Assembly: GCF_013408825.1 (NCBI RefSeq)
Contig: NZ_JACCBZ010000002.1
Span: 558,001-622,000 of the forward strand
DNA: 64,000 nt
Origin: Mucilaginibacter tundrae
GTDB taxonomy: Bacteria > Bacteroidota > Bacteroidia > Sphingobacteriales > Sphingobacteriaceae
Direction of reading: 5' to 3'
This document shows, in pieces, positions 1-64,000 of this stretch. Position 1 is the first letter of the stretch. Each line of letters begins with the position of its first letter. Below the pieces are notes generated by a model. That model was given only the letters and a program-made list of their open reading frames with translations. It did not search any database and was not told where the DNA came from. A program made the position numbers and the translations under genes.

Positions 1-824
1 ATAGCTTCGGCTGTGATACCAACCTTAACAAGGTCTTTAACTACTTTATCAGCACCATGTTTGGTACGGGTAAATACAAGTGCTGTTTTAATCTCTTTAT
101 CCTTTAAAATATGATTAAGCAACGCTCGTTTGTCATTCTTCTCCACATAAAAAAGCTCCTGCTGTATTGTGTCAGCAGTTGATGATACCGGGGTAACTTC
201 AACCTTTTCGGGCCGGGTTAATATAGTATCAGCAAGCGTTTGTATTTCCTTAGGCATAGTAGCCGAAAAGAATAAAGTTTGCCTTTTAGCAGGTACTTTA
301 GCTATGATTTTTTTAACATCATTAACAAAACCCATATCCAGCATACGGTCGGCTTCATCCAAAACCAACATTTTAATATGATCAAGGTGAACGATACGTT
401 GTTGCATCAAGTCAAGCAAACGACCTGGGGTCGCTACCAAAATATCAACGCCACGGCGGATAGCATCAGCCTGTGGGTTTTGTGAAACACCGCCAAAAAC
501 AACTATTTGTTTTAAACCAGTATGCTTGCCATAAGCAGTAAAGCTTTCGCCAATTTGTATAGCCAGCTCGCGGGTCGGGGTTAAAATAAGCGCTTTTATT
601 GTTTTCTGTTCCTTGTGCTGCAACCTGTCGTTATACAATAATTGTAAAATAGGTATAGCGAAGGCCGCGGTTTTACCGGTACCGGTTTGCGCGCAGCCAA
701 GCAAATCGCGTTGTTGTAATATAATGGGGATGGATTGCTCCTGTATTGGCGTGGGTGTAGTATATCCCTCAGTTTTTAAAGCCCTGAGTATAGGCTCAAT
801 TAATTTTAAATTTTCGAATGACAT
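1..824 (-). CDS. DEAD-box ATP-dependent RNA helicase, RhlE/DeaD type (3' part cut off by window edge)
   Basis: ATP-driven RNA duplex unwinding or RNP remodelling in the cytoplasm. Seen: about 274 N-terminal residues on the minus strand from ATG at 824. They contain a Q-motif (PTPIQEQSIP), Walker A (AQTGTGKT), PTRELAIQ, the DEAD box (DEADRMLDMG) and the SAT motif (FFSATMP), then the start of the helicase C domain where the window ends. Motif order and spacing are standard. The family is inferred; RhlE, DeaD and CshA-like members cannot be told apart without the missing C-terminus. A TAnnTTTG box lies about 94 bases upstream of the start, giving a leader of about 90 nt. Long leaders are known for cold-induced helicases, but induction here is only inference. 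Confidence 0.93.
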   Translation of the reverse strand, partial: MSFENLKLIEPILRALKTEGYTTPTPIQEQSIPIILQQRDLLGCAQTGTGKTAAFAIPILQLLYNDRLQHKEQKTIKALILTPTRELAIQIGESFTAYGKHTGLKQIVVFGGVSQNPQADAIRRGVDILVATPGRLLDLMQQRIVHLDHIKMLVLDEADRMLDMGFVNDVKKIIAKVPAKRQTLFFSATMPKEIQTLADTILTRPEKVEVTPVSSTADTIQQELFYVEKNDKRALLNHILKDKEIKTALVFTRTKHGADKVVKDLVKVGITAEA

Positions 825-917
825 GTAATGTTTTTAATGTATGTGCTAACGCGATTGCATAAGCGGATCTGAAGAGTTGTCAATGATCAAAACCGTAAGC
901 GAACGGGTATTATTCCG

Positions 918-925
918 CAAAGATA
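918..925 (-). promoter_or_regulatory. candidate -7 promoter element for the RNA helicase
   Basis: On the minus strand this reads TATCTTTG, an exact match to the Bacteroidota -7 consensus TAnnTTTG. It sits 93 bases upstream of the helicase ATG. No clear -33 TTTG is visible. The rest of the gap 825-1113 shows no gene. Confidence 0.4.
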
Positions 926-1113
926 CGCTTTTTTATTGGCTTGTAGATTTTTAGGTATTTAGTTGCACTTTGAAATAGATAAATTGCAACTATCCTGCAA
1001 GCCATTTTTGAATTTGACTTTTAGCAGTTGAAGCAAAAATGGAGTAATTTCCCTCGAACAGGCCATCAAATCTAAGTAAAAATTACTTCGAATTGTTAAA
1101 CCATACCTGAAGA

Positions 1114-1692
1114 TTAACTCTTCATCTTCTTCAACAAATTCTCCACTACTTTGGGAAAATGCTGGTGCTCCAGCTGCTGGCCTTTAAATTTTATCATTTC
1201 CAGGTTGTCGCCGGGCTCTATTTTAAAACGGGATTGATGGATGATCTCACCTTCATCAAAATTCTCGTCAACAAAATGTATAGTGATGCCTGATTCTTCT
1301 TCGTTATTGGCTAAAACGGCCTTGTGCACGTGGTCGCCATACATGCCCGCACCGCCGTACTTTGGTAACAAGGCAGGGTGCAGGTTGATGATTTTATTAG
1401 GAAAAGCTTTTAGTAATGATAACGGAACAAGCCAAAGAAAACCTGCCAGAACGATCAGGTCTACCTGTAGATTTTTAAGCAGTTTAATTACATCGTCGGA
1501 TTTATAGAACTCGTCACGGGTAAAAATATGCGACGGCACCTCGAAGTTATCGGCACGTTGCAACACATACGCTTGTGGGTTATTAGTGAGGATAAGCACA
1601 ACTTCCGCTTCGGAGCTACGCTTAAAGTGTTCCATGATCTTTTGAGCATTTGATCCGGAACCTGAAGCAAAAATGGCTATTCTTTTTTTCAA
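1114..1692 (-). CDS. purN: phosphoribosylglycinamide formyltransferase (GAR transformylase)
   Basis: Transfers a formyl group from 10-formyl-THF to glycinamide ribonucleotide, the third step of de novo purine synthesis, in the cytoplasm. Seen: 192 residues, the normal PurN length. The N-terminus IAIFASGSGSNAQ carries the phosphate-binding glycine-rich loop. The active-site region has NLHPALLPKYGGAGMYG (the Asn and His are the conserved catalytic pair) and a later HFVDENFDEGEI with the conserved Asp. ATG at 1692 begins the family's usual N-terminus. It is monocistronic by spacing. A TATATTTG box lies at 1728-1721 on the same strand. purH is in the window at 14.5 kb but not adjacent, so purine genes are dispersed here. 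Confidence 0.96.
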   Translation of the reverse strand: MKKRIAIFASGSGSNAQKIMEHFKRSSEAEVVLILTNNPQAYVLQRADNFEVPSHIFTRDEFYKSDDVIKLLKNLQVDLIVLAGFLWLVPLSLLKAFPNKIINLHPALLPKYGGAGMYGDHVHKAVLANNEEESGITIHFVDENFDEGEIIHQSRFKIEPGDNLEMIKFKGQQLEHQHFPKVVENLLKKMKS

Positions 1693-1720
1693 AATGGCAG
1701 ATCAATTTTTTATATCCATC

Positions 1721-1728
1721 CAAATATA
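1721..1728 (-). promoter_or_regulatory. candidate -7 promoter element for purN
   Basis: Minus-strand TATATTTG matches TAnnTTTG and ends 28 bases upstream of the purN ATG. Position and orientation fit; no convincing -33 element. Confidence 0.4.
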
Positions 1729-1801
1729 AAATTTTCGGATTAATAACCTGTGTTAAACAAGTTGTTTTTTAATTGAATGTTGAATAGGAGGTTTGATATA
1801 G

Positions 1802-2329
1802 CTATTGTGTACTTGTAATTTGATGTACAAAACCATATTGCACAATCCTGCGCTTGGTGGTTGATGTATAAAATGAGTTAACATCTCCCGTTTGCAAAAC
1901 AAAGGAGTATTGACCAAGGTTAACGATTTTGGCGTTGATGAAGGGCTGTGCCTTTTTAGGATCTGGCGCCCCCCCTATCAGCGTATCTGCACAAAGCATA
2001 TTCGATATTAAGGTCAACTGATCAGAGGATAAAGTCCAGTTACCCGAAGTTTTTTGCGGGATGCATTCAAAATTGGTATAGCCACAAGTATTGTTGGTAT
2101 TAAATGTAAATATCTGCGTGCTATCGCAGTTGGTGTTCAATGTATCAGTAGTACCAACCTGGCTACTGCCTACAAAATTATAAACCATAACTGAGGCTAA
2201 TTGCCATTTCCCCCTGGTTAATAGCGTTTCAACCGAATTTTGGTTGTCCTTTTTGCAAGAGTTTACCACAAGGCCCGCTATTGCCAGTACCGCTACGGTA
2301 AAGCAGAAAAGTATTTTTTTGTTTTTCAT
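1802..2329 (-). CDS. lipocalin-like lipoprotein, function unknown
   Basis: A 175-residue exported lipoprotein. Seen: MKNKKILFCF start, hydrophobic core, then a lipobox ending VNSC followed by KKDNQ. Lys/Asp residues after the Cys are typical of Bacteroidota lipoproteins. The body (LLTRGKWQLASV, CGYTNFECIPQKTSGNWTLS, LTLISNML) resembles the W-x-L-x-S plus beta-strand pattern of lipocalin-like domains (DUF4923/DUF5004 type), which is family-level inference. An in-frame ATG 15 bases further upstream (2344) would add MLTDS before the signal peptide. I prefer 2329 because it gives a canonical leader and sits 12 bases after a TACTTTTG promoter box that the longer form would overlap. Confidence 0.75.
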   Translation of the reverse strand: MKNKKILFCFTVAVLAIAGLVVNSCKKDNQNSVETLLTRGKWQLASVMVYNFVGSSQVGTTDTLNTNCDSTQIFTFNTNNTCGYTNFECIPQKTSGNWTLSSDQLTLISNMLCADTLIGGAPDPKKAQPFINAKIVNLGQYSFVLQTGDVNSFYTSTTKRRIVQYGFVHQITSTQ

Positions 2330-2341
2330 TGAATCTGTCAG

Positions 2342-2349
2342 CAAAAGTA
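2342..2349 (-). promoter_or_regulatory. candidate -7 promoter element for the lipocalin-like lipoprotein
   Basis: Minus-strand TACTTTTG fits TAnnTTTG and ends 12 bases before the ATG at 2329. This would give a very short leader and supports the downstream start choice. Confidence 0.4.
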
Positions 2350-2444
2350 AAAAAATGCGGCTATTGTAATTGCATATGGGTAATTATAACTGTTTTATGC
2401 CGCAAATATTACACTATTGATGATTATGAGATAAACAGGATAGG

Positions 2445-2452
2445 TAGCTTTG
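2445..2452 (+). promoter_or_regulatory. candidate -7 promoter element for the YiaK-type reductase
   Basis: TAGCTTTG matches TAnnTTTG, followed by C as is common. It ends 22 bases before ATG at 2475. Confidence 0.4.
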
Positions 2453-2474
2453 CGTTTATATTAAAAGCTACAAT

Positions 2475-3464
2475 ATGCGTATACCTTTTGCAAAACTCCA
2501 ATCAGAATTTAAAAGGATATTACTTAACCTTGATTTTACCGATGCGAAAGCTGATAAATGCGCCACTGTTTTTGCCGAAAATAGCCGTGATGGTGTGTAT
2601 ACGCATGGCTTAAACCGTTTCCCGGTATTTGTTAATATGGTTAAGCAGGGTTTGGTTAAGCCTGATGCCGAAGCAACAAAAACAGGTGGCTTTGGCGCGA
2701 TAGAGCAATGGGATGGTAATTTGGGGCCGGGTATATTAAATGCCGGCTTTTGCATGAGCCGGGCTATCGAGTTGGCAAAAACAAACGGAATAGGCTGCGT
2801 AGCCTTAAAAAACACCAACCACTGGATGCGTGCCGGAACTTACGGATGGCAAGCAGCAGATGCCGGCTTTATTGGAATTTGCTTTACCAATACCATTGCT
2901 AATTTGCCGCCCTGGGGTGGAATAGACCCACGGTTAGGGAATAATCCTTTAGTTATAGCAGTGCCACGTAATGATGGAAATGTGGTGTTAGATATGGCGA
3001 TTTCGCAATATTCAGTAGGTAAGCTGCAGCAATATAAAATGAATAATGAGCAATTACCATTGCCTGGTGGATACGATAAAGATGGTAACTTAAGCACTGA
3101 CCCAACTATTATTTTGGAAGCTAAACGGGCGTTGCCTATCGGCTTTTGGAAAGGCGCAGGATTGTCGTTAGTGCTTGATTTACTGGCCAGTATATTAAGC
3201 CAGGGGAATTCTACCGCTAGCATTACCCAAAAAGAAAAAGAAAGCGGTGTATCGCAGGTATTTATTTGTATTAAGCCGCAGGATAATAATTATACGGCCA
3301 ATATTATTGAAGAGATAATTAGTTACACCAAAAGTAGCAGACCGGAAAAGGAAGGTGCTTCTATTTCTTATCCCGGCGAGAATACATTAAGAACGCGCGA
3401 GAAAAGTTTGGCCGAGGGTGTTTTGGTGGATGAGCGGATTTGGGAAAAAGTGCAAGCTTTATAA
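2475..3464 (+). CDS. yiaK: Ldh_2-family NAD(P)-dependent reductase, 2,3-diketo-L-gulonate reductase-like
   Basis: Member of the malate/L-lactate dehydrogenase family 2, whose members reduce 2-oxo acids; YiaK reduces 2,3-diketo-L-gulonate. Seen: 329 residues, normal for YiaK. The N-terminal NSRDGVYTHGLNRFP holds the His used as catalytic acid/base in this family. ALKNTNHWMRAG, an Asn-rich nucleotide-binding stretch (CFTNTIANLPPWGG), LGNNPLVIAVPR and FWKGAGLSLVLDLLA follow in family order. There is no sugar-acid catabolic operon around it: the flanking genes are a lipoprotein and, tail to tail with no gap, a pseudouridine synthase. The true substrate is therefore open; a ureidoglycolate- or lactate-type activity is possible. 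Confidence 0.85.
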   Translation: MRIPFAKLQSEFKRILLNLDFTDAKADKCATVFAENSRDGVYTHGLNRFPVFVNMVKQGLVKPDAEATKTGGFGAIEQWDGNLGPGILNAGFCMSRAIELAKTNGIGCVALKNTNHWMRAGTYGWQAADAGFIGICFTNTIANLPPWGGIDPRLGNNPLVIAVPRNDGNVVLDMAISQYSVGKLQQYKMNNEQLPLPGGYDKDGNLSTDPTIILEAKRALPIGFWKGAGLSLVLDLLASILSQGNSTASITQKEKESGVSQVFICIKPQDNNYTANIIEEIISYTKSSRPEKEGASISYPGENTLRTREKSLAEGVLVDERIWEKVQAL

Positions 3465-4187
3465 CTAATCCATCATCTCTTCAAACTTCTCCCAAAAGCC
3501 ATCGCGGGGTACGGGTGCTGTAATCAGTATAGACTCTTTTTTTATAGGGTGCATGAACTGCAGGCGGCGGGCATGCAGGCAAATGCTTTTGCGCAGGCTG
3601 CCACGAGGATAGCCATATTTGTTATCGCCTACTATAGGGCAGCCAAGGGTAGACAACTGTACCCTGATCTGGTGCGGGCGACCGGTAATCGGGTCTACCT
3701 CTATTAAATAATAGCCATTTAGTTCGCCAACCAGTTTATAGTTTAATTCTGCGCGCTGGCTACCGGTTACTTCTCGGCCGTGGGCTTTGGTTACGTTTTT
3801 TTGTGGATTTTTGATCAGGTAATGTATCAGGTTACCTGAAATAGGATTTGGCCTGTTACGTACTACGGCATAATAGGTTTTATGCATCTCGCGGCTCTTG
3901 AACATTTGGTTGATGCGTTCCAGCGCCTTGCTGGTTTTGGCGAAGAGAATCACACCACTTACGGGCCTGTCCAGCCTGTGTACTACCCCTAAAAACGCGC
4001 CATTGGGTTTATTGTATTTTTTGGCGATGTACTTTTTTACCTTATCATCTAACGACTCATCGCCGGTATCATCAACCTGCACAATATCGCCCGCGCGTTT
4101 GTTAATGGCAATAAGGTGGTTGTCCTCGTACAGCACATCGTCGTCGGTAATATCGTAGTTGGTGTATTTAAATTCGGTCCTGGCCAT
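3465..4187 (-). CDS. RluA-family RNA pseudouridine synthase
   Basis: Isomerises specific uridines to pseudouridine in rRNA or tRNA. Seen: 240 residues with the RluA catalytic motif HRLDRPVSGVILFAK (Asp is the nucleophile), the GRPHQIRVQL motif and a C-terminal LHARRLQFMHP. There is no N-terminal S4 domain, which fits a short RluA/TruC-like member; the RNA target cannot be read from sequence. It is 3 bases downstream of panB on the same strand, so the two are probably cotranscribed. The stop abuts the stop of the convergent YiaK-like gene. Confidence 0.93.
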   Translation of the reverse strand: MARTEFKYTNYDITDDDVLYEDNHLIAINKRAGDIVQVDDTGDESLDDKVKKYIAKKYNKPNGAFLGVVHRLDRPVSGVILFAKTSKALERINQMFKSREMHKTYYAVVRNRPNPISGNLIHYLIKNPQKNVTKAHGREVTGSQRAELNYKLVGELNGYYLIEVDPITGRPHQIRVQLSTLGCPIVGDNKYGYPRGSLRKSICLHARRLQFMHPIKKESILITAPVPRDGFWEKFEEMMD

Positions 4188-4190
4188 TGG

Positions 4191-5006
4191 TTAGTACTGC
4201 TCCTTCTCGTTCGGAAAGCTTTTAGCTTTCACATCACTTACATAATTTTTGATAGCGCCATTCATTATGTCGTATAAGTCGGCATATTGGCGTAAAAACC
4301 TTGGTTTGAAACCTTTGTTGATACCCAACATATCGTGTATTACCAAAACCTGCCCGCTACAAGCTTGGCCCGCGCCAATGCCGATAGTAGGGATGCTGAG
4401 TATCTCGGTTACTTCGGCAGCTAGTTTAGCGGGGATCTTTTCCAATACTATACCGAAGCAACCTAATTCCTGCAATTTTAAAGCGTCTTCTTTAAGCTTT
4501 TGTGCTTCTGCTTCGTGTTTTGCGCGTACGGTATAAGTACCAAATTTATAAATGGATTGCGGCGTTAAACCTAAATGCCCCATTACAGGGATTCCAGCGG
4601 TTAAAATGCGACTAACGGATTCCGCTATTTCAACACCACCTTCTATTTTTACGCCATGCGCGCCGGATTCCTTCATAATGCGGATAGCAGAGCTCAGCGC
4701 CTCTTTTGAATTTCCCTGGTAGGTACCAAACGGAAGGTCAACTATTACCAAAGCACGTTTCACCCCACGTACTACCGATGACGCATGGTAGATCATCTGA
4801 TCAAGCGTAATAGGCAAGGTAGTTTCGTGACCAGCCATTACATTGGAGGCCGAGTCGCCAACCAGTATAATATCCATGCCTGCATCATCAACAATGGAGG
4901 CCATCGAAAAATCATAAGCGGTAAGCATGGCGATCTTTTCGCCCGCGTTCCTCATTTCCTGCAAAGTATTGGTAGTAATACGCTTTACCTCTTTGTGTAC
5001 CGACAT
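4191..5006 (-). CDS. panB: 3-methyl-2-oxobutanoate hydroxymethyltransferase (ketopantoate hydroxymethyltransferase)
   Basis: Adds a hydroxymethyl group from 5,10-methylene-THF to 2-oxoisovalerate, the first committed step of pantothenate synthesis. Seen: 271 residues with [34 protein letters not shown] (Mg-binding Asp), [20 protein letters not shown] and [17 protein letters not shown], all standard PanB blocks. The reading frame is open 96 bases further up to 5102, but that extension ([13 protein letters not shown]) is unlike PanB N-termini, so I choose ATG at 5006. It heads a likely two-gene unit with the pseudouridine synthase. panC and panD are not in the window. Confidence 0.95.
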
Positions 5007-5372
5007 GGTGTTTATTTTATGGAGAACAAAGGTGGGAATTATTTCGAATTTATTTCGGATTTCGCAATTTCGATTTGGGATATGACCATCGTACTGTTTC
5101 ATAGAACAAGTGAAACACTTGGTACATTTGGTACAATTTCAGCCCCAAAAACGCCCAAAATGACCCTAAAAAGGCGGTTATTAGATGGTTTTTGAAGCGG
5201 TTTTTGAGCAAAAAAAGCCCATTTTAGCCCCAAAAACGGCCTAAAAACACTTGTTTTTGATGATTTTTTACTGTTTTTTGATGAAAAATTGCGTGATTTT
5301 TGTGGTTTTTACCACAGAGTTCACTGAGAAAACACAGAGTTGCGCAGAGTTTTGTTTCACTGGTGAAACACT
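5007..5372. repeat. AT-rich intergenic region with short direct repeats and palindromes
   Basis: No gene seen in these 366 bases. They hold a 13-base direct repeat AGCCCCAAAAACG (5141-5153 and 5226-5238), many A- and T-runs, a palindrome CAAGTG-AAA-CACTTG (5107-5121), and GTTTCAC-TG-GTGAAAC (5354-5369). GTGAAACACT occurs at both ends of the region. A stretch at 5311-5350 repeats the pattern ACAGAGTT/GCAGAGTT, like the CACAGAG-type intergenic repeats known from many bacteria. The promoter of panB should lie here but I cannot place it. Confidence 0.5.
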
Positions 5373-5825
5373 ATGAATGATAAGAGGAATTGTTTTTTAA
5401 ATATTCGATTTCGGATTTATGTTTATATTCGATGCCATCTTATCATTATGCTTATCAAAATAATTTATTTGTTGGGTTTCGCAACTGTCGACATAATCGT
5501 CTATTTAAAACTTAACAAACCGGATAAATTGAGCGACGACAAGTTATGGGCTATTGGGTCAATATTTCTGATTTTTGTATTACTTAATACAGGTGTTGTT
5601 AGCTGGGACTTTTTGATGCCGCATCAATCTTTTTTTGGACTTATTGTTATGTCTTTTGTGCCGATACTTGTTTATGTATGGTTTAAATACATAGTTGTAA
5701 AAAGGGTAACGAAATTAACTATGCCACAAAAAAATAAGGATTTCGCACTTAAAGTTTTCTCGATTTTCTTTTTGAAGTGCTTTTCTGTAATGATTTTTTA
5801 TAGTGCAATGCTTGGTTATCTTTAA
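5373..5825 (+). CDS. small predicted inner-membrane protein, unknown function
   Basis: I do not recognise it. If started at ATG 5373 it has 150 residues. A second ATG at 5448 (MLIKIIYLLGFATVD) would give 125 residues and starts directly at the first hydrophobic segment. About four membrane segments are visible: IIMLIKIIYLLGFATVDIIV, WAIGSIFLIFVLLNTGVV, FFGLIVMSFVPILVYVWF and FFLKCFSVMIFYSAMLGYL. A basic loop (KRVTKLTMPQKNKD) precedes the last. It stands alone between panB (divergent) and a GC-rich repeat; no operon partner. Hydrophobic pattern and open frame support a real gene, but no family assignment is possible. Confidence 0.55.
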   Translation: MNDKRNCFLNIRFRIYVYIRCHLIIMLIKIIYLLGFATVDIIVYLKLNKPDKLSDDKLWAIGSIFLIFVLLNTGVVSWDFLMPHQSFFGLIVMSFVPILVYVWFKYIVVKRVTKLTMPQKNKDFALKVFSIFFLKCFSVMIFYSAMLGYL

Positions 5826-5842
5826 TAGTAAGTAACGGCTTC

Positions 5843-5930
5843 CCCCCGCATTAGGGATTGGCGCGGATACCGGCCCGCGCCCAATGCCTTGTGCAGTATG
5901 AGCAGAAAGCCCGGGCCGCAGGCAATGCCC
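5843..5930. repeat. GC-rich imperfect hairpin repeat between the membrane protein and carA
   Basis: A GC-rich island in AT-rich surroundings with several self-complementary parts, for example ATTGGCGCGG against CCGCGCCCAAT and GGCATTG-type arms against CAATGCC. It resembles the dispersed extragenic elements of sphingobacteria, but only one copy is in the window, so repeat status is inferred. Confidence 0.4.
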
Positions 5931-6004
5931 AAATCGTATTAAGTCCTGATATTCCAATTACAATAAAATTCAAAATCGCACTTTCAATACCCAAAATAAA
6001 ATTC

Positions 6005-6012
6005 TACTTTTG
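6005..6012 (+). promoter_or_regulatory. candidate carA promoter (-7 element)
   Basis: TACTTTTG matches TAnnTTTG. TTTC at 5982-5985, 19 bases upstream, could serve as a weak -33 TTTG-like element. The implied leader is about 110 bases and contains a short repeat (6064-6090). Confidence 0.4.
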
Positions 6013-6063
6013 CAGCGTGAAAAAAGAAGTTTCTTACTTCATTTCTGCATCCTTAAAGGGCGC

Positions 6064-6090
6064 TTGTCATCCTGAGCTTGGTCGAAGGAC
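6064..6090. repeat. short dispersed-repeat fragment in the carA leader
   Basis: The stretch TGTCATCCTGAGCTTGGTCG followed by AAGGAC is of the same general type as TGTCATTCTGAACGCAGCGA at 8694, a family of extragenic repeats. Here only a half-site is present, inside the predicted carA leader. Confidence 0.35.
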
Positions 6091-6125
6091 TAACCAACCC
6101 ATTAATCATTCTATTTTTTTAACAA

Positions 6126-7226
6126 ATGACTTACTTCACCCAACTACCGGCGGTATTATTACTGGCTGACGGAACTGTGTTTTATGGCAAAGCTGCCGGA
6201 AAAATTGGTACTACTACCGGCGAAATATGCTTTAATACCGGCATGACCGGCTACCAGGAAATTTTTACTGACCCGTCGTATTTCGGTCAGATCATGGTGG
6301 CTACCAACGCGCATATCGGTAACTATGGTATTGCTGATGCGGAAGTTGAATCGGGCAATATCCAGATTGCCGGTTTGGTTTGTAAAAACTACAATATTAA
6401 CTACAGCCGCAAACAGGCTAACGAAAGCATCCAGGATTATTTCCAGCAACAGAACATTGTTGGTATCAGCGATATTGATACCCGCCAGCTGGTTCGCCAC
6501 ATCCGTGATAAGGGAGCGATGAATGCCATCATCTCTTCAGAAATTACGGATATTGAGGAGCTGAAAGCGAAATTAGACCAGGTACCGTCAATGGATGGTT
6601 TGGAGCTGTCATCACAAGTATCAACCACCGAAAGCTATACTTTTGGCGATGAAAACGCTAAATACCGTGTTGCGGTGCTTGATTTAGGTGTAAAGAAAAA
6701 CATCCTGCGCAATTTTGACGACCGGGATGTGTTTGCCAAGGTTTATCCTGCAAAAACATCGTTCGAAGAAATGGAAAAAGATTTTTCGCCGTCAGGTTAC
6801 TTCATCTCCAACGGCCCCGGCGATCCGTCGGCTATGCCTTACGCGATTGATACGGTAAAAGACATATTAGCTGCAGATAAACCGATGTTCGGGATCTGTT
6901 TAGGTCACCAGTTGCTGGCTTTGGCTAACGATATACCTACCAAAAAAATGTTTAATGGTCACCGTGGGTTAAACCATCCGGTAAAAAACATCATTATCGA
7001 TCATTGCGAGGTTACCTCACAAAACCACGGTTTTGGCGTAGTGCCTGAAGCGGTAAGGGCATCAGAAAAAGTAGAAATCACCCACGTAAACCTGAACGAT
7101 CAATCTATCGAAGGGATCCGTGTGAAAGACAAAAAAGCATTCTCGGTACAATACCACCCGGAATCATCTCCCGGCCCGCATGATAGCAGGTATTTGTTTG
7201 ATGATTTTATTAAGTTAATGAATTAA
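6126..7226 (+). CDS. carA: carbamoyl-phosphate synthase small (glutaminase) subunit
   Basis: Hydrolyses glutamine and feeds ammonia to CarB to make carbamoyl phosphate for pyrimidines and arginine. Seen: 366 residues. The N-terminal CarA domain has the GKTTGEI-like IGTTTGEICFNTGMTGYQE. The C-terminal class I glutamine amidotransferase domain has the nucleophile Cys in MFGICLGHQLLALA, SQNHGFGV, and the His-Glu pair in SVQYHPESSPGP. All catalytic residues are present. ATG at 6126 gives the usual start. carB is not adjacent: the gene ends in a strong terminator, so carA is transcribed alone here. Confidence 0.97.
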   Translation: MTYFTQLPAVLLLADGTVFYGKAAGKIGTTTGEICFNTGMTGYQEIFTDPSYFGQIMVATNAHIGNYGIADAEVESGNIQIAGLVCKNYNINYSRKQANESIQDYFQQQNIVGISDIDTRQLVRHIRDKGAMNAIISSEITDIEELKAKLDQVPSMDGLELSSQVSTTESYTFGDENAKYRVAVLDLGVKKNILRNFDDRDVFAKVYPAKTSFEEMEKDFSPSGYFISNGPGDPSAMPYAIDTVKDILAADKPMFGICLGHQLLALANDIPTKKMFNGHRGLNHPVKNIIIDHCEVTSQNHGFGVVPEAVRASEKVEITHVNLNDQSIEGIRVKDKKAFSVQYHPESSPGPHDSRYLFDDFIKLMN

Positions 7227-7248
7227 GATAATCATCAGTATATACAGG

Positions 7249-7280
7249 AAGGTCAGGATTAAATCCTGACCTTTTTTGTT
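7249..7280 (+). terminator. Rho-independent terminator of carA
   Basis: Perfect 12-base arms AAGGTCAGGATT (7249-7260) and AATCCTGACCTT (7262-7273) around one base, running into a T-rich tract to 7280. It lies 22 bases after the carA stop. Confidence 0.85.
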
Positions 7281-7282
7281 TA

Positions 7283-7470
7283 AGATTCAATAAAAGCACA
7301 AACCCTCCGTTAAACGCAAATTCGACATCGGCTGGTTCGGCAACCACACCAGAAGCTAAAGCACTAAACTCTCAAAGAAGCAGGCGCAGTCGAGAGTTTT
7401 TCTTTGGTTACTTTCTTTTTTACGGCCAAAAAGAAAGTAATGCTTAGCGCAGCGATACCAGTAAAAGGTA
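7283..7470. repeat. dispersed repeat, copy 1 (direct copy at 8428-8612)
   Basis: The most conserved core is at 7391-7467: GAGAGTTTTTCTTTGGTTAC, then a hairpin CTTTCTTTTT...AAAAAGAAAG, then GCTTAGCGCAGCG and ACCAGTAAAAG. The same blocks in the same order are at 8529-8605. The 100 bases before the core share AAAGCAC, CCGTTAA-like and GGCATC-like words. The next 280 bases to the lipoprotein start also hold a hairpin CTACTTTTGG/CCAAAAGGTAG near 7564-7592 and a GC-rich stretch to 7680, another probable repeat module; no gene is seen there. Confidence 0.7.
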
Positions 7471-7752
7471 GACGATATTGCAATACTGCGAAGGTTTTCG
7501 CTGTTGCTCAAAGAGATATTCTCTTTTAAATACTTACTCTGTCCCGCTCATTGCCGCGGAGGCTACTACTTTTGGCTTGATCCAAAAGGTAGCAAAAAAT
7601 CAAGACGGAAAAAACCTTCAGCCCGCGAGGCCAGCTCCCGGCCCGGGTTTCTGTCGGGCCTTTGCCCGCTTGGTGTAGTCATCTTGAACTTGGAATTCAA
7701 TATTGGCATTTTTTATGATATTTTTTTGTTTCTTTATAAAAAACCCATCACA

Positions 7753-8427
7753 ATGAAACGCTCTTTAATCCTTTGTTGCTTAATTTCTCTATTAGCTTGC
7801 GGCTGTGCGCAATCGCAGGATTGCCCCGTAGGAATAAACAAGTTGCCCATGTATGGCAATGTAAAAAAGTGTAAAGAACAGATTGAAGATGACAATCAAT
7901 TTATTGCTTTGTGCGAGAAATCGTCTACCCGTAAAGCAGCGGCTGAACACATGGTAATGCGTGGCTGGCAATATTTACGCTTCAATCATTTAGATACCTC
8001 CATGATGCGTTTTAACCAGGCATGGCTTTTAGACAGTCTGAATTCAGAAATCTATTGGGGATTTGGTGATAACTTAGGTATGCAGGGAAAGTATAAAGAG
8101 TCGTTGCCTTTTTTTGAAAGATCATTAAAAATGAACCCAAACAACGCACGTGTATGGCAGGATGCTTCAACCAGTTATGGAAACGTTTTTGGGCAAACTC
8201 AGGATAAGAAATATTTGGATGCTGCAATAGATGCACTCAAGCATGCCATTAAACTCGACCCTAATAACCCTCAATATTATGGTGCGTTAACTGTAGGATA
8301 TTCCTATTATGTGCAAAAGGACAGTGCTAGGAAATACATGGCTATTACAGATAAGCTTAATCCGAATGCAGTAAACCCGCAGGTAAGGAAGATGCTTGAA
8401 GGGAAGCAAGTGTTAGCTAATTGTTAA
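7753..8427 (+). CDS. tetratricopeptide-repeat lipoprotein
   Basis: A 224-residue exported protein anchored by lipid. Seen: MKRSLILCCLISLLACGCAQ leader with lipobox LACG-C or LLAC. TPR-like helices follow: AAAEHMVMRGWQYLRFNHLDTS, then GDNLGMQGKYKESLPFFERSLKMNPNNARVW with the classic P-N-N turn, and ALKHAIKLDPNNPQYYGAL. TPRs mediate protein contacts; no partner is evident. The frame is open upstream to 7504, but that part translates repeat DNA (RRKKPSAREASSRPG), so ATG 7753 is chosen. The gene is bracketed by direct copies of an intergenic repeat, and no operon is apparent. Confidence 0.8.
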   Translation: MKRSLILCCLISLLACGCAQSQDCPVGINKLPMYGNVKKCKEQIEDDNQFIALCEKSSTRKAAAEHMVMRGWQYLRFNHLDTSMMRFNQAWLLDSLNSEIYWGFGDNLGMQGKYKESLPFFERSLKMNPNNARVWQDASTSYGNVFGQTQDKKYLDAAIDALKHAIKLDPNNPQYYGALTVGYSYYVQKDSARKYMAITDKLNPNAVNPQVRKMLEGKQVLANC

Positions 8428-8612
8428 AACACGAACCCTTCGTTAACCTTTTTAAATCGGCATCAGGGCTGATCCGGGTAGCACAAGCCCAACTAAAAGC
8501 ACAACCTTTCATAGGATCAGAACGCAGCCGAGAGTTTTCTTTTGGTTACTTTTCTTTTGGCGGTCAAAAGAAAAGTGACGCTTAGCGCAGCGGTACCAGT
8601 AAAAGTTAAACG
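8428..8612. repeat. dispersed repeat, copy 2 (direct copy of 7283-7470)
   Basis: Starts right at the lipoprotein stop. The conserved core at 8529-8605 has GAGAGTTTTCTTTTGGTTAC, hairpin CTTTTCTTTTGG/TCAAAAGAAAAG, GCTTAGCGCAGCGGTACCAG and TAAAAG. Confidence 0.7.
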
Positions 8613-8690
8613 TTAATGCAATAATGGATCTGCCTATGTAGAGATTGCTTTGTTCCTTTACAGCAATGACGTGCATATTTGCAATTCCCC

Positions 8691-8784
8691 CTTGTCATTC
8701 TGAACGCAGCGAAGAATCTTCTGCTCCGGGCATAGTCCACTTTGCAAATCGAAGAAGATTCTTCGCTGCGCTCAGAATGACAAG
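8691..8784. repeat. long inverted repeat (32-base arms)
   Basis: Left arm 8691-8722 begins CTTGTCATTCTGAACGCAGC. Right arm 8753-8784 ends TCAGAATGACAAG. The arms match at 31 of 32 positions around a 30-base loop. This is an extragenic hairpin of REP/MITE-like type; no coding content. Confidence 0.85.
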
Positions 8785-8798
8785 GTAGGTAGCGAATC

Positions 8799-8830
8799 TT
8801 TCAACCGCCAAAATCCCCCCATTCACCGAC
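8799..8830 (+). promoter_or_regulatory. candidate LytTR-type operator, copy A
   Basis: CCCCCATTCACCGAC (8816-8830) is identical over 15 bases to 47621-47635 upstream of the LiaF/LytS/LytR operon. A degenerate upstream half-site (TTTCAACCGCC, 8799-8809) is spaced 21 bases from it, as in copy B. Both copies lie exactly 51 bases (end to start) before a TAnnTTTG-like box. LytTR regulators are known to bind direct repeats spaced about two helical turns apart; assignment to the LytR in this window is inference. Confidence 0.55.
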
Positions 8831-8880
8831 GATTTTTCAACCCTCCCCAATTAACCCTAACGGCAAGGCCATGATGTGTG

Positions 8881-8888
8881 CATTTTTG
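8881..8888 (+). promoter_or_regulatory. candidate -7 element downstream of operator copy A
   Basis: CATTTTTG differs from TAnnTTTG at one position and lies at the same distance from the operator as the exact match TAAATTTG does at 47686-47693. It ends 21 bases before the 32-codon ORF. Confidence 0.35.
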
Positions 8889-8909
8889 AGCCATAAACAA
8901 TCACATATT

Positions 8910-9008
8910 ATGGAAAAGCTATTAACTATCCACCTGATAAACGCCGCTTTGCACGCTGCCGAGCAACTGCACTCGATATTACTAACTATGGGTCACCTAG
9001 TAAAATAG
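8910..9008 (+). CDS. possible 32-residue small protein
   Basis: ATG at 8910 opens a 32-codon frame, MEKLLTIHLINAALHAAEQL then HSILLTMGHLVK, ending TAG at 9008. The composition (Leu, Ala, His, Ile) could form one amphipathic or membrane-associated helix. I do not recognise it. Support is contextual: a promoter-like box and an operator matching that of the LiaF operon lie upstream with matching spacing (ATG 80 bases after the operator here, 84 there). Alternatively the operator controls the DUF2945-like gene at 9111 and this frame is part of its leader. Too short to judge by codon use. Confidence 0.4.
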   Translation: MEKLLTIHLINAALHAAEQLHSILLTMGHLVK

Positions 9009-9110
9009 TCGCGCCATGGAACGGCTTATCAATCATTTATAATTTCCTGCAGATAAACCTTTTTCGAATTGCGGCAGCCTTTTTGCTTAACTGGTACTAA
9101 ACATACTATT

Positions 9111-9314
9111 ATGAAAAAGGGAGATAAAGTAGAATGGAACTGGGGCGCATCAAAAGCAGAAGGCACCATTGTAAAAGAATACGATAAGCCGGTTACCAAA
9201 ACCATTAAAGGCACCAAGGTAAAACGCAACGCAAGCAAGGATGAGCCAGCCTACGAGATTGAGCAGGAGAAAGGTAATACAGTAATCAAAAGCGAAAGCG
9301 AGTTGAAAAAATAG
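9111..9314 (+). CDS. DUF2945-like (HVA1/Tudor-fold) small protein
   Basis: A 67-residue basic/acidic protein, MKKGDKVEWNWGASKAEGTI, then KGTKVKRNASKDEPAYEIEQ and a lysine-ended tail. The pattern GDxVxWN.g...GxVv....PxxYxI is that of DUF2945, a small Tudor-like barrel called hypervirulence-associated domain in fungi; its bacterial role is not established. ATG 9111 is chosen over one 42 bases upstream because it begins the domain directly. It may be in one transcript with the 32-codon ORF at 8910-9008. The stop overlaps a hairpin-rich repeat that could end transcription. Confidence 0.75.
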   Translation: MKKGDKVEWNWGASKAEGTIVKEYDKPVTKTIKGTKVKRNASKDEPAYEIEQEKGNTVIKSESELKK

Positions 9315-9396
9315 CCCCATCCAACCCTCCCCGGGAGGGAGGGCTTTATAACTATAAAGTCAAAGTCTCCCCTACCGGGGGAGATTAGAGGGGGCT
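9313..9396. repeat. dispersed repeat, inverted partner of 10201-10307
   Basis: Runs AGCCCCATCCAACCCTCCCC, a hairpin CCCTCCCcgggaGGGAGGG, a loop, then GTCTCCCCTACCGGGGGAGA and AGAGGGGGCT. The reverse complement of 10201-10307 has the same blocks in the same order with a longer centre. Confidence 0.75.
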
Positions 9397-9422
9397 GGTT
9401 TGGTTATATCATTAATCTATCG

Positions 9423-9430
9423 CATTTTTG
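9423..9430 (+). promoter_or_regulatory. candidate -7 element, nearly leaderless ABC ATPase transcript
   Basis: CATTTTTG followed by C, one mismatch from TAnnTTTG, ends 4 bases before ATG at 9435. Confidence 0.3.
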
Positions 9431-9434
9431 CGCC

Positions 9435-10199
9435 ATGGCGAAACAACCCATTATTACCGTAAATAACCTGGTAAAAAATTACGGCGATTTTAATGCTGTA
9501 AAGGATATTAGTTTTGAAGTTTACGAGGGCGAGATATTCGGGCTGCTTGGCCCCAATGGCGCCGGGAAAACCACCACGTTAGAAATTATTGAAACCCTGC
9601 GCGATAAAACATCCGGTAACATAACCGTTGATGGGTTTGATATTGAAAAGGATGCCGCCAGTATCAAAAAACGTATCGGTGTACAGCTACAGGCAGCGGG
9701 ATATTATCCCAATCTAAATCTTTCTGAATTGATCGAGTTGTTCTCCGGCTTATACGGCGTTAACAAAACGCCTACCGAAATGCTGGAAAAAGTAGCATTG
9801 ACTGATAAAGCCAAAGCCAAATACAAAGAACTTTCCGGCGGACAAAAACAACGCTTCTCCATAGCTACTACTTTAATAAATGATCCGCGTATTATATTTT
9901 TGGATGAGCCGACTACAGGCCTTGACCCGCAGGCACGCCGCAATTTGTGGGATTTGATTAAAGAGATCCGCGATAGCGGGACTACCGTGGTGATTACCAC
10001 CCACTACATGGACGAAGCCGAAATACTATGCGACCGTGTGGCTTTTGTAGACGGCGGCCACATAATAGATATTGATACACCTGATAATTTTATTGATAAA
10101 CTGGTAGCATCCGGTTTCGAACGCAAGAAAGAAGTAAAGCTGGCCAACCTGGAAGATGTGTTTATTAATTTAACAGGTAAAGAGTGGAGAGAAGGGTAA
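9435..10199 (+). CDS. ABC-2 type exporter, ATP-binding subunit
   Basis: Powers export through the permease encoded next. Seen: 254 residues. Walker A GLLGPNGAGKTTTLE, Q-loop region RIGVQLQAAGYYPNL, signature LSGGQKQR, Walker B RIIFLDEPTTGLDP, D-loop and switch His (VVITTHYMDEAE) are all intact. The last 60 residues are short, as in CcmA/NatA-like subunits. The substrate (drug, ion, polysaccharide or lipid) cannot be read. Repeats in opposite orientation lie on both sides, separating it from its permease by 114 bases. Confidence 0.93.
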   Translation: MAKQPIITVNNLVKNYGDFNAVKDISFEVYEGEIFGLLGPNGAGKTTTLEIIETLRDKTSGNITVDGFDIEKDAASIKKRIGVQLQAAGYYPNLNLSELIELFSGLYGVNKTPTEMLEKVALTDKAKAKYKELSGGQKQRFSIATTLINDPRIIFLDEPTTGLDPQARRNLWDLIKEIRDSGTTVVITTHYMDEAEILCDRVAFVDGGHIIDIDTPDNFIDKLVASGFERKKEVKLANLEDVFINLTGKEWREG

Positions 10200-10200
10200 T

Positions 10201-10307
10201 AGCCCTCTCTAAATCTCCCCCGGTAAGGGAGACTTAATATTGAAATTTATAACTGATAATAATATTCCTTTAAAGCCCTCCCTTCCGGGGAGGGTTTGGG
10301 AGGGGCT
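10201..10307. repeat. dispersed repeat, inverted partner of 9313-9396
   Basis: Contains hairpins TCTCCCCCGGTAAGGGAGA and CCCTCCCttccGGGGAGGG joined by an AT-rich centre. It lies between ATPase and permease genes and ends 6 bases before the permease ATG, so it could affect translation or processing of the message. Confidence 0.75.
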
Positions 10308-10313
10308 GATAAG

Positions 10314-11450
10314 ATGAGCAAACCATACAGTAATTTTAATGCTACTTTGGCCATAGCCAAGGCCAGTTTCCGATCAATATTGCGCAGCCCTTCGGCAGTG
10401 ATATTTACGCTTTTGTTTCCGCTAATATTTATTTTGGTGTTCGGCTTTATTGGCGGCGGCGGTATAACTGTTGACGTTGGTGTGGCTAAAGGAAGCGATG
10501 TCAACAACCCTATCTACAAAGCATTGCAAAGTTCAAGCGTAATACATTTGGTTACTGATGAATCAGCCGATCAAATGAAAAAAGACCTGGCTAAAGGACA
10601 TTTGGATGCGGTATTGGATATCACTAAAAATACCGCCACCTGGCCGGTTTATGCTCCGGTACAGGGTAAACAACAACAACCGCCTTTTACAGTAAACGTA
10701 CAATATACCAGCGCTTCGCAGGAAAAAGGAAAGATCCTGAATTCACTGATCAGCGGAATGTTATTTAAAATGAATTCGGCCATGGCAGGCAACACACCGC
10801 CTGCCATGGCTGAACTAAAAGAAACCACCGTAACCGTCCGCGCCTATAAAACCATCGACTTTATTTTACCGGGACAGCTAGGTTTCTCATTACTAAGTAC
10901 CGGTGTTTTTGGTACGGCATTCGTGTTTTTAAGTCTTCGACAAACATTGGTTATCAAGCGTTTCTTCGCTACCCCGGTTAAGCGTTATAGTATTGTAGTG
11001 GGCGAGGCCATTGCGAGGATTACCTTCGCGCTGATCGGCGCTTCATTTATCTTACTGATCGGGCGGTTTGCCTTTGGTTTTACGCTGATACACGGGGTTG
11101 TTACTTTTATAAATATGCTTATCCTGTCGTTTATTGGGGTGGTGGTATTTATGGGCTTCGGGTTCACGGTATCAGGCATCGCCAAAAATGAAAGTACCGT
11201 GCCGCCAATTGCCAATTTGGTTACGTTGCCGCAATTCTTATTGTCGGGCACATTTTTCTCCATCACCGTTTTCCCAACGTGGCTGCAGCCTATTTGTAAG
11301 ATATTACCGCTAACTTTCCTCAACGATGCCATGCGCCAGGTAGCCTTCGAAGGCGCTAATTTGTGGGATGTTAGTCACCAGTTGTTTTACCTGTTGCTTT
11401 GGGGCATTGGTATTTACGCGGTGGCGGTTAAGGCGTTTAAGTGGGAGTAG
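10314..11450 (+). CDS. ABC-2 type exporter, permease subunit
   Basis: Membrane partner of the preceding ATPase. Seen: 378 residues. One N-terminal membrane segment (SAVIFTLLFPLIFILVFGFI), then a long extracytoplasmic domain of about 170 residues (ending near KTIDFILPG). Five further segments follow, including LGFSLLSTGVFGTAFVFL, ALIGASFILLIGRF, LILSFIGVVVFMGFGF and a C-terminal LLLWGIGIYAVAVKAF. This is the ABC2_membrane_3 (YhgE/NatB-like) plan. An in-frame ATG at 10296 lies inside the repeat and would add MGGADK; I choose 10314. Confidence 0.88.
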   Translation: MSKPYSNFNATLAIAKASFRSILRSPSAVIFTLLFPLIFILVFGFIGGGGITVDVGVAKGSDVNNPIYKALQSSSVIHLVTDESADQMKKDLAKGHLDAVLDITKNTATWPVYAPVQGKQQQPPFTVNVQYTSASQEKGKILNSLISGMLFKMNSAMAGNTPPAMAELKETTVTVRAYKTIDFILPGQLGFSLLSTGVFGTAFVFLSLRQTLVIKRFFATPVKRYSIVVGEAIARITFALIGASFILLIGRFAFGFTLIHGVVTFINMLILSFIGVVVFMGFGFTVSGIAKNESTVPPIANLVTLPQFLLSGTFFSITVFPTWLQPICKILPLTFLNDAMRQVAFEGANLWDVSHQLFYLLLWGIGIYAVAVKAFKWE

Positions 11451-11510
11451 ACACGATTTTAAGATTTTGGGATTGGCAAGATGATTTAATATCTTAGAGC
11501 AAATATTAAA

Positions 11511-11927
11511 ATGAAACCGATCTTTGTCACACTTTTTTTATTACATGCCTTAATCGGTTGTAATTATCCAGCTAAAATATCTAATCAAGTTAGTGATACT
11601 ACTTCTAATAACAATAAGCCGATGTCTAAAGCTGCAAGTGCTTTAGACGATAAAGTAATTAAATTATTAAATGCAGGTAACACTCAGGCGGCAACCAAAC
11701 TCATTGATAGTTCGATTATAAAAAATGATAAGGATGGATCTCTGTTCTACATAAAAGGATTCATCTATTCATACAATAAGCATTTTGAGGAAGCCATTTT
11801 ATGTGATCAAAGAGCTGAAGTATTGGGATTTAACAAACGGTTATGTTTGAGAAATATTTCTTTCTGCAAGGAATGCCTTCGCATTCAGTCCCACTTTAAT
11901 AAAAAAAATAACGTTTCCGCCCTTTAA
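11511..11927 (+). CDS. small lipoprotein with a TPR-like region, unknown function
   Basis: Not recognised. 138 residues: MKPIFVTLFLLHALIGC leader with lipobox LIGC, a Ser/Asn-rich linker, then a helical part (LDDKVIKLLNAGNTQAATKL, DGSLFYIKGFIYSYNKHFEE and AILCDQRAEVLG). Spacing is like one or two TPR units, so a TPR-like fold is inferred. It lies 60 bases after the ABC permease on the same strand and could be cotranscribed, though base use is more AT-rich than its neighbours. Repeats follow immediately. Confidence 0.65.
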   Translation: MKPIFVTLFLLHALIGCNYPAKISNQVSDTTSNNNKPMSKAASALDDKVIKLLNAGNTQAATKLIDSSIIKNDKDGSLFYIKGFIYSYNKHFEEAILCDQRAEVLGFNKRLCLRNISFCKECLRIQSHFNKKNNVSAL

Positions 11928-11943
11928 ATATATCTTAATTTAA

Positions 11944-12090
11944 AATCTCCTCAGGGTCTCTCGGAAAGGACCTTGAGCACGGTAAATTCGCAATGATGTT
12001 TACGTCTCCGCAGGGTCTATCGAAGAGGACCCTGAGTTCGACGTCGTTAAACACATCGCAGGGTCCTCTTCGAGAGACCCTGCGAGAACT
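11944..12090. repeat. three copies of a ~31-base palindromic unit
   Basis: Units at 11946-11977, 12005-12036 (direct) and 12056-12086 (inverted) share the core GCAGGGTC-(T)CTCGAAGAGG-ACCCTG. Each can fold on itself and they can also pair with each other. No gene in 11928-12273; the remainder holds part of another repeat (12092-12130) and the eno promoter. Confidence 0.7.
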
Positions 12091-12091
12091 A

Positions 12092-12130
12092 AGAATTCAT
12101 TAATTCTATAAATTCAGGTTCAGACAATCT
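12092..12130. repeat. half copy of the GTCTGAACC repeat upstream of eno
   Basis: AATTCATTAATTCTATAAAT followed by TCAGGTTCAGACAATCT nearly matches the right half of the complete palindromic element at 13621-13692, so eno has one copy on each side. Confidence 0.6.
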
Positions 12131-12204
12131 CGGTTCCAAAACCATCTTCCATATTAATTTACCGTTAATCTTTATTTATTTTCCCTGAGTTTTGTTTGAA
12201 AGTG

Positions 12205-12212
12205 TATATTTG
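12205..12212 (+). promoter_or_regulatory. candidate eno promoter (-7 element)
   Basis: TATATTTG matches TAnnTTTG exactly; two TTTG words lie at 12191-12198, closer than the usual 19-21 bases for a -33 element. Leader of about 60 bases. Confidence 0.4.
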
Positions 12213-12213
12213 A

Positions 12214-13569
<1,356 letters not shown>

Positions 13570-13593
13570 TAATAGACGATTGATTCGAATAGG

Positions 13594-13622
13594 AAAAAGC
13601 CGACCTTACGTCGGCTTTTTTT
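13594..13622 (+). terminator. Rho-independent terminator of eno
   Basis: AAAAAGCCGAC (13594-13604), loop CTTAC, GTCGGCTTTTT (13610-13620), then further T. Perfect 11-base stem ending in a T-run; the flanking A-run makes it potentially bidirectional. Confidence 0.9.
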
Positions 13623-13692
13623 GTCTGAACCTGGATTCTAGAATTAATAGAATTCTGTAAATTCTTTAATTCTAAAATTCAGGTTCAGACAA
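13621..13692. repeat. complete palindromic GTCTGAACC repeat between eno and lspA
   Basis: Ends TTGTCTGAACCTGGATT and AATTCAGGTTCAGACAA are inverted copies with one mismatch. The centre is an AT-rich string of GAATT/AATTC words (CTAGAATTAATAGAATTC). The right end runs into the lspA promoter. Confidence 0.75.
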
Positions 13693-13697
13693 TCTGT

Positions 13698-13705
13698 TAT
13701 CTTTG
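13698..13705 (+). promoter_or_regulatory. candidate lspA -7 element, nearly leaderless transcript
   Basis: TATCTTTG followed by C matches TAnnTTTG exactly and ends 5 bases before ATG at 13711. Confidence 0.45.
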
Positions 13706-13710
13706 CCCCA

Positions 13711-14229
13711 ATGAAATCAAACAAATTCATCAGAGCTTCTATCATCATCATTATACTGGCCTTTAATATCGGTTGCGACCAGGTTTCTAAAACCATTGCG
13801 CGTAAGGACCTGCCGGATAACAAGGTTATCGGATTTTTAGCCAACCATGTAACACTAGAGAAAACAGAAAATACCGGTGCTTTTTTAAGCATGGGCGATA
13901 GCCTTGGCGGCCCGGTTAAGTACATATTGCTAATGGCATTGCCTTTATTAGCGTTATTAGCAGCTCTGGTTTATATCATCATTAAAACTGATATTACTAA
14001 ATACACTTTATTGGGTATTATTATGGTTATTGGCGGCGGTGTGGGTAATCTTTACGATCGTGTATTACATGGTTCGGTGACGGATTTTATGCATATTGAT
14101 TTTATTATCTTCCAAACAGGCGTATTTAACGTTGCCGATATGTCTATTATGGCAGGGATGGGATTTATTTTGGTTGATTCCTATTTAAAGCGGAAAGAGG
14201 CAAAGGAAAATATTGCTATTGAAAGTTAA
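13711..14229 (+). CDS. lspA: lipoprotein signal peptidase (signal peptidase II)
   Basis: Inner-membrane aspartyl protease that cleaves prolipoproteins before the lipidated Cys. Many such substrates are encoded in this window. Seen: 172 residues, four hydrophobic segments, DQVSKTIARKDL near the N-terminus, GGVGNLYDRVLHGSVTDFMH with the first catalytic Asp, and FNVADMSIMAG with the second. Length and both aspartates are normal. It is monocistronic by promoter and spacing. Confidence 0.95.
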   Translation: MKSNKFIRASIIIIILAFNIGCDQVSKTIARKDLPDNKVIGFLANHVTLEKTENTGAFLSMGDSLGGPVKYILLMALPLLALLAALVYIIIKTDITKYTLLGIIMVIGGGVGNLYDRVLHGSVTDFMHIDFIIFQTGVFNVADMSIMAGMGFILVDSYLKRKEAKENIAIES

Positions 14230-14439
14230 TATCACCGTGCGTCATTAGCGAAGCATGGCGATCCTCCACGCAATAATCCGCTCATAAAGGCGCGGATTTG
14301 CTTTGTTCTTAATAATGGCATATGTGGAAATTAAATCTTATAAAGTAGAAAATTCCATATATACATTACTCCCTGACCACCAGTTAAAAAAATAAAAAAA
14401 AACTAACGGTTAAACCTTAAATCTCTAATCTCTAATACC

Positions 14440-14447
14440 TACCTTTG
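14440..14447 (+). promoter_or_regulatory. candidate purH promoter (-7 element)
   Basis: TACCTTTG followed by C matches TAnnTTTG, 21 bases before the ATG at 14469. The gap 14230-14439 also holds a hairpin AATCCGC/GCGGATT near 14276-14300 but no gene. Confidence 0.45.
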
Positions 14448-14468
14448 CGGCTCAAAAATTTATTGCAA

Positions 14469-15995
14469 ATGAGCCAATCTGTTCAAATAAAAAACGCCTT
14501 AATTTCTGTTTATTACAAAGACAATCTTGAGCCGCTTATTTATGAGTTAAACCGCCTGGGTGTGAAAATTTATTCTACCGGCGGAACTGAAACTTTTATA
14601 CGTAGCCTTGGGGTTGATGTAATTGCTGTTGAGGACCTTACCTCTTACCCCTCAATATTAGGCGGCCGTGTAAAAACGCTGCACCCAAAGGTATTTGGTG
14701 GTATTTTGGCCCGCAGAAATTTTGAAAGTGACGAGCAGCAACTAGCGCAATACGAGATCCCCGAAATAGATTTGGTTATTGTTGATCTTTACCCATTTGA
14801 AGAAACCGTAAAATCAGGCGCAGGCGCTGATGATGTGATCGAAAAGATCGACATCGGTGGTATTTCTTTGATCCGTGCTGCAGCTAAGAATTTTAAAGAT
14901 GTGGTGATCTTAGCTTCTAAAGATGACTATACCGAATTAGAAGGCATGCTGAAAACACAGGAAGGTACCACTACTTTCGATCAGCGCCGTACATTCGCGC
15001 AAAAAGCATTCAACATATCATCAAACTATGATACTGCCATCTTCCAGTACTTTAACCAGGAAGAGCCGATGCCGGTATTTAAACAAAGCATCCAAACCAG
15101 CCAAACTTTACGTTATGGCGAAAACCCGCATCAAGAAGGTGTTTTCTACGGCAATTTAGATGCAATGTTCACCAAATTACACGGCAAGGAATTATCATAC
15201 AACAATTTAGTTGATGTTGATGCCGCTGTAGCCTTAATTGATGAGTTTACCGAGCCTACTATCGCCATATTAAAACATACCAATGCTTGCGGTATTGCGT
15301 CACGCAACTTTATTAAAGAGGCTTGGATCGATGCTTTGGCCTGTGACCCGGTTTCTGCATTTGGCGGTGTGATCATTGCTAATGACGAGATCAATGCGGA
15401 AACAGCTACCGAGATCAGTAAAATATTTTACGAAGTATTGATCGCCCCTGCTTATACTGATGAAGCGGTGCAAATTCTACAATCTAAAAAGAACCGCATC
15501 ATCCTTGTTCGCCAAACGGTTGAATTGCCAACCAAGCAATTTAAAACCTTATTAAACGGCGTTATCGAGCAGGACAAAGATTCAATTATTGAAGGCCCGG
15601 CTCAAATGACATCTGTTACCGATAAAAAAGCTACCGAGCACGAATTGAAAGATCTTTTCTTCGCCAATAAAGTAGTTAAGCATACTAAATCAAACACCAT
15701 CGTATTCGCTAAAAACAACCAGTTAATGTCGAGCGGCGTGGGTCAAACTTCAAGGGTTGATTCATTAAAGCAAGCCATCATAAAAGCTGAAAGTTTTGGG
15801 TTTGATCTAAAAGGGGCGGTAATGGCATCCGATGCATTTTTTCCGTTCCCTGATTGTGTCGAAATTGCTGCCGATGCAGGAATAACTGCCGTATTACAAC
15901 CAGGCGGATCTATTAAAGATCAGGATTCTATCGATATGTGCAACCAAAAAGGCATCGCTATGGTAACTACCGGCGTACGCCATTTTAAACATTAA
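14469..15995 (+). CDS. purH: bifunctional AICAR transformylase / IMP cyclohydrolase
   Basis: Catalyses the last two steps of de novo IMP synthesis. Seen: 508 residues. The N-terminal MGS-like IMP cyclohydrolase domain has YSTGGTETFIRSLG, GGRVKTLHPKVFGGILARR and DLVIVDLYPFEETV. The C-terminal AICARFT domain has LRYGENPHQEGVFYG, ILKHTNACGIASR (catalytic Lys-His), SAFGGVIIANDEI and AMASD-like VMASDAFFPFPDCVEIAADA, ending VTTGVRHFKH. An in-frame start 24 bases upstream overlaps the promoter box, so ATG 14469 (MSQSVQIK) is used. Confidence 0.97.
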   Translation: MSQSVQIKNALISVYYKDNLEPLIYELNRLGVKIYSTGGTETFIRSLGVDVIAVEDLTSYPSILGGRVKTLHPKVFGGILARRNFESDEQQLAQYEIPEIDLVIVDLYPFEETVKSGAGADDVIEKIDIGGISLIRAAAKNFKDVVILASKDDYTELEGMLKTQEGTTTFDQRRTFAQKAFNISSNYDTAIFQYFNQEEPMPVFKQSIQTSQTLRYGENPHQEGVFYGNLDAMFTKLHGKELSYNNLVDVDAAVALIDEFTEPTIAILKHTNACGIASRNFIKEAWIDALACDPVSAFGGVIIANDEINAETATEISKIFYEVLIAPAYTDEAVQILQSKKNRIILVRQTVELPTKQFKTLLNGVIEQDKDSIIEGPAQMTSVTDKKATEHELKDLFFANKVVKHTKSNTIVFAKNNQLMSSGVGQTSRVDSLKQAIIKAESFGFDLKGAVMASDAFFPFPDCVEIAADAGITAVLQPGGSIKDQDSIDMCNQKGIAMVTTGVRHFKH

Positions 15996-16100
15996 TAAAA
16001 CAATACTTAATTACACGATTTGATACGAATTATTAAAAATCAGAGTTATATTTAACAATTCGCTTTTAACTGAATCGTGCTTTAATTCAAAAAAATACAA

Positions 16101-17123
16101 ATGGGTTTATTTAATTTTTTCACGCAAGAAATTGCCATTGACTTAGGTACCGCAAATACCCTCATCATACATAATGATAAAGTTGTTGTAGACGAACCGT
16201 CTATCGTGGCTTTCGATCGCACAACAAACAAAGTGATCGCTATCGGTCGCCAGGCTATGCAAATGGAAGGCAAAACGCACGATAATATCCGTACCGTTCG
16301 CCCGCTTAAAGATGGTGTAATTGCCGACTTTAACGCTGCCGAGCACATGATACGCGGCATGATAAAAATGATTAACCCGGGCAAAGGATGGTTCTTCCCC
16401 TCATTGCGTATGGTTATCTGTATCCCATCCGGTATTACCGAGGTTGAAAAACGTGCCGTACGTGACAGCGCAGAAATTGCAGGAGCTAAAGAAGTTTACT
16501 TAATACACGAACCAATGGCGGCTGCCGTAGGTATCGGTATTGATGTGGAAGAGCCAATGGGCAACATGATCATCGATATTGGCGGGGGTACTACCGAGAT
16601 CGCGGTTATCGCTTTATCAGGTATCGTTTGCGATCAATCTATCCGCGTTGCGGGTGATAACTTCGACTCAGATATCGTTCAATACATCCGCCGCCAGCAC
16701 AACATCATGATCGGTGACCGTACTGCCGAGAAAATCAAAATTGAAGTTGGTGCAGCTTTGCCTGAACTGGCAGATCCGCCGGCTGATTTTGCCGTACAAG
16801 GCCGTGATTTAATGACGGGCGTACCAAAACAGATCATGGTATCATATACCGAGATCGCGCATTGCCTGGATAAATCTATCTCTAAAATAGAAGAAGCGAT
16901 CCTTAAAGCATTAGAGATCACTCCACCAGAACTATCTGCTGATATTTACCAAACAGGTATCTACTTAACAGGTGGTGGCGCGTTATTACGTGGCTTAGAT
17001 AAACGTGTGGCATCAAAAACAAAGCTACCCGTGCACGTTGCCGAAGATCCTCTTCGTGCCGTGGTACGTGGTACCGGTACAGCGCTAAAAAATATTGGTA
17101 ATTTTAAATTCTTAATGCAATAA
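16101..17123 (+). CDS. mreB: rod shape-determining actin homologue MreB
   Basis: Forms membrane-bound filaments that direct lateral cell-wall synthesis. Seen: 340 residues. N-terminal FFTQEIAIDLGTANTLI (membrane-binding start then phosphate-1 loop), IGRQAMQMEGKTHDNI, VICIPSGITEVEKRAVRDSA, the phosphate-2 loop NMIIDIGGGTTEIAVI, and the adenosine loop YLTGGGALLRGLDKRV. It starts the mreB-mreC-mreD-mrdA-rodA cluster. A hairpin and heptamer-repeat region separates it from mreC. Confidence 0.97.
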   Translation: MGLFNFFTQEIAIDLGTANTLIIHNDKVVVDEPSIVAFDRTTNKVIAIGRQAMQMEGKTHDNIRTVRPLKDGVIADFNAAEHMIRGMIKMINPGKGWFFPSLRMVICIPSGITEVEKRAVRDSAEIAGAKEVYLIHEPMAAAVGIGIDVEEPMGNMIIDIGGGTTEIAVIALSGIVCDQSIRVAGDNFDSDIVQYIRRQHNIMIGDRTAEKIKIEVGAALPELADPPADFAVQGRDLMTGVPKQIMVSYTEIAHCLDKSISKIEEAILKALEITPPELSADIYQTGIYLTGGGALLRGLDKRVASKTKLPVHVAEDPLRAVVRGTGTALKNIGNFKFLMQ

Positions 17124-17134
17124 CGTAGATTTAA

Positions 17135-17205
17135 GAGTCAAGAATCAAGAACCAAGATTAGCTGCGTTTCTTGACTCTTGACTCTTGACTCCTGACTCTT
17201 GACTC
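17135..17205. repeat. hairpin plus five tandem TTGACTC-type heptamers between mreB and mreC
   Basis: Five tandem 7-base units at 17171-17205 (TTGACTC x3, CTGACTC, TTGACTC). The upstream arm GAGTCAAGAATCAAGAA (17135-17151) pairs with TTCTTGACTCTTGACTC (17168-17184) with one mismatch, giving a 17-base stem. It ends 12 bases before the mreC ATG. Confidence 0.85.
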
Positions 17206-17217
17206 TATCTCAGCCTT

Positions 17218-18051
17218 ATGCGTAACCTCTTGATATTTATCACTAAGTACAACGCATTTTTCTTATTCCTTATTTTCGAGATCAGTTCGATAATTATCTA
17301 CGTTAAATACAATTCTTTCCAAAAAGCATCGGTAATAAATAGCGCTAACGAAGTTACCGGCAGGTTATACACGCAAATAAATGGCCTTTATGATTATCTA
17401 TCGCTTAAAGAAGTAAACGATAGCCTGGCGCGCGAAAATGCACGTTTGCGTAACCAGCAAAAATCATCTTTTTATATTGATACCGTTGCCAAGCATAAAA
17501 TAACCGATACCATTTACAAAACACAATACGAATATATTGATGCCAAGGTGATCAACAATTCCACCAACCATAGCTATAACTATATTACTATTAATCGTGG
17601 TAGTAAAGATGGTATCGCGGTAGGCATGGGTGTTATATCCGGGGCAGGCATTGTAGGCAAAGTGGTTAATGTTACCGAGCATTTGGCTAATGTTCAATCC
17701 TTGTTAAATAAGGATAGCAGGTTTAGCGTAATGCTGGCAAAAAACCGCGAAATCGGTTATATCCGTTGGGGCGATGACCTCGACCCTACCAAAGGTTTAT
17801 TAATGGACGTGACTAACAATGCGCAGCCAAAACTGGGCGAATTGGTGGTAACATCAGGCTACTCGCTATTTCCAACGGGGATACCGGTTGGCCGGGTAAC
17901 CAACCTGCACCCTAAAGGCGGCGGCATCTCCTTAAATATGGAAGTAACTTTTTCTGTTGATTTTAGTAAACTGCAATATGTTGATGTGGTAGACTATAAA
18001 TTCGCGAAAGAACAAACGGGATTGGAGGCTCAGCAGAAAAAGGATGATTAG
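17218..18051 (+). CDS. mreC: rod shape-determining protein MreC
   Basis: Periplasmic scaffold linking MreB/MreD to PBP2 and RodA. Seen: 277 residues. A short cytoplasmic N-terminus, one membrane segment (FFLFLIFEISSIIIYV), a coiled-coil part (YLSLKEVNDSLARENARLRN), then the beta-domain with GSKDGIAVGMGVISGAGIVG, VQSLLNKDSRFSVML and VTSGYSLFPTGIPVG. The stop overlaps mreD by 8 bases, so translation is probably coupled. Confidence 0.95.
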   Translation: MRNLLIFITKYNAFFLFLIFEISSIIIYVKYNSFQKASVINSANEVTGRLYTQINGLYDYLSLKEVNDSLARENARLRNQQKSSFYIDTVAKHKITDTIYKTQYEYIDAKVINNSTNHSYNYITINRGSKDGIAVGMGVISGAGIVGKVVNVTEHLANVQSLLNKDSRFSVMLAKNREIGYIRWGDDLDPTKGLLMDVTNNAQPKLGELVVTSGYSLFPTGIPVGRVTNLHPKGGGISLNMEVTFSVDFSKLQYVDVVDYKFAKEQTGLEAQQKKDD

Positions 18052-18562
18052 GACAATTATAATTAACGTATTACGATTTATAGTTTTGGTATTTATACAG
18101 GTTTTTTTATTAAAAAACATTACGCTGTATAACCTGTCCACACCGTACCTGTACATTTTATTTATCTTGCTGCTACCTTTTGAAACGCCTAACATTTTAC
18201 TGTTTCCGCTGGCATTTTTAATGGGTTTAACAATTGATGCTTTTTATGATACGCCCGGCCTGCATGCCGCGGCTTGTGTGATATTAGCATTGGTGCGGGT
18301 AATGTTTATCAATATCACCGTACAAAAAGAAGGTTTTGATAACGAGCCAGAGCCTACGCTAAGCATCATGGGTTTCAGGTGGTTTTTTACTTACATAGTG
18401 GTGCTAACCTTATTCCATCATTTCTTCCTTTTCAACCTGGAGGTTTTTAACTTATCTGATATTCAATTTACCCTTAGCCGGGTAGTGCTGAGTACATTAT
18501 TTACCGTATTTTTGATATTGATTTCGGGGTTGTTATTTTACAGGAGAAAAGAGCGTAAATGA
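18044..18562 (+). CDS. mreD: rod shape-determining protein MreD
   Basis: Integral membrane member of the elongasome. Seen: 172 residues, five to six hydrophobic segments including FIVLVFIQVFLLKNITLYNL, PYLYILFILLLPFETPNILL (the conserved P-x-E-type loop) and GLTIDAFYDTPGLHAAACV, matching the G-x-x-x-D-x-F motif of MreD. It overlaps mreC by 8 bases and mrdA by 4, the usual operon order. Confidence 0.92.
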   Translation: MIRTIIINVLRFIVLVFIQVFLLKNITLYNLSTPYLYILFILLLPFETPNILLFPLAFLMGLTIDAFYDTPGLHAAACVILALVRVMFINITVQKEGFDNEPEPTLSIMGFRWFFTYIVVLTLFHHFFLFNLEVFNLSDIQFTLSRVVLSTLFTVFLILISGLLFYRRKERK

Positions 18563-20544
18563 ATAGTTTCTTTGTACGGCGATACATCATCGCAGGAATT
18601 TTTACCACCATTATTTTACTGCTTGTCGCCAAATTATTTTACATACAAATAATTGACGACCACTATCGCCTTTACGCTACAAAAAACGTACTGCGCCCCA
18701 TAAAACAATACCCCGCCCGTGGCCCAATTTTGGATCGTAACGGAAAAATCCTGGTACAAAACGAAGCTTTTTACGATATAATGGTTACCCCTAAACAGGT
18801 AAAACCATTCGATACTTTAGAATTTTGTAAGCTGCTGAACATTGATAAAACCGAGTTCGATCTCCGGTTTCAGAAAGCCATAAAATATTCACCAAGTTTA
18901 CCCTCTATATTCGAAAAACAACTTTCTGCCGAAACCTATGCTTCGTTGCAGGAGAGGCTATCTGAGTTCCCGGGATTCTTCTCCACCACCCGCTATCTTC
19001 GTACATATCCTGATTCCACCGCCGCGCAATTCTTAGGCTATATTGGTGAAGTTACCGACAGGGATATCAAACGCTCCGGTGGCCGCTATCAACCCGGCGA
19101 TTACATCGGCGTTAGTGGTGTTGAAAAAGCTTATGAAGATGTTTTACGTGGACAAGTGGGAGTAAAATACACCGTGGTAAACTCTCACGGCGTACCGCAG
19201 GGTAGTTATGAAAATGGCGCCTTTGATACCGTTGCCCGTCCCGGGGAACGGTTAAAATCATCGCTCGATCTTCGCATACAAAAACTGGGCGAAGAATTAA
19301 TGAAGGGCAAAGTAGGCAGTATCGTGGCAATCGAACCATCAACCGGCGAAATATTGGCATTCGTAAGCAGCCCAACCTATGATCCTAATTTATTGGTAGG
19401 CCGCGAGCGTGGTAACAACGCCGCTAAAATGTATAAAGACCCTTACGACCCATTACTGATCCGGCCTATCCAGGCTTACTATCCGCCTGGTTCATCATTT
19501 AAACCATTGAGCGCATTAATAGCTTTGCAGCAGGGCATTATCACCCCACAATTGACATATGATTGCCCGGGCGTATATTGGGCAGGTAACCACCCCGTAA
19601 AATGTTTGGAAGTACACGGAGTAGTAAATTTGAGCGGAGCGGTAGCAGGTTCATGCAACGGTTATTTTTCGATGGTATTTCAAAAGATAATTGATTTAAA
19701 CGGCTACAAAAAAGTTGATACAACCTTTTCTCAATGGAGAACTAACGTTGCTAAATTTGGTTTGGGATCAAGGCTCGGGCTTGATATGCCGAATGAAGGG
19801 AAAGGATTTTTACCTACCGCGCAACATTACGATAAGATATATCATTATGGCGCTTGGCGCTCAAGTACCGTAGTGTCGCTTGCTATTGGCCAGGGTGAGT
19901 TATTGGCTACCCCACTGCAATTAGCTAATATAGAGTGTACCATCGCCAATCACGGTTATTACTACACGCCGCATTTAATAAAGGCAATTGGTGATAAAGA
20001 AGTTACTACTGCTGAATTTACGTCAAAACACTACGTTGGTATTGATTCCCTTTATTTTGAACCATTAATAGATGGCATGCAGGCTGTGGTTGATCATGGT
20101 ACAGCAGCGGCATCCAAAATACCGGGTATAGTGATGTGTGGTAAAACAGGTACAGCGCAAAATCATGGGGAAGACCACTCTATTTTCGTAGCCTTTGCAC
20201 CACGTATACATCCTAAAATAGCCATCGCGGTAATTGTTGAAAACGGTGGACAGGGCGCACACTGGGCAGCCCCTATCGCCAGCTACATGGTTGAGAAATA
20301 TCTGACCGACACTATCCGTAGGCCAATGGATGAATTTAACCGCATTAAAAATGCCAATCTTATGCCCGATTTGGCCAACTACTACTCATCAAGCAAAAGA
20401 TCAATGTTGAGGGATAGTATTAAAAAAGCCAAGGCTGATAGTTTGCGCAAACTCCCCGCTAAAAAAAGTGTGTCAACCAAAAGCAAAAAAAACAACACTA
20501 TTGCATATGTAACGCCTCAAAACAACAGGAGGAGATATGAATAA
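18559..20544 (+). CDS. mrdA: penicillin-binding protein 2 (peptidoglycan transpeptidase of the elongasome)
   Basis: Cross-links nascent peptidoglycan during elongation, paired with RodA. Seen: 661 residues, one N-terminal membrane anchor (YIIAGIFTTIILLLVAKLFY), pedestal/dimer domain with PARGPILDRNGKILVQNE, then the transpeptidase domain with SxxK PGSSFKPLSA (catalytic Ser), SCN-type SGAVAGSCNGYFS and KTG box VMCGKTGTAQNHG. The C-terminal about 60 residues are Lys/Ser-rich (KKAKADSLRKLPAKKS), an extension common in this phylum. Overlaps mreD by 4 bases and rodA by 8. Confidence 0.96.
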   Translation: MNSFFVRRYIIAGIFTTIILLLVAKLFYIQIIDDHYRLYATKNVLRPIKQYPARGPILDRNGKILVQNEAFYDIMVTPKQVKPFDTLEFCKLLNIDKTEFDLRFQKAIKYSPSLPSIFEKQLSAETYASLQERLSEFPGFFSTTRYLRTYPDSTAAQFLGYIGEVTDRDIKRSGGRYQPGDYIGVSGVEKAYEDVLRGQVGVKYTVVNSHGVPQGSYENGAFDTVARPGERLKSSLDLRIQKLGEELMKGKVGSIVAIEPSTGEILAFVSSPTYDPNLLVGRERGNNAAKMYKDPYDPLLIRPIQAYYPPGSSFKPLSALIALQQGIITPQLTYDCPGVYWAGNHPVKCLEVHGVVNLSGAVAGSCNGYFSMVFQKIIDLNGYKKVDTTFSQWRTNVAKFGLGSRLGLDMPNEGKGFLPTAQHYDKIYHYGAWRSSTVVSLAIGQGELLATPLQLANIECTIANHGYYYTPHLIKAIGDKEVTTAEFTSKHYVGIDSLYFEPLIDGMQAVVDHGTAAASKIPGIVMCGKTGTAQNHGEDHSIFVAFAPRIHPKIAIAVIVENGGQGAHWAAPIASYMVEKYLTDTIRRPMDEFNRIKNANLMPDLANYYSSSKRSMLRDSIKKAKADSLRKLPAKKSVSTKSKKNNTIAYVTPQNNRRRYE

Positions 20545-21814
20545 CAACCCGCAACGCAGCCTCTTTTTTAATGTCGACTGGATTGCTGTAATTATTTTCC
20601 TGTGCCTGTGTACCATTGGTTGGTTTAACATTCATTCAGCAGCTTTCGATCCGAGATATCCCAGCGCGTTTGATATGCATACCGATTATGGTAAGCAATT
20701 AGTCTTTATAATAGTGGCGGTATCATTAGGCATCATTATTTTATTGTTGGAGAGCCGCTTTTTAGTAGCCCTTGCGCCAGCTATCTATGCAATAACCACC
20801 TTACTATTAATGGCTGTATTGGTCGTCGGTCGAAATGTTGGCGGTAACCAGGCATGGATATCTTTAGGTGGCGGATTCAGGCTGCAACCTTCGGAGCTGG
20901 CTAAGTTTAGTACCTGTTTGTTGCTTGCGCGATATTTAAATGGTACCAACGTTAAAATAACTGAACTTAAATCATTTTTAATTGCTGCGGGGATTATCCT
21001 TTTCCCAATGGCACTAATTATGCTTCAGCCGGATGCCGGTTCAACACTGGTATTTAGCGCATTGATATTGGTTTTATATCGCGAGGGCCTTTCCCCTTAC
21101 TTTTTAATACTGGAAGGGCTGTTTATCACCCTATTTGTTTTAACGATAAAGGTTGATAATCACTTGTACGTTATTGGGCCACTGGTTGCCATTGCTGCAA
21201 TTATAATGTTATTATTTAAACGGAACAAGAAGATTGTTTCAGCGGTTTTTCTGGGCTTATGCATGTGTATTGCCTTTATATTCAGCGTAAACTTTCTTTA
21301 CAACCATGTTTTAAAACCGCATCAAAAAGTACGTATCGATATTGTTTTAGGCATAACATCCGACTTAAAAGGTAAAGGCTATAACGTAAATCAATCTAAA
21401 ATTGCTATCGGCTCAGGCAAGCTATGGGGTCAAGGCTATATGCATGGCACACAAACCATTTACAAATTTGTGCCCGAGCAAAGCACCGACTTTATTTTTT
21501 GTACTGTAGGTGAAGAATGGGGATTTGCAGGTGCGGTTACCGTATTGGGTTTATACTTATTCCTGGTGTTAAGAATAATTCGTATTGCCGAGCGGCAACG
21601 GTCAACCTTTACACGCGTTTATGCTTATGGGGTGGCATCCGTCATATTCTTCCACGTAGTAATTAATGTGGGCATGACGATTGGGATAGTGCCATCAATC
21701 GGCATCCCATTACCATTTATCAGTTACGGCGGTTCATCACTTGTAAGCTTTACGCTGCTACTTTTCGTTCTGATCAAACTCGATTCAAACCGGATGGGTA
21801 TTATTTACGCGTAA
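20537..21814 (+). CDS. rodA: SEDS peptidoglycan glycosyltransferase RodA
   Basis: Polymerises lipid II with PBP2. Seen: 425 residues, about ten hydrophobic segments, GGNQAWISLGGGFRLQPSEL with the conserved W-x-x-L/Q-P-S-E block, MLQPDAGSTLVF with the catalytic Asp, TDFIFCTVGEEWGFAG and GIPLPFISYGGSSL, all diagnostic of SEDS proteins. Last gene of the mre operon; its 3' end overlaps the convergent 322-residue gene by 10 bases. Confidence 0.96.
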   Translation: MNNNPQRSLFFNVDWIAVIIFLCLCTIGWFNIHSAAFDPRYPSAFDMHTDYGKQLVFIIVAVSLGIIILLLESRFLVALAPAIYAITTLLLMAVLVVGRNVGGNQAWISLGGGFRLQPSELAKFSTCLLLARYLNGTNVKITELKSFLIAAGIILFPMALIMLQPDAGSTLVFSALILVLYREGLSPYFLILEGLFITLFVLTIKVDNHLYVIGPLVAIAAIIMLLFKRNKKIVSAVFLGLCMCIAFIFSVNFLYNHVLKPHQKVRIDIVLGITSDLKGKGYNVNQSKIAIGSGKLWGQGYMHGTQTIYKFVPEQSTDFIFCTVGEEWGFAGAVTVLGLYLFLVLRIIRIAERQRSTFTRVYAYGVASVIFFHVVINVGMTIGIVPSIGIPLPFISYGGSSLVSFTLLLFVLIKLDSNRMGIIYA

Positions 21815-22773
21815 CGGCGTTTTAGTAAAGCATAAAACTTTTCGCTTGTTTCCGGCTTGGTATCCCAGTGGTTTTTGGCCACATAGTTGTTCTTCAAAAA
21901 CTGTTCCGCCTCGGCAAAACTTGTAAAGCGGTTTAATATCTCGATGGCTTCGCTATAAGCGAGGCTATAACCATTAAACAGATCCTTAACAAAAAGCAGT
22001 TTATCATTTAAATTAATAGCCTGCTTTAAATCGCTGATGCTTTGCGCGTGTAATTGATCTGCAACACCACTTTTAGCTGCCATTTGTGCGGAAATACGTT
22101 GATTAATGGTTAGCACCTCAGGTTTTGCGTGTTCTTTTTCCGGTTCAATAACGGATTTAACTGCAGCTCGCTCAGGATGTTCAATTTTAGGTTGTTCCGG
22201 CTCCGGGGCAGGTATATGCTCTGGCTTAACTACGTGACTAGCTGGTACAGGTGGAATCTCTATTTCCTCAGCGTCATCGTTTATCGCTTCCGTTGCATAT
22301 GGCTCATCGTCATCCATATCTGCTTCATCCAAAACAAGTTCATGTCTTATCGTTTCGGGTTCATCTTCGTGCATAAATGAATAAGAGTCCTCATCAGTGC
22401 TATTTTTCAGATCTATTGATGGCGCAGGGTCATCATTTTTATCCGTCGTGATTTTATCTGATAAATTTTCTTCCGGTTTACTTTTAACTTCCGGATTTGC
22501 TATGCTCACTAAAGGTTCAAAATAATTTTGTGAGTGTTCCGGCATATCGATTTTAGGTTCACTTATTATAGGGGCAGATGTTACCTGACTAGCATTCTGC
22601 GCATTCAATTTACTCAGTATCAGCACATGATCTGTCAGGAAATTGGAATTAGCTAAAAACAGTTCGATCTCTAATTCATTTAAGGAGCCCTCTATTGTTT
22701 TCAAGTATTCGTATTGTTCATTAAGCTCCGCTATAATCCCGCCTACCTTTTTAAAAACTTCCTGTTGTTTCAT
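21805..22773 (-). CDS. conserved acidic protein with disordered centre, function unknown
   Basis: 322 residues in three parts. A helical N-terminus of about 85 residues (VGGIIAELNEQYEYLKTIEG), a long low-complexity acidic/Pro-rich centre (NSTDEDSYSFMHEDEPETIR, EIEIPPVPASHVVKPEHIPA), and a compact C-terminal domain of about 100 residues from TINQRISAQMA. That part contains DLKQAINLNDKLLFVKDLFN and GYSLAYSEAIEILNRF. The C-terminal domain looks like one I know only as a conserved Bacteroidota hypothetical. No signal peptide or membrane segment, so probably cytoplasmic. Convergent with rodA, divergent from tdk. Confidence 0.75.
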   Translation of the reverse strand: MKQQEVFKKVGGIIAELNEQYEYLKTIEGSLNELEIELFLANSNFLTDHVLILSKLNAQNASQVTSAPIISEPKIDMPEHSQNYFEPLVSIANPEVKSKPEENLSDKITTDKNDDPAPSIDLKNSTDEDSYSFMHEDEPETIRHELVLDEADMDDDEPYATEAINDDAEEIEIPPVPASHVVKPEHIPAPEPEQPKIEHPERAAVKSVIEPEKEHAKPEVLTINQRISAQMAAKSGVADQLHAQSISDLKQAINLNDKLLFVKDLFNGYSLAYSEAIEILNRFTSFAEAEQFLKNNYVAKNHWDTKPETSEKFYALLKRRYA

Positions 22774-22845
22774 GGCTTTTTATATTCAAAATGCTACCCA
22801 AAAATAAGATTAAATTCTGATATTAGGCTCTTCTAAAAGTTCAGG

Positions 22846-23418
22846 ATGCAAGTACACGAAGAGATTTTTAAACGTAGAAGTGAAGGCGGTGGTAGTATTG
22901 AAGTTATATGCGGATCAATGTTCTCTGGCAAAACAGAAGAACTCATGCGCCGCTTAAAACGAGCCCGCATAGCCCGTTTAAGTGTGGAGATATTTAGCCC
23001 CAAGGCCGATACCCGCTATAGCGAAAATGCATTGGTATCGCACAATTCAAATTCAATACCCTCCATGCCGGTATCAAGGGCATCGGCAATATTGGCACCG
23101 GGTAACCAGGTACAGGTTGTAGGTATTGATGAGGCCCAGTTTTTTGATGATGAATTGCCCGATGTATGCAATGCACTTGCCAATAACGGTGTCCGTGTAA
23201 TTGTTGCAGGGCTTGATATGGATTTTCAGGGCAAACCTTTTGGCCCCATGCCCGCGTTAATGGCCATAGCCGAGTCGGTTACCAAACTGCATGCGGTATG
23301 TGTAATTTGTGGCAATCCGGCGCTATATTCTTATCGCCTTGTTCATAACGACGGGCAGATATTATTAGGCGAAAAAGAAAGCTATGAACCCCGGTGTCGG
23401 TTGTGCTACGGCATATAG
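22846..23418 (+). CDS. tdk: thymidine kinase (type II)
   Basis: Phosphorylates thymidine to dTMP in pyrimidine salvage. Seen: 190 residues. P-loop [27 protein letters not shown] with the catalytic Glu region, [14 protein letters not shown], and a zinc ribbon formed by CVICGN and CRLCYG. All four Cys are present. A start at 22846 gives the normal N-terminal extension before the P-loop. The gene stands alone. Confidence 0.96.
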
Positions 23419-23584
23419 TACCCTTTTATTTTGTCACTATTAGCACATAAAAGTTTTCCTGTTAAAACAAAAGGTGTGGTTTAGATTGTTAATAGGAGTA
23501 AAAGATATTTTTATGCTATATTTATAGGTATAAGATATTTTATTAACAATAATTAAACTTAAAAAACAGTATCACAGGCTTTTT

Positions 23585-23962
23585 ATGGAAGGTATAACTA
23601 AAAAAATATTGGTAATTGAGGATGATAAGGATATTAGGGATACCATCGTTTATATTTTGCAGGAAGAAAATTACGAAGTAATAGCATCGGAAGATTCAAA
23701 GATCCTGAAATCAATAAACGATCATAACCCTAACCTTGTATTACTTGATAACTGGTTAACCGACTGGAAAAGCGATGCGAACGGACAGCAATTAAGTAAA
23801 GAGCTAAAATCCAATCCCGCCACAAGCCATATCCCTGTGATCATTATCTCCGCCGTAAGTAATATTAAAGAAATTGCCGAGGCTGGCCTTGCCGATGGTT
23901 ACCTTCGCAAACCATTCGATTTGAATGAACTTATAGAAATAGTTAGGCATCACCTAAAATAG
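23585..23962 (+). CDS. stand-alone receiver-domain response regulator
   Basis: A CheY-like phospho-receiver without output domain, 125 residues. Seen: acidic pair in KILVIEDDKDIRD, phosphorylated Asp in NLVLLDNWLTDW, Ser in VIIISAVSN, and Lys in GYLRKPFDLNEL. The LLDN/MLDN form around the Asp is shared with the receiver at 31775-32137. It is followed 200 bases later by the GH13 lipoprotein and then a histidine kinase on the same strand, so kinase pairing is plausible but unproven. The gap 23963-24166 is AT-rich with no visible feature. Confidence 0.92.
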   Translation: MEGITKKILVIEDDKDIRDTIVYILQEENYEVIASEDSKILKSINDHNPNLVLLDNWLTDWKSDANGQQLSKELKSNPATSHIPVIIISAVSNIKEIAEAGLADGYLRKPFDLNELIEIVRHHLK

Positions 23963-24166
23963 TTCGCTTAAAACAACAATTCTGTTATAACACTATAGTT
24001 TATAATTGCTTATGTAAGTTTAAATTAATATTTTTACTGCATAAACTTAAAAACACCTATTTTATTGTTAATTATATAAATCACTTTATTTGGTTGATTT
24101 ATACAATTTATTTAAAATAAACGTTTGACTTAGAACCAATTAACAAACCATAAATAAGAATTCATT

Positions 24167-26095
24167 ATGACTAAGAACATGTACTTAGTACTGTTGGGGA
24201 TACTGCTTATCAGTTTGGCCTCATGTAAAAAATCGCCCAATTCCGGGAACGATACCGGAAAGACTACTACAGTTACATCAACCACTATCCCTTCAGGTGC
24301 CGGTGATGGTGTAACATTTATTAATTCTGGCAAATCGGTAATATTCAACTTATATGCGCCCGGCAAAACATCAGTTGCTGTAATAGGTGATTTTAACAAC
24401 TGGACGCCTACCGCTATGACTAAAACTACCGACGGCACACGTTGGTGGGTACAAATTGATAACCTGGATCCTAACACCGAATACAGTTACCAATATTATA
24501 TTGACGGCTCACTAAAAGTAGCCGATCCATATAGTCACAAGGTACTTGATCCGGCTAATGATCCGAGTATACCAACCAGTGTATACCCTAATTTAAAAGC
24601 ATACCCTACCGGTAAAACAACCGGCGAAGTTTCCGACTTTTATGCAAACGATCCGGCTTATAGCTGGCAGGTAACATCTTTCACTCCTCCAGCACAAAAA
24701 AACCTGGTTGTTTATGAATTACTTGTACGTGATTTTGTTGCTACGCATAGTTATCAAACGTTAACCGATACCCTTAATTACATAGCGAGGCTTGGAGTAA
24801 ACGCTATTGAATTATTACCAGTAAACGAATTTGAGGGTAATGATTCATGGGGTTATAACTCCAATTTCATGTTTGCGCTTGATAAATATTATGGTACGCC
24901 AAATGCTTACAAAGCATTTATTGATGCCTGTCATCAACGGGGAATAGCGGTAATACAAGATATTGTGCTGGAAGACCAGTTCGGCTCATCACCCATGGTA
25001 CAAATGTATGCAACCTCAACCGGTAGCCCTGCTGCAAACAGCCCATGGTTTGATCAAAATATTCTGCACCCTGATGCTGTAGGCTACCAATTAAATCATT
25101 CCTTGCCGGCGACCCAATATTTTACTGAAAATGTAATGAAATATTGGATGCAGGAATATCATATAGATGGATTTAGATTTGATGAAGCTAAAGGCTACAC
25201 ACAGGTAAACTCTGGCTCAACATCAACTGATGCTACAGAAGCTGCGTGGGCCGCTTATGATGCAACACGCGTTGCCTTATGGACTAAGTATAACGCTTAC
25301 ATGAAAAGCCTAAATCCTAATTTTTATGTGATACTAGAAATGTTTTCGGCTAATCAGGAAGAAGCTGCTTATGCTAGCCAAGGCATGATGTGCTGGACCA
25401 ACTTAAGCACTCCTGGCGAGCAGGCTACTATGGGCTATCCAACTAATCCAAGTTGGGATATTTCGGGCTTGTTTTATGATCAGTATGGTTTCCCTGCTAA
25501 TGGGACATCACCTTATGGGCTGGTTGCTTATTTTGAAAGCCATGATCAGGAACGCCTGCAATTTAAAAACGGCGCTTATGGCAACAGCTCCGGAAGCTAT
25601 AATGTACAAACATTAACAACCGGTTTGCAACGTGATGCAATGGGTGCAGCGTTCATGTTCTCATCCCCCGGACCTAAAATGGTATGGCAATTTGGCGAAT
25701 TAGGTTATGATATATCCATAAATCAAAATGGACGAACTGGCGATAAACCTATTTTATGGAACTATAATACAGATCCTAACCGTTTAGCACTGTATAGTGT
25801 TTATCAAAAAATGATAAATATGAAAATCAAAAACCCTGTTTTTGCAACCACTAACTTTAGTTATAGTTTAATCGGCGCCGTAAAAACCATACAATTGCTT
25901 GATCCAACCGCCGATGTTGAAGTAGTAGGTAATTTTGATGTTGTATCAAACACCGCGATAGTTTCCTTTCCTGCAACCGGAATCTGGATCGATAACCTTA
26001 CTGGTACAACCTATAATGTTACATCAGCAAACATGACCATGACACTTGCCCCCGGCGAATATCATGTTTACAGTAATGTAGCGCTAAAACATTAG
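24167..26095 (+). CDS. GH13 (alpha-amylase family) lipoprotein with N-terminal carbohydrate-binding/E-set domain
   Basis: Probable surface or periplasmic alpha-glucan-active enzyme, 642 residues. Seen: lipoprotein leader LISLASC-KKSPNS; a CBM48/E-set-like domain near 50-140 (VIGDFNNWTPTAM, DPNTEYSYQYYIDG); a TIM barrel with nucleophile D339 in DGFRFDEAKGY, acid/base E391 in YVILEMFS, and D460 in YFESHDQER; and a C-terminal beta domain. GH13 region I normally carries Asn-His after the Asp (DxxxNH); here it reads DIVLED (265-270), so the substrate-contact His is missing. Hydrolase, transferase or non-catalytic binding protein remain possible. No SusC/D genes nearby. Confidence 0.88.
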   Translation: MTKNMYLVLLGILLISLASCKKSPNSGNDTGKTTTVTSTTIPSGAGDGVTFINSGKSVIFNLYAPGKTSVAVIGDFNNWTPTAMTKTTDGTRWWVQIDNLDPNTEYSYQYYIDGSLKVADPYSHKVLDPANDPSIPTSVYPNLKAYPTGKTTGEVSDFYANDPAYSWQVTSFTPPAQKNLVVYELLVRDFVATHSYQTLTDTLNYIARLGVNAIELLPVNEFEGNDSWGYNSNFMFALDKYYGTPNAYKAFIDACHQRGIAVIQDIVLEDQFGSSPMVQMYATSTGSPAANSPWFDQNILHPDAVGYQLNHSLPATQYFTENVMKYWMQEYHIDGFRFDEAKGYTQVNSGSTSTDATEAAWAAYDATRVALWTKYNAYMKSLNPNFYVILEMFSANQEEAAYASQGMMCWTNLSTPGEQATMGYPTNPSWDISGLFYDQYGFPANGTSPYGLVAYFESHDQERLQFKNGAYGNSSGSYNVQTLTTGLQRDAMGAAFMFSSPGPKMVWQFGELGYDISINQNGRTGDKPILWNYNTDPNRLALYSVYQKMINMKIKNPVFATTNFSYSLIGAVKTIQLLDPTADVEVVGNFDVVSNTAIVSFPATGIWIDNLTGTTYNVTSANMTMTLAPGEYHVYSNVALKH

Positions 26096-26107
26096 TTAAA
26101 TAATAAT

Positions 26108-26144
26108 AAAAAGGCCTATTTATTAAGTATAAAGAAGCCTTTTT
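26108..26144 (+). terminator. possible terminator after the GH13 gene
   Basis: AAAAAGGC (26108-26115) and GCCTTTTT (26137-26144) form an 8-base stem around a 21-base AT loop, ending in T. Only three to four G-C pairs, so a weak or moderate terminator. Confidence 0.5.
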
Positions 26145-26251
26145 AATTATTAAATTATTGTTTATAAAATAACACATTACTTTAAAGGTAAATTTAATAT
26201 AATACTATATTTTATTTTATCTTAGCAATAAGACCCAGTAATTAAACAGTA

Positions 26252-27583
26252 ATGAGGATCTATTTTTTTAGCAGAACCGATAATAATGGCAGGTTTGCTT
26301 TCCGGTCCTATTACACCCTTCAAAATTTACGAACAGTAAAAGCCATAACGGTAATATACTTCATTTTTGCACTGCTTATAAGGTTCTTATTCTCTTTTTA
26401 TCACCTCTCTAATCAAAGCTTGAGTCATCAAAACCAATATAATAAGGCTAATTGGATAACGTTAATTGCAACACCCTGTATTTATTTAATAAGTGTGCAA
26501 CTAATTAAGCGGTTTTCAACTAAAGAGCCTTACTTAAGGCTGGTGCAATTATTTGTATTTACGTTTGCCTTATTTTTAATTATTAATTCAGTACGGGTCA
26601 CATTCTTCAGCATGTACAACCCCCGCAATACTATGTTGCCATACATGGTTGGGCTAGTAATTGTAGGAACATTTTATACGTTTGAATACCTTGATACTAT
26701 ACTAATTGTATTAATAACCGGGCTAATTTTTAGCTTTATGTTGCCATTTTATCAACCTGTTGTAAACGAGCTGGTTTTAAATAACCTGGCCTCAGTCCTT
26801 ACGCTTACTGTTTTCTTTTGCATATCCAGATATATATTTTCATACCGGGCCGATAACTTTTTCAAAATAAAAGCTATCGAAGAAAAAAACATCGAAATAG
26901 AAAATGCCAGCAACGCTAAAAATGAAATATTGGGTGTAGTAGCCCATGATCTTAGAAATCCTTTAGCGATCATTAAATCGGTTACCATGTTAATGGAAAT
27001 GGAGGACAGCACCGCCGATGATTATCGTGAAAATATTGAGATGATAAAAAATGCCTGCGACAAGGCTACGTCTATTATCCACGATTTACTTGAAACCGCG
27101 CAAAACGAGATACACAATCGTTTCGATCTGGAAAAAACTGAACTTGATGATTTTCTATCGATGATTATTGAGGAATGGTTAAAAAACAAAAAAGGGCAGG
27201 TAAATATTGTCTACCAAAATGCCGGCAAACCGCTGTATGCTAAAATTCATAAGGAAAAAATGCAGCGTGTAATGGATAACCTGATTATAAATGCCATTAA
27301 ATTCTCTAAACCTGAAGGCAATATCGATGTATCCTTATCACAAATAAATGATAATATTTTTATTAAGGTACGCGATTATGGTATAGGGATTCCTGATGAA
27401 ATGTTGCCCTATATCTTCGATCGCTTTTCAAAAGCACGCCGCAATGGTGTTCGTGGCGAAGCTTCTGTTGGCCTTGGCTTAAGCATAGTACAGCAAATTG
27501 TTAAAAAACACGATGGCAATATTGAAGTAAGCAGTGCGCCCGATTCCGGCACAACATTTACCATTAAGCTACCGCACATATAA
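26252..27583 (+). CDS. membrane sensor histidine kinase
   Basis: Two-component sensor kinase, 443 residues. Seen: about six hydrophobic segments in residues 30-205 with short loops (for example ITVIYFIFALLIRFLFSFY, LFVFTFALFLIINSV), so it probably senses within or near the membrane. A coiled-coil linker (IEEKNIEIENASNAKNEI) follows, then the HisKA H-box VVAHDLRNPLAI, N-box DNLIINAIKFS, G1 VRDYGIGIP and G2 VGLGLSIVQQIV. The catalytic core is intact. No response regulator is adjacent downstream; the nearest upstream is the receiver at 23585, beyond the GH13 gene. Its stop is 9 bases from that of the convergent phospholipase gene. Confidence 0.92.
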   Translation: MRIYFFSRTDNNGRFAFRSYYTLQNLRTVKAITVIYFIFALLIRFLFSFYHLSNQSLSHQNQYNKANWITLIATPCIYLISVQLIKRFSTKEPYLRLVQLFVFTFALFLIINSVRVTFFSMYNPRNTMLPYMVGLVIVGTFYTFEYLDTILIVLITGLIFSFMLPFYQPVVNELVLNNLASVLTLTVFFCISRYIFSYRADNFFKIKAIEEKNIEIENASNAKNEILGVVAHDLRNPLAIIKSVTMLMEMEDSTADDYRENIEMIKNACDKATSIIHDLLETAQNEIHNRFDLEKTELDDFLSMIIEEWLKNKKGQVNIVYQNAGKPLYAKIHKEKMQRVMDNLIINAIKFSKPEGNIDVSLSQINDNIFIKVRDYGIGIPDEMLPYIFDRFSKARRNGVRGEASVGLGLSIVQQIVKKHDGNIEVSSAPDSGTTFTIKLPHI

Positions 27584-27592
27584 ATAATGCAG

Positions 27593-28909
27593 TTACTGCG
27601 TTATCATTTTATAGTTAACCCCCTTAATCGTTTTCAAACTATCTATTTTTACTGTTTTTGCAGTTTTAATACTCTGCAATCCGGCGTATGCTTTTTTCCA
27701 CTGATCAGGATCTTCCTGAGCAACTTTCAAAGTATCATGCGGATTGTAGAAAGTGAGTATATTCTCTTTAAGCGGATAAGTGAGATCGCTAAACTTATTA
27801 GTTTGAAGATTGATCAGTAATTGATCGTAAGTTTCATCAGCAAGCGTATATTCACCTATAGTTGTGGGGTAACCCGTATCGTAGTCAACGTTAGGCAATT
27901 TAATATGCTCATAATGCAGTTTTTCCAACTCAGCGGAATAATGAAGCAAAACGGTATCAAAGCTTTTAATAAATAATTTTTCAGCTTCGGGCCCCGGGTC
28001 TTTAAACTTTAACGCTTTAAATGGGCCTATTTTAGGTACAACTCTAATAAATAGTGCTAACATATTTGCTTTGAAACCAGGCTTTTGACGCGTTTTTCCA
28101 TATTCGAGATAATAATCTTTGCGTTTCATTTTATAATGAAACGAACGGCTGGTGGCTGTGGGGTTAAGTTTTTTAATATCTGATTTTTTAATTACCCAGG
28201 CCGCACGGGTTAAAGTGGGCAGCAAACTTTTCACCGACCACCTAAATGTAGAAATAGCCAGGTCAAGATCGCCGAATACAGAATTTATATCCTCGCCATA
28301 AGTTTTAATAAATGCTCGTTCAAGTACCGGCTTTGCAACATTAAAACCAATAAAATTATGATACTCTGCCGTAGCGTAATTGCCTCTTGCTATCTGTAGT
28401 ACATCAAAAGATATCTCTGTACGGCTATGTGATATATGGTCCTCGCCGTAGGTAACTACATGACCGAATTTTTTTTCAATTTTAGGATAAATTAACGGAA
28501 CAGCATGGTTGGTAGCTATTGAATGGCCATACTTATCAGCCATATAATGGCAAAGTGCCCCCAAAGCAAACGCATATTCATTTAAATTTTGCGATTCTGA
28601 CAACAATGCCTCAACAAAATCTCCTGTGCGTACGTAATGGGCTAAATCGGTAAAATACTCACTACCAAATGGAAAATAGCCCATATCCGGTATTAAGCAA
28701 CCTCCATAGGCATAGGAATGTGCTACAATTAAATCGCTATCCGTAGCCGACGGATATTTTTCTTTCAATAAAGGTTTTAAATATTTATCCCAACTCGCAT
28801 CAATTACCGCCTCGTGCGTTAAAACTGAATATGCTTTTGATTTTATAGGGTTGAACAAAAAAACAAGGACCAATACTATAAGGCACTTATTTAAACTTGG
28901 CTGCTGCAT
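27593..28909 (-). CDS. secreted zinc-dependent phospholipase C-like protein
   Basis: 438 residues. Seen: signal peptide ending SKAYS, then a helical domain with histidines and acids spaced as in the zinc-dependent PLC/S1-P1 nuclease fold: VLTHEAVIDASWDKYL, HSYAYGGCLIPDMGYFP, TDLAHYVRTGDFVEAL, ALGALCHYMADKYGHSIATN and EDHISHSRTEISFD. The HxxxD pairs are the likely zinc ligands (family knowledge). The C-terminal half is unassigned. It probably acts in the periplasm or outside on phospholipids, but substrate is inference. Convergent with the histidine kinase and divergent from the bacteriophytochrome gene across 211 AT-rich bases that hold both promoters. Confidence 0.8.
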   Translation of the reverse strand: MQQPSLNKCLIVLVLVFLFNPIKSKAYSVLTHEAVIDASWDKYLKPLLKEKYPSATDSDLIVAHSYAYGGCLIPDMGYFPFGSEYFTDLAHYVRTGDFVEALLSESQNLNEYAFALGALCHYMADKYGHSIATNHAVPLIYPKIEKKFGHVVTYGEDHISHSRTEISFDVLQIARGNYATAEYHNFIGFNVAKPVLERAFIKTYGEDINSVFGDLDLAISTFRWSVKSLLPTLTRAAWVIKKSDIKKLNPTATSRSFHYKMKRKDYYLEYGKTRQKPGFKANMLALFIRVVPKIGPFKALKFKDPGPEAEKLFIKSFDTVLLHYSAELEKLHYEHIKLPNVDYDTGYPTTIGEYTLADETYDQLLINLQTNKFSDLTYPLKENILTFYNPHDTLKVAQEDPDQWKKAYAGLQSIKTAKTVKIDSLKTIKGVNYKMITQ

Positions 28910-29120
28910 GTAATAAGAGTTAAAACAATGGTATAATCATTTAAAACTCAAAATGTTTTCAGTTTTTATGATATCAATTTTGTTACAACTATATTTACTA
29001 TTCTAACTTTACCGTATGCAATACGAATGTATCTTTTAGTCAAAACAATTTACGGTTGTAAATACTTTATTTCTTTTAAATATATTTTTTATACTTTTCG
29101 AAACAAATTTATTTTATCTG

Positions 29121-31346
29121 ATGAGTTCCTACCAGGTTGATTTAACCAATTGCGATAAAGAGCCAATACACATACCGGGCAAAATTCAGTCCCATGGTTT
29201 TTTGGTCGCGGTAAATAGCACTACGCAATTAATCACATATATTAGCGAGAATATCCGCCATTTTATAAATGAAGATCCTAAGAATTACCTCGGCTTAAAT
29301 ATCAGCAAATTAGAGAGTAAGCTCCACATATCTATTCTTCAGTTGAGTTTAGGGCAGGTTTTAAAATTAGGGAATAACAATCAATACTTTGAATCTACTA
29401 ACCCCTTTTATCTCGAAATAGATAAAAAGCCTTACAATCTCATCATTTCTGTTTCTGGCGATAACTATATTTTAGAATTTGAAACAGTAGAATCCGATCT
29501 CGACTTCGATATACAAAAAACTATCGGGCGTTCCGTTTCAGAGATCTTATCCGGTAAAAACATAAGTTCTCTATTGCAAAATGCCGCCCAGGAAATTAAG
29601 AATATCATTTTGTATGATAGGGTAATGATTTATCGGTTTGGCGAGGACGGCCATGGCGAAGTAGTTGCCGAAGTAAGAAACGATGACCTTGAACCATTTT
29701 TAGGTCTTCACTATCCGGCATCAGACATACCAAAGCAAGCACGAGAGCTTTACAAAATAAATTTAACCCGTATAATTGCTGATGTAAATAGCGAAAGCTC
29801 ATCTATCATAACACATCAAACCGAAGGTGCTCAGCTTAACCTCACACATTCGGCATTGCGCGCTGTTTCACCTATCCATATTCAGTATTTAAAAAACATG
29901 GGGGTCGGGTCAAGCTTTAGTATCTCCCTTATCGCTCGCGGCGAACTTTGGGGATTGATAGCCTGTCACAACTATTCGCCGCGCTTCATCAATTATAAAG
30001 CACGCGATGCATCAAAATTAATAGGCCAGATCTTATCGTCTGCCCTCGAATACCGCCAGGATGAAGAAGATATTGAAAAAGCTGCTAAACTAAATGCCGC
30101 CGCGGTTGAGCTAGCCACTTATATTGAAAAAGACAACTATATAACCGATGCGCTTACGCGCCACAGCACAACCATTCAGGATATTACAACAGCAAGCGGA
30201 GCGGTTATAGTTTTTGATAACAATATTACCACCATCGGCATCACACCATCACTCGATCAGATAAACGATATAGTAAATTGGCTAAAGGTTAATATGCAGG
30301 ATTCTGTTTATTATACCCATCGCTTTCCCGAAATATTTTTTCAGGCGCAGGCTTACAGCAGCGTTGCAAGTGGCATTTTAGCTTGTATGCTTTCAAAAGA
30401 GCTTTCAGAATTTATCATCTGGTTCAAACCTGAGCAATTAGTGAGTATTAACTGGGCCGGAAATCCAGAAAAACCTGTAGTAGATGATGGTGATGGTTTA
30501 TTACAACTATCGCCGCGAAAATCGTTCGAAAGCTGGAACCAGATCGTAAAAAACACCTCGGAACGCTGGGCTAGTGGTGAAATTGGAGCAGTTATAAAGG
30601 TGCGCGAACAGGTGATGTACGCTATCAATCGTAAAGCTAATGACATCAGGTTGCTTAACGAGCGCCTTAACTTGGCTTATGAAGAGCTGGATACTTTTAG
30701 CTTTACTATTTCGCATGACTTACGTACACCTTTATCATCCATAAAAAGTTATTCGGAGCTTCTATTAGCTAACAATAAAAGTATCGATGATAGTGCCAAA
30801 AGAATATTGGCGCGGATAATTGTAGGTACGGATAAAATGAATTTCCTGATAAAGGAAATCCTGAACTACTCTCGTGTTGGCCGTGCCGAAATGGAATTTG
30901 CTCCGGTTAATATGGGTAGATTGATACATGAAATCAAAAATGAGGTGATCTCTGCGCTAAATCCAAAGAATATAGAATTTGAGATAGGTGAAACCCCAGA
31001 TCTACAGGGAGACGCTACCATGCTTACCCAGGTATTCACCAATTTAATTAATAACGCCGTAAAATACTCATCACGCTCCAACCCCTCAAAAGTTAAGGTT
31101 GAGGGCAAAATAAATAATGATGAAATTATTTATTCGGTGAGTGATAATGGTGTTGGGATTGATGTAAATTATTACAGCCGCGTTTTTGAATTATTTAAAC
31201 GTATGGACAATGTGAAAGATTTTGAAGGTACCGGCGTTGGTTTGGCTATAGTAAAACGCATTGTTGAAAAACATCAGGCACGTATATGGTTTGAAAGCAC
31301 ATTAGAAGTTGGCACAATATTTTATATATCTTTTAAAAATTTATAG
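29121..31346 (+). CDS. bacteriophytochrome sensor histidine kinase
   Basis: Red/far-red light-sensing kinase, 741 residues. Domains in order: PAS (about 1-110), GAF (about 140-315), PHY (about 320-500), HisKA and HATPase (about 520-740). Seen: Cys11 in LTNCDKEPIHIPG, the position that binds biliverdin in bacteriophytochromes; YPASDIPKQAR in GAF; chromophore-pocket SPIHIQYLKNMGVG with Ile instead of the Cys used by plant phytochromes; PHY tongue motif SPRKSFESW; H-box TISHDLRTPLSSI; and G1/G2 boxes VSDNGVGI and GTGVGLAIVKRIV. The usual IQPHG is IQSHG here. It forms an operon with two receivers and heme oxygenase. Confidence 0.96.
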   Translation: MSSYQVDLTNCDKEPIHIPGKIQSHGFLVAVNSTTQLITYISENIRHFINEDPKNYLGLNISKLESKLHISILQLSLGQVLKLGNNNQYFESTNPFYLEIDKKPYNLIISVSGDNYILEFETVESDLDFDIQKTIGRSVSEILSGKNISSLLQNAAQEIKNIILYDRVMIYRFGEDGHGEVVAEVRNDDLEPFLGLHYPASDIPKQARELYKINLTRIIADVNSESSSIITHQTEGAQLNLTHSALRAVSPIHIQYLKNMGVGSSFSISLIARGELWGLIACHNYSPRFINYKARDASKLIGQILSSALEYRQDEEDIEKAAKLNAAAVELATYIEKDNYITDALTRHSTTIQDITTASGAVIVFDNNITTIGITPSLDQINDIVNWLKVNMQDSVYYTHRFPEIFFQAQAYSSVASGILACMLSKELSEFIIWFKPEQLVSINWAGNPEKPVVDDGDGLLQLSPRKSFESWNQIVKNTSERWASGEIGAVIKVREQVMYAINRKANDIRLLNERLNLAYEELDTFSFTISHDLRTPLSSIKSYSELLLANNKSIDDSAKRILARIIVGTDKMNFLIKEILNYSRVGRAEMEFAPVNMGRLIHEIKNEVISALNPKNIEFEIGETPDLQGDATMLTQVFTNLINNAVKYSSRSNPSKVKVEGKINNDEIIYSVSDNGVGIDVNYYSRVFELFKRMDNVKDFEGTGVGLAIVKRIVEKHQARIWFESTLEVGTIFYISFKNL

Positions 31347-31349
31347 ATA

Positions 31350-31769
31350 GTGAGTAGTCCCGATATTTTTTATGTAGAAGACGATACGGATTTTGCGTTC
31401 ATAATGGAGAATGCCGTGCAAGAAGTGAGTAATGGTTTATCCATTAAAATTATTGAAAATGGTAAGGATGCATTGGAAGCGTTAGAACAGTTAACCCAGG
31501 CTAAAGTGAAACCCAAACTAATTTTACTCGACTTAAATTTACCTGGCTTATCAGGGCTCGACCTGGTTAAAAGAATAAGGGAAATACCTTTTTTAAGATA
31601 CACTCCCGTAATTTTCTTTTCAACATCTGACAACCCTAAAGATGTTAAAGCCTCTTTAGAATTTGGCGCGAATGCTTATTTAACTAAGCCTTCGGGCTAT
31701 TTAAATTTAGTTTCGTGTTTACAATCCATGCATGATTTTTGGTTTACCAAAAACCTGAACTTAAATTAA
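31350..31769 (+). CDS. phytochrome-associated response regulator (receiver only)
   Basis: 139 residues starting at GTG, 3 bases after the phytochrome stop. Seen: acidic pair in IFYVEDDTDF, phosphoacceptor in LILLDLNLPGLSGLDLVKRI, Thr/Ser in VIFFSTSDNP, and Lys in AYLTKPSGYLNL. This Rcp1-like type, with a long loop before the Asp strand (KVKPKLILLD), is typical of the partner regulators of phytochrome kinases, so it is the likely direct phosphate target. No DNA-binding domain, so output passes through protein contact or a relay. Confidence 0.93.
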   Translation: MSSPDIFYVEDDTDFAFIMENAVQEVSNGLSIKIIENGKDALEALEQLTQAKVKPKLILLDLNLPGLSGLDLVKRIREIPFLRYTPVIFFSTSDNPKDVKASLEFGANAYLTKPSGYLNLVSCLQSMHDFWFTKNLNLN

Positions 31770-31774
31770 TATTT

Positions 31775-32137
31775 GTGAAAAGAATACTGGTAATTGAGGA
31801 TGATCAGGATATAGCTGACATAGTTGAATATGCGCTTACAGAGAAATACATGGTGCAAACTCAAACAGATAATAATCTGATTTTAAATTCAATTGAGAAT
31901 TTTACGCCCGATCTTATAATGCTAGATAATCAATTGGGCCAAAAAAACGCTCCTGAGATTATAAAACAAATAAAAAGCGTTGATGCTTATAAAAACATAC
32001 CGTTTGTCCTTTTCTCAGGTCATCATGACATAAAACGTATTGCCATAGAAATTGATGCAGATGCATATTTAGCAAAACCTTTTTCACTAGTGGATCTTTA
32101 TTCATGTATCGACTTGGTTTTAACTGACTGTGCCTAA
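31775..32137 (+). CDS. second receiver-domain protein of the phytochrome operon
   Basis: 120 residues from GTG at 31775; an in-frame ATG at 31739 overlaps the preceding gene by 31 bases and adds an unlikely leader. Seen: RILVIEDDQDIADI, phosphoacceptor in DLIMLDNQLGQ, VLFSGHHD with Ser in the Thr position, and YLAKPFSLVDL. It resembles the receiver at 23585 more than its direct neighbour (MLDN/LLDN box). Two single-domain receivers behind one kinase suggest branching or a phosphate sink, an inference. Confidence 0.88.
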   Translation: MKRILVIEDDQDIADIVEYALTEKYMVQTQTDNNLILNSIENFTPDLIMLDNQLGQKNAPEIIKQIKSVDAYKNIPFVLFSGHHDIKRIAIEIDADAYLAKPFSLVDLYSCIDLVLTDCA

Positions 32138-32176
32138 TACGCTTTAGCTATCTTAGCAAAAAACATCTATCCCAAA

Positions 32177-32764
32177 ATGCTCCACGAAACATTAAAGCAA
32201 GCCACCAAAAATAACCACGACGAATTGGAGCAACTGATGTTTGTGAACGACATCATGAGTGGAACTTTATCGCTATCCCATTATAAGCAAATACTTACTA
32301 CCAACTATTTAGTGCATAAAGATTTTGAAGATTTTTTATTTGATAATTTAAGTAGTAAAACCGCGGAGCAATTAAACGCCGCTAACCGTAAAAAACTACC
32401 TGCTTTAATTGCTGATATGCAGGCATTAAAAATGGATATCCCCTCGCCCTTTTATAATCAAAAACTAAATTTTGATAAAAATGACGCCTCACTTTTAGGA
32501 GCATTATACGTATTGGAAGGTGCAACATTAGGTGGCAGCGTAATTGTTAAAAGGTTAAAAACCAATCCATATTTAAGTACTTTGAACCTCGATTTTAACT
32601 ACTACCAGGTTTATGGGAACGACCTTATTCCTTATTGGAAAACATTTTGCGCAGTATTAAACCAGCAAGGCGAAAATGGGTACGAAGGTGCAATAAACAG
32701 CGCTAAAAAAATGTTCGGTTATATTGCTTCTGTACAATTGCAAAACAATAATTGGGTAGCTTAG
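32177..32764 (+). CDS. biliverdin-producing heme oxygenase
   Basis: Opens heme to biliverdin IXalpha (or another isomer), CO and iron; here it would supply the phytochrome chromophore. Seen: 195 residues, a HO-like helical bundle with the proximal His at 14 (TKNNHDELEQL) and the diagnostic glycine-rich distal helix ALYVLEGATLGGSVI. Length and layout fit BphO/HmuO-type enzymes. Only 39 bases after the receiver gene, on the same strand, so cotranscription with the sensor is likely. An iron-acquisition role is less likely, as no heme uptake genes are near. Confidence 0.93.
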   Translation: MLHETLKQATKNNHDELEQLMFVNDIMSGTLSLSHYKQILTTNYLVHKDFEDFLFDNLSSKTAEQLNAANRKKLPALIADMQALKMDIPSPFYNQKLNFDKNDASLLGALYVLEGATLGGSVIVKRLKTNPYLSTLNLDFNYYQVYGNDLIPYWKTFCAVLNQQGENGYEGAINSAKKMFGYIASVQLQNNNWVA

Positions 32765-32792
32765 TTATTATTGTTGCTCCAAAAATGCTTTC

Positions 32793-33299
32793 ATGAAAAA
32801 TTACAGTTCTAAATTAAAAGCTCCTTTTTTTTGGTTTCCACTAATTACGCTGATATTTTCATGCAACCATCAGCAGCAAAAGCTAACACCCGACCAAGTT
32901 TCAAATGTAAAAACGAGTGTAACCAATTTAACAGTTAATATCGCTTCTGACGTTTCAACAAAAGGCCCTATCGCATGGCTAAACTATTTTGAAAACTCGC
33001 CCGATTTCTTTATGGCATCTGAGGGGCAGATAGTTTTTCACAACTACGCATCGGCGCAAACCTTTATACAAGACACCTTGACAAAAAACATCAGCAAAAT
33101 ACATTTGCAATGGAGCCATATCCGTGTTAATGCACTCTCAACTCAAACGGCATCAATTGGCAGTAACTTTCATGAGGATATGATAATGATAGCCGGCAAT
33201 AAAACCATACCTGTTGATGGCTATTTTACAGCAACAGCAATACTTACTAATAATGGCTGGAAACTACGCAACTTGCACTGGTCTCTTAAAAAGCTTTAA
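32793..33299 (+). CDS. lipoprotein with SnoaL/DUF4440-like (NTF2 fold) domain
   Basis: 168 residues. Leader ITLIFSC-NHQQQK gives a clear lipobox. The body (GPIAWLNYFENSPDFFMASE, GQIVFHNYASAQTFIQD, ASIGSNFHEDMIM, GYFTATAILTNNGWKLRNLH) has the order of the NTF2-like DUF4440 fold: helix, then strands ending in a W-x-L/I-x-x-x-H-x-S strand. No enzymatic function can be assigned. It follows heme oxygenase by 28 bases and could be the last gene of the light-sensing transcript, which would be unusual. Confidence 0.72.
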   Translation: MKNYSSKLKAPFFWFPLITLIFSCNHQQQKLTPDQVSNVKTSVTNLTVNIASDVSTKGPIAWLNYFENSPDFFMASEGQIVFHNYASAQTFIQDTLTKNISKIHLQWSHIRVNALSTQTASIGSNFHEDMIMIAGNKTIPVDGYFTATAILTNNGWKLRNLHWSLKKL

Positions 33300-33422
33300 G
33301 GTCAGCTAAAAATCATTATTATATACCAAATGGTATTATTTTATAAAAACCATTACCTTTACCTATTGTTATAGTATAATAAAAGGCAGGCATTATTATT
33401 TAGCCAATCACATTAATTATAA

Positions 33423-33430
33423 TATTTTTG
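33423..33430 (+). promoter_or_regulatory. candidate promoter of the acyl-synthesis cluster (-7 element)
   Basis: TATTTTTG followed by CC matches TAnnTTTG; it ends 37 bases before the first gene of the cluster (33468). Confidence 0.4.
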
Positions 33431-33467
33431 CCAAAATTAAAAATCAACTTATTGCCGATATTGCTAC

Positions 33468-34190
33468 ATGACTAAAAAGAAGATACTGATAACCGGGGCC
33501 AGCAGGGGTTTAGGACTGGCTATAGCAAAAAAGTTATCAGCTGATTATATGTTAATTTTACATGCCTCAAGCAAGGATAGTTTTACAGAAACCATCCCCA
33601 ATAGTGAGTTTCTTTGTGCCGATTTTAACGACAGCGACCAGGTTACCGACTTTTGTAAACAATTAAAAAAACAACACGGCGATTCTCTGTATGGTATAAT
33701 AAACAATGCAGGTATAACTTTTGACAAGCCATTAAATTATCAGCCTGACAAAGAAATAGATGCCATGCTGAATATAAATTTACGTGCACCTATCATGATT
33801 TGTAAAACCGCTATGAAGATTTTTGGTTTAAATCAAAGCGGCGTCATCATCAATATCAGTTCAGTAGTTGGCGAAACAGGCAATGCGTTCCAATCGGTTT
33901 ACGCGGCTACAAAAGCAGGTTTGGCTGCACTTTCGCGCTCATTAGCACAGGAAGCAGCGGCATTGAACCAGGAACATACAATCAGGGTACTAAGTGTATC
34001 ACCGGGTTTTATCCAAACGGATATGACGGATAGTATTCCTGAAACGATAAAAGATAAATACTTAAATATGATACCCGCCAAAAGGTTTGGTAAGGTTGAT
34101 GATATAGCAGAGGCTGTTGCTTTTTTAGTTTCGGATAAAGCAACATATATAAATGGCACAAATATTCACATTAATGGTGGATTAATATAA
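33468..34190 (+). CDS. 3-oxoacyl-ACP reductase-like SDR (FabG type) of the acyl cluster
   Basis: Would reduce beta-ketoacyl-ACP with NADPH. 240 residues, the size of FabG. Seen: TGASRGLGLAIAKKL cofactor loop, IINNAGIT, Ser131/132 in INISSVVG, Tyr145 and Lys149 in VYAATKAGLAALSRSLAQEA, VLSVSPGFIQTDMTDSIPE, and INGTNIHINGGLI at the end. The catalytic triad is complete. First gene of an eight-gene same-strand block; the next start follows its stop directly. A housekeeping fabG presumably exists elsewhere, so this looks like a pathway-specific paralogue (inference). Confidence 0.9.
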   Translation: MTKKKILITGASRGLGLAIAKKLSADYMLILHASSKDSFTETIPNSEFLCADFNDSDQVTDFCKQLKKQHGDSLYGIINNAGITFDKPLNYQPDKEIDAMLNINLRAPIMICKTAMKIFGLNQSGVIINISSVVGETGNAFQSVYAATKAGLAALSRSLAQEAAALNQEHTIRVLSVSPGFIQTDMTDSIPETIKDKYLNMIPAKRFGKVDDIAEAVAFLVSDKATYINGTNIHINGGLI

Positions 34191-34772
34191 ATGGGAATAA
34201 CTGATACTTCACAAATTAAGGATAACCTGGTAGGCGAATTGCCCGAAAACTGGTTGATACACGGCCCTAAAAAGCGTTTGGTAAGTGCCTTTCATTGGCA
34301 TAAGCCTAAAGTTGGTGTGGTAGCCAGTTATACGCCTAATGAGAATGATGTTGAGGACCATTTTGATATATTCCGCGGAGTGGATATGATCGAATCATTC
34401 GCGCAGGCTACCGTTGTTGCGGCAGCTACATTTTTAGAGTCGAAGAAACAGGATATGGTGCCGGAGGAATTGTCAAAATTACTCATCCCTACATTCATCA
34501 GTTTGGGCAATGTGTTTTTCCACTCCTATTTGGAAAAGGGTCAAACATTTGTTAACATTGGATTTATCAAGTTTTACAAATGGCGCCAAATGGTTTGTGA
34601 AGGAAGAATTTACCGCGCGCCAAAAGGCCTTGACCTTGATGCATACTTTAAGGATTTTGACGAAGAGCGCTTAAAAAATTACGATATAGGAGAAGGATTT
34701 GTGCTGATTGCCGAACTATTTGACATCACCGGCAGGGGAATAAAAAAAGAGATGTTTGAAAAACTACAATAA
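34191..34772 (+). CDS. hot-dog-fold protein, probable 3-hydroxyacyl-ACP dehydratase-like (FabZ/FabA-like)
   Basis: 193 residues. Seen: VEDHFDIFRGVDMIESFAQA at 54-73, which aligns with the FabZ/FabA helix (xxHFPGxPxxPGVxxIEAxAQ). The candidate catalytic His57 and Glu68 are kept but the PGxP loop is lost. A basic N-terminal part (GPKKRLVSAFHWHKPK) and a C-terminal KGLDLDAYFKDFDEERLKNY are specific to this form. Position between ketoreductase and ACP fits the dehydration step. No stronger family name can be given; it could instead be a non-catalytic or chain-length-controlling hot-dog protein. Confidence 0.7.
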   Translation: MGITDTSQIKDNLVGELPENWLIHGPKKRLVSAFHWHKPKVGVVASYTPNENDVEDHFDIFRGVDMIESFAQATVVAAATFLESKKQDMVPEELSKLLIPTFISLGNVFFHSYLEKGQTFVNIGFIKFYKWRQMVCEGRIYRAPKGLDLDAYFKDFDEERLKNYDIGEGFVLIAELFDITGRGIKKEMFEKLQ

Positions 34773-34779
34773 CACTATA

Positions 34780-35046
34780 ATGGAAAGACAGGAAATAATT
34801 GATGGATTGGTTGAAGTATTAAGAACAGTGAGAACAGTTGACCCGGCTAAATTGGAGAACGTAACCGAAGAAACTGATTTTTTAACAGATATGAACACTC
34901 CATCAACTGAGTTAATAAACATCGCCGCTAAAGTTGAGCAAAAATTTAATGTCGAGTTTGAGGACGAAGACATTGATGAGTTAGGCTCAAAAGTAAAAGA
35001 CATCGTAGATCTGATCATCAAAGCGAAAGAACGCGAAAATTCTTAA
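34780..35046 (+). CDS. dedicated acyl carrier protein
   Basis: 88 residues, acidic, MERQEIIDGLVEVLRTVRTV, then TEETDFLTDMNTPSTELINI with Ser42 at the phosphopantetheine position, placed 14 residues before the Phe of the helix II end as in standard ACPs. The usual DSL motif is replaced by P-Ser-T, so the transferase contact differs. An ATG 24 bases further upstream overlaps the previous gene and is less likely. The neighbour AcpS-like enzyme may be specific for this carrier (inference). Confidence 0.88.
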   Translation: MERQEIIDGLVEVLRTVRTVDPAKLENVTEETDFLTDMNTPSTELINIAAKVEQKFNVEFEDEDIDELGSKVKDIVDLIIKAKERENS

Positions 35047-35056
35047 ACCTTAAACT

Positions 35057-36406
35057 ATGTCAGTAGCCGGCAGAAAAGTAGCAGTTGTAGGTATGGGTGG
35101 CGCTTTCCCAGATTGTGCCGACATCAATGTCTTTAACCAAAAAATATTTTCCGGTCAAAGCTTGATAAGAGAGTGGCCAAAAGCCGCTGAGCGCGACAAA
35201 CAAATACGGTCAAAAGTATCAGGCTTTATCAATGATAACGATCTTGGAATCCAGCCCATATACCTTGTTGATGGCTATGAATGGCCCGAAACATTTGTAG
35301 ATACAAGTGGTCGTATTCCCGATGTTAACATGTCCACTGCCGATCTGGGTTGCGTTTGGGCAATGATGGGCACCCTGGATTCTATTGAAATGGCTGGTTG
35401 GACGACGGAAGAAACCCAATCAGAAAAAACCGGTGTCGTAATTGCTTCAGGCGGGGGTGGCAACGTTATTATGCGTAACGCCTGGCATGCTTTTTTTGAA
35501 TTAGGTAAAAAATCCCGTCACGCAGGCTCGCACATGGTTGATAGGGCTATGTCGTATCGCGAAGCTGCAAACGTTTCTTGCTTGATTAAAAACCGTGGCG
35601 TATGCGAATCTATTGTTTCGGCTTGTGCTACAGGTTTGGGCAATATTGGTTATGCGTACCGCTTAATAAAATTCGGCTTGCAGGATCGTGCTGTTGCCGG
35701 TGGCGTTGAAGGCACATCGCTGGAAACTTTTATCGGCTTTGATGCCATGCAGGTTTTAAGTAAAGGCTTTAGCCCTGCCGAAAGTTCGCGACCTTTTGAT
35801 GTGAAACGAAACGGTTTTGTATGTTCATTCGGGGCTGGCATAGTAGCTTTGGAAGAGTATGAAATGGCAAAAGCACGAGGCGCTAATATTTTAGCCGTGA
35901 TCGATGAGTATTTCAACAATTCCGATGGCGACGGCGATATGTTCTACCCGTCATATGGTGGGCAGAGAAGATTATGGAAAGGCTTGTCTGCAGAAGCAGT
36001 TATTAAACCTGATGTGGTTAAAGTACACGGCACCGCAACACCGGTAGGTGATATATTAGAGCTGATAAGTGTTGTGGATACGCTTGGTGAAAGCGGCTAT
36101 CACGTTTCAGCACCTAAATCACAATTTGGGCACATGCTGGGCGCGGCAGGATCTGTGGAGTTTATCACAGCATTGCTAATGCTCAAAAATCAACAGGTGC
36201 CGGGTTGTATAAATTCTGAAAACTTAAATCCGGAGCTGGAAAACTTCCAGAAAAAAGAAGGATGGGAAGGCTCGATGAAACCTGCGGCGGCATACAGAGA
36301 TTTGATCCCGCAGCAAACCATAAGCAAAGAGATAAACCAGATCGTTTGTTTAAACTATGGCTTCGGCGGCACTAACAGCGCCATGGCCATATCAAGAGAT
36401 AATTAA
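35057..36406 (+). CDS. beta-ketoacyl-ACP synthase (FabF/KAS II-like)
   Basis: Condenses malonyl-ACP with an acyl chain. 449 residues, slightly longer than FabF (about 412) because of an extended region near residues 30-110 (KAAERDKQIRSKVSGFIND, LVDGYEWPETFVDTSG). Seen: nucleophile Cys190 in SIVSACATGLGN, His324 in VHGTATPVGD and His359 in SQFGHMLGAAGS, plus LNYGFGGTNSAMAIS at the end: the full C-H-H triad of an active elongating enzyme rather than a chain-length factor. It starts 10 bases after the ACP stop. Only one ketosynthase is present, which speaks for an elongating fatty-acid-like system over a KS/CLF polyketide synthase. Confidence 0.92.
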   Translation: MSVAGRKVAVVGMGGAFPDCADINVFNQKIFSGQSLIREWPKAAERDKQIRSKVSGFINDNDLGIQPIYLVDGYEWPETFVDTSGRIPDVNMSTADLGCVWAMMGTLDSIEMAGWTTEETQSEKTGVVIASGGGGNVIMRNAWHAFFELGKKSRHAGSHMVDRAMSYREAANVSCLIKNRGVCESIVSACATGLGNIGYAYRLIKFGLQDRAVAGGVEGTSLETFIGFDAMQVLSKGFSPAESSRPFDVKRNGFVCSFGAGIVALEEYEMAKARGANILAVIDEYFNNSDGDGDMFYPSYGGQRRLWKGLSAEAVIKPDVVKVHGTATPVGDILELISVVDTLGESGYHVSAPKSQFGHMLGAAGSVEFITALLMLKNQQVPGCINSENLNPELENFQKKEGWEGSMKPAAAYRDLIPQQTISKEINQIVCLNYGFGGTNSAMAISRDN

Positions 36407-36421
36407 AGTAGAGAACAGAGC

Positions 36422-36534
36422 TACGAAGTTTTTAAAACTTCGTAACTCTTAATGTCATTGCGAAGAACGAAGCAATCACCCGGAAGCAAGACGAAAATGC
36501 AAAGCTCGCAATTGCTTCGCCCCCGCAATGACAT
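36422..36534. repeat. two hairpin repeats inside the acyl cluster
   Basis: Perfect 11-base arms TACGAAGTTTT/AAAACTTCGTA (36422-36444). An outer pair ATGTCATTGCG/CGCAATGACAT (36452-36462, 36524-36534) encloses GAAGCAAT/ATTGCTTC. They fill the 142-base gap between ketosynthase and enoyl reductase genes. Confidence 0.8.
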
Positions 36535-36548
36535 AGAGAATAATATCC

Positions 36549-37361
36549 ATGATCGATAACAAAAACAAAGTTGCAGTAATATTCGGCGTCAGGAATGATA
36601 GCTCCATTGCTTATGATGTGGCCTTAAAGCTTAGTCAATCAGGCTGCAAAGTGGCCTTAAGTTATGTTGCCGATACTAAGGACAATGTTTTATACCTGAT
36701 GGGAAAAATGGGTATGGAGCTGCAATACGCCGCCGAAGTTGATGTACGTAACGAAGAGCAAATCGCCAATTTCTTGCAAACTGTTTATGATGGCTTAGGC
36801 CCTATCGATTATTTATTGCATGGTGTGGCATTTGGCAACCAGGCGGTAATGTGTTACAGCATCCCGGGCAGCAAGGAAATTGCTTCCTCTTATATCGATA
36901 TCCCCTTTGAGGATTTCATGGATTCCTTCAATATCAGCGCTTATTCACTATTGAGAGTAGCACGTGTTGCCGAAAATCTATTAGCGCCTAATGCATCTAT
37001 ACTAACGCTTACATACAATGCATCACAAAGGGTATTCCCGCAGTATGCAGGCATGGCTATTAATAAAGCGGCTTTAGAAAACATCATGATGTACTTGGCA
37101 AGCTATTTTCGCGATAAAAAAGTACGTGTTAACGCTATCTCTGCAGGCTTGGTCATGACTACTTCATCAGGTGTGATTTTCGGTGTTCGCAAATTGCGCA
37201 AAATGGGTAAATTCACTGCTCCGCTAGGTAATATCGAGGCCGGTGATGTAGGTGATACCGCATTATATTACTTTTCCGATCTTTCTAAAAAAGTTACCGG
37301 CAACATCCATTATGTTGATGGCGGGTTTAATATTATGGGCTTAGCAGTAGATGAACAATAA
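36549..37361 (+). CDS. enoyl-ACP reductase-like SDR (FabI type)
   Basis: Would reduce the trans-2-enoyl-ACP double bond with NAD(P)H. 270 residues. Seen: FGVRNDSSIAYDVALKL (the FabI form of the cofactor loop), Tyr156, Tyr166 and Lys173 in TYNASQRVFPQYAGMAINKA with the same spacing as E. coli FabI Tyr146/Tyr156/Lys163, RVNAISAGLVMTTSSGVIFG and GNIHYVDGGFNIMGL. The conserved AGPIxTLA segment of FabI is changed to AGLVMTTSS, so substrate or triclosan sensitivity may differ (inference). Overlaps the next gene by 11 bases. Confidence 0.9.
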   Translation: MIDNKNKVAVIFGVRNDSSIAYDVALKLSQSGCKVALSYVADTKDNVLYLMGKMGMELQYAAEVDVRNEEQIANFLQTVYDGLGPIDYLLHGVAFGNQAVMCYSIPGSKEIASSYIDIPFEDFMDSFNISAYSLLRVARVAENLLAPNASILTLTYNASQRVFPQYAGMAINKAALENIMMYLASYFRDKKVRVNAISAGLVMTTSSGVIFGVRKLRKMGKFTAPLGNIEAGDVGDTALYYFSDLSKKVTGNIHYVDGGFNIMGLAVDEQ

Positions 37362-37752
37362 GCTGTTACAATCGATCAAAGATTTAGCGCTCGACCAAAA
37401 ATTTGCCGTAGGCAACGACCTTGTTTTTCTGCCCGACTTTACCGCATCGTTCAACGAACTCTTTAAAAAGAAGATCTATACCCAAGAAGAAATCGAGTAC
37501 TGCGATCAGTTTGATAATGCGATGCTCAGGTACGCATCAACCTGGGCTGCTAAAGAAGCCGTATATAAAGCCATTAAACAAATAGATGCATCTTCCATCC
37601 CATTCAAAAAAATAGAGATCGTGCGCGAAAAACCTCAAGGCCGTCCGCATGTTATCTTACACAAAAAGCCAAACGAGTTCAATATCAGCTTAACAATATC
37701 TCACGACGGAGAGTATATTTGGGCCCTGGCATTAATCGAAATCAACCACTAA
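37351..37752 (+). CDS. AcpS-like 4'-phosphopantetheinyl transferase
   Basis: Would load the phosphopantetheine arm onto the cluster's ACP. 133 residues, the size of AcpS. Seen: VGNDLVFLPDF (Mg-binding Asp, as in GIDIVEIxRF), an acidic-basic middle RYASTWAAKEAVYKAIKQI equal to the W(A/S)AKEAxxKA motif, and the final ISHDGEYIWALAL. It starts within the last 11 bases of the FabI-like gene, so translation is coupled. An own transferase next to an atypical ACP is a sign of a specialised pathway. Confidence 0.9.
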   Translation: MNNKLLQSIKDLALDQKFAVGNDLVFLPDFTASFNELFKKKIYTQEEIEYCDQFDNAMLRYASTWAAKEAVYKAIKQIDASSIPFKKIEIVREKPQGRPHVILHKKPNEFNISLTISHDGEYIWALALIEINH

Positions 37753-37758
37753 CACACA

Positions 37759-38580
37759 TTGACCGACCACTACTTTGAAAACGACCTGGTTAAACTCCAT
37801 TACTACAAATTTGGTAAAGGGGAAAAGACTATGCTTTGTTTTCACGGGTATGGTATGCACGGCAAACAGTTTTTAAAACTGGAGCCTGCATTGGGTAGCA
37901 AATACACTTTTATTGGGTTCGACCTCTTTTTCCACAAGGAAACCAAGCTACATCATCAAAGTCTTGATGATGTAAAACAGCCTATCAACAAAAAAGATTT
38001 TGGCAAGCTTATAGTTGAATTTTGCGCGCATGAGCGAATAGGCCGTTTTTCCGTATTAGGTTATTCGATGGGTTCTCATTATGCGACAACAGTAGTTGAG
38101 GAATTAGGAAACCGCATTGATGAATACATCATCGCCGCACCATCCAGCATTGAACCCGGCAAACTGGTTCGTTTCTTTGTGAAGAATAAGCTGGGTAACA
38201 GAATATTAGAGAAACTCACCCAAAGTCAGAAAGCATTAATAAACATGCTGAATGTGAGCAAGTGGCTGGGTTTGGTTGATGATGTAGGCCGCAATATTTT
38301 ATACAAAGAGATCGACACGCCCGAACTGCGTTTTAACTTTTATGCCTGCTTTACCTACCTGCGTTTGCTGGAAACCGATGAAGATAAATTAATACAAACT
38401 TTAACTAAGCAAAACATCCGCAGCATATTTATATTTGGCAAACGCGATATTATGTATCCGCCAAAAATTGGCAATGCATTCTTCGCGAAGCTAAAAAGAG
38501 CTGAAATTGTAGTTCTCGATCAGGATCATGAAATGATCGGCGAAGAATTCATTGCAGCATTATCCGGTTTATTATTATGA
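37759..38580 (+). CDS. alpha/beta hydrolase of the acyl cluster
   Basis: 273 residues from a TTG start 6 bases after the AcpS stop; no earlier ATG exists, and the first in-frame ATG would cut into the core. Seen: oxyanion region LCFHGYGMHGKQF, nucleophile elbow VLGYSMGSHYA (G-x-S-x-G), Asp in FGKRDIMYP and His in DQDHEMIGEEF, a full Ser-Asp-His triad. A thioesterase that releases the acyl chain, or an esterase on the final product, are both plausible; no substrate can be read. Confidence 0.85.
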   Translation: MTDHYFENDLVKLHYYKFGKGEKTMLCFHGYGMHGKQFLKLEPALGSKYTFIGFDLFFHKETKLHHQSLDDVKQPINKKDFGKLIVEFCAHERIGRFSVLGYSMGSHYATTVVEELGNRIDEYIIAAPSSIEPGKLVRFFVKNKLGNRILEKLTQSQKALINMLNVSKWLGLVDDVGRNILYKEIDTPELRFNFYACFTYLRLLETDEDKLIQTLTKQNIRSIFIFGKRDIMYPPKIGNAFFAKLKRAEIVVLDQDHEMIGEEFIAALSGLLL

Positions 38581-39239
38581 TCATTAAAGCCAAACCATTA
38601 CCGCACTTTCTTTTCAGGATACTGGGATTGATCGCTGCCGCGGTATTCCGTAGCCGTACAAAGCGGTTGGAAATTAATGCTGTAAAACTAAAACCTGGCC
38701 ATTCATATATACTCATGTGTAACCATTTCAGCTTTTGGGATGGTTTTTGGGCGTTTTACGTTTGCAACCGTTTCTATCTAAAAAAGGGTATGAACAAACT
38801 CTTCATCATGTCAGTAAAAAAACAGATGGAGAAAAATAAATGGCTGCAATATATAGGTAGTTTTTCAATAGATCCGGGCAAACGTTCCATTAAAGAAAGC
38901 TTCGAGTACGCCGCTGAGGTCTTATCCGAACCGGGAAACCTGCTCCTATTTTATCCGCAAGGCAACCTGGAAAGCTGCTACATCCGCTACATTAAATTTG
39001 ACGAGGGTTTGTATGAGATCGTCCCTCAAATAAAAGGCGACTGCCAACTGATCTGGTCTACTACCATGGTGGAATATTTTGAGAGCCTAAATCCAACCAT
39101 TACCACCACCATGCTGGATTGTGGAACAAATCACGATTTTGATTTTGATGAGCTAAAGCTGAAAGTAAACAAGTTTCACATTAAAACCATCGAAGATAAT
39201 ATTCGCTTTACCGACGAACCGATCAAATACGATCTTTAG
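38577..39239 (+). CDS. PlsC-family acyltransferase (1-acylglycerol-3-phosphate acyltransferase-like)
   Basis: Transfers an acyl chain to a hydroxyl or lyso-lipid at the membrane. 220 residues, overlapping the hydrolase gene by ATGA. Seen: hydrophobic N-terminus FLFRILGLIAAAVF, H-x4-D motif CNHFSFWDGFWAF, and the FPEG-equivalent LLFYPQGNLES in which Glu is replaced by Gln. The last gene of the block suggests that the acyl product ends up on a lipid or other membrane acceptor. Its stop overlaps the convergent TPR gene by 4 bases. Confidence 0.87.
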   Translation: MIIKAKPLPHFLFRILGLIAAAVFRSRTKRLEINAVKLKPGHSYILMCNHFSFWDGFWAFYVCNRFYLKKGMNKLFIMSVKKQMEKNKWLQYIGSFSIDPGKRSIKESFEYAAEVLSEPGNLLLFYPQGNLESCYIRYIKFDEGLYEIVPQIKGDCQLIWSTTMVEYFESLNPTITTTMLDCGTNHDFDFDELKLKVNKFHIKTIEDNIRFTDEPIKYDL

Positions 39240-40717
39240 CGGTGGATGCGGTCTAAACCCTCTTTAGCTTGCGTATCAATACTGTTTTGGTATTCATGAT
39301 GCTTCATAGTTAAGGCCTGGTTGTAGTAATTAGCCGCAAGATTATAATCCTTAATATATTCATAAATATTGCCGATACATAATGCAGCATTAGCCGCGAA
39401 ATAGTAATTTGATGATCGGCCAATGCTAATTGCCTTGTTATAGCTTGTGATGGCTTCGTTATATTTATTCAGCATTTGGTAAACGCGACCCAGGCGATAG
39501 TTTAATTCTATTTTATCACGTTGCAGCCTTAAATCAGCCTCTTTTTTATCCTGCAATTGTGCAAGAGCTTTGGCATAATATCCCCCATCAAAATAAAATC
39601 TTGCTTTCAATAAATCATTATCAGGCCTTGCATCATTTGCTTCTTTTAAAGCCTGTTGATCTTTCTCATCAACGGCATAACCCTTCGCTTTTACCAGTTT
39701 CAGGTAGTAGTTATATTTCGACTCATCGCCTTTTAACAAGTAGTAATAGGCTATTTTAAGATAAGAGTCCTTGATATAATTTACGCCCTTATACTCGCTG
39801 ATGTATTTTAAAAAATATGTATAAGAGTCAGTGTCCATCCGGCACAACTTTGCGCAGCCTAACAAATAATCGGCAATGGGTAATTCAACGTATTGGCTCG
39901 ATTTGGGCAACGCCTCCAGGTTTGCAATAGCATCATCATTATGCCCGGTTTTAGCGGCCACATAACCCTGCAAATAGATACGAAGTAAGCTTTTGCTATC
40001 CATATCACTCAGGTAAGCAGTAAGCTTGGCATAATTATCCTTTTTATGTAGTACGTCGGTATTCATGTAACATAAAAAGAAAACAATTTCCTCTTTATAA
40101 AAAGCATACCGGGTGCCTTGTACCTGGGTGCGGAGTTTTTCAAGCTCTCCAACGCCACCTTCAATATTACCCGCCATTCCTAAAAACCGGGCTACACTTT
40201 TTAAATTTGATGGCAAAGCACCAAATACTACGTTTATCAACGCCAGGCATTTTTGATTGGGTAAAAAATCGGGATACTTCGCAGCGTTATCTTCCAGCAG
40301 GCTACGGGCTTTCTTCAAATCGCTCGCCGACGACATGTAATCGCCAAACTTTCCTTTGATCAACCCCCATTGTAAATAAACCTCTGCCTGCGAATACAGG
40401 TAATAAGGCGAGTTATCCTCATTCGCTTCCAATGCATCCAACCTGCTCGATTTAAGGTCGACTAACCGTTTATAGTCCGCCTTGCTATCAGAAACTAACA
40501 GGCCCATGTAGTCCACATAATTATCCAATAAAATAGGGATCCCGTTTTGCGAGCTTTGCTGTTTTTCCTGTTGAATGAGCGCTCGGGCATCGTTTAATCT
40601 CAATTCAAAAATAGCCTTATAAGCCTGCATGCAGCGGGCATCAAAAATATAATTGGCGCTTGCTGTTAACCGGCAACTTAAAAGAGCTATAACTAATACA
40701 ATATGTTTATAATTCAT
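39236..40717 (-). CDS. secreted TPR protein
   Basis: 493 residues. Seen: signal peptide HIVLVIALLSCRLTASA, then many helix pairs of TPR type. The clearest are at the C-terminus: NYRLGRVYQMLNKYNEAITS, YNKAISIGRSSNYYFAANAA and CIGNIYEYIKDYNLAANYYN. The middle (LRIYLQGYVAAKTGHNDDAI) is also TPR-like. Probably a periplasmic protein-protein interaction scaffold; partner unknown. Its 3' end touches the acyltransferase gene. The LpxR-like gene lies 60 bases upstream on the same strand, so both may be cotranscribed. Confidence 0.82.
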   Translation of the reverse strand: MNYKHIVLVIALLSCRLTASANYIFDARCMQAYKAIFELRLNDARALIQQEKQQSSQNGIPILLDNYVDYMGLLVSDSKADYKRLVDLKSSRLDALEANEDNSPYYLYSQAEVYLQWGLIKGKFGDYMSSASDLKKARSLLEDNAAKYPDFLPNQKCLALINVVFGALPSNLKSVARFLGMAGNIEGGVGELEKLRTQVQGTRYAFYKEEIVFFLCYMNTDVLHKKDNYAKLTAYLSDMDSKSLLRIYLQGYVAAKTGHNDDAIANLEALPKSSQYVELPIADYLLGCAKLCRMDTDSYTYFLKYISEYKGVNYIKDSYLKIAYYYLLKGDESKYNYYLKLVKAKGYAVDEKDQQALKEANDARPDNDLLKARFYFDGGYYAKALAQLQDKKEADLRLQRDKIELNYRLGRVYQMLNKYNEAITSYNKAISIGRSSNYYFAANAALCIGNIYEYIKDYNLAANYYNQALTMKHHEYQNSIDTQAKEGLDRIHR

Positions 40718-40777
40718 CAGGTTTTAGTCCGGACGATGCCTTGGTTTTAGTGAATTATTAATTTATTTTTATTCCTA

Positions 40778-41746
40778 TTATATTTTGCCAAAGCGATAGG
40801 CGAGATTTATAGCTGCCCATTGGTCGCCAAGTGCGGTACTTTTAACTTCTCTGGTTTTAATGAACGCTACGTAACCAGCCGACCATCGTGCCGAGGCGTA
40901 CTCCAACCCTATTTGCTGGATATAAACAATATGGTATATGCCAAAAGTTGGCCCTGTTTCATGCGTAAATAATCCGCCTTCTATGGTTGCGTTATAAGCT
41001 ACGTAACTAAACTGCGGTTCGGTAAAAAGATAGAATTCATGTTTCTGTGGCCCCTTATCAATGCTCGATACCCGACTGTTAGTTATTTCCGATTCGAAAA
41101 ACTTACCCAAATTTCCTAACCTCAATTGCATACCGGCATCAACATAGGTAAAGGTATTGCCCAGTTGCGCATCGGGGTCCATTGATACATCAAACCAACC
41201 ACCATCATTACGGTATAAAAGCTTTTTATAATCCAAATTAAGGTTAAGGCCTAACTCACTTTTTTGTATGCCGTATTTATACCACGGTCCTACCGGGTAT
41301 AATTTAAAAAATTTGTGGAACCACGTTTGTATAGGCTCTCCCAAAGAGTTTGGCCCGATAGTGCCCAACTGAGCGGTAAACTTAAAGGCGCTTTCGTCTT
41401 TATACAACCAATTAAAAGCAACGCTTCCAAATAAGTAGCCGGTAAATGGTCTGTCGAACAAACTGGGTTGGTAAATATGTGCCGTGCTGGGGTTATAAAG
41501 CTGCTGCCCTAGCTGATACTCCATTATCTTTTTTACCAGATTGCCGGTATCTGCATGATGCATGGCATGAGTAAAAGTTAATATAGTGCCATCGGTATAG
41601 TACCTGTCGTGATTAGGGTTGATGTATTGATCGTTATCTGTCTCAATACTAAATTGATTTTTATACTCCTGTGCATGCAGGGTTTCAAAACCTAAAAAAC
41701 TAAATAATAAAATTAAAAGAACACGTAATTGTAGGGGTTTCATCAT
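40778..41746 (-). CDS. LpxR/DUF2219-family outer-membrane protein
   Basis: 322 residues with a signal peptide (LLILLFSFLGFETLHAQ). Seen: SIETDNDQYINPNHDRYYTDGTILTF near the mature N-terminus, in which N-D and the Y-T-x-G segment match the lipid A 3'-O-deacylase LpxR family. Alternating hydrophobic strands typical of a 12-stranded barrel follow (YEFHL-like strands, FSYVAYNATIEGG), ending in a strand with Tyr-Arg-Phe (AINLAYRFGKI). In enterobacteria LpxR removes an acyloxyacyl group from lipid A. Activity here is inferred, as DUF2219 is wide in Bacteroidota. Confidence 0.8.
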   Translation of the reverse strand: MMKPLQLRVLLILLFSFLGFETLHAQEYKNQFSIETDNDQYINPNHDRYYTDGTILTFTHAMHHADTGNLVKKIMEYQLGQQLYNPSTAHIYQPSLFDRPFTGYLFGSVAFNWLYKDESAFKFTAQLGTIGPNSLGEPIQTWFHKFFKLYPVGPWYKYGIQKSELGLNLNLDYKKLLYRNDGGWFDVSMDPDAQLGNTFTYVDAGMQLRLGNLGKFFESEITNSRVSSIDKGPQKHEFYLFTEPQFSYVAYNATIEGGLFTHETGPTFGIYHIVYIQQIGLEYASARWSAGYVAFIKTREVKSTALGDQWAAINLAYRFGKI

Positions 41747-41860
41747 CTGTAAATATTATGCAATTATAATCAAACTATAATATTCAATAATGGCAATTTG
41801 TTTTACCCCTGTTGGCATATTTACAAAATGATGAAATATCTGATACTTATTTTAGCTCTA

Positions 41861-44269
41861 TTACATGGTTTTAACAGTTAATACCAAAGGTCTTCCGTTC
41901 CAGTTAAAATCTACTTCTTTATCGCCACTGGCATTAACCGCCACAGTATAAGCCGTTTTATTTGAAAATGATACGGCTTCAAATTGCTTGTTAGCAATGA
42001 TTAGTTTGAAGTTTTTTGTTCTGCCGATCGGATGCTTAGGAGTAATGTTTATGGTATGGATTTTCCCTTTTCCACTGGTTGTAAAATTAACGAGGTCGTA
42101 CTTGCCATTTTTTAAAGAGTTGGGGTCTTTGCCATCATCATAAAACCATTGCGATGTTATTGTGGCCGATGATTTACCTATATAATATTTCAATGTAAGC
42201 GATTTGCCATCATATTGCCCGGTATAGGTATATGACCCCGCCATAGGTATGATACTTCCCGCTTTAACAAACAACGGCAGGCTATCAATAGGCGCGTAAA
42301 CATCCGCAGAATCTCTATAAGATTTATGATCATTAAACCCTATCCATTCACCTCTTGGGAAAAGTACTTTTTTAGTGGTTTGCCCCTTTACAATAACCGG
42401 TGCAACCAGTATTTCATCGCCCCATAAATATTCATCATTAATATTTGACAGGCGCTGATTATCGGGCTCAAAATAGTTTACACTTAATACCAATGGCCTG
42501 CCTGTAGTAGTGTTTTTATACGCCAGGGTATAATTATAAGGCAGCATCGCATATCTGAGTTTAATAAATTTAGTTACCCGTAAACGTGTGGTATCATCCC
42601 AGTAAATAGGCTCGGGCGAATAATGTACTGCACCTGCATGTGTACGCATAACCGGCGTAAACGAGGCAAACTCCAGCCAACGCGAATATAATTCAGGATC
42701 CTTACTAGCCTTGTCGCCTCCGCCAGTAAAACCACCTGCATCCGAATGCATATAGCCAACGCCATTTAACCCCATGCTAATGATAATAGGGATTTGCGCT
42801 TTCAACCCGGCAAATGAACGATCAATATCTCCTGACCATGGGAAAGTGGAATACCGTTGCATCCCCGCAAAACCAGAACGGGGTAATAATAATATCCTGC
42901 TCTCAGGGAAGTCTTTCCGGTATCCGTCAAAGGCAAACTTGGCCCAGGTTAATGCATAAGCATTATGTACCTGTTTGTTGGTACCTGCTGTATAAATCAG
43001 ACTATCGTTGTTCGACTCCGGTTCACCCAAATCGAACCACCATCCTGCTGTACCATCCTTTATGCGTGCTTTATAAAAGTTCCAGTAAAATTGTTGGGTT
43101 GATGGTTTAAAAACATCCAGCAAACCTGAAGGCCCTGCCCAAAATTTCTCGAAGATATAAGGAGAATCCTGGTTAGTAATATTTGTCGCGAATAAATGCT
43201 GATCTACCGCCGCTTTAAAATTTTCTGATTTTTTGGTGATATAGGTTTCGCTGATGGTAACCACCCTGATATGGTTCTTCAACAAATTAGCCAACATGCG
43301 TTTCGGATCAGGGAAACTATCAGGCGCCCAGTTATAATTACCCATATACTTGGCCGCTTTATACCAATACAAGTCGAAAACTACCGCGTCAATCGGAATG
43401 CCTGCCGCTCTGGTTTTATTAACTACATCAGTGACCTCACGCTCCGATTTATAGCCATATCTTGATGAAATATATCCCATCGACCAACGAGGTGGCAATG
43501 GCTGGCGACCAGTTAAAAAGGTATAATTATTCAACACAGCATCCATATTGCCACCACCTACAAAATAAAAGCTAACCAAACCAGATGTAGTTTTATAACC
43601 TAACACTTTGGCATCCGTTTTACAAACATCGAAACTACCTTCGGCGGCGTTATCCAAATACAAACCATAGCCGCGGTTTGATACCATAAACGGAATAGAG
43701 ATATTTATATTCGTTTGCCCAAAATGATAATCATAATGTGCCTGGTTATTATTTTGAAGTATAGTTCCTCGTCTGTTTAAATAGATTGCCTTTGAGCCTC
43801 CTCCATAAAAAGCTTCTTCACCATCCGATTTAAAATTAACAGTCGAACTATCTCCAGTTTTAGCATAATTAAATGCCCTTGATAGTAAACGATTTTGATT
43901 GTCGATAAAACTAACCGATAGGTCACGCTTATCAACCAGTATTTTTAAAGCTGAAGTTTTGATACCCGTAAAATTCTTATCATTTATATAAATAACCTTA
44001 ACATTGGTAGGCTTCCCGATGGTAGAATAGCTTTTTACCATATCATTCAGTTTATGTTTATAGGTAACATTAATCACATCGGCAGTGTAAGGCGTTATTT
44101 CGATATAACCACTATTTGTGCTGACAATCAGACATTTTCCATTGTAAGCACTTTTTCCGAAATCGTTCCCGGTTTGAGCGAAACAAAAAGCCGTTGGAAG
44201 TACTGATAAAATAAGCAGTATTAATGTTCTGCTGATAATTGTTTTGATAGATGGACGAGCTGATATCAT
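41861..44269 (-). CDS. secreted GH31 alpha-glycosidase
   Basis: 802 residues; cleaves alpha-linked glucose or xylose residues. Seen: signal peptide TLILLILSVLPTAFCFAQ; N-terminal beta domain with GEEAFYGGGSKAIYLNRRG; barrel with WSMGYISSRYGYKSEREV, IDAVVFDLYWYKAAKYMGN, nucleophile Asp in GWWFDLGEPES, acid/base Asp in FPWSGDIDRSF, and GVGYMHSDAGGFTGGGD; C-terminal DUF5110-like beta domains (LPLFVKAGSIIPMAG). A start 24 bases upstream (MFNISIDF) would delay the signal peptide; ATG 44269 is chosen. Specificity (alpha-glucosidase versus alpha-xylosidase) cannot be settled by eye. Confidence 0.92.
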   Translation of the reverse strand: MISARPSIKTIISRTLILLILSVLPTAFCFAQTGNDFGKSAYNGKCLIVSTNSGYIEITPYTADVINVTYKHKLNDMVKSYSTIGKPTNVKVIYINDKNFTGIKTSALKILVDKRDLSVSFIDNQNRLLSRAFNYAKTGDSSTVNFKSDGEEAFYGGGSKAIYLNRRGTILQNNNQAHYDYHFGQTNINISIPFMVSNRGYGLYLDNAAEGSFDVCKTDAKVLGYKTTSGLVSFYFVGGGNMDAVLNNYTFLTGRQPLPPRWSMGYISSRYGYKSEREVTDVVNKTRAAGIPIDAVVFDLYWYKAAKYMGNYNWAPDSFPDPKRMLANLLKNHIRVVTISETYITKKSENFKAAVDQHLFATNITNQDSPYIFEKFWAGPSGLLDVFKPSTQQFYWNFYKARIKDGTAGWWFDLGEPESNNDSLIYTAGTNKQVHNAYALTWAKFAFDGYRKDFPESRILLLPRSGFAGMQRYSTFPWSGDIDRSFAGLKAQIPIIISMGLNGVGYMHSDAGGFTGGGDKASKDPELYSRWLEFASFTPVMRTHAGAVHYSPEPIYWDDTTRLRVTKFIKLRYAMLPYNYTLAYKNTTTGRPLVLSVNYFEPDNQRLSNINDEYLWGDEILVAPVIVKGQTTKKVLFPRGEWIGFNDHKSYRDSADVYAPIDSLPLFVKAGSIIPMAGSYTYTGQYDGKSLTLKYYIGKSSATITSQWFYDDGKDPNSLKNGKYDLVNFTTSGKGKIHTINITPKHPIGRTKNFKLIIANKQFEAVSFSNKTAYTVAVNASGDKEVDFNWNGRPLVLTVKTM

Positions 44270-44437
44270 AAAATCAATAGAGATATTAAACATTCAAACT
44301 GTTGGTTTATGTTTTAACAACTAAGAAACAAATGTATTATAAGATTTGTGAAGAACAATATTGCTTTGCAAAATTAAATCCATGTCATCAATCTGTGAAA
44401 TCTAAAAACTAAAATCGGCTAATCCATTCAATAATAT

Positions 44438-44445
44438 TAATTTTG
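44438..44445 (+). promoter_or_regulatory. candidate aguB-aguA promoter, nearly leaderless
   Basis: TAATTTTG followed by C is an exact TAnnTTTG match ending 4 bases before ATG at 44450. Confidence 0.45.
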
Positions 44446-44449
44446 CGCC

Positions 44450-45319
44450 ATGAGTAATGTAAAAGTAGGCCTGGTGCAAATGAGCTGCACTGCCAACAAA
44501 GAGCAGAATTTACAAAAAGCAGTAAGCAAAGTTCGCGAAGCCGCACAACAAGGTGCGCAAATAGTTTGCTTACAGGAACTATTTACCTCGCTATACTTTT
44601 GCGACGAGGAAAATTACGACAACTTTGCATTAGCCGAGGCTATCCCCGGCCCATCAACTGATACACTTTCATCTTTAGCTGCCGAACTGAATGTGGTGAT
44701 CATCGCATCATTATTTGAGAAACGCGCTAAAGGCGTATACCATAATACAACTGCGGTTTTAGATGCCGACGGTGCTTACTTAGGCAAATACCGCAAAATG
44801 CACATACCGGATGATCCGGGTTTTTACGAGAAATTTTACTTTACCCCTGGCGATTTAGGCTACAAGGTTTTCAAAACCAAATATGCCACAATAGGTGTAT
44901 TAATCTGCTGGGATCAATGGTACCCGGAAGCTGCCCGCATCACCGCATTAATGGGTGCCGAAATATTATTTTATCCAACCGCTATAGGCTGGGCGACCAC
45001 TCAGGACGAAGCCACCAACAAAGAGCAATACGACGCATGGCAAACCATACAACGCTCGCATGCCGTTGCTAATGGCGTACACGTAGTAAGCGTAAACCGT
45101 GTAGGTCACGAAGCCGGTGTTGATTTTTGGGGTGGATCATTTGTAGCCAATCCGTTCGGTAAATTACTTTACCAGGCATCACACGGTAATGAAGAGATTA
45201 TCATACAGGATCTCGATCTTAACAAATCTGATTATTATCGCAGTCACTGGCCTTTTTTGCGCGACAGAAGGATCGATTCTTATCAGCCAATAACAAAAAG
45301 ACTGATCGATGAAGATTAA
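44450..45319 (+). CDS. aguB: N-carbamoylputrescine amidase
   Basis: Hydrolyses N-carbamoylputrescine to putrescine, CO2 and ammonia. 289 residues, nitrilase fold. Seen: catalytic Glu in QIVCLQELFTSLYFC, Lys in YRKMHIPDDPGFYEKFYFTP and Cys in IGVLICWDQWYPEAARI, with the GxEILFYPTAIGW stretch typical of AguB. It overlaps aguA by 11 bases, so the two steps agmatine to carbamoylputrescine to putrescine are encoded in one unit. Confidence 0.95.
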   Translation: MSNVKVGLVQMSCTANKEQNLQKAVSKVREAAQQGAQIVCLQELFTSLYFCDEENYDNFALAEAIPGPSTDTLSSLAAELNVVIIASLFEKRAKGVYHNTTAVLDADGAYLGKYRKMHIPDDPGFYEKFYFTPGDLGYKVFKTKYATIGVLICWDQWYPEAARITALMGAEILFYPTAIGWATTQDEATNKEQYDAWQTIQRSHAVANGVHVVSVNRVGHEAGVDFWGGSFVANPFGKLLYQASHGNEEIIIQDLDLNKSDYYRSHWPFLRDRRIDSYQPITKRLIDED

Positions 45320-46361
45320 CACCGCTATTTTCCCAACTGCGCAAGGATTTTCGTTTCCTGCCGAATGGGCACCACATACTGCCACCTGGCTTAGCTGGCC
45401 GCACAAAGAAGAATCATGGCCGGGTAAGATCACTACGATCTATAAGCCATATGCTGAATTTATCAAAATAATATCTGAAGGCGAGTTAGTGCGCATCAAC
45501 GTTAAAGATGAGGAAATGACAGCCTTTGCCAAAGAGCAACTGATTGCCATTGGTGCTGATCTAAGTAAAATCGAATTCTACGAATTCCCGACCAATGATG
45601 CCTGGTGCCGCGACCACGGGCCCGCGTTTTTGATCAATTCTGAAACCAAAGAAAAAGCGATCATCGACTGGGGCTATAATGCCTGGGGTGGTAAATACCC
45701 TCCTTATGATCTGGATGATGTGATCCCAACCAAAATTGGCGAACATTTCGGTCTGCCGGTATTTAACCCCGGTATTGTGATGGAAGGCGGCTCTGTTGAT
45801 TTTAACGGTGCAGGAACTATCCTGACAACAACAGCATGTTTACTAAACGAAAACCGCAACCCGCATCTTACTAAAGAACAAATAGAAGATTACCTAAAAA
45901 ACTACTATGGCGCCCAGCAGATCCTTTGGTTGGGCGATGGCATTATAGGTGATGATACCGATGGCCACATTGATGATATTACCCGTTTTGTTAACGAAGA
46001 CACCGTAGTTACCGTTGTTGAAGATAACCCCGAAGACGAGAACTATCACATCCTACGGGAAAACCTGGGCAAGCTTAAACTAATGCGCCTGCTTAACGGC
46101 GAGCCATTAAATATAGTAGAGTTACCCATGCCAACGCCTGTTATCTATGATGGTCAGCGTTTACCGGCATCGTATGCTAACTTTTACATTGCGAATGCGG
46201 CTGTAGTTGTCCCAACCTTCCGTTGCGAAAATGATGCAAAGGCGCTCGAGATCCTGCAAAAATGCTTCCCGAATAGAAAAGTGGTGGGTATCGACTCTAC
46301 AGATATTATTTGGGGATTAGGCAGTTTCCATTGTTTAAGCCAGCAGGAGCCGGCGGTTTAG
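45309..46361 (+). CDS. aguA: agmatine deiminase
   Basis: Converts agmatine to N-carbamoylputrescine and ammonia. 350 residues, five-fold beta/alpha propeller. Seen: FPAEWAPHTATWLSWPHKEE at the start, NDAWCRDHGPAFLIN with substrate-binding residues, GGSVDFNGAGTILTT, GDDTDGHIDDITRF with the catalytic His-Asp, and the nucleophile Cys in GLGSFHCLSQQEP near the end. All key residues are present. Its start lies inside aguB. The convergent next gene begins after a single base. Confidence 0.95.
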   Translation: MKINTAIFPTAQGFSFPAEWAPHTATWLSWPHKEESWPGKITTIYKPYAEFIKIISEGELVRINVKDEEMTAFAKEQLIAIGADLSKIEFYEFPTNDAWCRDHGPAFLINSETKEKAIIDWGYNAWGGKYPPYDLDDVIPTKIGEHFGLPVFNPGIVMEGGSVDFNGAGTILTTTACLLNENRNPHLTKEQIEDYLKNYYGAQQILWLGDGIIGDDTDGHIDDITRFVNEDTVVTVVEDNPEDENYHILRENLGKLKLMRLLNGEPLNIVELPMPTPVIYDGQRLPASYANFYIANAAVVVPTFRCENDAKALEILQKCFPNRKVVGIDSTDIIWGLGSFHCLSQQEPAV

Positions 46362-46362
46362 G

Positions 46363-47535
46363 TTATTCTTTAATATAAATCCAGGGAGCACCTAACAAAC
46401 CTGACTTTACAGCTATATGTACTGCCTGTAATGATTGAATTTTGTCATATAGGTCATCGCTTATGTGCAAATCTTTTGATGAGGTTAATGTGTACTCTGA
46501 TGTTTCAATAACAACATGATAATATGCCCGGCCATTGTTATGGAAGATGTACCGATTGGATATCTTGGATACATAAATTTTTTCTGGGGATGGGTCGAGT
46601 TCACAATTGACCATCATTGCCAAAGGAATGGAATAAAGAAATGCAATTAGGATAAGCATTATTATTTGGCCTTTCACAGCATTCTCTGATCTGTCGTAAC
46701 CATATTTCCATAATATTACAGTAAATATCAGGCCTGACATCAAAATAGGCAACCACAAATTATCATAAGCTACAAAGTCATAATGGCTAATCATTGCAAT
46801 CATCCCAATAATTGTAGATGCGTACATTCCTGCAATTAGGCTTCCGTAAGCACTGCTTTTACTTGAAACCAGCTTTATCAAACCTTTACTAAATGCCAAC
46901 AGTATTATTCCAAAAGCAGGATATAATAGAATGAATACTTTTATTATTTTATTGTCAAGAATAAACTCTGAAAAAAATAAGCATAGAATAAACATTCCTA
47001 TCCCACCAATATTGTATACCAATGCAATACGTTTTACTTTTTTAAACGTCGACATTCTTTCTTCTTCGGTATTGCCAAGATTAGAATCATCAGCAATCGC
47101 TTTTAAATTATTTTGATAACTGACTAAGTCTAAATTTGTATATTTTTCGTTTAAATTTCTCTGTAATTCATCAAGGTTACTTATGCTTAAATAATCCCTT
47201 ACGGCTACTTTCTTTCCTCCGTCAATTGAATAAATAGTTATACGTTTATCAAGTATCCGATAACCTTTTACATCTTTATTTATTATTTCTTTTGATCCCC
47301 AAATATTGGTATATGTTATAGAATAATCAGATATGGTTACTTTTCTTTTATATAGGTTTATCGTAATCAATGCTGATACTATTATTCCAACTATTGGTAA
47401 TATAATTGTCCCATGATTTTTTGTAAAACCATCTTTAGCAGATAAAGCAACAAAAAATGTAAATCCTAACAAGGCAATAGCGGCTATGCCGTAAAATATT
47501 TTGTAACCGGTAGATGTTGTGTATTCGTATTCCAT
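46363..47535 (-). CDS. multi-pass membrane protein with a PH-like cytoplasmic domain, unknown function
   Basis: 390 residues, not recognised. Seen: two N-terminal membrane segments (KIFYGIAAIALLGFTFFVAL, IILPIVGIIVSALITINLY), then a beta-rich part (KVTISDYSITYTNIWGSKEI, GYRILDKRITIYSID) that resembles bacterial PH-like domains. Next come about five or six membrane segments, and a C-terminal soluble tail (KIYVSKISNRYIFHNNGRAYY). The gene is single, convergent with aguA. Its 183-base upstream region also contains the operator of the divergent LiaF-like operon, so shared regulation is possible. Confidence 0.65.
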   Translation of the reverse strand: MEYEYTTSTGYKIFYGIAAIALLGFTFFVALSAKDGFTKNHGTIILPIVGIIVSALITINLYKRKVTISDYSITYTNIWGSKEIINKDVKGYRILDKRITIYSIDGGKKVAVRDYLSISNLDELQRNLNEKYTNLDLVSYQNNLKAIADDSNLGNTEEERMSTFKKVKRIALVYNIGGIGMFILCLFFSEFILDNKIIKVFILLYPAFGIILLAFSKGLIKLVSSKSSAYGSLIAGMYASTIIGMIAMISHYDFVAYDNLWLPILMSGLIFTVILWKYGYDRSENAVKGQIIMLILIAFLYSIPLAMMVNCELDPSPEKIYVSKISNRYIFHNNGRAYYHVVIETSEYTLTSSKDLHISDDLYDKIQSLQAVHIAVKSGLLGAPWIYIKE

Positions 47536-47605
47536 GTGATAAGTTAATCGCCCTAAAGTATAACTTATCCTGTACTAATCAATAATAAATATCCGTCCCA
47601 ACTTT

Positions 47606-47635
47606 TTCACCGACTACTCTCCCCCATTCACCGAC
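47606..47635 (+). promoter_or_regulatory. candidate LytTR-type operator, copy B, upstream of the LiaF/LytS/LytR operon
   Basis: Two exact direct repeats TTCACCGAC at 47606-47614 and 47627-47635, 21 bases apart, i.e. two helical turns. The 15 bases ending the site are identical to 8816-8830. LytTR-domain regulators bind such direct repeats, and the operon it precedes encodes a LytTR regulator, so autoregulation is a natural inference. Confidence 0.6.
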
Positions 47636-47685
47636 TTCTTCAAACACACCACCTATATACCATAGGCTAGTGTGTATTCCTGCTG

Positions 47686-47693
47686 TAAATTTG
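47686..47693 (+). promoter_or_regulatory. candidate promoter (-7 element) of the LiaF/LytS/LytR operon
   Basis: TAAATTTG matches TAnnTTTG exactly, starting 51 bases after the end of the operator and ending 25 bases before the ATG at 47719. No -33 TTTG at the right distance, consistent with an activator-dependent promoter. Confidence 0.5.
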
Positions 47694-47718
47694 ATCTAAC
47701 ATTTAAAACATACATATC

Positions 47719-48117
47719 ATGGACAATCAAATTAATAACACTCAGCATACATACAATAAAAAAACAATAGCCGGTTTCGCTTTATTATTTATCGGTCTGG
47801 CAATTTTAACTAAGCATATCGGGTTCTTTTTATTCCCGCACTTTCTTTTCAGCTGGCCAATGATTATGATAATTGTCGGTTTAGCCATCGGTGCAAAGCA
47901 TAATTTCAAAAAATCAAACTGGATTTTAATAACCGGCATTGGTGTTCTGTTTTTATTGCCTAATATTATACCTTCGTTAGGTGTAGCTGCGCTGTGGCCA
48001 TTAGTATTGGTTGCAGTAGGTGTAAACATGCTTGCCAGGCACGACCAAAAATGGAACGGCCAGAAATGGGAAAAACGCAACGACACTGAATTTCATAGGT
48101 TTGACAACAATATTTAA
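47719..48117 (+). CDS. LiaF N-terminal-like small membrane protein (DUF5668 type)
   Basis: 132 residues with about four hydrophobic segments: IAGFALLFIGLAILTKHIGFF, FLFSWPMIMIIVGLAIGAKH, WILITGIGVLFLLPNIIP and ALWPLVLVAVGVNML, then a charged tail. F-x-W-P and WPL repeats mark the LiaF-type transmembrane domain. Its sequence parallels the N-terminal 110 residues of the next protein (FLFSWPM against WLFSWPS, GAKHNFKKSNW against GARHNFRNSGW), showing a tandem duplication. First gene of the envelope-stress operon; it lacks the soluble C-terminal domain. Confidence 0.85.
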   Translation: MDNQINNTQHTYNKKTIAGFALLFIGLAILTKHIGFFLFPHFLFSWPMIMIIVGLAIGAKHNFKKSNWILITGIGVLFLLPNIIPSLGVAALWPLVLVAVGVNMLARHDQKWNGQKWEKRNDTEFHRFDNNI

Positions 48118-48130
48118 TAAGATATAGATC

Positions 48131-49018
48131 ATGAGTATCGATATAGAAAATCAAAATCAAAAAAGCCCGGGCAATGGAAAAATGCTGGTTGGGCTGCTGT
48201 TACTGGTTTTGGGAATGGGCTTTTTGTTTCAGCAATTAGATTTCTTTTTTATTCCAAACTGGTTGTTCTCCTGGCCGTCATGGCTTATCATCTGGGGGCT
48301 CTATGCTGGTGCAAGGCACAACTTTCGTAACTCAGGTTGGTTCATAATGGTACTTATAGGCCTGGTATTTTTATCAGATGATATCTTCCCGGGACACAAT
48401 ATGCATCACCTGATATGGCCTTTGGCTCTGATAGCATTTGGTATATGGCTTATCACAAAGCGTAATCAAAGCTTTAACCAGGAAAAATGGGGACGTAAAT
48501 GGGATGAAAAATGGGCCAGAAAACAAGGATATACTCAACCTTTTGAACCGGTAATTACACCAGTAACACCTGTTGAACAGGTAACTGCCGAAAATGCAGG
48601 CGCGCAAAGTTCAAGTTCAAGCACAACCATACCACCGGTTGTTGGCAGTTCAAGTTCAACCAATCAGGGCGCATATAGAGGCGATGATTACCTGGATGCG
48701 GTATCCATTTTTGGCGGGGTTAAAAAAACTATCCTTTCCAAAAATTTCAAAGGCGGCGAAATTGTGAACGTGTTCGGCGGCGCCGAACTGGATTTCACAC
48801 AGGCTGACATACAGGGACGCGTAGTGATTGACATTACACAAATATTTGGCGGCACAAAAATTATCGTACCATCAAACTGGCAGGTAGTGTCAGATCTGGC
48901 AGCTGTTTTCGCCAGTGTTGATGATAAACGCATTAACAGGGGCGTACTCGATAGCGATAAAATATTAGTGTTAAAAGGCGTATCTATTTTCGCTGGGGTT
49001 GATGTTCGCAGTTATTAA
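48131..49018 (+). CDS. LiaF-like membrane protein with C-terminal cell-wall-response domain
   Basis: 295 residues. Seen: N-terminal four-segment membrane domain (LLLLVLGMGFLFQQLDFFF, LFSWPSWLIIWGLYAGARH), a charged linker, a Ser/Thr-rich spacer near 150-180 (QSSSSSTTIPPVVGSSSSTN), and a beta-helical C-terminal domain with repeated IFGG units (DAVSIFGGVKKTI, VNVFGGAELDFTQ, ITQIFGGTKIIVP). In Bacillus, LiaF inhibits the LiaS kinase. Here the partner is probably the LytS-type kinase encoded 23 bases downstream (inference). Confidence 0.88.
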   Translation: MSIDIENQNQKSPGNGKMLVGLLLLVLGMGFLFQQLDFFFIPNWLFSWPSWLIIWGLYAGARHNFRNSGWFIMVLIGLVFLSDDIFPGHNMHHLIWPLALIAFGIWLITKRNQSFNQEKWGRKWDEKWARKQGYTQPFEPVITPVTPVEQVTAENAGAQSSSSSTTIPPVVGSSSSTNQGAYRGDDYLDAVSIFGGVKKTILSKNFKGGEIVNVFGGAELDFTQADIQGRVVIDITQIFGGTKIIVPSNWQVVSDLAAVFASVDDKRINRGVLDSDKILVLKGVSIFAGVDVRSY

Positions 49019-49041
49019 TTACTGATAAAAGAAACAAAGTT

Positions 49042-50076
49042 TTGGTTACACCACAATTATCACCATCTAAACTCTACAGTTTGTTTGTAGCCTGCGGCCT
49101 TATATGGGCCGGGCTACTAACTTACATTGTACATAGTTTTGGTTTTATATGGTACATAGCCTTAACTGACGGTATCGTAAATTCAATATTGCTTGCCGCT
49201 GCGTGTTGGCTCATCAATAACAACCTGCGCTATTACCAGCCCGGCAAAGGCAGCTACATGAATTTGCTGATGTGGTGCCTGGTTCTCGCCGGAATATGTA
49301 CCGCTGGGTTCCGTGGGATCATCCCCTACCTCAGTTCCAGCCAGGCATACATGAATTTTATAGCAAACTCGCTCACCATACGTTTTTGCACTAATTTTTT
49401 AGCCATTGGCTGGATGGCAATGATCAGCATGCTATGGTATTCGCAACTGGATCATAAAGAAACCGAAAAACGCCGCTCCGAAGCTGAAAAGCTGGCCCGC
49501 GATGCGGAGTTGTATAATTTACGCCAACAATTACAACCGCACTTTTTATTCAATAGCCTAAACTCCATCAATGCGCTGATAGGTTTTAAACCTGATGAAG
49601 CCCGCAGGATGATCCATCAACTATCCGACTTTCTGCGTGGGACATTAAAAAAAGACGACCAATTGTTAGTACCATTAAGCGATGAACTGCAGCATTTGAA
49701 TTTGTATTTAGATATTGAAAAAGTACGTTTCGGCCACCGTTTGGATACGGAGATAAGCTGCGACAAACATTGCGGCGAAGCCCTGCTACCCTCGATGCTA
49801 TTACAGCCTTTGGTAGAGAACGCCATTAAATTTGGGTTGTATGATACCACCGAAAAAGTAACCGTAAGCATCCGTGGTGAAATTGATGGCAACAATCTGG
49901 TGGTGATGGTACAAAACCCTTACGACCCACAAACCTCGCGACCAAAAGGAACCGGCTTTGGCTTGCGTGGTGTACAACGCCGGTTATATTTATTATTTGC
50001 GAGAAACGATTTGATGGAAACACATCAAAATGATAATATATTTACAACTATTATTAAAATTCCGCAGGTAATATGA
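49042..50076 (+). CDS. LytS-family sensor histidine kinase
   Basis: 344 residues from a TTG start at 49042; the first in-frame ATG is about 70 residues in and would remove two membrane segments. Seen: four hydrophobic segments (LFVACGLIWAGLLTYIVHSF, MNLLMWCLVLAGICTAGF and others), a coiled coil, then the HisKA_7TM/LytS-type phosphoacceptor LQPHFLFNSLNSINALIG, and an HATPase domain with LLQPLVENAIKFGLYD and GFGLRGVQRRLYL. No TIM-like large sensor, so it probably senses in the membrane or through the LiaF-like proteins. Overlaps lytR by 4 bases. Confidence 0.9.
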   Translation: MVTPQLSPSKLYSLFVACGLIWAGLLTYIVHSFGFIWYIALTDGIVNSILLAAACWLINNNLRYYQPGKGSYMNLLMWCLVLAGICTAGFRGIIPYLSSSQAYMNFIANSLTIRFCTNFLAIGWMAMISMLWYSQLDHKETEKRRSEAEKLARDAELYNLRQQLQPHFLFNSLNSINALIGFKPDEARRMIHQLSDFLRGTLKKDDQLLVPLSDELQHLNLYLDIEKVRFGHRLDTEISCDKHCGEALLPSMLLQPLVENAIKFGLYDTTEKVTVSIRGEIDGNNLVVMVQNPYDPQTSRPKGTGFGLRGVQRRLYLLFARNDLMETHQNDNIFTTIIKIPQVI

Positions 50077-50822
50077 AACGCGCCTTACTGATCGACGACG
50101 AACCATTAGCACGTATGGTTGTGCTTGAATATTTGCAGCAATTCAGCGATCAGATTGAAGTGTTGCAGGAATGTAATGATGGCTTCGAGGGGCTAAAGGC
50201 TATCCAACAGCACCAACCCGATCTGATATTTCTGGACGTACAAATGCCCAAAATAAACGGCTTTGAAATGTTGGAATTAGTAGAGCAACCGCCCTCGGTA
50301 ATTTTCACTACCGCGTTTGATGAATATGCCATCAAAGCTTTTGAGGCTCATGCCGTTGATTACCTGTTAAAACCATTCAGCAAGGATCGTTTCAACAAAG
50401 CTATCGAAAAATACCTGGCACAATCACCAGCCCCTGCGCAGCAAACCAAAAAAACAGAAGAATTACTGGATGCCGTTGCCTCATCCCCTGCCCAGCATGA
50501 GCGTATTGTAGTAAAAACCGGCACCAAGGTAAAAATCATCCCGGTACAGGATGTACAGTATTTGCAGGCAGACGACGACTATGTAAGCGTCTTCACCCAG
50601 GAAGGCTCCTACCTCAAAAACAAAACCATGAACTTTTTCGAGCAAATGCTCGACCCCCGCTATTTTGTACGCGTACACCGCTCCTACATTATCGCCATAC
50701 AACAAATCACCCGCATCGATCCATACGAAAAAGACAGCCACCTCGCCATCCTAAAATCCGGCGCCAAAATCCCGGTAAGCAAATCAGGATATGTGAAGTT
50801 GAAGGGTGTATTGGGGATATAA
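50073..50822 (+). CDS. LytTR-family response regulator
   Basis: 249 residues. Receiver domain with LIDDEPLARMVV, phosphoacceptor Asp in LIFLDVQMPKINGFEML, Thr in VIFTTAFDEYAI and Lys in YLLKPFSKDRF. A linker rich in Ala/Pro/Gln follows. The C-terminal LytTR DNA-binding domain has VQYLQADDDYVSVFTQEG and FVRVHRSYIIAIQQI. LytTR proteins bind direct repeats, and such repeats stand upstream of this operon (47606-47635) and at 8.8 kb. Its ATG overlaps the kinase stop. Confidence 0.95.
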   Translation: MKRALLIDDEPLARMVVLEYLQQFSDQIEVLQECNDGFEGLKAIQQHQPDLIFLDVQMPKINGFEMLELVEQPPSVIFTTAFDEYAIKAFEAHAVDYLLKPFSKDRFNKAIEKYLAQSPAPAQQTKKTEELLDAVASSPAQHERIVVKTGTKVKIIPVQDVQYLQADDDYVSVFTQEGSYLKNKTMNFFEQMLDPRYFVRVHRSYIIAIQQITRIDPYEKDSHLAILKSGAKIPVSKSGYVKLKGVLGI

Positions 50823-50916
50823 ACATTCCTCATCCTGTCATTGCAAGCGATAGCGCGGTAACTTTGTAGCATAATTATCATATATAAAATACATTGAACT
50901 ATAACCTAAGCCATAG

Positions 50917-51972
50917 ATGGAAATTGAATATCAAAACACCAAAAAAGATTTTGTCGATTACTTTAAAACGATCTTGAAAGAGAGATTTAAAAAGTCAATT
51001 CTTTTCATGTTATTAATGTTAGCATTTTTGCTGTATTTTCTTTATGATAGCAAATGCAATTGGTATGTATCTTTAATTATAATCGCTATCATTTTGATTT
51101 TCATATCGACACTTTCATATTTCCTCCCGTTATGGAAATTCACTAATAAGATAGATCGATCAATAAAAAGCAAACCAAATTACGCCGAACCGAGAATAGT
51201 AACTCTTACAGATGATGGCATAAAAACTGAAGGAAAAAAATCAGGAACATCAATATTAAGGACGTGGGACGACATAATATCTATAAAACTAACTGAACAA
51301 TTTATATTTATTTCTACCAAAAGCAAAGAAAACCTACTCCTTTCGGAAAGATGGTTTTCCTCTAAAAATGAAGTTTCTAAATTTATAAATTCAGTCCAAT
51401 CGAGAATCAACGTTGGCACTCCAAATTTTTTCGTCAATAAGACTACCCGTTCGTATAAAACAATCAAACCACGATATTTAATTGGTTTTTTATGTTTAAT
51501 TCCATTGATTGGTGCTTTTGTAGGTATAGGAATGATGATATACGGACTTTTCGTATACAAAGATAAATGGGTTGTATTTATTGGAGCCGTTGGAATCCTT
51601 TTTACAGTTGCCATATTTAAATCGATGGATTATTCTGCTACTAACAACCCACAGTTCAAAAAGGCTTGGGCAGAAACTGATAAAGGGGAATTAAATAGTT
51701 TAGTAAAACAGATAGAGTTCTATAAAATACAAAATGGTACGTATCCCGACAGCCTGAAACAAATGGACTTCAAAGGCGAAATTGCTAATGAATCCGACCC
51801 TTTGCTGATATTTTCGGGTGACAAAAATGGCGTTTACAATTATCACAAAATTGGAAAGAAATACACTCTATTTTCATCCGGTATTGATAAGACACCAAAC
51901 ACCGCCGATGACATTTATCCCTCACTACAAATTGATACCAATAAAATCGGCTTAATAATTAACAGGAGATAA
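50917..51972 (+). CDS. membrane protein with YcxB-like PH domain and pseudopilin-like C-terminal segment
   Basis: 351 residues, unusual combination. Seen: N-terminal MEIEYQNTKKDFVDYFK and two membrane segments (SILFMLLMLAFLLYFLYD, SLIIIAIILIFISTLSYF), then a beta-rich domain (IVTLTDDGIKTEGKKSGTSI, RTWDDIISIKLTEQFIFIST) matching the YcxB-like PH pattern. Two more membrane segments follow near 185-240. The C-terminal 90 residues resemble the GspG pseudopilin end: IEFYKIQNGTYPDSLKQ, a D-P-L-x-F block, and YTLFSSGIDKTPNTADDI, which could form the calcium-loop region. Function unknown; the fusion is inferred by eye. Confidence 0.65.
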   Translation: MEIEYQNTKKDFVDYFKTILKERFKKSILFMLLMLAFLLYFLYDSKCNWYVSLIIIAIILIFISTLSYFLPLWKFTNKIDRSIKSKPNYAEPRIVTLTDDGIKTEGKKSGTSILRTWDDIISIKLTEQFIFISTKSKENLLLSERWFSSKNEVSKFINSVQSRINVGTPNFFVNKTTRSYKTIKPRYLIGFLCLIPLIGAFVGIGMMIYGLFVYKDKWVVFIGAVGILFTVAIFKSMDYSATNNPQFKKAWAETDKGELNSLVKQIEFYKIQNGTYPDSLKQMDFKGEIANESDPLLIFSGDKNGVYNYHKIGKKYTLFSSGIDKTPNTADDIYPSLQIDTNKIGLIINRR

Positions 51973-52167
51973 TTACTCCCCATCCTTCACTACCTCCCAA
52001 TAAACCGTCCCCACAAAAATATTATTCTTAATAGCTACCTGCGCCTTAACGTTATCCAGTTCTTCTTTTACTTTTTCTTCAGCCTTGTCACAATTCAGGG
52101 TGTGGTAGTGTATCACGTACCCGGTTTCGCTGTTGATGAATTTATATTGTTTTTCAGCAGGTTTCAT
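51973..52167 (-). CDS. small conserved-looking cytoplasmic protein, unknown function
   Basis: 64 residues, MKPAEKQYKFINSETGYVIH then YHTLNCDKAEEKVKEELDNV and KAQVAIKNNIFVGTVYWEVV. The pattern of strand, helix (DKAEEKVKEELDNVKAQVA), strand is compact and well composed, with no signal peptide. It sits tail to tail with the YcxB-like gene with no gap. I do not recognise a family. Confidence 0.6.
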   Translation of the reverse strand: MKPAEKQYKFINSETGYVIHYHTLNCDKAEEKVKEELDNVKAQVAIKNNIFVGTVYWEVVKDGE

Positions 52168-52494
52168 TTCATGAATGCTTATAAATAAATAACATTTATA
52201 CCTGTAAATGGTTTGCTATACAATGCATGAAAATTCCCCTCTTGAGAGGGGGTGCGAAAGACAGTGAGCTGGCAGGGGTGTGTTAACGAAGCGACTCACC
52301 CGGTTTTCGTTCGGCCACTTAATTTGCCCTCTCTTCTTAAGCGGGAAAGAGGGCAAAAAGTCCATTCTCCTACCCTCTATATCGCGCAGTGAAAGAGGGG
52401 GCCGACGAGCGTAGCGATGTCGTGAGTCAACCTGCTGACAAAATACTGTCAGCACCTCCAACCCATTAATTCCGTAACTTAGTACCCAATCTAA
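52168..52494. repeat. composite hairpin-rich repeat, no gene
   Basis: 52230-52440 contains several hairpins: CCCCTCTTGAGAGGGG at 52237, GCCCTCT...AGAGGGC around 52328-52354, a CCCTCT/AGAGGG pair at 52373-52399, and a G-A-C-G-A-rich end. Open frames across it (for example the 81-codon one on the minus strand) look like translated repeat rather than protein. The rest of the gap has no recognisable feature. Confidence 0.65.
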
Positions 52495-52914
52495 CTACTT
52501 AAAAAATATCATCACAAACGTACCCGCCATAATCAACGTTGCAGCAATAATAGTTTTCGGCGTTAATGGTTCACCCAAAAATATAGCGGCCAAAACAATA
52601 GCTATGGCCACACTCAGTTTATCAACCGGCGCTACTTGCGATACTTCGCCTAATTGCAGCGCCTTAAAATAGCATATCCACGAAAAACCAGTGGCACAAC
52701 CCGACAGAATCAAAAATATCCAGTTAACTTTTGTTAAACTGCCAATACCGTTTTGCGACCCTTTATAAAACACTAACAGCCAAGCTAATATTAAAATAAT
52801 CACGGTACGTATACCCGTAGCAAGGTCAGTATCAACGCCCTTAATGCCTATTTTAGCAAAAATGGCTGTCAGCGCCGCAAATAGGGCCGACAGTAAAGCA
52901 TATATCCACCACAT
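52495..52914 (-). CDS. half-size EamA/DMT-family transporter
   Basis: 139 residues with five hydrophobic segments: WIYALLSALFAALTAIFAKI, GIRTVIILILAWLLVFYKG, WIFLILSGCATGFSWICYFK, a segment with PVDKLSVAIAIVLAAIF, and TIIAATLIMAGTFVMIFFK. This equals a single EamA repeat; most EamA permeases have two (about 300 residues). The P-V-D/E-K-x-S motif before segment four is intact. ATG 52914 is chosen because 30 upstream bases add MYSFKLNINF. It is divergent from the TolC gene. As a half-unit it must dimerise or pair with another subunit (inference). Confidence 0.85.
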   Translation of the reverse strand: MWWIYALLSALFAALTAIFAKIGIKGVDTDLATGIRTVIILILAWLLVFYKGSQNGIGSLTKVNWIFLILSGCATGFSWICYFKALQLGEVSQVAPVDKLSVAIAIVLAAIFLGEPLTPKTIIAATLIMAGTFVMIFFK

Positions 52915-53013
52915 AAAATTTATATTAAGTTTAAAGCTATACATTTAAACTACAGAATAAATACATATTTTAATTATAATTTTACTCACTAAAAACGCAT
53001 ATATTTATTGTTA

Positions 53014-54249
53014 ATGAAATGGTTTTTCAGCATTTTAATATGCCTATTCTCTTACTCAGTTTGCCAGGCGCAAACCTATTCGCTCGACCATTATTTGCAA
53101 TTGGCGCATACCAACAGTGCGCTGTTAAAAGATCTGCAAAATCAAATAGCGTCCAACCAGATAGATAGTTTACGCCTGCGCGCCGGTCTAAAGCCACAAG
53201 TAAATGTAAACAGCGGTGGCCTTTACGCGCCCATTGTAAACGGCTACGGCTATTCTGAAGCGATCACCAACGAGCACACGCTGAACGGTTTAATGCAGGT
53301 ACAAAAAACCATTTTAGGCAGGAACAACGTCAACACACAAGTTGAAACCCTAAATTTGCAAACGCTATCGTTAAACAACCAGTCCAAAATATCCGAGCAG
53401 GATCTGCGCAAAGCCATCACTACTCAATACATCACTGCCTATGGCGATCTGCAACAGTACAAATTCAGCCAGGATGTAGTAAAGTTGCTTAGTACTGAAG
53501 AAGGTTTATTGAAAAAGTTAACCCGCTCAAACGTATACCGCCAAAGCGATTATCTTACGTTCTTAGTCACCCTAAAACAGCAGGAATTAACCCTAACCCA
53601 GGCACGCCTACTTTATAAAAACGACTTTGCCACCCTTAACTATTTAGCCGGGGTTGCCGATACCAGCATCCGCGATTTGGATGAACCAGCACTACAACGC
53701 AATATTAAACCTGATGTAACAAGCAGTATCTATTTTCAGCAATATAAGCTTGATAGCTTAAAACTCATCAACAGCAAACAACTGATTGATTATGCTTATA
53801 AACCCAAACTAAATGTACAAGCCGACGGTGGTTACAACAGTGATTTTATGGGGCAAGCCTGGAAAAACTTTGGCCTTAGTGCGGGCTTTGGTTTGGTGAT
53901 ACCTATTTATGATGGCGGCCAGCGCAAGTTGCAATACCGTAAGCTATCCCTTCAGGAAGAAACCCGCCAAAACTACAAGGCCTTTTTTGATGTACAGTAC
54001 CGCCAGCAGGTAGCGCAGTTAAACCAGCAAATAACCGAGAACGAAACACTCATCGCGCAAATAAAAGATCAAACCAAATATACCGAGAGCTTAATTAAAG
54101 TAGATATGCAGCTAATGCAAACCGGCGATCTGCATATTTCCGACCTTGTGTTGGCGATAAACAATTATCTCACCATAAAAAATCTGATGACCCAAACCGT
54201 TATCAGCCGCCTGCAATTGATAAACCAGTTGAATTATTGGAATAAATAA
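53014..54249 (+). CDS. TolC-family outer-membrane efflux protein
   Basis: 411 residues. Seen: signal peptide FSILICLFSYSVCQAQ, first helix SLDHYLQLAHTNSALLKD with the TolC repeat start, GLKPQVNVNSGGLYAPI, helical hairpins in YITAYGDLQQYKFSQDVVKL and TYRQQ-type stretches, and a second repeat starting DYAYKPKLNVQADGGYNSDF with GLVIPIYDGGQRKLQYR. Outer-membrane exit duct of the tripartite pump encoded with the next two genes; stop to next ATG is 4 bases. A TTG six bases upstream is less likely than ATG 53014. Confidence 0.92.
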   Translation: MKWFFSILICLFSYSVCQAQTYSLDHYLQLAHTNSALLKDLQNQIASNQIDSLRLRAGLKPQVNVNSGGLYAPIVNGYGYSEAITNEHTLNGLMQVQKTILGRNNVNTQVETLNLQTLSLNNQSKISEQDLRKAITTQYITAYGDLQQYKFSQDVVKLLSTEEGLLKKLTRSNVYRQSDYLTFLVTLKQQELTLTQARLLYKNDFATLNYLAGVADTSIRDLDEPALQRNIKPDVTSSIYFQQYKLDSLKLINSKQLIDYAYKPKLNVQADGGYNSDFMGQAWKNFGLSAGFGLVIPIYDGGQRKLQYRKLSLQEETRQNYKAFFDVQYRQQVAQLNQQITENETLIAQIKDQTKYTESLIKVDMQLMQTGDLHISDLVLAINNYLTIKNLMTQTVISRLQLINQLNYWNK

Positions 54250-54253
54250 TAAG

Positions 54254-55204
54254 ATGAAGACATCCTACATTAAATACATAATTAAACAACCCGCTTTAAT
54301 GCTGATGATAGCACTTGGGTTACTATCATCTTGCGGAAGCAAAAAAGACGACAGTGGCGATGACGACAAAGCTGTAAATGCCCAGGTATCCGTAACGGTT
54401 ACCGGCGTTAGCGATAGCGATATGGTGGATTATACTACGCTGAATGCTTCATCAGCCTTTCAGCAAAAGAACTACGTAAAGTCAAACACCAACGGCTACA
54501 TCACCAAAGTAAATGCACAGTTGGGACAGTTTACAGATAAAGGACAAATCCTTTTCACGGTAAAAACCAAAGAATCTATGAGCATTGGCAACAGCGTAAA
54601 TGTTTTAGATACCACTTTCAAATTCTCGGGTGTAAACAAAATTAAAGCACCCATGCATGGCTACATTACCCAGCTAAACCACCAACTTGGCGATTATGTG
54701 CAGGATGGCGAACAATTAGCCGTTATTAGTGACCGCAGTAGTTTTGCATTCATCATGCAGTTACCCTACGAGATGCGGACAACGGTAAAACTAAACCAAG
54801 ATGTTCAACTAACGCTACCTGGTGGCGAAAAGGTAGATGGCAAAGTAACTTCATTTATGCCCGCTGTTGATACAGCATCACAAACACAGGGTGTCGTTAT
54901 CAAAATAAATACCGACAAGCAAATCCCTGAAAATTTGGTTGCCAAAGCAAGGATAGTGCGTACGCAGATACAAAATGCCACATCGTTACCAAAAGCTGCC
55001 GTTTTAAGTAACGATACCCAAACCGATTTTTGGGTAATGAAAATAATAAACCCAACAACAGCCGTTAAAGTCCCTGTAAAAACAGGCTTGGAAGTTGGTG
55101 ATCGTATCCAGATCATCTCTCCCAAATTCTCAAAGGATGACCGCATAGTAGTAACCGGGAATTACGGCTTAACAGATACCGCTAAAGTTAAAATTGTGCA
55201 ATAA
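54254..55204 (+). CDS. RND efflux periplasmic adaptor lipoprotein
   Basis: 316 residues. Seen: lipobox LLSSC-GSKKDDS; two lipoyl half-motifs NTNGYITKVNAQLGQFTDKG and APMHGYITQLNHQLGDYVQD, then beta-barrel and membrane-proximal parts (VQLTLPGGEKVDGKVTSFM, AVLSNDTQTDFWVM, LEVGDRIQIIS). The stretch between the half-motifs is only about 30 residues and shows no coiled coil, so the helical hairpin that normally contacts TolC is absent. Stop shares one base with the permease start (TAATG), so translation is coupled. Confidence 0.9.
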   Translation: MKTSYIKYIIKQPALMLMIALGLLSSCGSKKDDSGDDDKAVNAQVSVTVTGVSDSDMVDYTTLNASSAFQQKNYVKSNTNGYITKVNAQLGQFTDKGQILFTVKTKESMSIGNSVNVLDTTFKFSGVNKIKAPMHGYITQLNHQLGDYVQDGEQLAVISDRSSFAFIMQLPYEMRTTVKLNQDVQLTLPGGEKVDGKVTSFMPAVDTASQTQGVVIKINTDKQIPENLVAKARIVRTQIQNATSLPKAAVLSNDTQTDFWVMKIINPTTAVKVPVKTGLEVGDRIQIISPKFSKDDRIVVTGNYGLTDTAKVKIVQ

Positions 55205-58200
55205 TGGTACCTGTCAGAGATTACTTCATATCGCACAAAAAACCAATAGCGCTGGTTTTATTTCTTACGCTTTTGGGCGGGATGTATGCTTATTCAAAAT
55301 TGCAAACTTCCTTATTTCCTGATGTAACCTTTCCTAAAATAAAGATCATTGCCGATGAGGGCTTGCAGCCTGTAAACAAAATGATGCTAACGGTAACCAA
55401 ACCTTTGGAGAATGTAATTAAGCAAGTCCCCGATTTGCAAACCGTACGCAGCACAACCAGTCGCGGTAGTTGCGAAATATCTGCGTATATGAACTGGGGG
55501 GCAGATATTGATCTGAGCCAGCAACGTATCCAATCCAGCATCGACCAAATAAAAAATAATTTGCCGCCTGATGTAAATATTACTGTGGAAAAGATGAACC
55601 CATCTATCCTGCCGGTAAGTGGTTATACTTTGGAGAGCCATAACCGCTCTCCGATTGAGTTGCAGGAATTGGCTACTTACACCGTAAAACCATTCCTCTC
55701 ACAAGTTGATGGTGTATCTGAAATAAGGGTCATTGGCGGAAAGATCAAAGAATATTGGTTGATCCTTAATGCGCAAAAGATGAGTTCTTTGGGTATTACA
55801 CCTGATATGATCAGTGCCGCGCTGGCCCAAACAAACTTCGTAAAATCAGGCGGCTATCTGTCGGATTACAAACGGATGTATCTCACCATAACTGATGCTA
55901 CCATCGGCACAAAAGAAGAACTGGAAAACATGGTGATCAGCAATGATCGCAAACGGATTACACAGTTGAAAGATATAGCCGATGTTCAAATTAGTGAGGG
56001 GGTTGATTATACCAAAATTAATGCAAACGGCCATGCCGGGGTACTGGTAGCGGTAATAAAGCAGCCCAATGCTAATCTGATATCTGTTTCTGCCGACATG
56101 GATCAAAAGGTTGAGGATCTTAAAAAGATATTACCGCCTGATGTTACCATTAAACCCTATTACGTACAAGCCGATTTTGTAAACGATGCTGTTAAAAGCG
56201 TAAGCGATAGTTTATGGGTTGGATTACTTCTGGCCATTATAGTAGCGGTCATTTTCCTGCGCTCGGCCAAAGCAAGTTTTACTATTTTAATTACTATACC
56301 GGTTACGCTAGCACTTACTTTAATAGTATTATATGCTTCCGGATATACCTTTAACATCATGACATTGGGTGCGCTTGCTGCGTCCATCGGTTTAATAATT
56401 GATGATGCCATTGTAGTTGTGGAGCAGATCCACCGCATGCACGAAGAATACCCGGATGAGCTTACCCGCAACTTATTAAAAAAAGCTATCGATTATCTTT
56501 TCCCGGCGATGGTTGGTTCATCAATAAGCACTATCGTAATATTTATACCTTTCCTGTTCATGACGGGTGTTGCAGGTGCTTACTTCAGCGTTCTTACCAA
56601 TACCATGATCATTACACTGGTATGTTCGTTTTTTGTTACCTGGATAGGGCTGCCCGTTATTTATTTGTTGCTCACAAGGCACAAACCATCAGATGTATTT
56701 AAAGAGAAAAAACACAAAGCCGAACATGTAAAAAATCAGAAATGGGTATCGTACTTCATACTTCGCCCATGGCTTGCATTACTTATTATTGCCGGTTTAG
56801 TGTTGATTCTAGTGCTTGTACCGTCATTATTAAAAACAGGTTTTTTGCCTGATATGGACGAAGGCAGTATCGTGTTAGATTATAATTCCCCACCGGGAAC
56901 TTCGTTAGAAGAAACAGATCGCATTTTACGTGAGGTAGAAAAAATCATTATAAAAGAACCTGATGTAGAGGCCTACTCGCGCCGCACCGGTACACAAATG
57001 GGTTTTTTTATTACAGAACCCAATACCGGTGATTACCTCATCCAACTTAAAAAGAATCACAAGCAAACTACCGAAGAAGTGATCAGCGATCTCCGCGCCA
57101 GGATCGCCTCCACTCAACCCGAGTTAACCATCGATTTTGGCCAGGTTATCACCGACATGCTTGGTGATCTGATGGAATCGGCACAGCCTATTGAAATAAA
57201 GGTTTATGGTGATGATAATCAAAAACTGCAACAGCTATCCAAACAAATAGCCGCCGCCGTAAGCACCGTAAAAGGAACCGCGGATGTATTCGATGGTATA
57301 GTTATCGCAGGCCCATCTATTTCTATAATTCCTAATTTTAATCAACTGGCGCAGTATAATATCAGTCCGCTAGAGCTGCAATCGCAAACTCAAGTGGCAT
57401 TGGAAGGTAATGTAGTTGGCAGTATGATCGAAAAGCAAATGTTATCGCCAATTCGTATGGTTTACCCCGGCAGCCGGTCATTAAGCATAAACGATGTTAA
57501 GAATATGAACATCTTTTTAGGTAAAGGCCAGCTAATACCTATTAGCCAGGTAGCCACCGTTTCTATTGACTCCGGCAGCGCCGAGATCAACCGCGAAAAC
57601 CTGCAATCCATGGGAATAATAACTGCTCGTATGGAAAACACTGATTTGGGTACAGTAATGAAAGGGATAAAAAGCAGCATCGCCCAAAAAGTTGTGTTAC
57701 CCGAAGGTTACCACATAGAATATGGCGGCGATTATGCGCAACAGCAGCAAACATTTAAGGAGCTTTTATACATACTAATAACCGCTTGCTTACTGGTCTT
57801 CGCGGTAATATTATTCCTGTTTAAGCAATTCCGGATAGCCTTTTTGATATTAATTATATCCGTATTAGGTGCAGCCGGGGGATTACTTGCCTTATTTATT
57901 ACCAACACGCCATTAAATGTTGGCAGCTATACAGGCCTGATTATGATTGTGGGTATAATAGGCGAAAACTCGATTTTCACATTCTTACAATTCAAGCAAA
58001 GCGCTTTGGAAAGCACGGTTGACGAAGCCATTATCTACTCCATATCAACCCGTTTAAGGCCAAAGTTAATGACTGCTTTGGGTGCAATTATAGCTTTAAT
58101 GCCACTTGCTTTGGGCATAGGTGCGGGCGCACAATTGCATCAACCGCTGGCTATAGCGGTTATTGGTGGTTTTTTGGCAGCATTGCCGTTACTATTAATT

Positions 58201-58278
58201 GTGTTACCGAGTATGATACGCATTTTGTACCGAAACGGATTCGTCAGTCCTGATAACGCAACTATGCAAAACCCATAA
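55204..58278 (+). CDS. RND-superfamily efflux permease (AcrB/CusA type)
   Basis: 1024 residues, proton-driven export through the inner membrane. Seen: first membrane segment PIALVLFLTLLGGMYAYSKL; porter domain FPDVTFPKIKI, DGVSEIRVIG; conserved segment IGLIIDDAIVVVEQIHRMHE with the DD pair used in proton relay; LPDMDEGSIVLDYNSPPGTS, as in CusA-like and HAE1 pumps; and a second half ending in ALGAIIALMPLALGIGAGAQ and a C-terminal membrane segment. About 12 segments. Methionine clusters of CusA are not evident, so a hydrophobic/amphiphilic export role is more likely than copper (inference). Confidence 0.94.
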   Translation: MVPVRDYFISHKKPIALVLFLTLLGGMYAYSKLQTSLFPDVTFPKIKIIADEGLQPVNKMMLTVTKPLENVIKQVPDLQTVRSTTSRGSCEISAYMNWGADIDLSQQRIQSSIDQIKNNLPPDVNITVEKMNPSILPVSGYTLESHNRSPIELQELATYTVKPFLSQVDGVSEIRVIGGKIKEYWLILNAQKMSSLGITPDMISAALAQTNFVKSGGYLSDYKRMYLTITDATIGTKEELENMVISNDRKRITQLKDIADVQISEGVDYTKINANGHAGVLVAVIKQPNANLISVSADMDQKVEDLKKILPPDVTIKPYYVQADFVNDAVKSVSDSLWVGLLLAIIVAVIFLRSAKASFTILITIPVTLALTLIVLYASGYTFNIMTLGALAASIGLIIDDAIVVVEQIHRMHEEYPDELTRNLLKKAIDYLFPAMVGSSISTIVIFIPFLFMTGVAGAYFSVLTNTMIITLVCSFFVTWIGLPVIYLLLTRHKPSDVFKEKKHKAEHVKNQKWVSYFILRPWLALLIIAGLVLILVLVPSLLKTGFLPDMDEGSIVLDYNSPPGTSLEETDRILREVEKIIIKEPDVEAYSRRTGTQMGFFITEPNTGDYLIQLKKNHKQTTEEVISDLRARIASTQPELTIDFGQVITDMLGDLMESAQPIEIKVYGDDNQKLQQLSKQIAAAVSTVKGTADVFDGIVIAGPSISIIPNFNQLAQYNISPLELQSQTQVALEGNVVGSMIEKQMLSPIRMVYPGSRSLSINDVKNMNIFLGKGQLIPISQVATVSIDSGSAEINRENLQSMGIITARMENTDLGTVMKGIKSSIAQKVVLPEGYHIEYGGDYAQQQQTFKELLYILITACLLVFAVILFLFKQFRIAFLILIISVLGAAGGLLALFITNTPLNVGSYTGLIMIVGIIGENSIFTFLQFKQSALESTVDEAIIYSISTRLRPKLMTALGAIIALMPLALGIGAGAQLHQPLAIAVIGGFLAALPLLLIVLPSMIRILYRNGFVSPDNATMQNP

Positions 58279-58341
58279 ACTACAAATTCTCTTCAGAATT
58301 AAATCTGACATTTATAACTTATAAAATTGCACCTAATATTT

Positions 58342-59337
58342 ATGAAAAAAATATTTTTAATACCTTTTTTTGCAATGGGCTTAATGCCATTAGCATCCCG
58401 CGCGCAAACCTATACTTATGAAAAATCCATTGCCTTACCTGGCGATGCCGGCTGGGATTACCTGTCGATTGATAAGGTAAACGACCGTTTGTATGTATCG
58501 CATGGTAATGCTGTAAACGTTGTAAATCTAAAAACCGAGCAACCCGTAGGCGTTATTGGTGATTTGAAAGGCATCCATGGCATAGCTATTGATAATAAAG
58601 CCAATCGTGGGTTTATTAGTGACGGGAAGGCAAATGCTATCGTCGTATTCGACCTTAAAACACTGGCAACCATTGCAACCGTACCAATTGATGGTAAAGA
58701 TCCCGATTGCATTATTTACGAACCTTACACCGACCGTGTTTATAGTTTTAATGGCGATAGCAACAGCTCATCCGTTGTTGATCCTAATACATTGAAACAA
58801 GTAGGTACAGTTGAACTGGGCGGCGGACCTGAATTCGCGGTATCTGACGGTAAAGGAAATATCTATAATAACCTCGAAGACAAAAACAGTTTAGATGTTA
58901 TTAACGTAAAAAGCCTAAAAGTAAGTGCTAACTACCCATTGGCGCCGGGTGGCGGCCCTACAGGTATTGCAATGGATATTAAAAACGGTCGCACATTCAG
59001 CGGTTGCCGTGCGAATAAAGGGATGAGTGTAACAGATATAAAAACCGGCAAAGTGATAGCAACCCTCCCTATTGGAGCTGGTGTTGATGCCGTTGCTTTC
59101 GACCCTGAAACTAAGCTAATATTTTGCTCCTGCGGTGATGGTACAGTTACCATAATTAAAGAAGAAAATGCAGACAGTTATACTGTTGTGCAATCCCTTA
59201 AAACACAAAACCGCGCCCGTACAATGGCGTTAGATACAAAAACACATAAAATTTATTTGAGTGTTGCCGAAACTGAACCGAACAGCCGTAAAGCTTTGCC
59301 AGGCACTTTCAAAGTATTGGTATATGAGATGAAATAA
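58342..59337 (+). CDS. YncE-like secreted beta-propeller protein
   Basis: 331 residues. Seen: signal peptide IFLIPFFAMGLMPLASRAQ; repeated blades with GDAGWDYLSIDKVNDRLYVS, GIHGIAIDNKANRGFISDG, DPDCIIYEPYTDRVYSFNGD, GPTGIAMDIKNGRTFSGC and AVAFDPETKLIFCSCGDG; and a closing RARTMALDTKTHKIYLSVAE. This is the NHL/YncE seven-blade pattern. No catalytic residues; a binding or signalling role in the periplasm is inferred. It starts 63 bases after the RND gene and might be part of that transcript. The upstream TTG (58327) is unlikely. Confidence 0.87.
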   Translation: MKKIFLIPFFAMGLMPLASRAQTYTYEKSIALPGDAGWDYLSIDKVNDRLYVSHGNAVNVVNLKTEQPVGVIGDLKGIHGIAIDNKANRGFISDGKANAIVVFDLKTLATIATVPIDGKDPDCIIYEPYTDRVYSFNGDSNSSSVVDPNTLKQVGTVELGGGPEFAVSDGKGNIYNNLEDKNSLDVINVKSLKVSANYPLAPGGGPTGIAMDIKNGRTFSGCRANKGMSVTDIKTGKVIATLPIGAGVDAVAFDPETKLIFCSCGDGTVTIIKEENADSYTVVQSLKTQNRARTMALDTKTHKIYLSVAETEPNSRKALPGTFKVLVYEMK

Positions 59338-59467
59338 TATTTAGGTTTCATTAAATTATTCCAACTATTATATTTATTATTGAAACTAAACGTTAATATA
59401 AAAAGTAACAACCAAAAAACAACCCTCCCCTGTCACGGTTTTCTATATAAAAACCATTTAAAATTAT

Positions 59468-60475
59468 ATGATTAATAAGACCGATTTCGTTTACTCAGAG
59501 GCTTCAGAACCGCACCGTATTCGTACTAAAAAGATTTTAAAACAGTTTCCACAAATGAGAAACCTGATAGGCAAAAACCCTGCGACTATCTTTGCCATTA
59601 TAGGCTTAGTGGCTTTACAGGTTGTTTTGGCCTGGGTTCTGCGCGACCAATCATGGTGGTGGGTTTTCGGAGCGGCATACGTTATCGGCGCTTTTGCTGA
59701 TCATGCGTTATTTGTAATGATACACGAATGCGCGCACCAGTTGTTATTTAAAGGCCGTTCAGCTAACCGCTGGGCTGGTATATTTGCAAATTTGCCTCAG
59801 ATTTTCCCAAGTTCTATATCGTTTGAACGTTACCACATTAAACACCACTCTTTTCAGGGCGTGCATGAGCTTGATGCTGATTTACCAAACCGTTGGGAAG
59901 CAAAATTGATCAACAATTCATTCTTCGGTAAAGCCATTTGGTTATTATTTTATCCGGTTTTCCAGGTATTTCGCTTATCAAGATTGCGTGAACTGCAAAC
60001 ATTTGACTGGTGGGTAGTAGCAAATCTTTTAGTACAGGTAGTATTTACCACCGCCATATATTATTTTATGGGCTGGCATGCACTTGCATTTTTATTGCTT
60101 AGCTTTTCTTTTTCAGTTGGTTTACACCCGCTGGGCGCACGTTGGGTACAGGAGCATTACCTCACACACAGTGTTGAACAAGAAACTTACAGCTATTACG
60201 GTAATTTTAATGCCGTTGCATTCAACGTAGGTTTCCATAACGAACACCATGATTTTCCTTCTATCCCATGGAACAAACTTCCGCAGATAAAGAAGACAGC
60301 ACCCGAGTATTACGATACTTTATATTACCATACTTCATGGACAAAATTGTTTTTCCGTTTTCTGTTTGATCGGGAAATATCGCTATTCAACAGGATACTA
60401 CGTAAAGAACGTGGTAAAGTAGCCCTAACCGACGTTTCGAAACCAGACGTTGAAATGGAGCCAGCAACGCTTTAA
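59468..60475 (+). CDS. dihydroceramide Delta4-desaturase (DEGS/DES1)-like fatty-acid desaturase
   Basis: 335 residues. Seen: an N-terminal lead FVYSEASEPHRIRTKKILKQ that lines up with the DES1 start (W-V-Y-T-D-x-P-H-x-x-R-R-x-I-L); histidine boxes HECAH (86-90), HIKHH (123-127) and NVGFHNEHHDFPSIPW (HNEHH 257-261); membrane segments at about 40-60, 65-85, 165-200 and 190-210; and GLHPLGARWVQEHY plus ETYSYYGNFN before the third box. These match human DEGS1 closely by memory (HPISGHFIAEHY, ETYSYYGPLN, NVGYHNEHHDFPNIP). Known DES1 inserts the 4,5-trans double bond into dihydroceramide. Substrate is inferred. Confidence 0.9.
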   Translation: MINKTDFVYSEASEPHRIRTKKILKQFPQMRNLIGKNPATIFAIIGLVALQVVLAWVLRDQSWWWVFGAAYVIGAFADHALFVMIHECAHQLLFKGRSANRWAGIFANLPQIFPSSISFERYHIKHHSFQGVHELDADLPNRWEAKLINNSFFGKAIWLLFYPVFQVFRLSRLRELQTFDWWVVANLLVQVVFTTAIYYFMGWHALAFLLLSFSFSVGLHPLGARWVQEHYLTHSVEQETYSYYGNFNAVAFNVGFHNEHHDFPSIPWNKLPQIKKTAPEYYDTLYYHTSWTKLFFRFLFDREISLFNRILRKERGKVALTDVSKPDVEMEPATL

Positions 60476-60525
60476 ATTCAGCTCTTTTTCTTGCGGGATA
60501 TTATCCTGTTAATAAAGACCAATAT

Positions 60526-60568
60526 CAATTATCCGGCATCTGTGATAAACACTTTTGCCGGATAATTG
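60526..60568 (+). terminator. 13-base perfect inverted repeat after the desaturase, possible terminator or regulatory hairpin
   Basis: CAATTATCCGGCA (60526-60538) and TGCCGGATAATTG (60556-60568) pair perfectly around 17 bases. The downstream tract CTTTATAG is only weakly T-rich, so termination is uncertain. Confidence 0.5.
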
Positions 60569-60629
60569 CTTTATAGTCCATTGGTTATCCCCACTAAGCA
60601 AAACTTTTGTCTCCTTTTGGTATTTTTAC

Positions 60630-61547
60630 ATGATAATGAGTAACCAAACTAAGCTTAAAATATTAATTCCCATACTCGTGGTCGCGTTTTTTTGCGCACA
60701 CGCATGGCATAAGCATGAGCAACGGGAAAGTGACATAACCGGTTCATTGCAAGGCAGAGAACTCGACGAAATATCGGGGATTGCCGCATCGGGTATTATT
60801 AACGATCTTTATTATATAGAAAACGACAGCGGCGATACTAGCCGCTTTTTTAGCATTGATCCCACCGGTAAAAATCACGCCACCATCTATTTCAAGGGCG
60901 ATCCAAAAGAAGAATTTGGCGTAAATGATTGTGAAGACATTGCTGTAGGTCCCGGGCCTATTGCAGGCAAAAGTTATTTATATGACGGTGATATTGGCGA
61001 CAATTATTCCCAGCATCCATATATTACAGTTTACAGGATGGAAGAACAAAAGGCATGGGCGGATACCGGCATTAAACACGCGGTTGCCGTACCTATACAT
61101 CTAAAATATCCCGATGGACCGAAAGATGCAGAAACTTTAATGATTGACCCGATTGAGAAGCTGATCTACATTGTTTCTAAACGCCTGGATTCTGTTGGCA
61201 TTTATGCAACGCCATTAATTTATAAACCAAACGACACGGTTATTTTATCCCTGCATGGCAAATTATCCTTTAAAGGTATCAAACCATTTAAATGGATAAC
61301 AGCCGGTGATATTTCCAAAGACGGCACGCAAATTCTCCTTAAAAGCTATGATAAGGTTTACTACTGGCAACGCCCGTTAAACGAACCTGTTTGGAAGGTA
61401 ATGCTTACTCAAAAACCACGGGAATTACCTTACACAATGGAAAAGCAAGGTGAAGCAATAGGCTTTACACCTGATGGTAAAGGTTATTATACCACCAGCG
61501 AGGGTGTTTACTCGCCGATCTATTATTATAAAATCCCGGGGAAATAA
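60630..61547 (+). CDS. secreted or membrane-anchored beta-propeller-like protein, unknown function
   Basis: About 305 residues from ATG 60630 (MIMSNQTK); 60636 is also possible. An open stretch upstream to 60555 crosses the hairpin and is not used. Seen: one hydrophobic segment KLKILIPILVVAFFCAHAW, then blades with LDEISGIAASGIINDLYYIE, DSGDTSRFFSIDPTG, GVNDCEDIAVGPGP, SYLYDGDIGDNYSQHPYITV and KDAETLMIDPIEKLIYIVSK. The pattern is of a SdiA-regulated/YncE-like propeller. The function is unknown; the His/Lys-rich stretch after the anchor (HAWHKHEQRES) is notable. Confidence 0.75.
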   Translation: MIMSNQTKLKILIPILVVAFFCAHAWHKHEQRESDITGSLQGRELDEISGIAASGIINDLYYIENDSGDTSRFFSIDPTGKNHATIYFKGDPKEEFGVNDCEDIAVGPGPIAGKSYLYDGDIGDNYSQHPYITVYRMEEQKAWADTGIKHAVAVPIHLKYPDGPKDAETLMIDPIEKLIYIVSKRLDSVGIYATPLIYKPNDTVILSLHGKLSFKGIKPFKWITAGDISKDGTQILLKSYDKVYYWQRPLNEPVWKVMLTQKPRELPYTMEKQGEAIGFTPDGKGYYTTSEGVYSPIYYYKIPGK

Positions 61548-61646
61548 AAACTTAACCTTCATTGCCAATAACTTATGAAAATTTAACAGCCAGTTAATTT
61601 TCAAGTTTTATTGTGTTCCTAACTTTATATCGATAAAAAAAACACC

Positions 61647-61997
61647 ATGAAAAAACTGTTTTTATTATCGATTTTGTTGTGCTTTGTGGCGGCAGGCCTT
61701 GCAGCAACAACAGCCCTGAACGGCCAATGGATCGGCACCTTAAAAACCGGCGATGGCAATGAATATCCGCTTCAATATAATTTCAAGGTGGATGGTGATA
61801 AACTCACCGGTACAGTACGCGGTCCGCATGGCGATCTGCCTATCAATGATGGTCAGATACACGGCTCGGTTTTTAGCTTTGATGTTTCTTTAGATAAAAT
61901 GTTGCTGATCCACACTGGTAAGATCTATCCAGATTCTATCGGGCTGGATATAGAATGCGATGAAACTAAAGCGCATACTGTTTTAAAGCGAAATTAG
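61647..61997 (+). CDS. small secreted protein, unknown function
   Basis: 116 residues. Signal peptide KLFLLSILLCFVAAGLAA, then a beta-rich body LNGQWIGTLKTGDGNEYPLQ, YNFKVDGDKLTGTVRGPHGD and LPINDGQIHGSVFSFDVSLD. The form G-x-W-x-G followed by V-D-G-D-x-L-T-G-T-V is that of small beta-barrel proteins often found fused to glycoside hydrolases in this phylum; here it is free-standing. Periplasmic location is inferred. Confidence 0.75.
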   Translation: MKKLFLLSILLCFVAAGLAATTALNGQWIGTLKTGDGNEYPLQYNFKVDGDKLTGTVRGPHGDLPINDGQIHGSVFSFDVSLDKMLLIHTGKIYPDSIGLDIECDETKAHTVLKRN

Positions 61998-62107
61998 CCT
62001 TGCTATCAACCTCTTTTTGTCATACCTAACTAACAATTCAATTTAAAACCGCGCATACCAAACTTTTGCGTAAAATATTCCGTTATTTTATAACAGAAAG
62101 GTACAAT

Positions 62108-63205
62108 ATGCGTGGTTTTGGATTTTCCAAGTTTCAACCCAATGAGATCCCTAAAGGGGGATTTGAAGAATTACTGAAGTTATTTCTTGAATTGCTTAAT
62201 TATACGTCAGGCGATGCAGGCGAAGCTTTGGCCTGGCTTAACGAGCTCGATAAGCAATATAATATCACCAATGACGACTATGGCATGGGTGATTTTATTG
62301 ACGAATTAAAGCAAAAAGGCTATTTAGACGAAGATAAACAAAACGGAGAATTCCGTATTACCGGCAAAACGGAGCAAAGCATCCGTCAGGCATCACTGGA
62401 GGAAATCTTCGGCAAGCTAAAAAAATCTGGTAAAGGCAACCACCGCTCACCGCAATCAGGTCAGGGTGATGAAAGGAATTCCGAGCGCCGCGAATTTGAG
62501 TTTGGCGATAGTCTGGATCAGATCGACATGACCCAATCTATTCACAATGCGCAGGTCAACCACGGCATAGGCGATTTTATGATGACCGAGCGCGACCTGG
62601 AAGTTGAGGAAATGGATTATAAAACCCTTACCTCAACCGTGCTGATGATTGATATATCACACTCCATGATACTTTATGGCGAGGACAGGATCACCCCGGC
62701 AAAAAAAGTCGCGATGGCTTTGGCTGAATTGATCCGCACCAAATACCCAAAGGATACTTTGGATATTGTGGTTTTTGGTAATGATGCCTGGCCTATTACG
62801 TTAAAAGATCTGCCTTATTTACAGGTTGGCCCTTTTCATACCAACACTTATGCTGGTTTGGAACTGGCTACCGATATACTTCGCCGCCGTAAAACGCAGA
62901 ATAAGCAAATTTTCATGATTACGGATGGTAAGCCAACCTGCTTAAAAGAAGGCACCAAATATTATAAAAACAGTGTAGGCCTCGACCGTAAAGTTGTAAA
63001 CAAAACGCTTAATATGGCGGCTCAATGCAAAAGATTAAAAATACCTATCACCACATTCATGATAGCTAAAGATCCTTACCTGCAGCAATTTGTACGTAAG
63101 TTTACCGAAACAAATGGTGGCAAAGCATTCTACAGTTCGTTAAACGGTTTGGGGGAATATATTTTTGAGGATTATATTAAAAACAGAAGAAGAACTGTTA
63201 GGTAA
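62108..63205 (+). CDS. von Willebrand factor A (VWA) domain protein
   Basis: 365 residues. Seen: an N-terminal helical region (FSKFQPNEIPKGGFEELLKL), a basic low-complexity link (KSGKGNHRSPQSGQGDERNS), then the VWA domain with the MIDAS motif DISHSMILYGED (D-x-S-x-S), a Thr in FHTNTYAGLELATDIL and Asp in IFMITDGKPTCLKEG, all metal-ligand positions. The upstream TTG at 62066 is less likely than ATG 62108. It is followed on the same strand by an AAA+ ATPase: a VWA/AAA+ pair as in Mg-chelatase or MoxR systems, where the VWA protein binds targets for ATP-driven remodelling (inference). Confidence 0.9.
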   Translation: MRGFGFSKFQPNEIPKGGFEELLKLFLELLNYTSGDAGEALAWLNELDKQYNITNDDYGMGDFIDELKQKGYLDEDKQNGEFRITGKTEQSIRQASLEEIFGKLKKSGKGNHRSPQSGQGDERNSERREFEFGDSLDQIDMTQSIHNAQVNHGIGDFMMTERDLEVEEMDYKTLTSTVLMIDISHSMILYGEDRITPAKKVAMALAELIRTKYPKDTLDIVVFGNDAWPITLKDLPYLQVGPFHTNTYAGLELATDILRRRKTQNKQIFMITDGKPTCLKEGTKYYKNSVGLDRKVVNKTLNMAAQCKRLKIPITTFMIAKDPYLQQFVRKFTETNGGKAFYSSLNGLGEYIFEDYIKNRRRTVR

Positions 63206-63371
63206 TTTTAGAATGTGCAGATGTGCAAATAAAAAATGTCTTCACGCTCGTTCCGCCGAAGGCGAAGAGAGGGTAGACCAGCAAAGCCTAGTCGGGGTGA
63301 GTAATTATAAAAACGACGAATAACAATGACGAATTTCCCGGACTTATCTACTTCCGGACTAAAAAACAAGA
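63206..63371. other. intergenic region between the VWA and AAA+ genes
   Basis: 166 bases with repeat-like text (GTGCAGATGTGCA near 63214; CCGGACTTATCTACTTCCGGA near 63338-63358, a short hairpin CCGGA/TCCGG). No gene, promoter or terminator can be supported. Confidence 0.4.
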
Positions 63372-64000
63372 ATGAGCAAACTACTTGAAATAACAACCCT
63401 TGGTCAGCTAAAAAAGATTGAATACAAAAGCCGATCGGTTAAAGATGAATTAAGAGCAAACCTGATAGCACAATTGCAAAAAAGCGAAGGTGGCTTTGAG
63501 GGCATTATCGGTTTTGAGGATACGGTAATTCCTGACCTGCAAACCGCTATACTTTCTCGCCATAACATTTTACTGCTTGGTTTACGCGGGCAGGCAAAAA
63601 CACGTATTGCCCGCTTGCTGGTAAATTTACTGGATGAGTATGTGCCATATATTGAAGGATCAGAATTATTTGATGATCCATTGGCGCCTATCTCCTGGTT
63701 CGGCCATAACGAAATTTTAGCCAAAGGCGATGCTACTCCTATTGCATGGCTGCATCGTTCGGACCGCTATACCGAAAAATTGGCTACTCCCGATGTTACC
63801 GTTGCCGATTTAATTGGCGATGTTGACCCAATAAAAGCTGCTACCATGAAGCTTACCTACAGCGACGAGCGTGTTATTCACTTTGGTTTAATACCACGCG
63901 CGCACAGGGGCATATTTGTAATTAATGAATTGCCCGATTTGCAGGCACGTATACAGGTGTCACTGTTTAATATTTTGCAAGAGAGGGATATCCAGATCCG
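63372..64000 (+). CDS. AAA+ ATPase, MoxR/Mg-chelatase subunit I-like (3' part cut off by window edge)
   Basis: About 209 N-terminal residues from ATG 63372. Seen: a leader of about 55 residues (LGQLKKIEYKSRSVKDELRA), Walker A LLLGLRGQAKTRIARLL, a long insert (YVPYIEGSELFDDPLAP, TPDVTVADLIGDVDP), and a Walker B-like GIFVINELPDLQARIQ with N-E in place of the usual D-E. The pattern is that of ChlI/MoxR-type chaperone ATPases that work with VWA proteins, such as the preceding gene. The protein continues beyond the window, so sensor and arginine-finger residues cannot be checked. Confidence 0.88.
   Translation, partial: MSKLLEITTLGQLKKIEYKSRSVKDELRANLIAQLQKSEGGFEGIIGFEDTVIPDLQTAILSRHNILLLGLRGQAKTRIARLLVNLLDEYVPYIEGSELFDDPLAPISWFGHNEILAKGDATPIAWLHRSDRYTEKLATPDVTVADLIGDVDPIKAATMKLTYSDERVIHFGLIPRAHRGIFVINELPDLQARIQVSLFNILQERDIQI

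Follow-up and report, generated by a model that had tools for sequence, protein, structure and literature searches.

Why does Mucilaginibacter tundrae carry, side by side, a compact and nearly complete set of type II fatty acid synthesis (FAS) genes with its own carrier and transferase? We analysed this cluster within a stretch of 64,000 nucleotides of the genome (the window). The first-pass annotation had placed eight same-strand, tightly spaced or overlapping genes at 33468–39239. All eight open reading frames, their order and their strand were recovered, but the gap between KS and ER is loose; the spacing from KR to AT is 0, 7, 10, 142, −11, 6 and −4 bp. The features are as follows.

33468..34190, plus strand: KR, β-ketoacyl-ACP reductase, FabG-like SDR (Pfam adh_short_C2, 1.4e-46)
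34191..34772, plus strand: DH, predicted FabZ-fold 3-hydroxyacyl-ACP dehydratase (predicted model, Foldseek, residues)
34780..35046, plus strand, ATG start: ACP, putative dedicated acyl carrier protein (PF00550, alignment with AcpP)
35057..36406, plus strand: KS, ketosynthase of 449 aa (PF00109/PF02801, residues, tree)
36407..36548, no strand: KS–ER gap of 142 bp with a palindrome (sequence)
36549..37361, plus strand: ER, FabI-like enoyl-ACP reductase (FabI models, residues)
37351..37752, plus strand: PPT, AcpS-like 4′-phosphopantetheinyl transferase (PF01648, 1e-13)
37759..38580, plus strand, TTG start: ABH, alpha/beta hydrolase (PF00561, 1.6e-10)
38577..39239, plus strand: AT, predicted LPLAT-fold acyltransferase (motif, predicted model, tree)
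39236..40717, minus strand: TPR protein, convergent, likely partner (TPR domains, co-occurrence)

For ACP, the list of open reading frames gives a TTG start at 34756, and the ATG at 34780 was used here. The palindrome in the KS–ER gap has 16-nt arms (36417–36432 and 36434–36449) that are 94% complementary, and a 21-nt motif taken from this gap occurs only once in the window. The gene set is conserved beyond chance: all eight genes are present in 60 of the best 80 of 137 related loci.

Catalytic residues were compared in open reading frames from 81 loci, the window included; each family was represented by the frames that grouped with it and were longer than 0.8 of its median length. The active sites reported earlier were correct, with KS Cys190/His324/His359 present in 80/80 aligned homologues and ER Tyr156/Tyr166/Lys173 in 76/76 aligned rows. 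Likewise kept in all aligned rows are His57/Glu68 of DH (78/78), Ser132/Tyr145/Lys149 of KR (76/76), His50/Asp55 of AT, which form the HX4D motif (66/66), and the serine of ACP (60/60, a count that excludes the remaining loci, whose ACPs fell outside the ACP cluster). Ser103 and Asp230 of ABH occur in 63/63 rows and His257 in 62/63, with one gap.

Against family models, KR reached 210.9 bits with TIGR01830 (cut-off 297.75), KS 229.8 bits with the FabF equivalog TIGR03150 (cut-off 493.75) and 216.2 bits with FabB NF005935 (cut-off 630), and ER at most 181.9 bits with the FabI models, under all model cut-offs. PPT exceeded the cut-off of TIGR00556 (58.2 bits versus 45.35). DH had no match in the Pfam or NCBIfam libraries; its predicted model (pLDDT 92.7) matched FabZ structures in Foldseek (best E 2.6e-8) and its profile matched FabZ 4h4g (E 0.0017), which, together with the intact His57/Glu68, bears out the earlier description as a hot-dog dehydratase-like protein with a predicted FabZ fold. 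ACP scored 21.1 bits with PF00550 (cut-off 20.8), and the serine that aligns with that of AcpP sits in P-S-T, not D-S-L, a motif consistent with a dedicated carrier. In KS, the S-F-G-F-G-G block has Tyr434 at its first Phe position and retains its second Phe, Phe436; both residues are invariant in 15/15 sequences. Tyr434 was considered as a gate residue and dropped, as, by the E. coli FabB count, Phe391, a residue named in the accessible portion of PMC8358021, corresponds to the retained second Phe.

PlsC enzymes carry an F-P-E-G-T-R block. AT has P-Q-G..L-E where PlsC has the F-P-E-G block, with Gln128 and Glu132 in 66/66 rows, and it scored 22.9 and 23.8 bits with PF01553 in two scans (cut-off 23). 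Its predicted model (pLDDT 77.8) matched structures of PatA, PlsC, GPAT and LpxM (E <0.001), and its profile gave one match, at chance level, against PDB sequences. Thus the description as a PlsC-like acyltransferase stands for the predicted LPLAT fold and the HX4D motif but not for the F-P-E-G-T-R block.

The cluster is supported as separate from the primary FAS, as had been proposed from the sequence. The host genome has 13 matches to PF00109, including a FabF next to acpP and another FabF-like KS, 10 matches to PF00550, among which the cluster ACP does not figure, and a second FabI-like reductase with 32% identity to ER. PF01553 matched six times with AT counted, and PF01648 five times, PPT and four others. 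This search covered KS, ACP, FabI, PF01553 and PF01648. In the phylogeny, the cluster KS rows group together with 100/100 support, separately from the rows of FabF. Tentatively, since branches are long, this clade may lie on the FabB side of the tree; the best 120 of 7951 KS homologues were all near relatives and gave no deeper placement. An identical set of 42/151 genomes of the Mucilaginibacter/Pedobacter family, some of them soil and water bacteria, contains KS, DH and class-1 AT, and with this patchy occurrence the cluster is dispensable. On the housekeeping parts covered by this search, the patchy occurrence and the separate KS clade, we rejected the reading of these genes as the primary FAS.

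With slightly better than even confidence, we read the operon as a secondary type II synthase of acyl-ACP that is complete in itself, off-loading included, and provides a private acyl-ACP supply for O-acylation of an envelope lipid or glycolipid. The AcpS-like PPT would turn the unusual ACP into holo-ACP, and malonyl groups and a starter would be drawn from the primary FAS (the operon contains neither FabD nor FabH). Full reduction cycles of KS, KR, DH and ER would leave a saturated acyl chain on the private ACP, or a 2-enoyl or 3-hydroxy acyl chain if ER were skipped, and the private ACP would separate this chain from phospholipid synthesis. We infer from the intact LPLAT residues that AT moves the chain to an acceptor, and this LPLAT-type enzyme would O-acylate a membrane-bound lipid or glycolipid, with ABH as a possible editing or deacylating partner. 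The secreted-looking TPR protein may act with the system outside the cytoplasm. Because this FAS is dispensable and has its own carrier and transferase, its deletion should cost the cell one product and not its membrane.

The N-terminus of the TPR protein resembles a signal peptide by its sequence appearance. Its gene lies in the fetched flanks of 51/81 loci and was the only one to stand out, by eye, among the flank families found in at least 10 of the 81. Its subfamily, delimited at 700 bits, a line set after the score gaps had been viewed, is present in at least 36/42 genomes with the cluster KS (KS+) and in 0/109 without it (KS−), the best 10 candidates per genome being scored. This association may partly be a lineage effect, as the Fisher p ignores relatedness and the three codirectional TPR copies in the tree fall on one branch. 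A second subfamily (365–645 bits) occurs in at least 44 genomes, 40 KS− and 4 KS+; in the four loci inspected (L118, L119, L121, L124) out of nine fetched, the neighbours are genes that we take to be Nif3-like and zinc-ribbon-like. We did not accept the TPR protein as a universal partner, since the KS+ genomes G080, G412, G470 and G499 carry the second subfamily only and G507 and G532 gave no match among the best 10 candidates.

Not every locus is complete, which counts against the proposed reading. AT is present and ABH absent in L036, L056, L059, L060 and L092 (the last also without ER), L051 lacks KR, ABH and AT, and L042 and L046 retain only DH, ACP and KS; ABH, and perhaps AT, thus seems dispensable in some loci. 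L059 and L092 have a run of ribosomal protein genes in common, and L089 and L099 another gene run; both were taken as ordinary synteny. Across a phylum sample, the cluster was found in at least 3/395 genomes, with up to 8 candidates scored per genome. Versions in Zobellia, Aquimarina, Taibaiella and MAGs mostly have an extra FabA, no ABH-AT pair, and another hydrolase or a FeeM-like gene. Versions outside the Sphingobacteriaceae lack AT, so the acyl-making core is not bound to an LPLAT. It is conceivable, though we advance it tentatively, that scattered Bacteroidota share an interchangeable core, KR-[FabA]-DH-ACP-KS-ER-PPT, with lineage-specific off-loading ends that would yield a range of envelope lipids or signals not yet described. 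In Sphingobacteriaceae this end would be an ABH-LPLAT pair borrowed from the synthesis of carotenoid esters, along with a dedicated secreted TPR protein; in Zobellia/Aquimarina it would be another hydrolase, and Taibaiella and three MAGs would use a FeeM-like synthase of N-acyl amino acids. Such a swap of terminal enzymes predicts that related bacteria attach one type of chain to differing molecules.

A more specific acceptor is suggested by relatives of the ABH-AT pair. The cluster AT (AT1) is nested within AT2, in line with descent from carotenoid-operon LPLATs, with a support of 91/92 that is under the program's star line. ABH and AT homologues are paired in 19/19 loci from cluster-free genomes, and in 15/19 AT2 and ABH2 lie inside an AT3-GT-CruF operon whose fetched stretch includes IspH in 14, CrtW in 11 and CrtD in 10 of the 15. 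AT classes were drawn at 331 bits and up, 190–224 bits and up to 165 bits after viewing the score gaps, and a partial match in G446 (163.8 bits, contig end) was excluded from class 2. Outside the family, a CrtD, CruF or GT match adjoins AT homologues in 9/11 loci (not in L157 and L163, and in L159 through CrtD alone; best 7 candidates per genome scored). Cluster-type and carotenoid-type pairs occur together in 0/151 genomes; in the host's genus, AT2 is found in 12/12 listed KS− and 0/7 KS+ genomes. Probably, the pair was recruited from the carotenoid-operon pair of cluster-free relatives. In the ABH tree, ABH1 and ABH2 are two clades under a long-branch warning, and this tree by itself does not nest ABH1. 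On the carotenoid reading, ABH-AT would acylate a carotenoid glycoside at its sugar (or a hydroxyl) with the private chain, much as in salinixanthin; fatty-acid esters of carotenoid glucosides are described for Rhodothermus and Salinibacter in the available part of PMC5822342, and CruF matches are commoner in KS+ (33/42) than in KS− genomes (51/109). Nevertheless, 9/42 KS+ genomes have no CruF match, and 8/9 of these also lack a second AT-family match, two being one-contig assemblies (G485, G492). Moreover, the carotenoid operon retains its own AT3 in 9/9 KS+ genomes of a sample picked for AT3, and a search of up to 8 kb on either side of 80 cluster loci gave no match to GT, CruF, IspH, CrtW or CrtD at E 1e-10. 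Because of the CruF-less genomes and the flanks free of carotenoid genes, we rank a strict carotenoid acceptor below the general envelope model and regard it as unlikely.

A short or hydroxylated acyl group for an LPS or capsule sugar, like the O-antigen R-group made through wfpC-G, seems quite improbable. Its model is the dedicated ACP/KS/KR set of Flavobacterium psychrophilum (PMC6519341, as far as its text was available), and, by eye, a set at C6:214–218 kb of the host genome (SDR, FabZ-like, KS, ACP, PPT) is followed by a glycosyltransferase-like gene. The operon itself, however, contains no sugar-nucleotide or glycosyltransferase gene and none for a sugar N-acyltransferase, and no flank family in at least 10 of the 81 loci looked glycosyltransferase-like by eye. 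The excerpts of PMC6519341 do not name an ER among the wfp genes and describe wfpG as a pglD homologue, whereas AT has a predicted LPLAT fold. That the cluster is a primary or accessory membrane FAS merely tuning phospholipid acyl chains, as the full reduction cycle and the PlsC-like fold of AT might suggest, is very improbable in view of the patchy occurrence, the housekeeping set, the KS outside FabF, the non-DSL ACP, and the distance in the tree between AT and the host's two own PlsC-type proteins (a third fetched stretch, L156, had no protein with the searched motif and was left out).

We thus retain the private acyl-ACP supply for an envelope lipid or glycolipid. A literature search, mostly of open-access papers, found no description of this gene set. 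New are the adjoining secreted-looking TPR subfamily, found among the 151 genomes only in those with the cluster, the nesting of AT among ABH-AT pairs that mostly belong to carotenoid operons, and the cluster versions with changed terminal enzymes. The place of AT in the carotenoid-operon family offers a first testable guess at the acceptor.

APE clusters carry an ammonia-lyase. The first-pass annotation had noted the lack of an ammonia-lyase, DarB or a KS/CLF pair, which is true of the cluster but not of the genome, where apparent KS/CLF clusters (C1:170–178 kb, C6:203–208 kb) and an ammonia-lyase-like gene (C6:202–203 kb) were read by eye. Like APE and flexirubin systems, which according to the available text of PMC8358021 use dedicated ACPs and a FabB-like KS, ApeR, the cluster has its own ACP, and KR, dehydratase and two KS also adjoin in the E. 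coli CFT073 cluster. Unlike them, it has one KS and hence lacks a KS/CLF pair, none of the eight genes encodes an ammonia-lyase or supplies an aryl starter, and KS is 25.6% identical to CFT073 ApeR. Since ER has intact residues, its chains, unlike those of APE, should be reduced. With E. coli FabA-FabB it shares a KS that, of all sequences compared, is closest to FabB (33% identity) and, in seven relatives, a FabA-type gene after KR; it differs in the low score of KS with the FabB model and in the lack of FabA in the window's operon. AT resembles carotenoid glycoside acyltransferases such as CruD (PMC5822342, PMC6166724; likened by the available descriptions only) in being nested in a family of putative Bacteroidota LPLATs mostly of carotenoid operons, and differs in lying outside such an operon and occurring also in CruF-less genomes. 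By description, the wfpC-G pathway, proposed for 3,5-dihydroxyhexanoyl, has two KS and a pglD-like acyltransferase in place of the one KS, ER, PPTase, ABH and LPLAT of the window; in the portion of PMC6519341 available, this pathway from the same phylum likewise resembles an additional, dedicated type II FAS, has an ACP of its own and feeds an acyltransferase.

The eight same-strand genes proposed in the first-pass annotation were recovered at their positions by ORF listing, in a genome of 4.83 Mb. The region comprises the following features:

29121-32764, upstream of the cluster: bacteriophytochrome-like kinase, response regulators and a heme-oxygenase-like gene, named by reading the sequence
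33468-39239, same strand throughout: ketoreductase (KR), dehydratase (DH), ACP, ketosynthase (KS), enoyl reductase (ER), PPTase, alpha/beta hydrolase (ABH) and acyltransferase (AT)
36407-36548, between KS and ER, where the operon has its one sizeable gap: a palindrome (16-nt arms, 94% complementary) plus another inverted repeat with longer spacing, perhaps a repeat that was inserted, or a regulatory site
39236-40717, minus strand: TPR protein of 493 aa with a signal-peptide-like start, its end overlapping that of AT by 4 bp

Pfam matches were obtained for seven of the eight genes, including AT, which scored 0.1 bit under its cut-off. DH gave no Pfam match; its AlphaFold2 model (pLDDT 92.7; 17-row alignment) has the FabZ fold, and a profile search aligned His57/Glu68 with the FabZ pair of 4h4g (E 0.0017). 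The AT model (pLDDT 77.8; 15 rows) matches the LPLAT enzymes PatA (3.6e-6), PlsC (7.7e-6), GPAT and LpxM. KS and ER catalytic residues had been described as intact, and the catalytic residues tested are intact in the window and conserved across the aligned homologues. AT contains HX4D and has P-Q-G..L-E at the position where PlsC acyltransferases have a motif block of their own. The ACP serine, kept in 60/60 aligned cluster ACPs, sits in Pro-Ser-Thr, whereas E. coli and housekeeping AcpP have Asp-Ser-Leu. Compared with FabB/FabF, KS has two additional stretches. Its Tyr434, invariant in 15/15 sequences, replaces the first Phe of S-F-G-F-G-G in the E. coli enzymes; the second Phe is retained and corresponds by count to Phe391, the gating residue of E. 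coli FabB (PMC8358021).

The cluster is present in 42 of 151 Sphingobacteriaceae genomes, DH and KS marking the same 42. Its own genus contributes 19 of the genomes listed, seven of them with the cluster. In a phylum sample it was found in at least 3 of 395 genomes, a lower bound from the best eight candidates per genome, all three within the same family. From the 137 relatives that a KS scan of genome contigs yielded, the best 80 were used; the closest named ones are from Mucilaginibacter, with 97% identity to the KS of Mucilaginibacter sp. L196, which points to a Mucilaginibacter-like member of Sphingobacteriaceae as the host. Gene order is conserved, with the complete eight-gene set in 60 of these 80 loci. 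Among the 20 incomplete loci, four are cut by contig ends (L028, L035, L074, L090).

Eight loci, from Zobellia, Aquimarina, Taibaiella and MAGs, show neither ABH nor AT (L085, L087, L091, L093, L095, L097, L101, L102; the L097 stretch ends soon after PPTase, and both genes may lie beyond it). Seven of them, the exception being L093, carry an extra gene family between KR and DH, identified as FabA in both members tested (86.5 and 79.2 bits, cut-off 23). KR is preceded by a different alpha/beta hydrolase in L087, L091 and L101 (Pfam tested in L087), by a GNAT-type gene in L093, L095, L097 and L102, and by neither in L085. The one GNAT-type gene tested, that of L095, matched FeeM with 21.7 bits, under the cut-off of 27. 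Judged by gene content, the loci with another hydrolase or a GNAT-type gene indicate that the acyl-making core is retained and the off-loading end swapped between lineages. The FeeM-like loci L095, L097 and L102 share a TPR-rich, sensor-like gene family. In L095 its member stops some 400 bp short of the FeeM-like gene, an arrangement that hints at a signal molecule. Two MAG loci (L042, L046) retain only DH-ACP-KS, with an unrelated large gene after KS in L046. In L053, L089 and L099 a toxin-antitoxin type pair, an Xre/MbcA/ParS-type antitoxin and a RES-domain protein (domains tested in L053), lies within the operon between PPTase and ABH.

Of 81 loci (window counted), 51 have the TPR protein in their fetched flanks, convergent downstream in 42 and codirectional upstream in nine. 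Forty-five copies lie within 500 bp; of the other six, three are short pieces and one (L057) has no computed gap. Profile matches occur in 80 of 151 genomes and form two classes, each with 100/100 support in a tree of 16 and 9 rows. Scores above 700 bits are confined to 36 genomes (36/42 with the cluster, 0/109 without; Fisher p 6.6e-29, ignoring kinship of genomes), and scores of 365-645 bits to 44 (4 with, 40 without). The TPR protein is thus likely to be a partner of the cluster encoded on the opposite strand. In four cluster-free loci (L118, L119, L121, L124) the family adjoins Nif3-like and zinc-ribbon-like genes, and in L118 it also overlaps a KAS III-like gene end to end (names from sequence).

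A profile search of the 151 genomes separated three classes of AT. Class 1 coincides exactly with the 42 cluster genomes; class 2 occurs in 19 cluster-free genomes and no cluster genome, and class 3 is weaker. An ABH homologue adjoins class-2 AT in all 19 loci, all fetched (L135 is cut by a contig end), and 15 of these lie in operons that also contain class 3, CruF and a glycosyltransferase, joined by IspH in 14, CrtW in 11 and CrtD in 10. Carotenoid gene names were checked in L126, L128 and L130: CrtD (626 vs 500) and Caroten_synth exceeded their cut-offs, the CrtW, CruF and CruG models scored under theirs, and the glycosyltransferase scored slightly higher with HpnB. Nine of nine cluster genomes picked for having class 3 retain the carotenoid operon without the ABH-AT2 pair. 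In the AT tree the 12 class-1 rows group as a single clade with 100/100 support. Next to it stand ten class-2 rows from carotenoid operons (91/92), while two rows from the four standalone class-2 loci diverge earlier (82/100). The ABH tree, which carries a long-branch warning, separates ABH1 from ABH2 and gives no nesting of its own. Outside the family, AT homologues number at least 11 in 395 genomes of the class, a lower bound from the best seven candidates per genome; 9 of the 11 fetched adjoin CrtD, CruF or glycosyltransferase matches.

We lean towards the view that the cluster makes a private acyl-ACP, whose supply would serve to O-acylate a lipid or glycolipid of the envelope. A carotenoid as acceptor or product seems rather unlikely: CruF is present in 33 of 42 cluster genomes but absent from nine, against 51 of 109 cluster-free genomes with CruF, and the flanking regions of 80 cluster loci gave no match to a carotenoid gene. 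Therefore, the acceptor is probably independent of the CruF operon, or AT has changed its acceptor.

Identity with the primary FAS is ruled out by other KS, ACP and ER copies, the KS tree and the 42/151 occurrence. The proposal of a separate pathway thus stands, with housekeeping parts elsewhere in the genome, KS outside the FabF group and patchy occurrence. PF00109 has 13 matches in the genome. A 417-aa KS (locus L110), adjoining a DSL-type ACP, groups with a second FabF-like KS and E. coli FabF (93/90). The 16 cluster KS rows form a single 100/100 clade on the FabB side, a placement that is tentative because the tree program warns of long branches. The ER protein has 17 matches, the best after itself 32% identical; PF00550 has 10, cluster ACP not among them, and PF01553 and PF01648 have six and five, the cluster's own included.

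There are precedents for a type II FAS-like set set apart for one special acyl group: wfpC-G of F. psychrophilum (PMC6519341), aryl polyenes with the FabB-like ApeR (PMC8358021), and the carotenoid glucoside esters with fatty acids of Rhodothermus marinus, where CruC and CruD are the proposed enzymes for attaching the sugar and the acyl chain (PMC5822342). The combination of PPTase, ER, hydrolase, LPLAT and one FabB-side KS is not described for these three systems in the available text of the sources. A Bacteroidetes gene-cluster survey names flexirubin and flexixanthin clusters (PMC9248904). The window's own genome holds a second small dedicated set at C6:214-218 kb (L109:14326-17806), with SDR/ER-like, FabZ-like, KS, ACP (serine within N-S-A) and PPTase genes followed by a glycosyltransferase-like gene; read by eye, it resembles an O-antigen acyl-group pathway.
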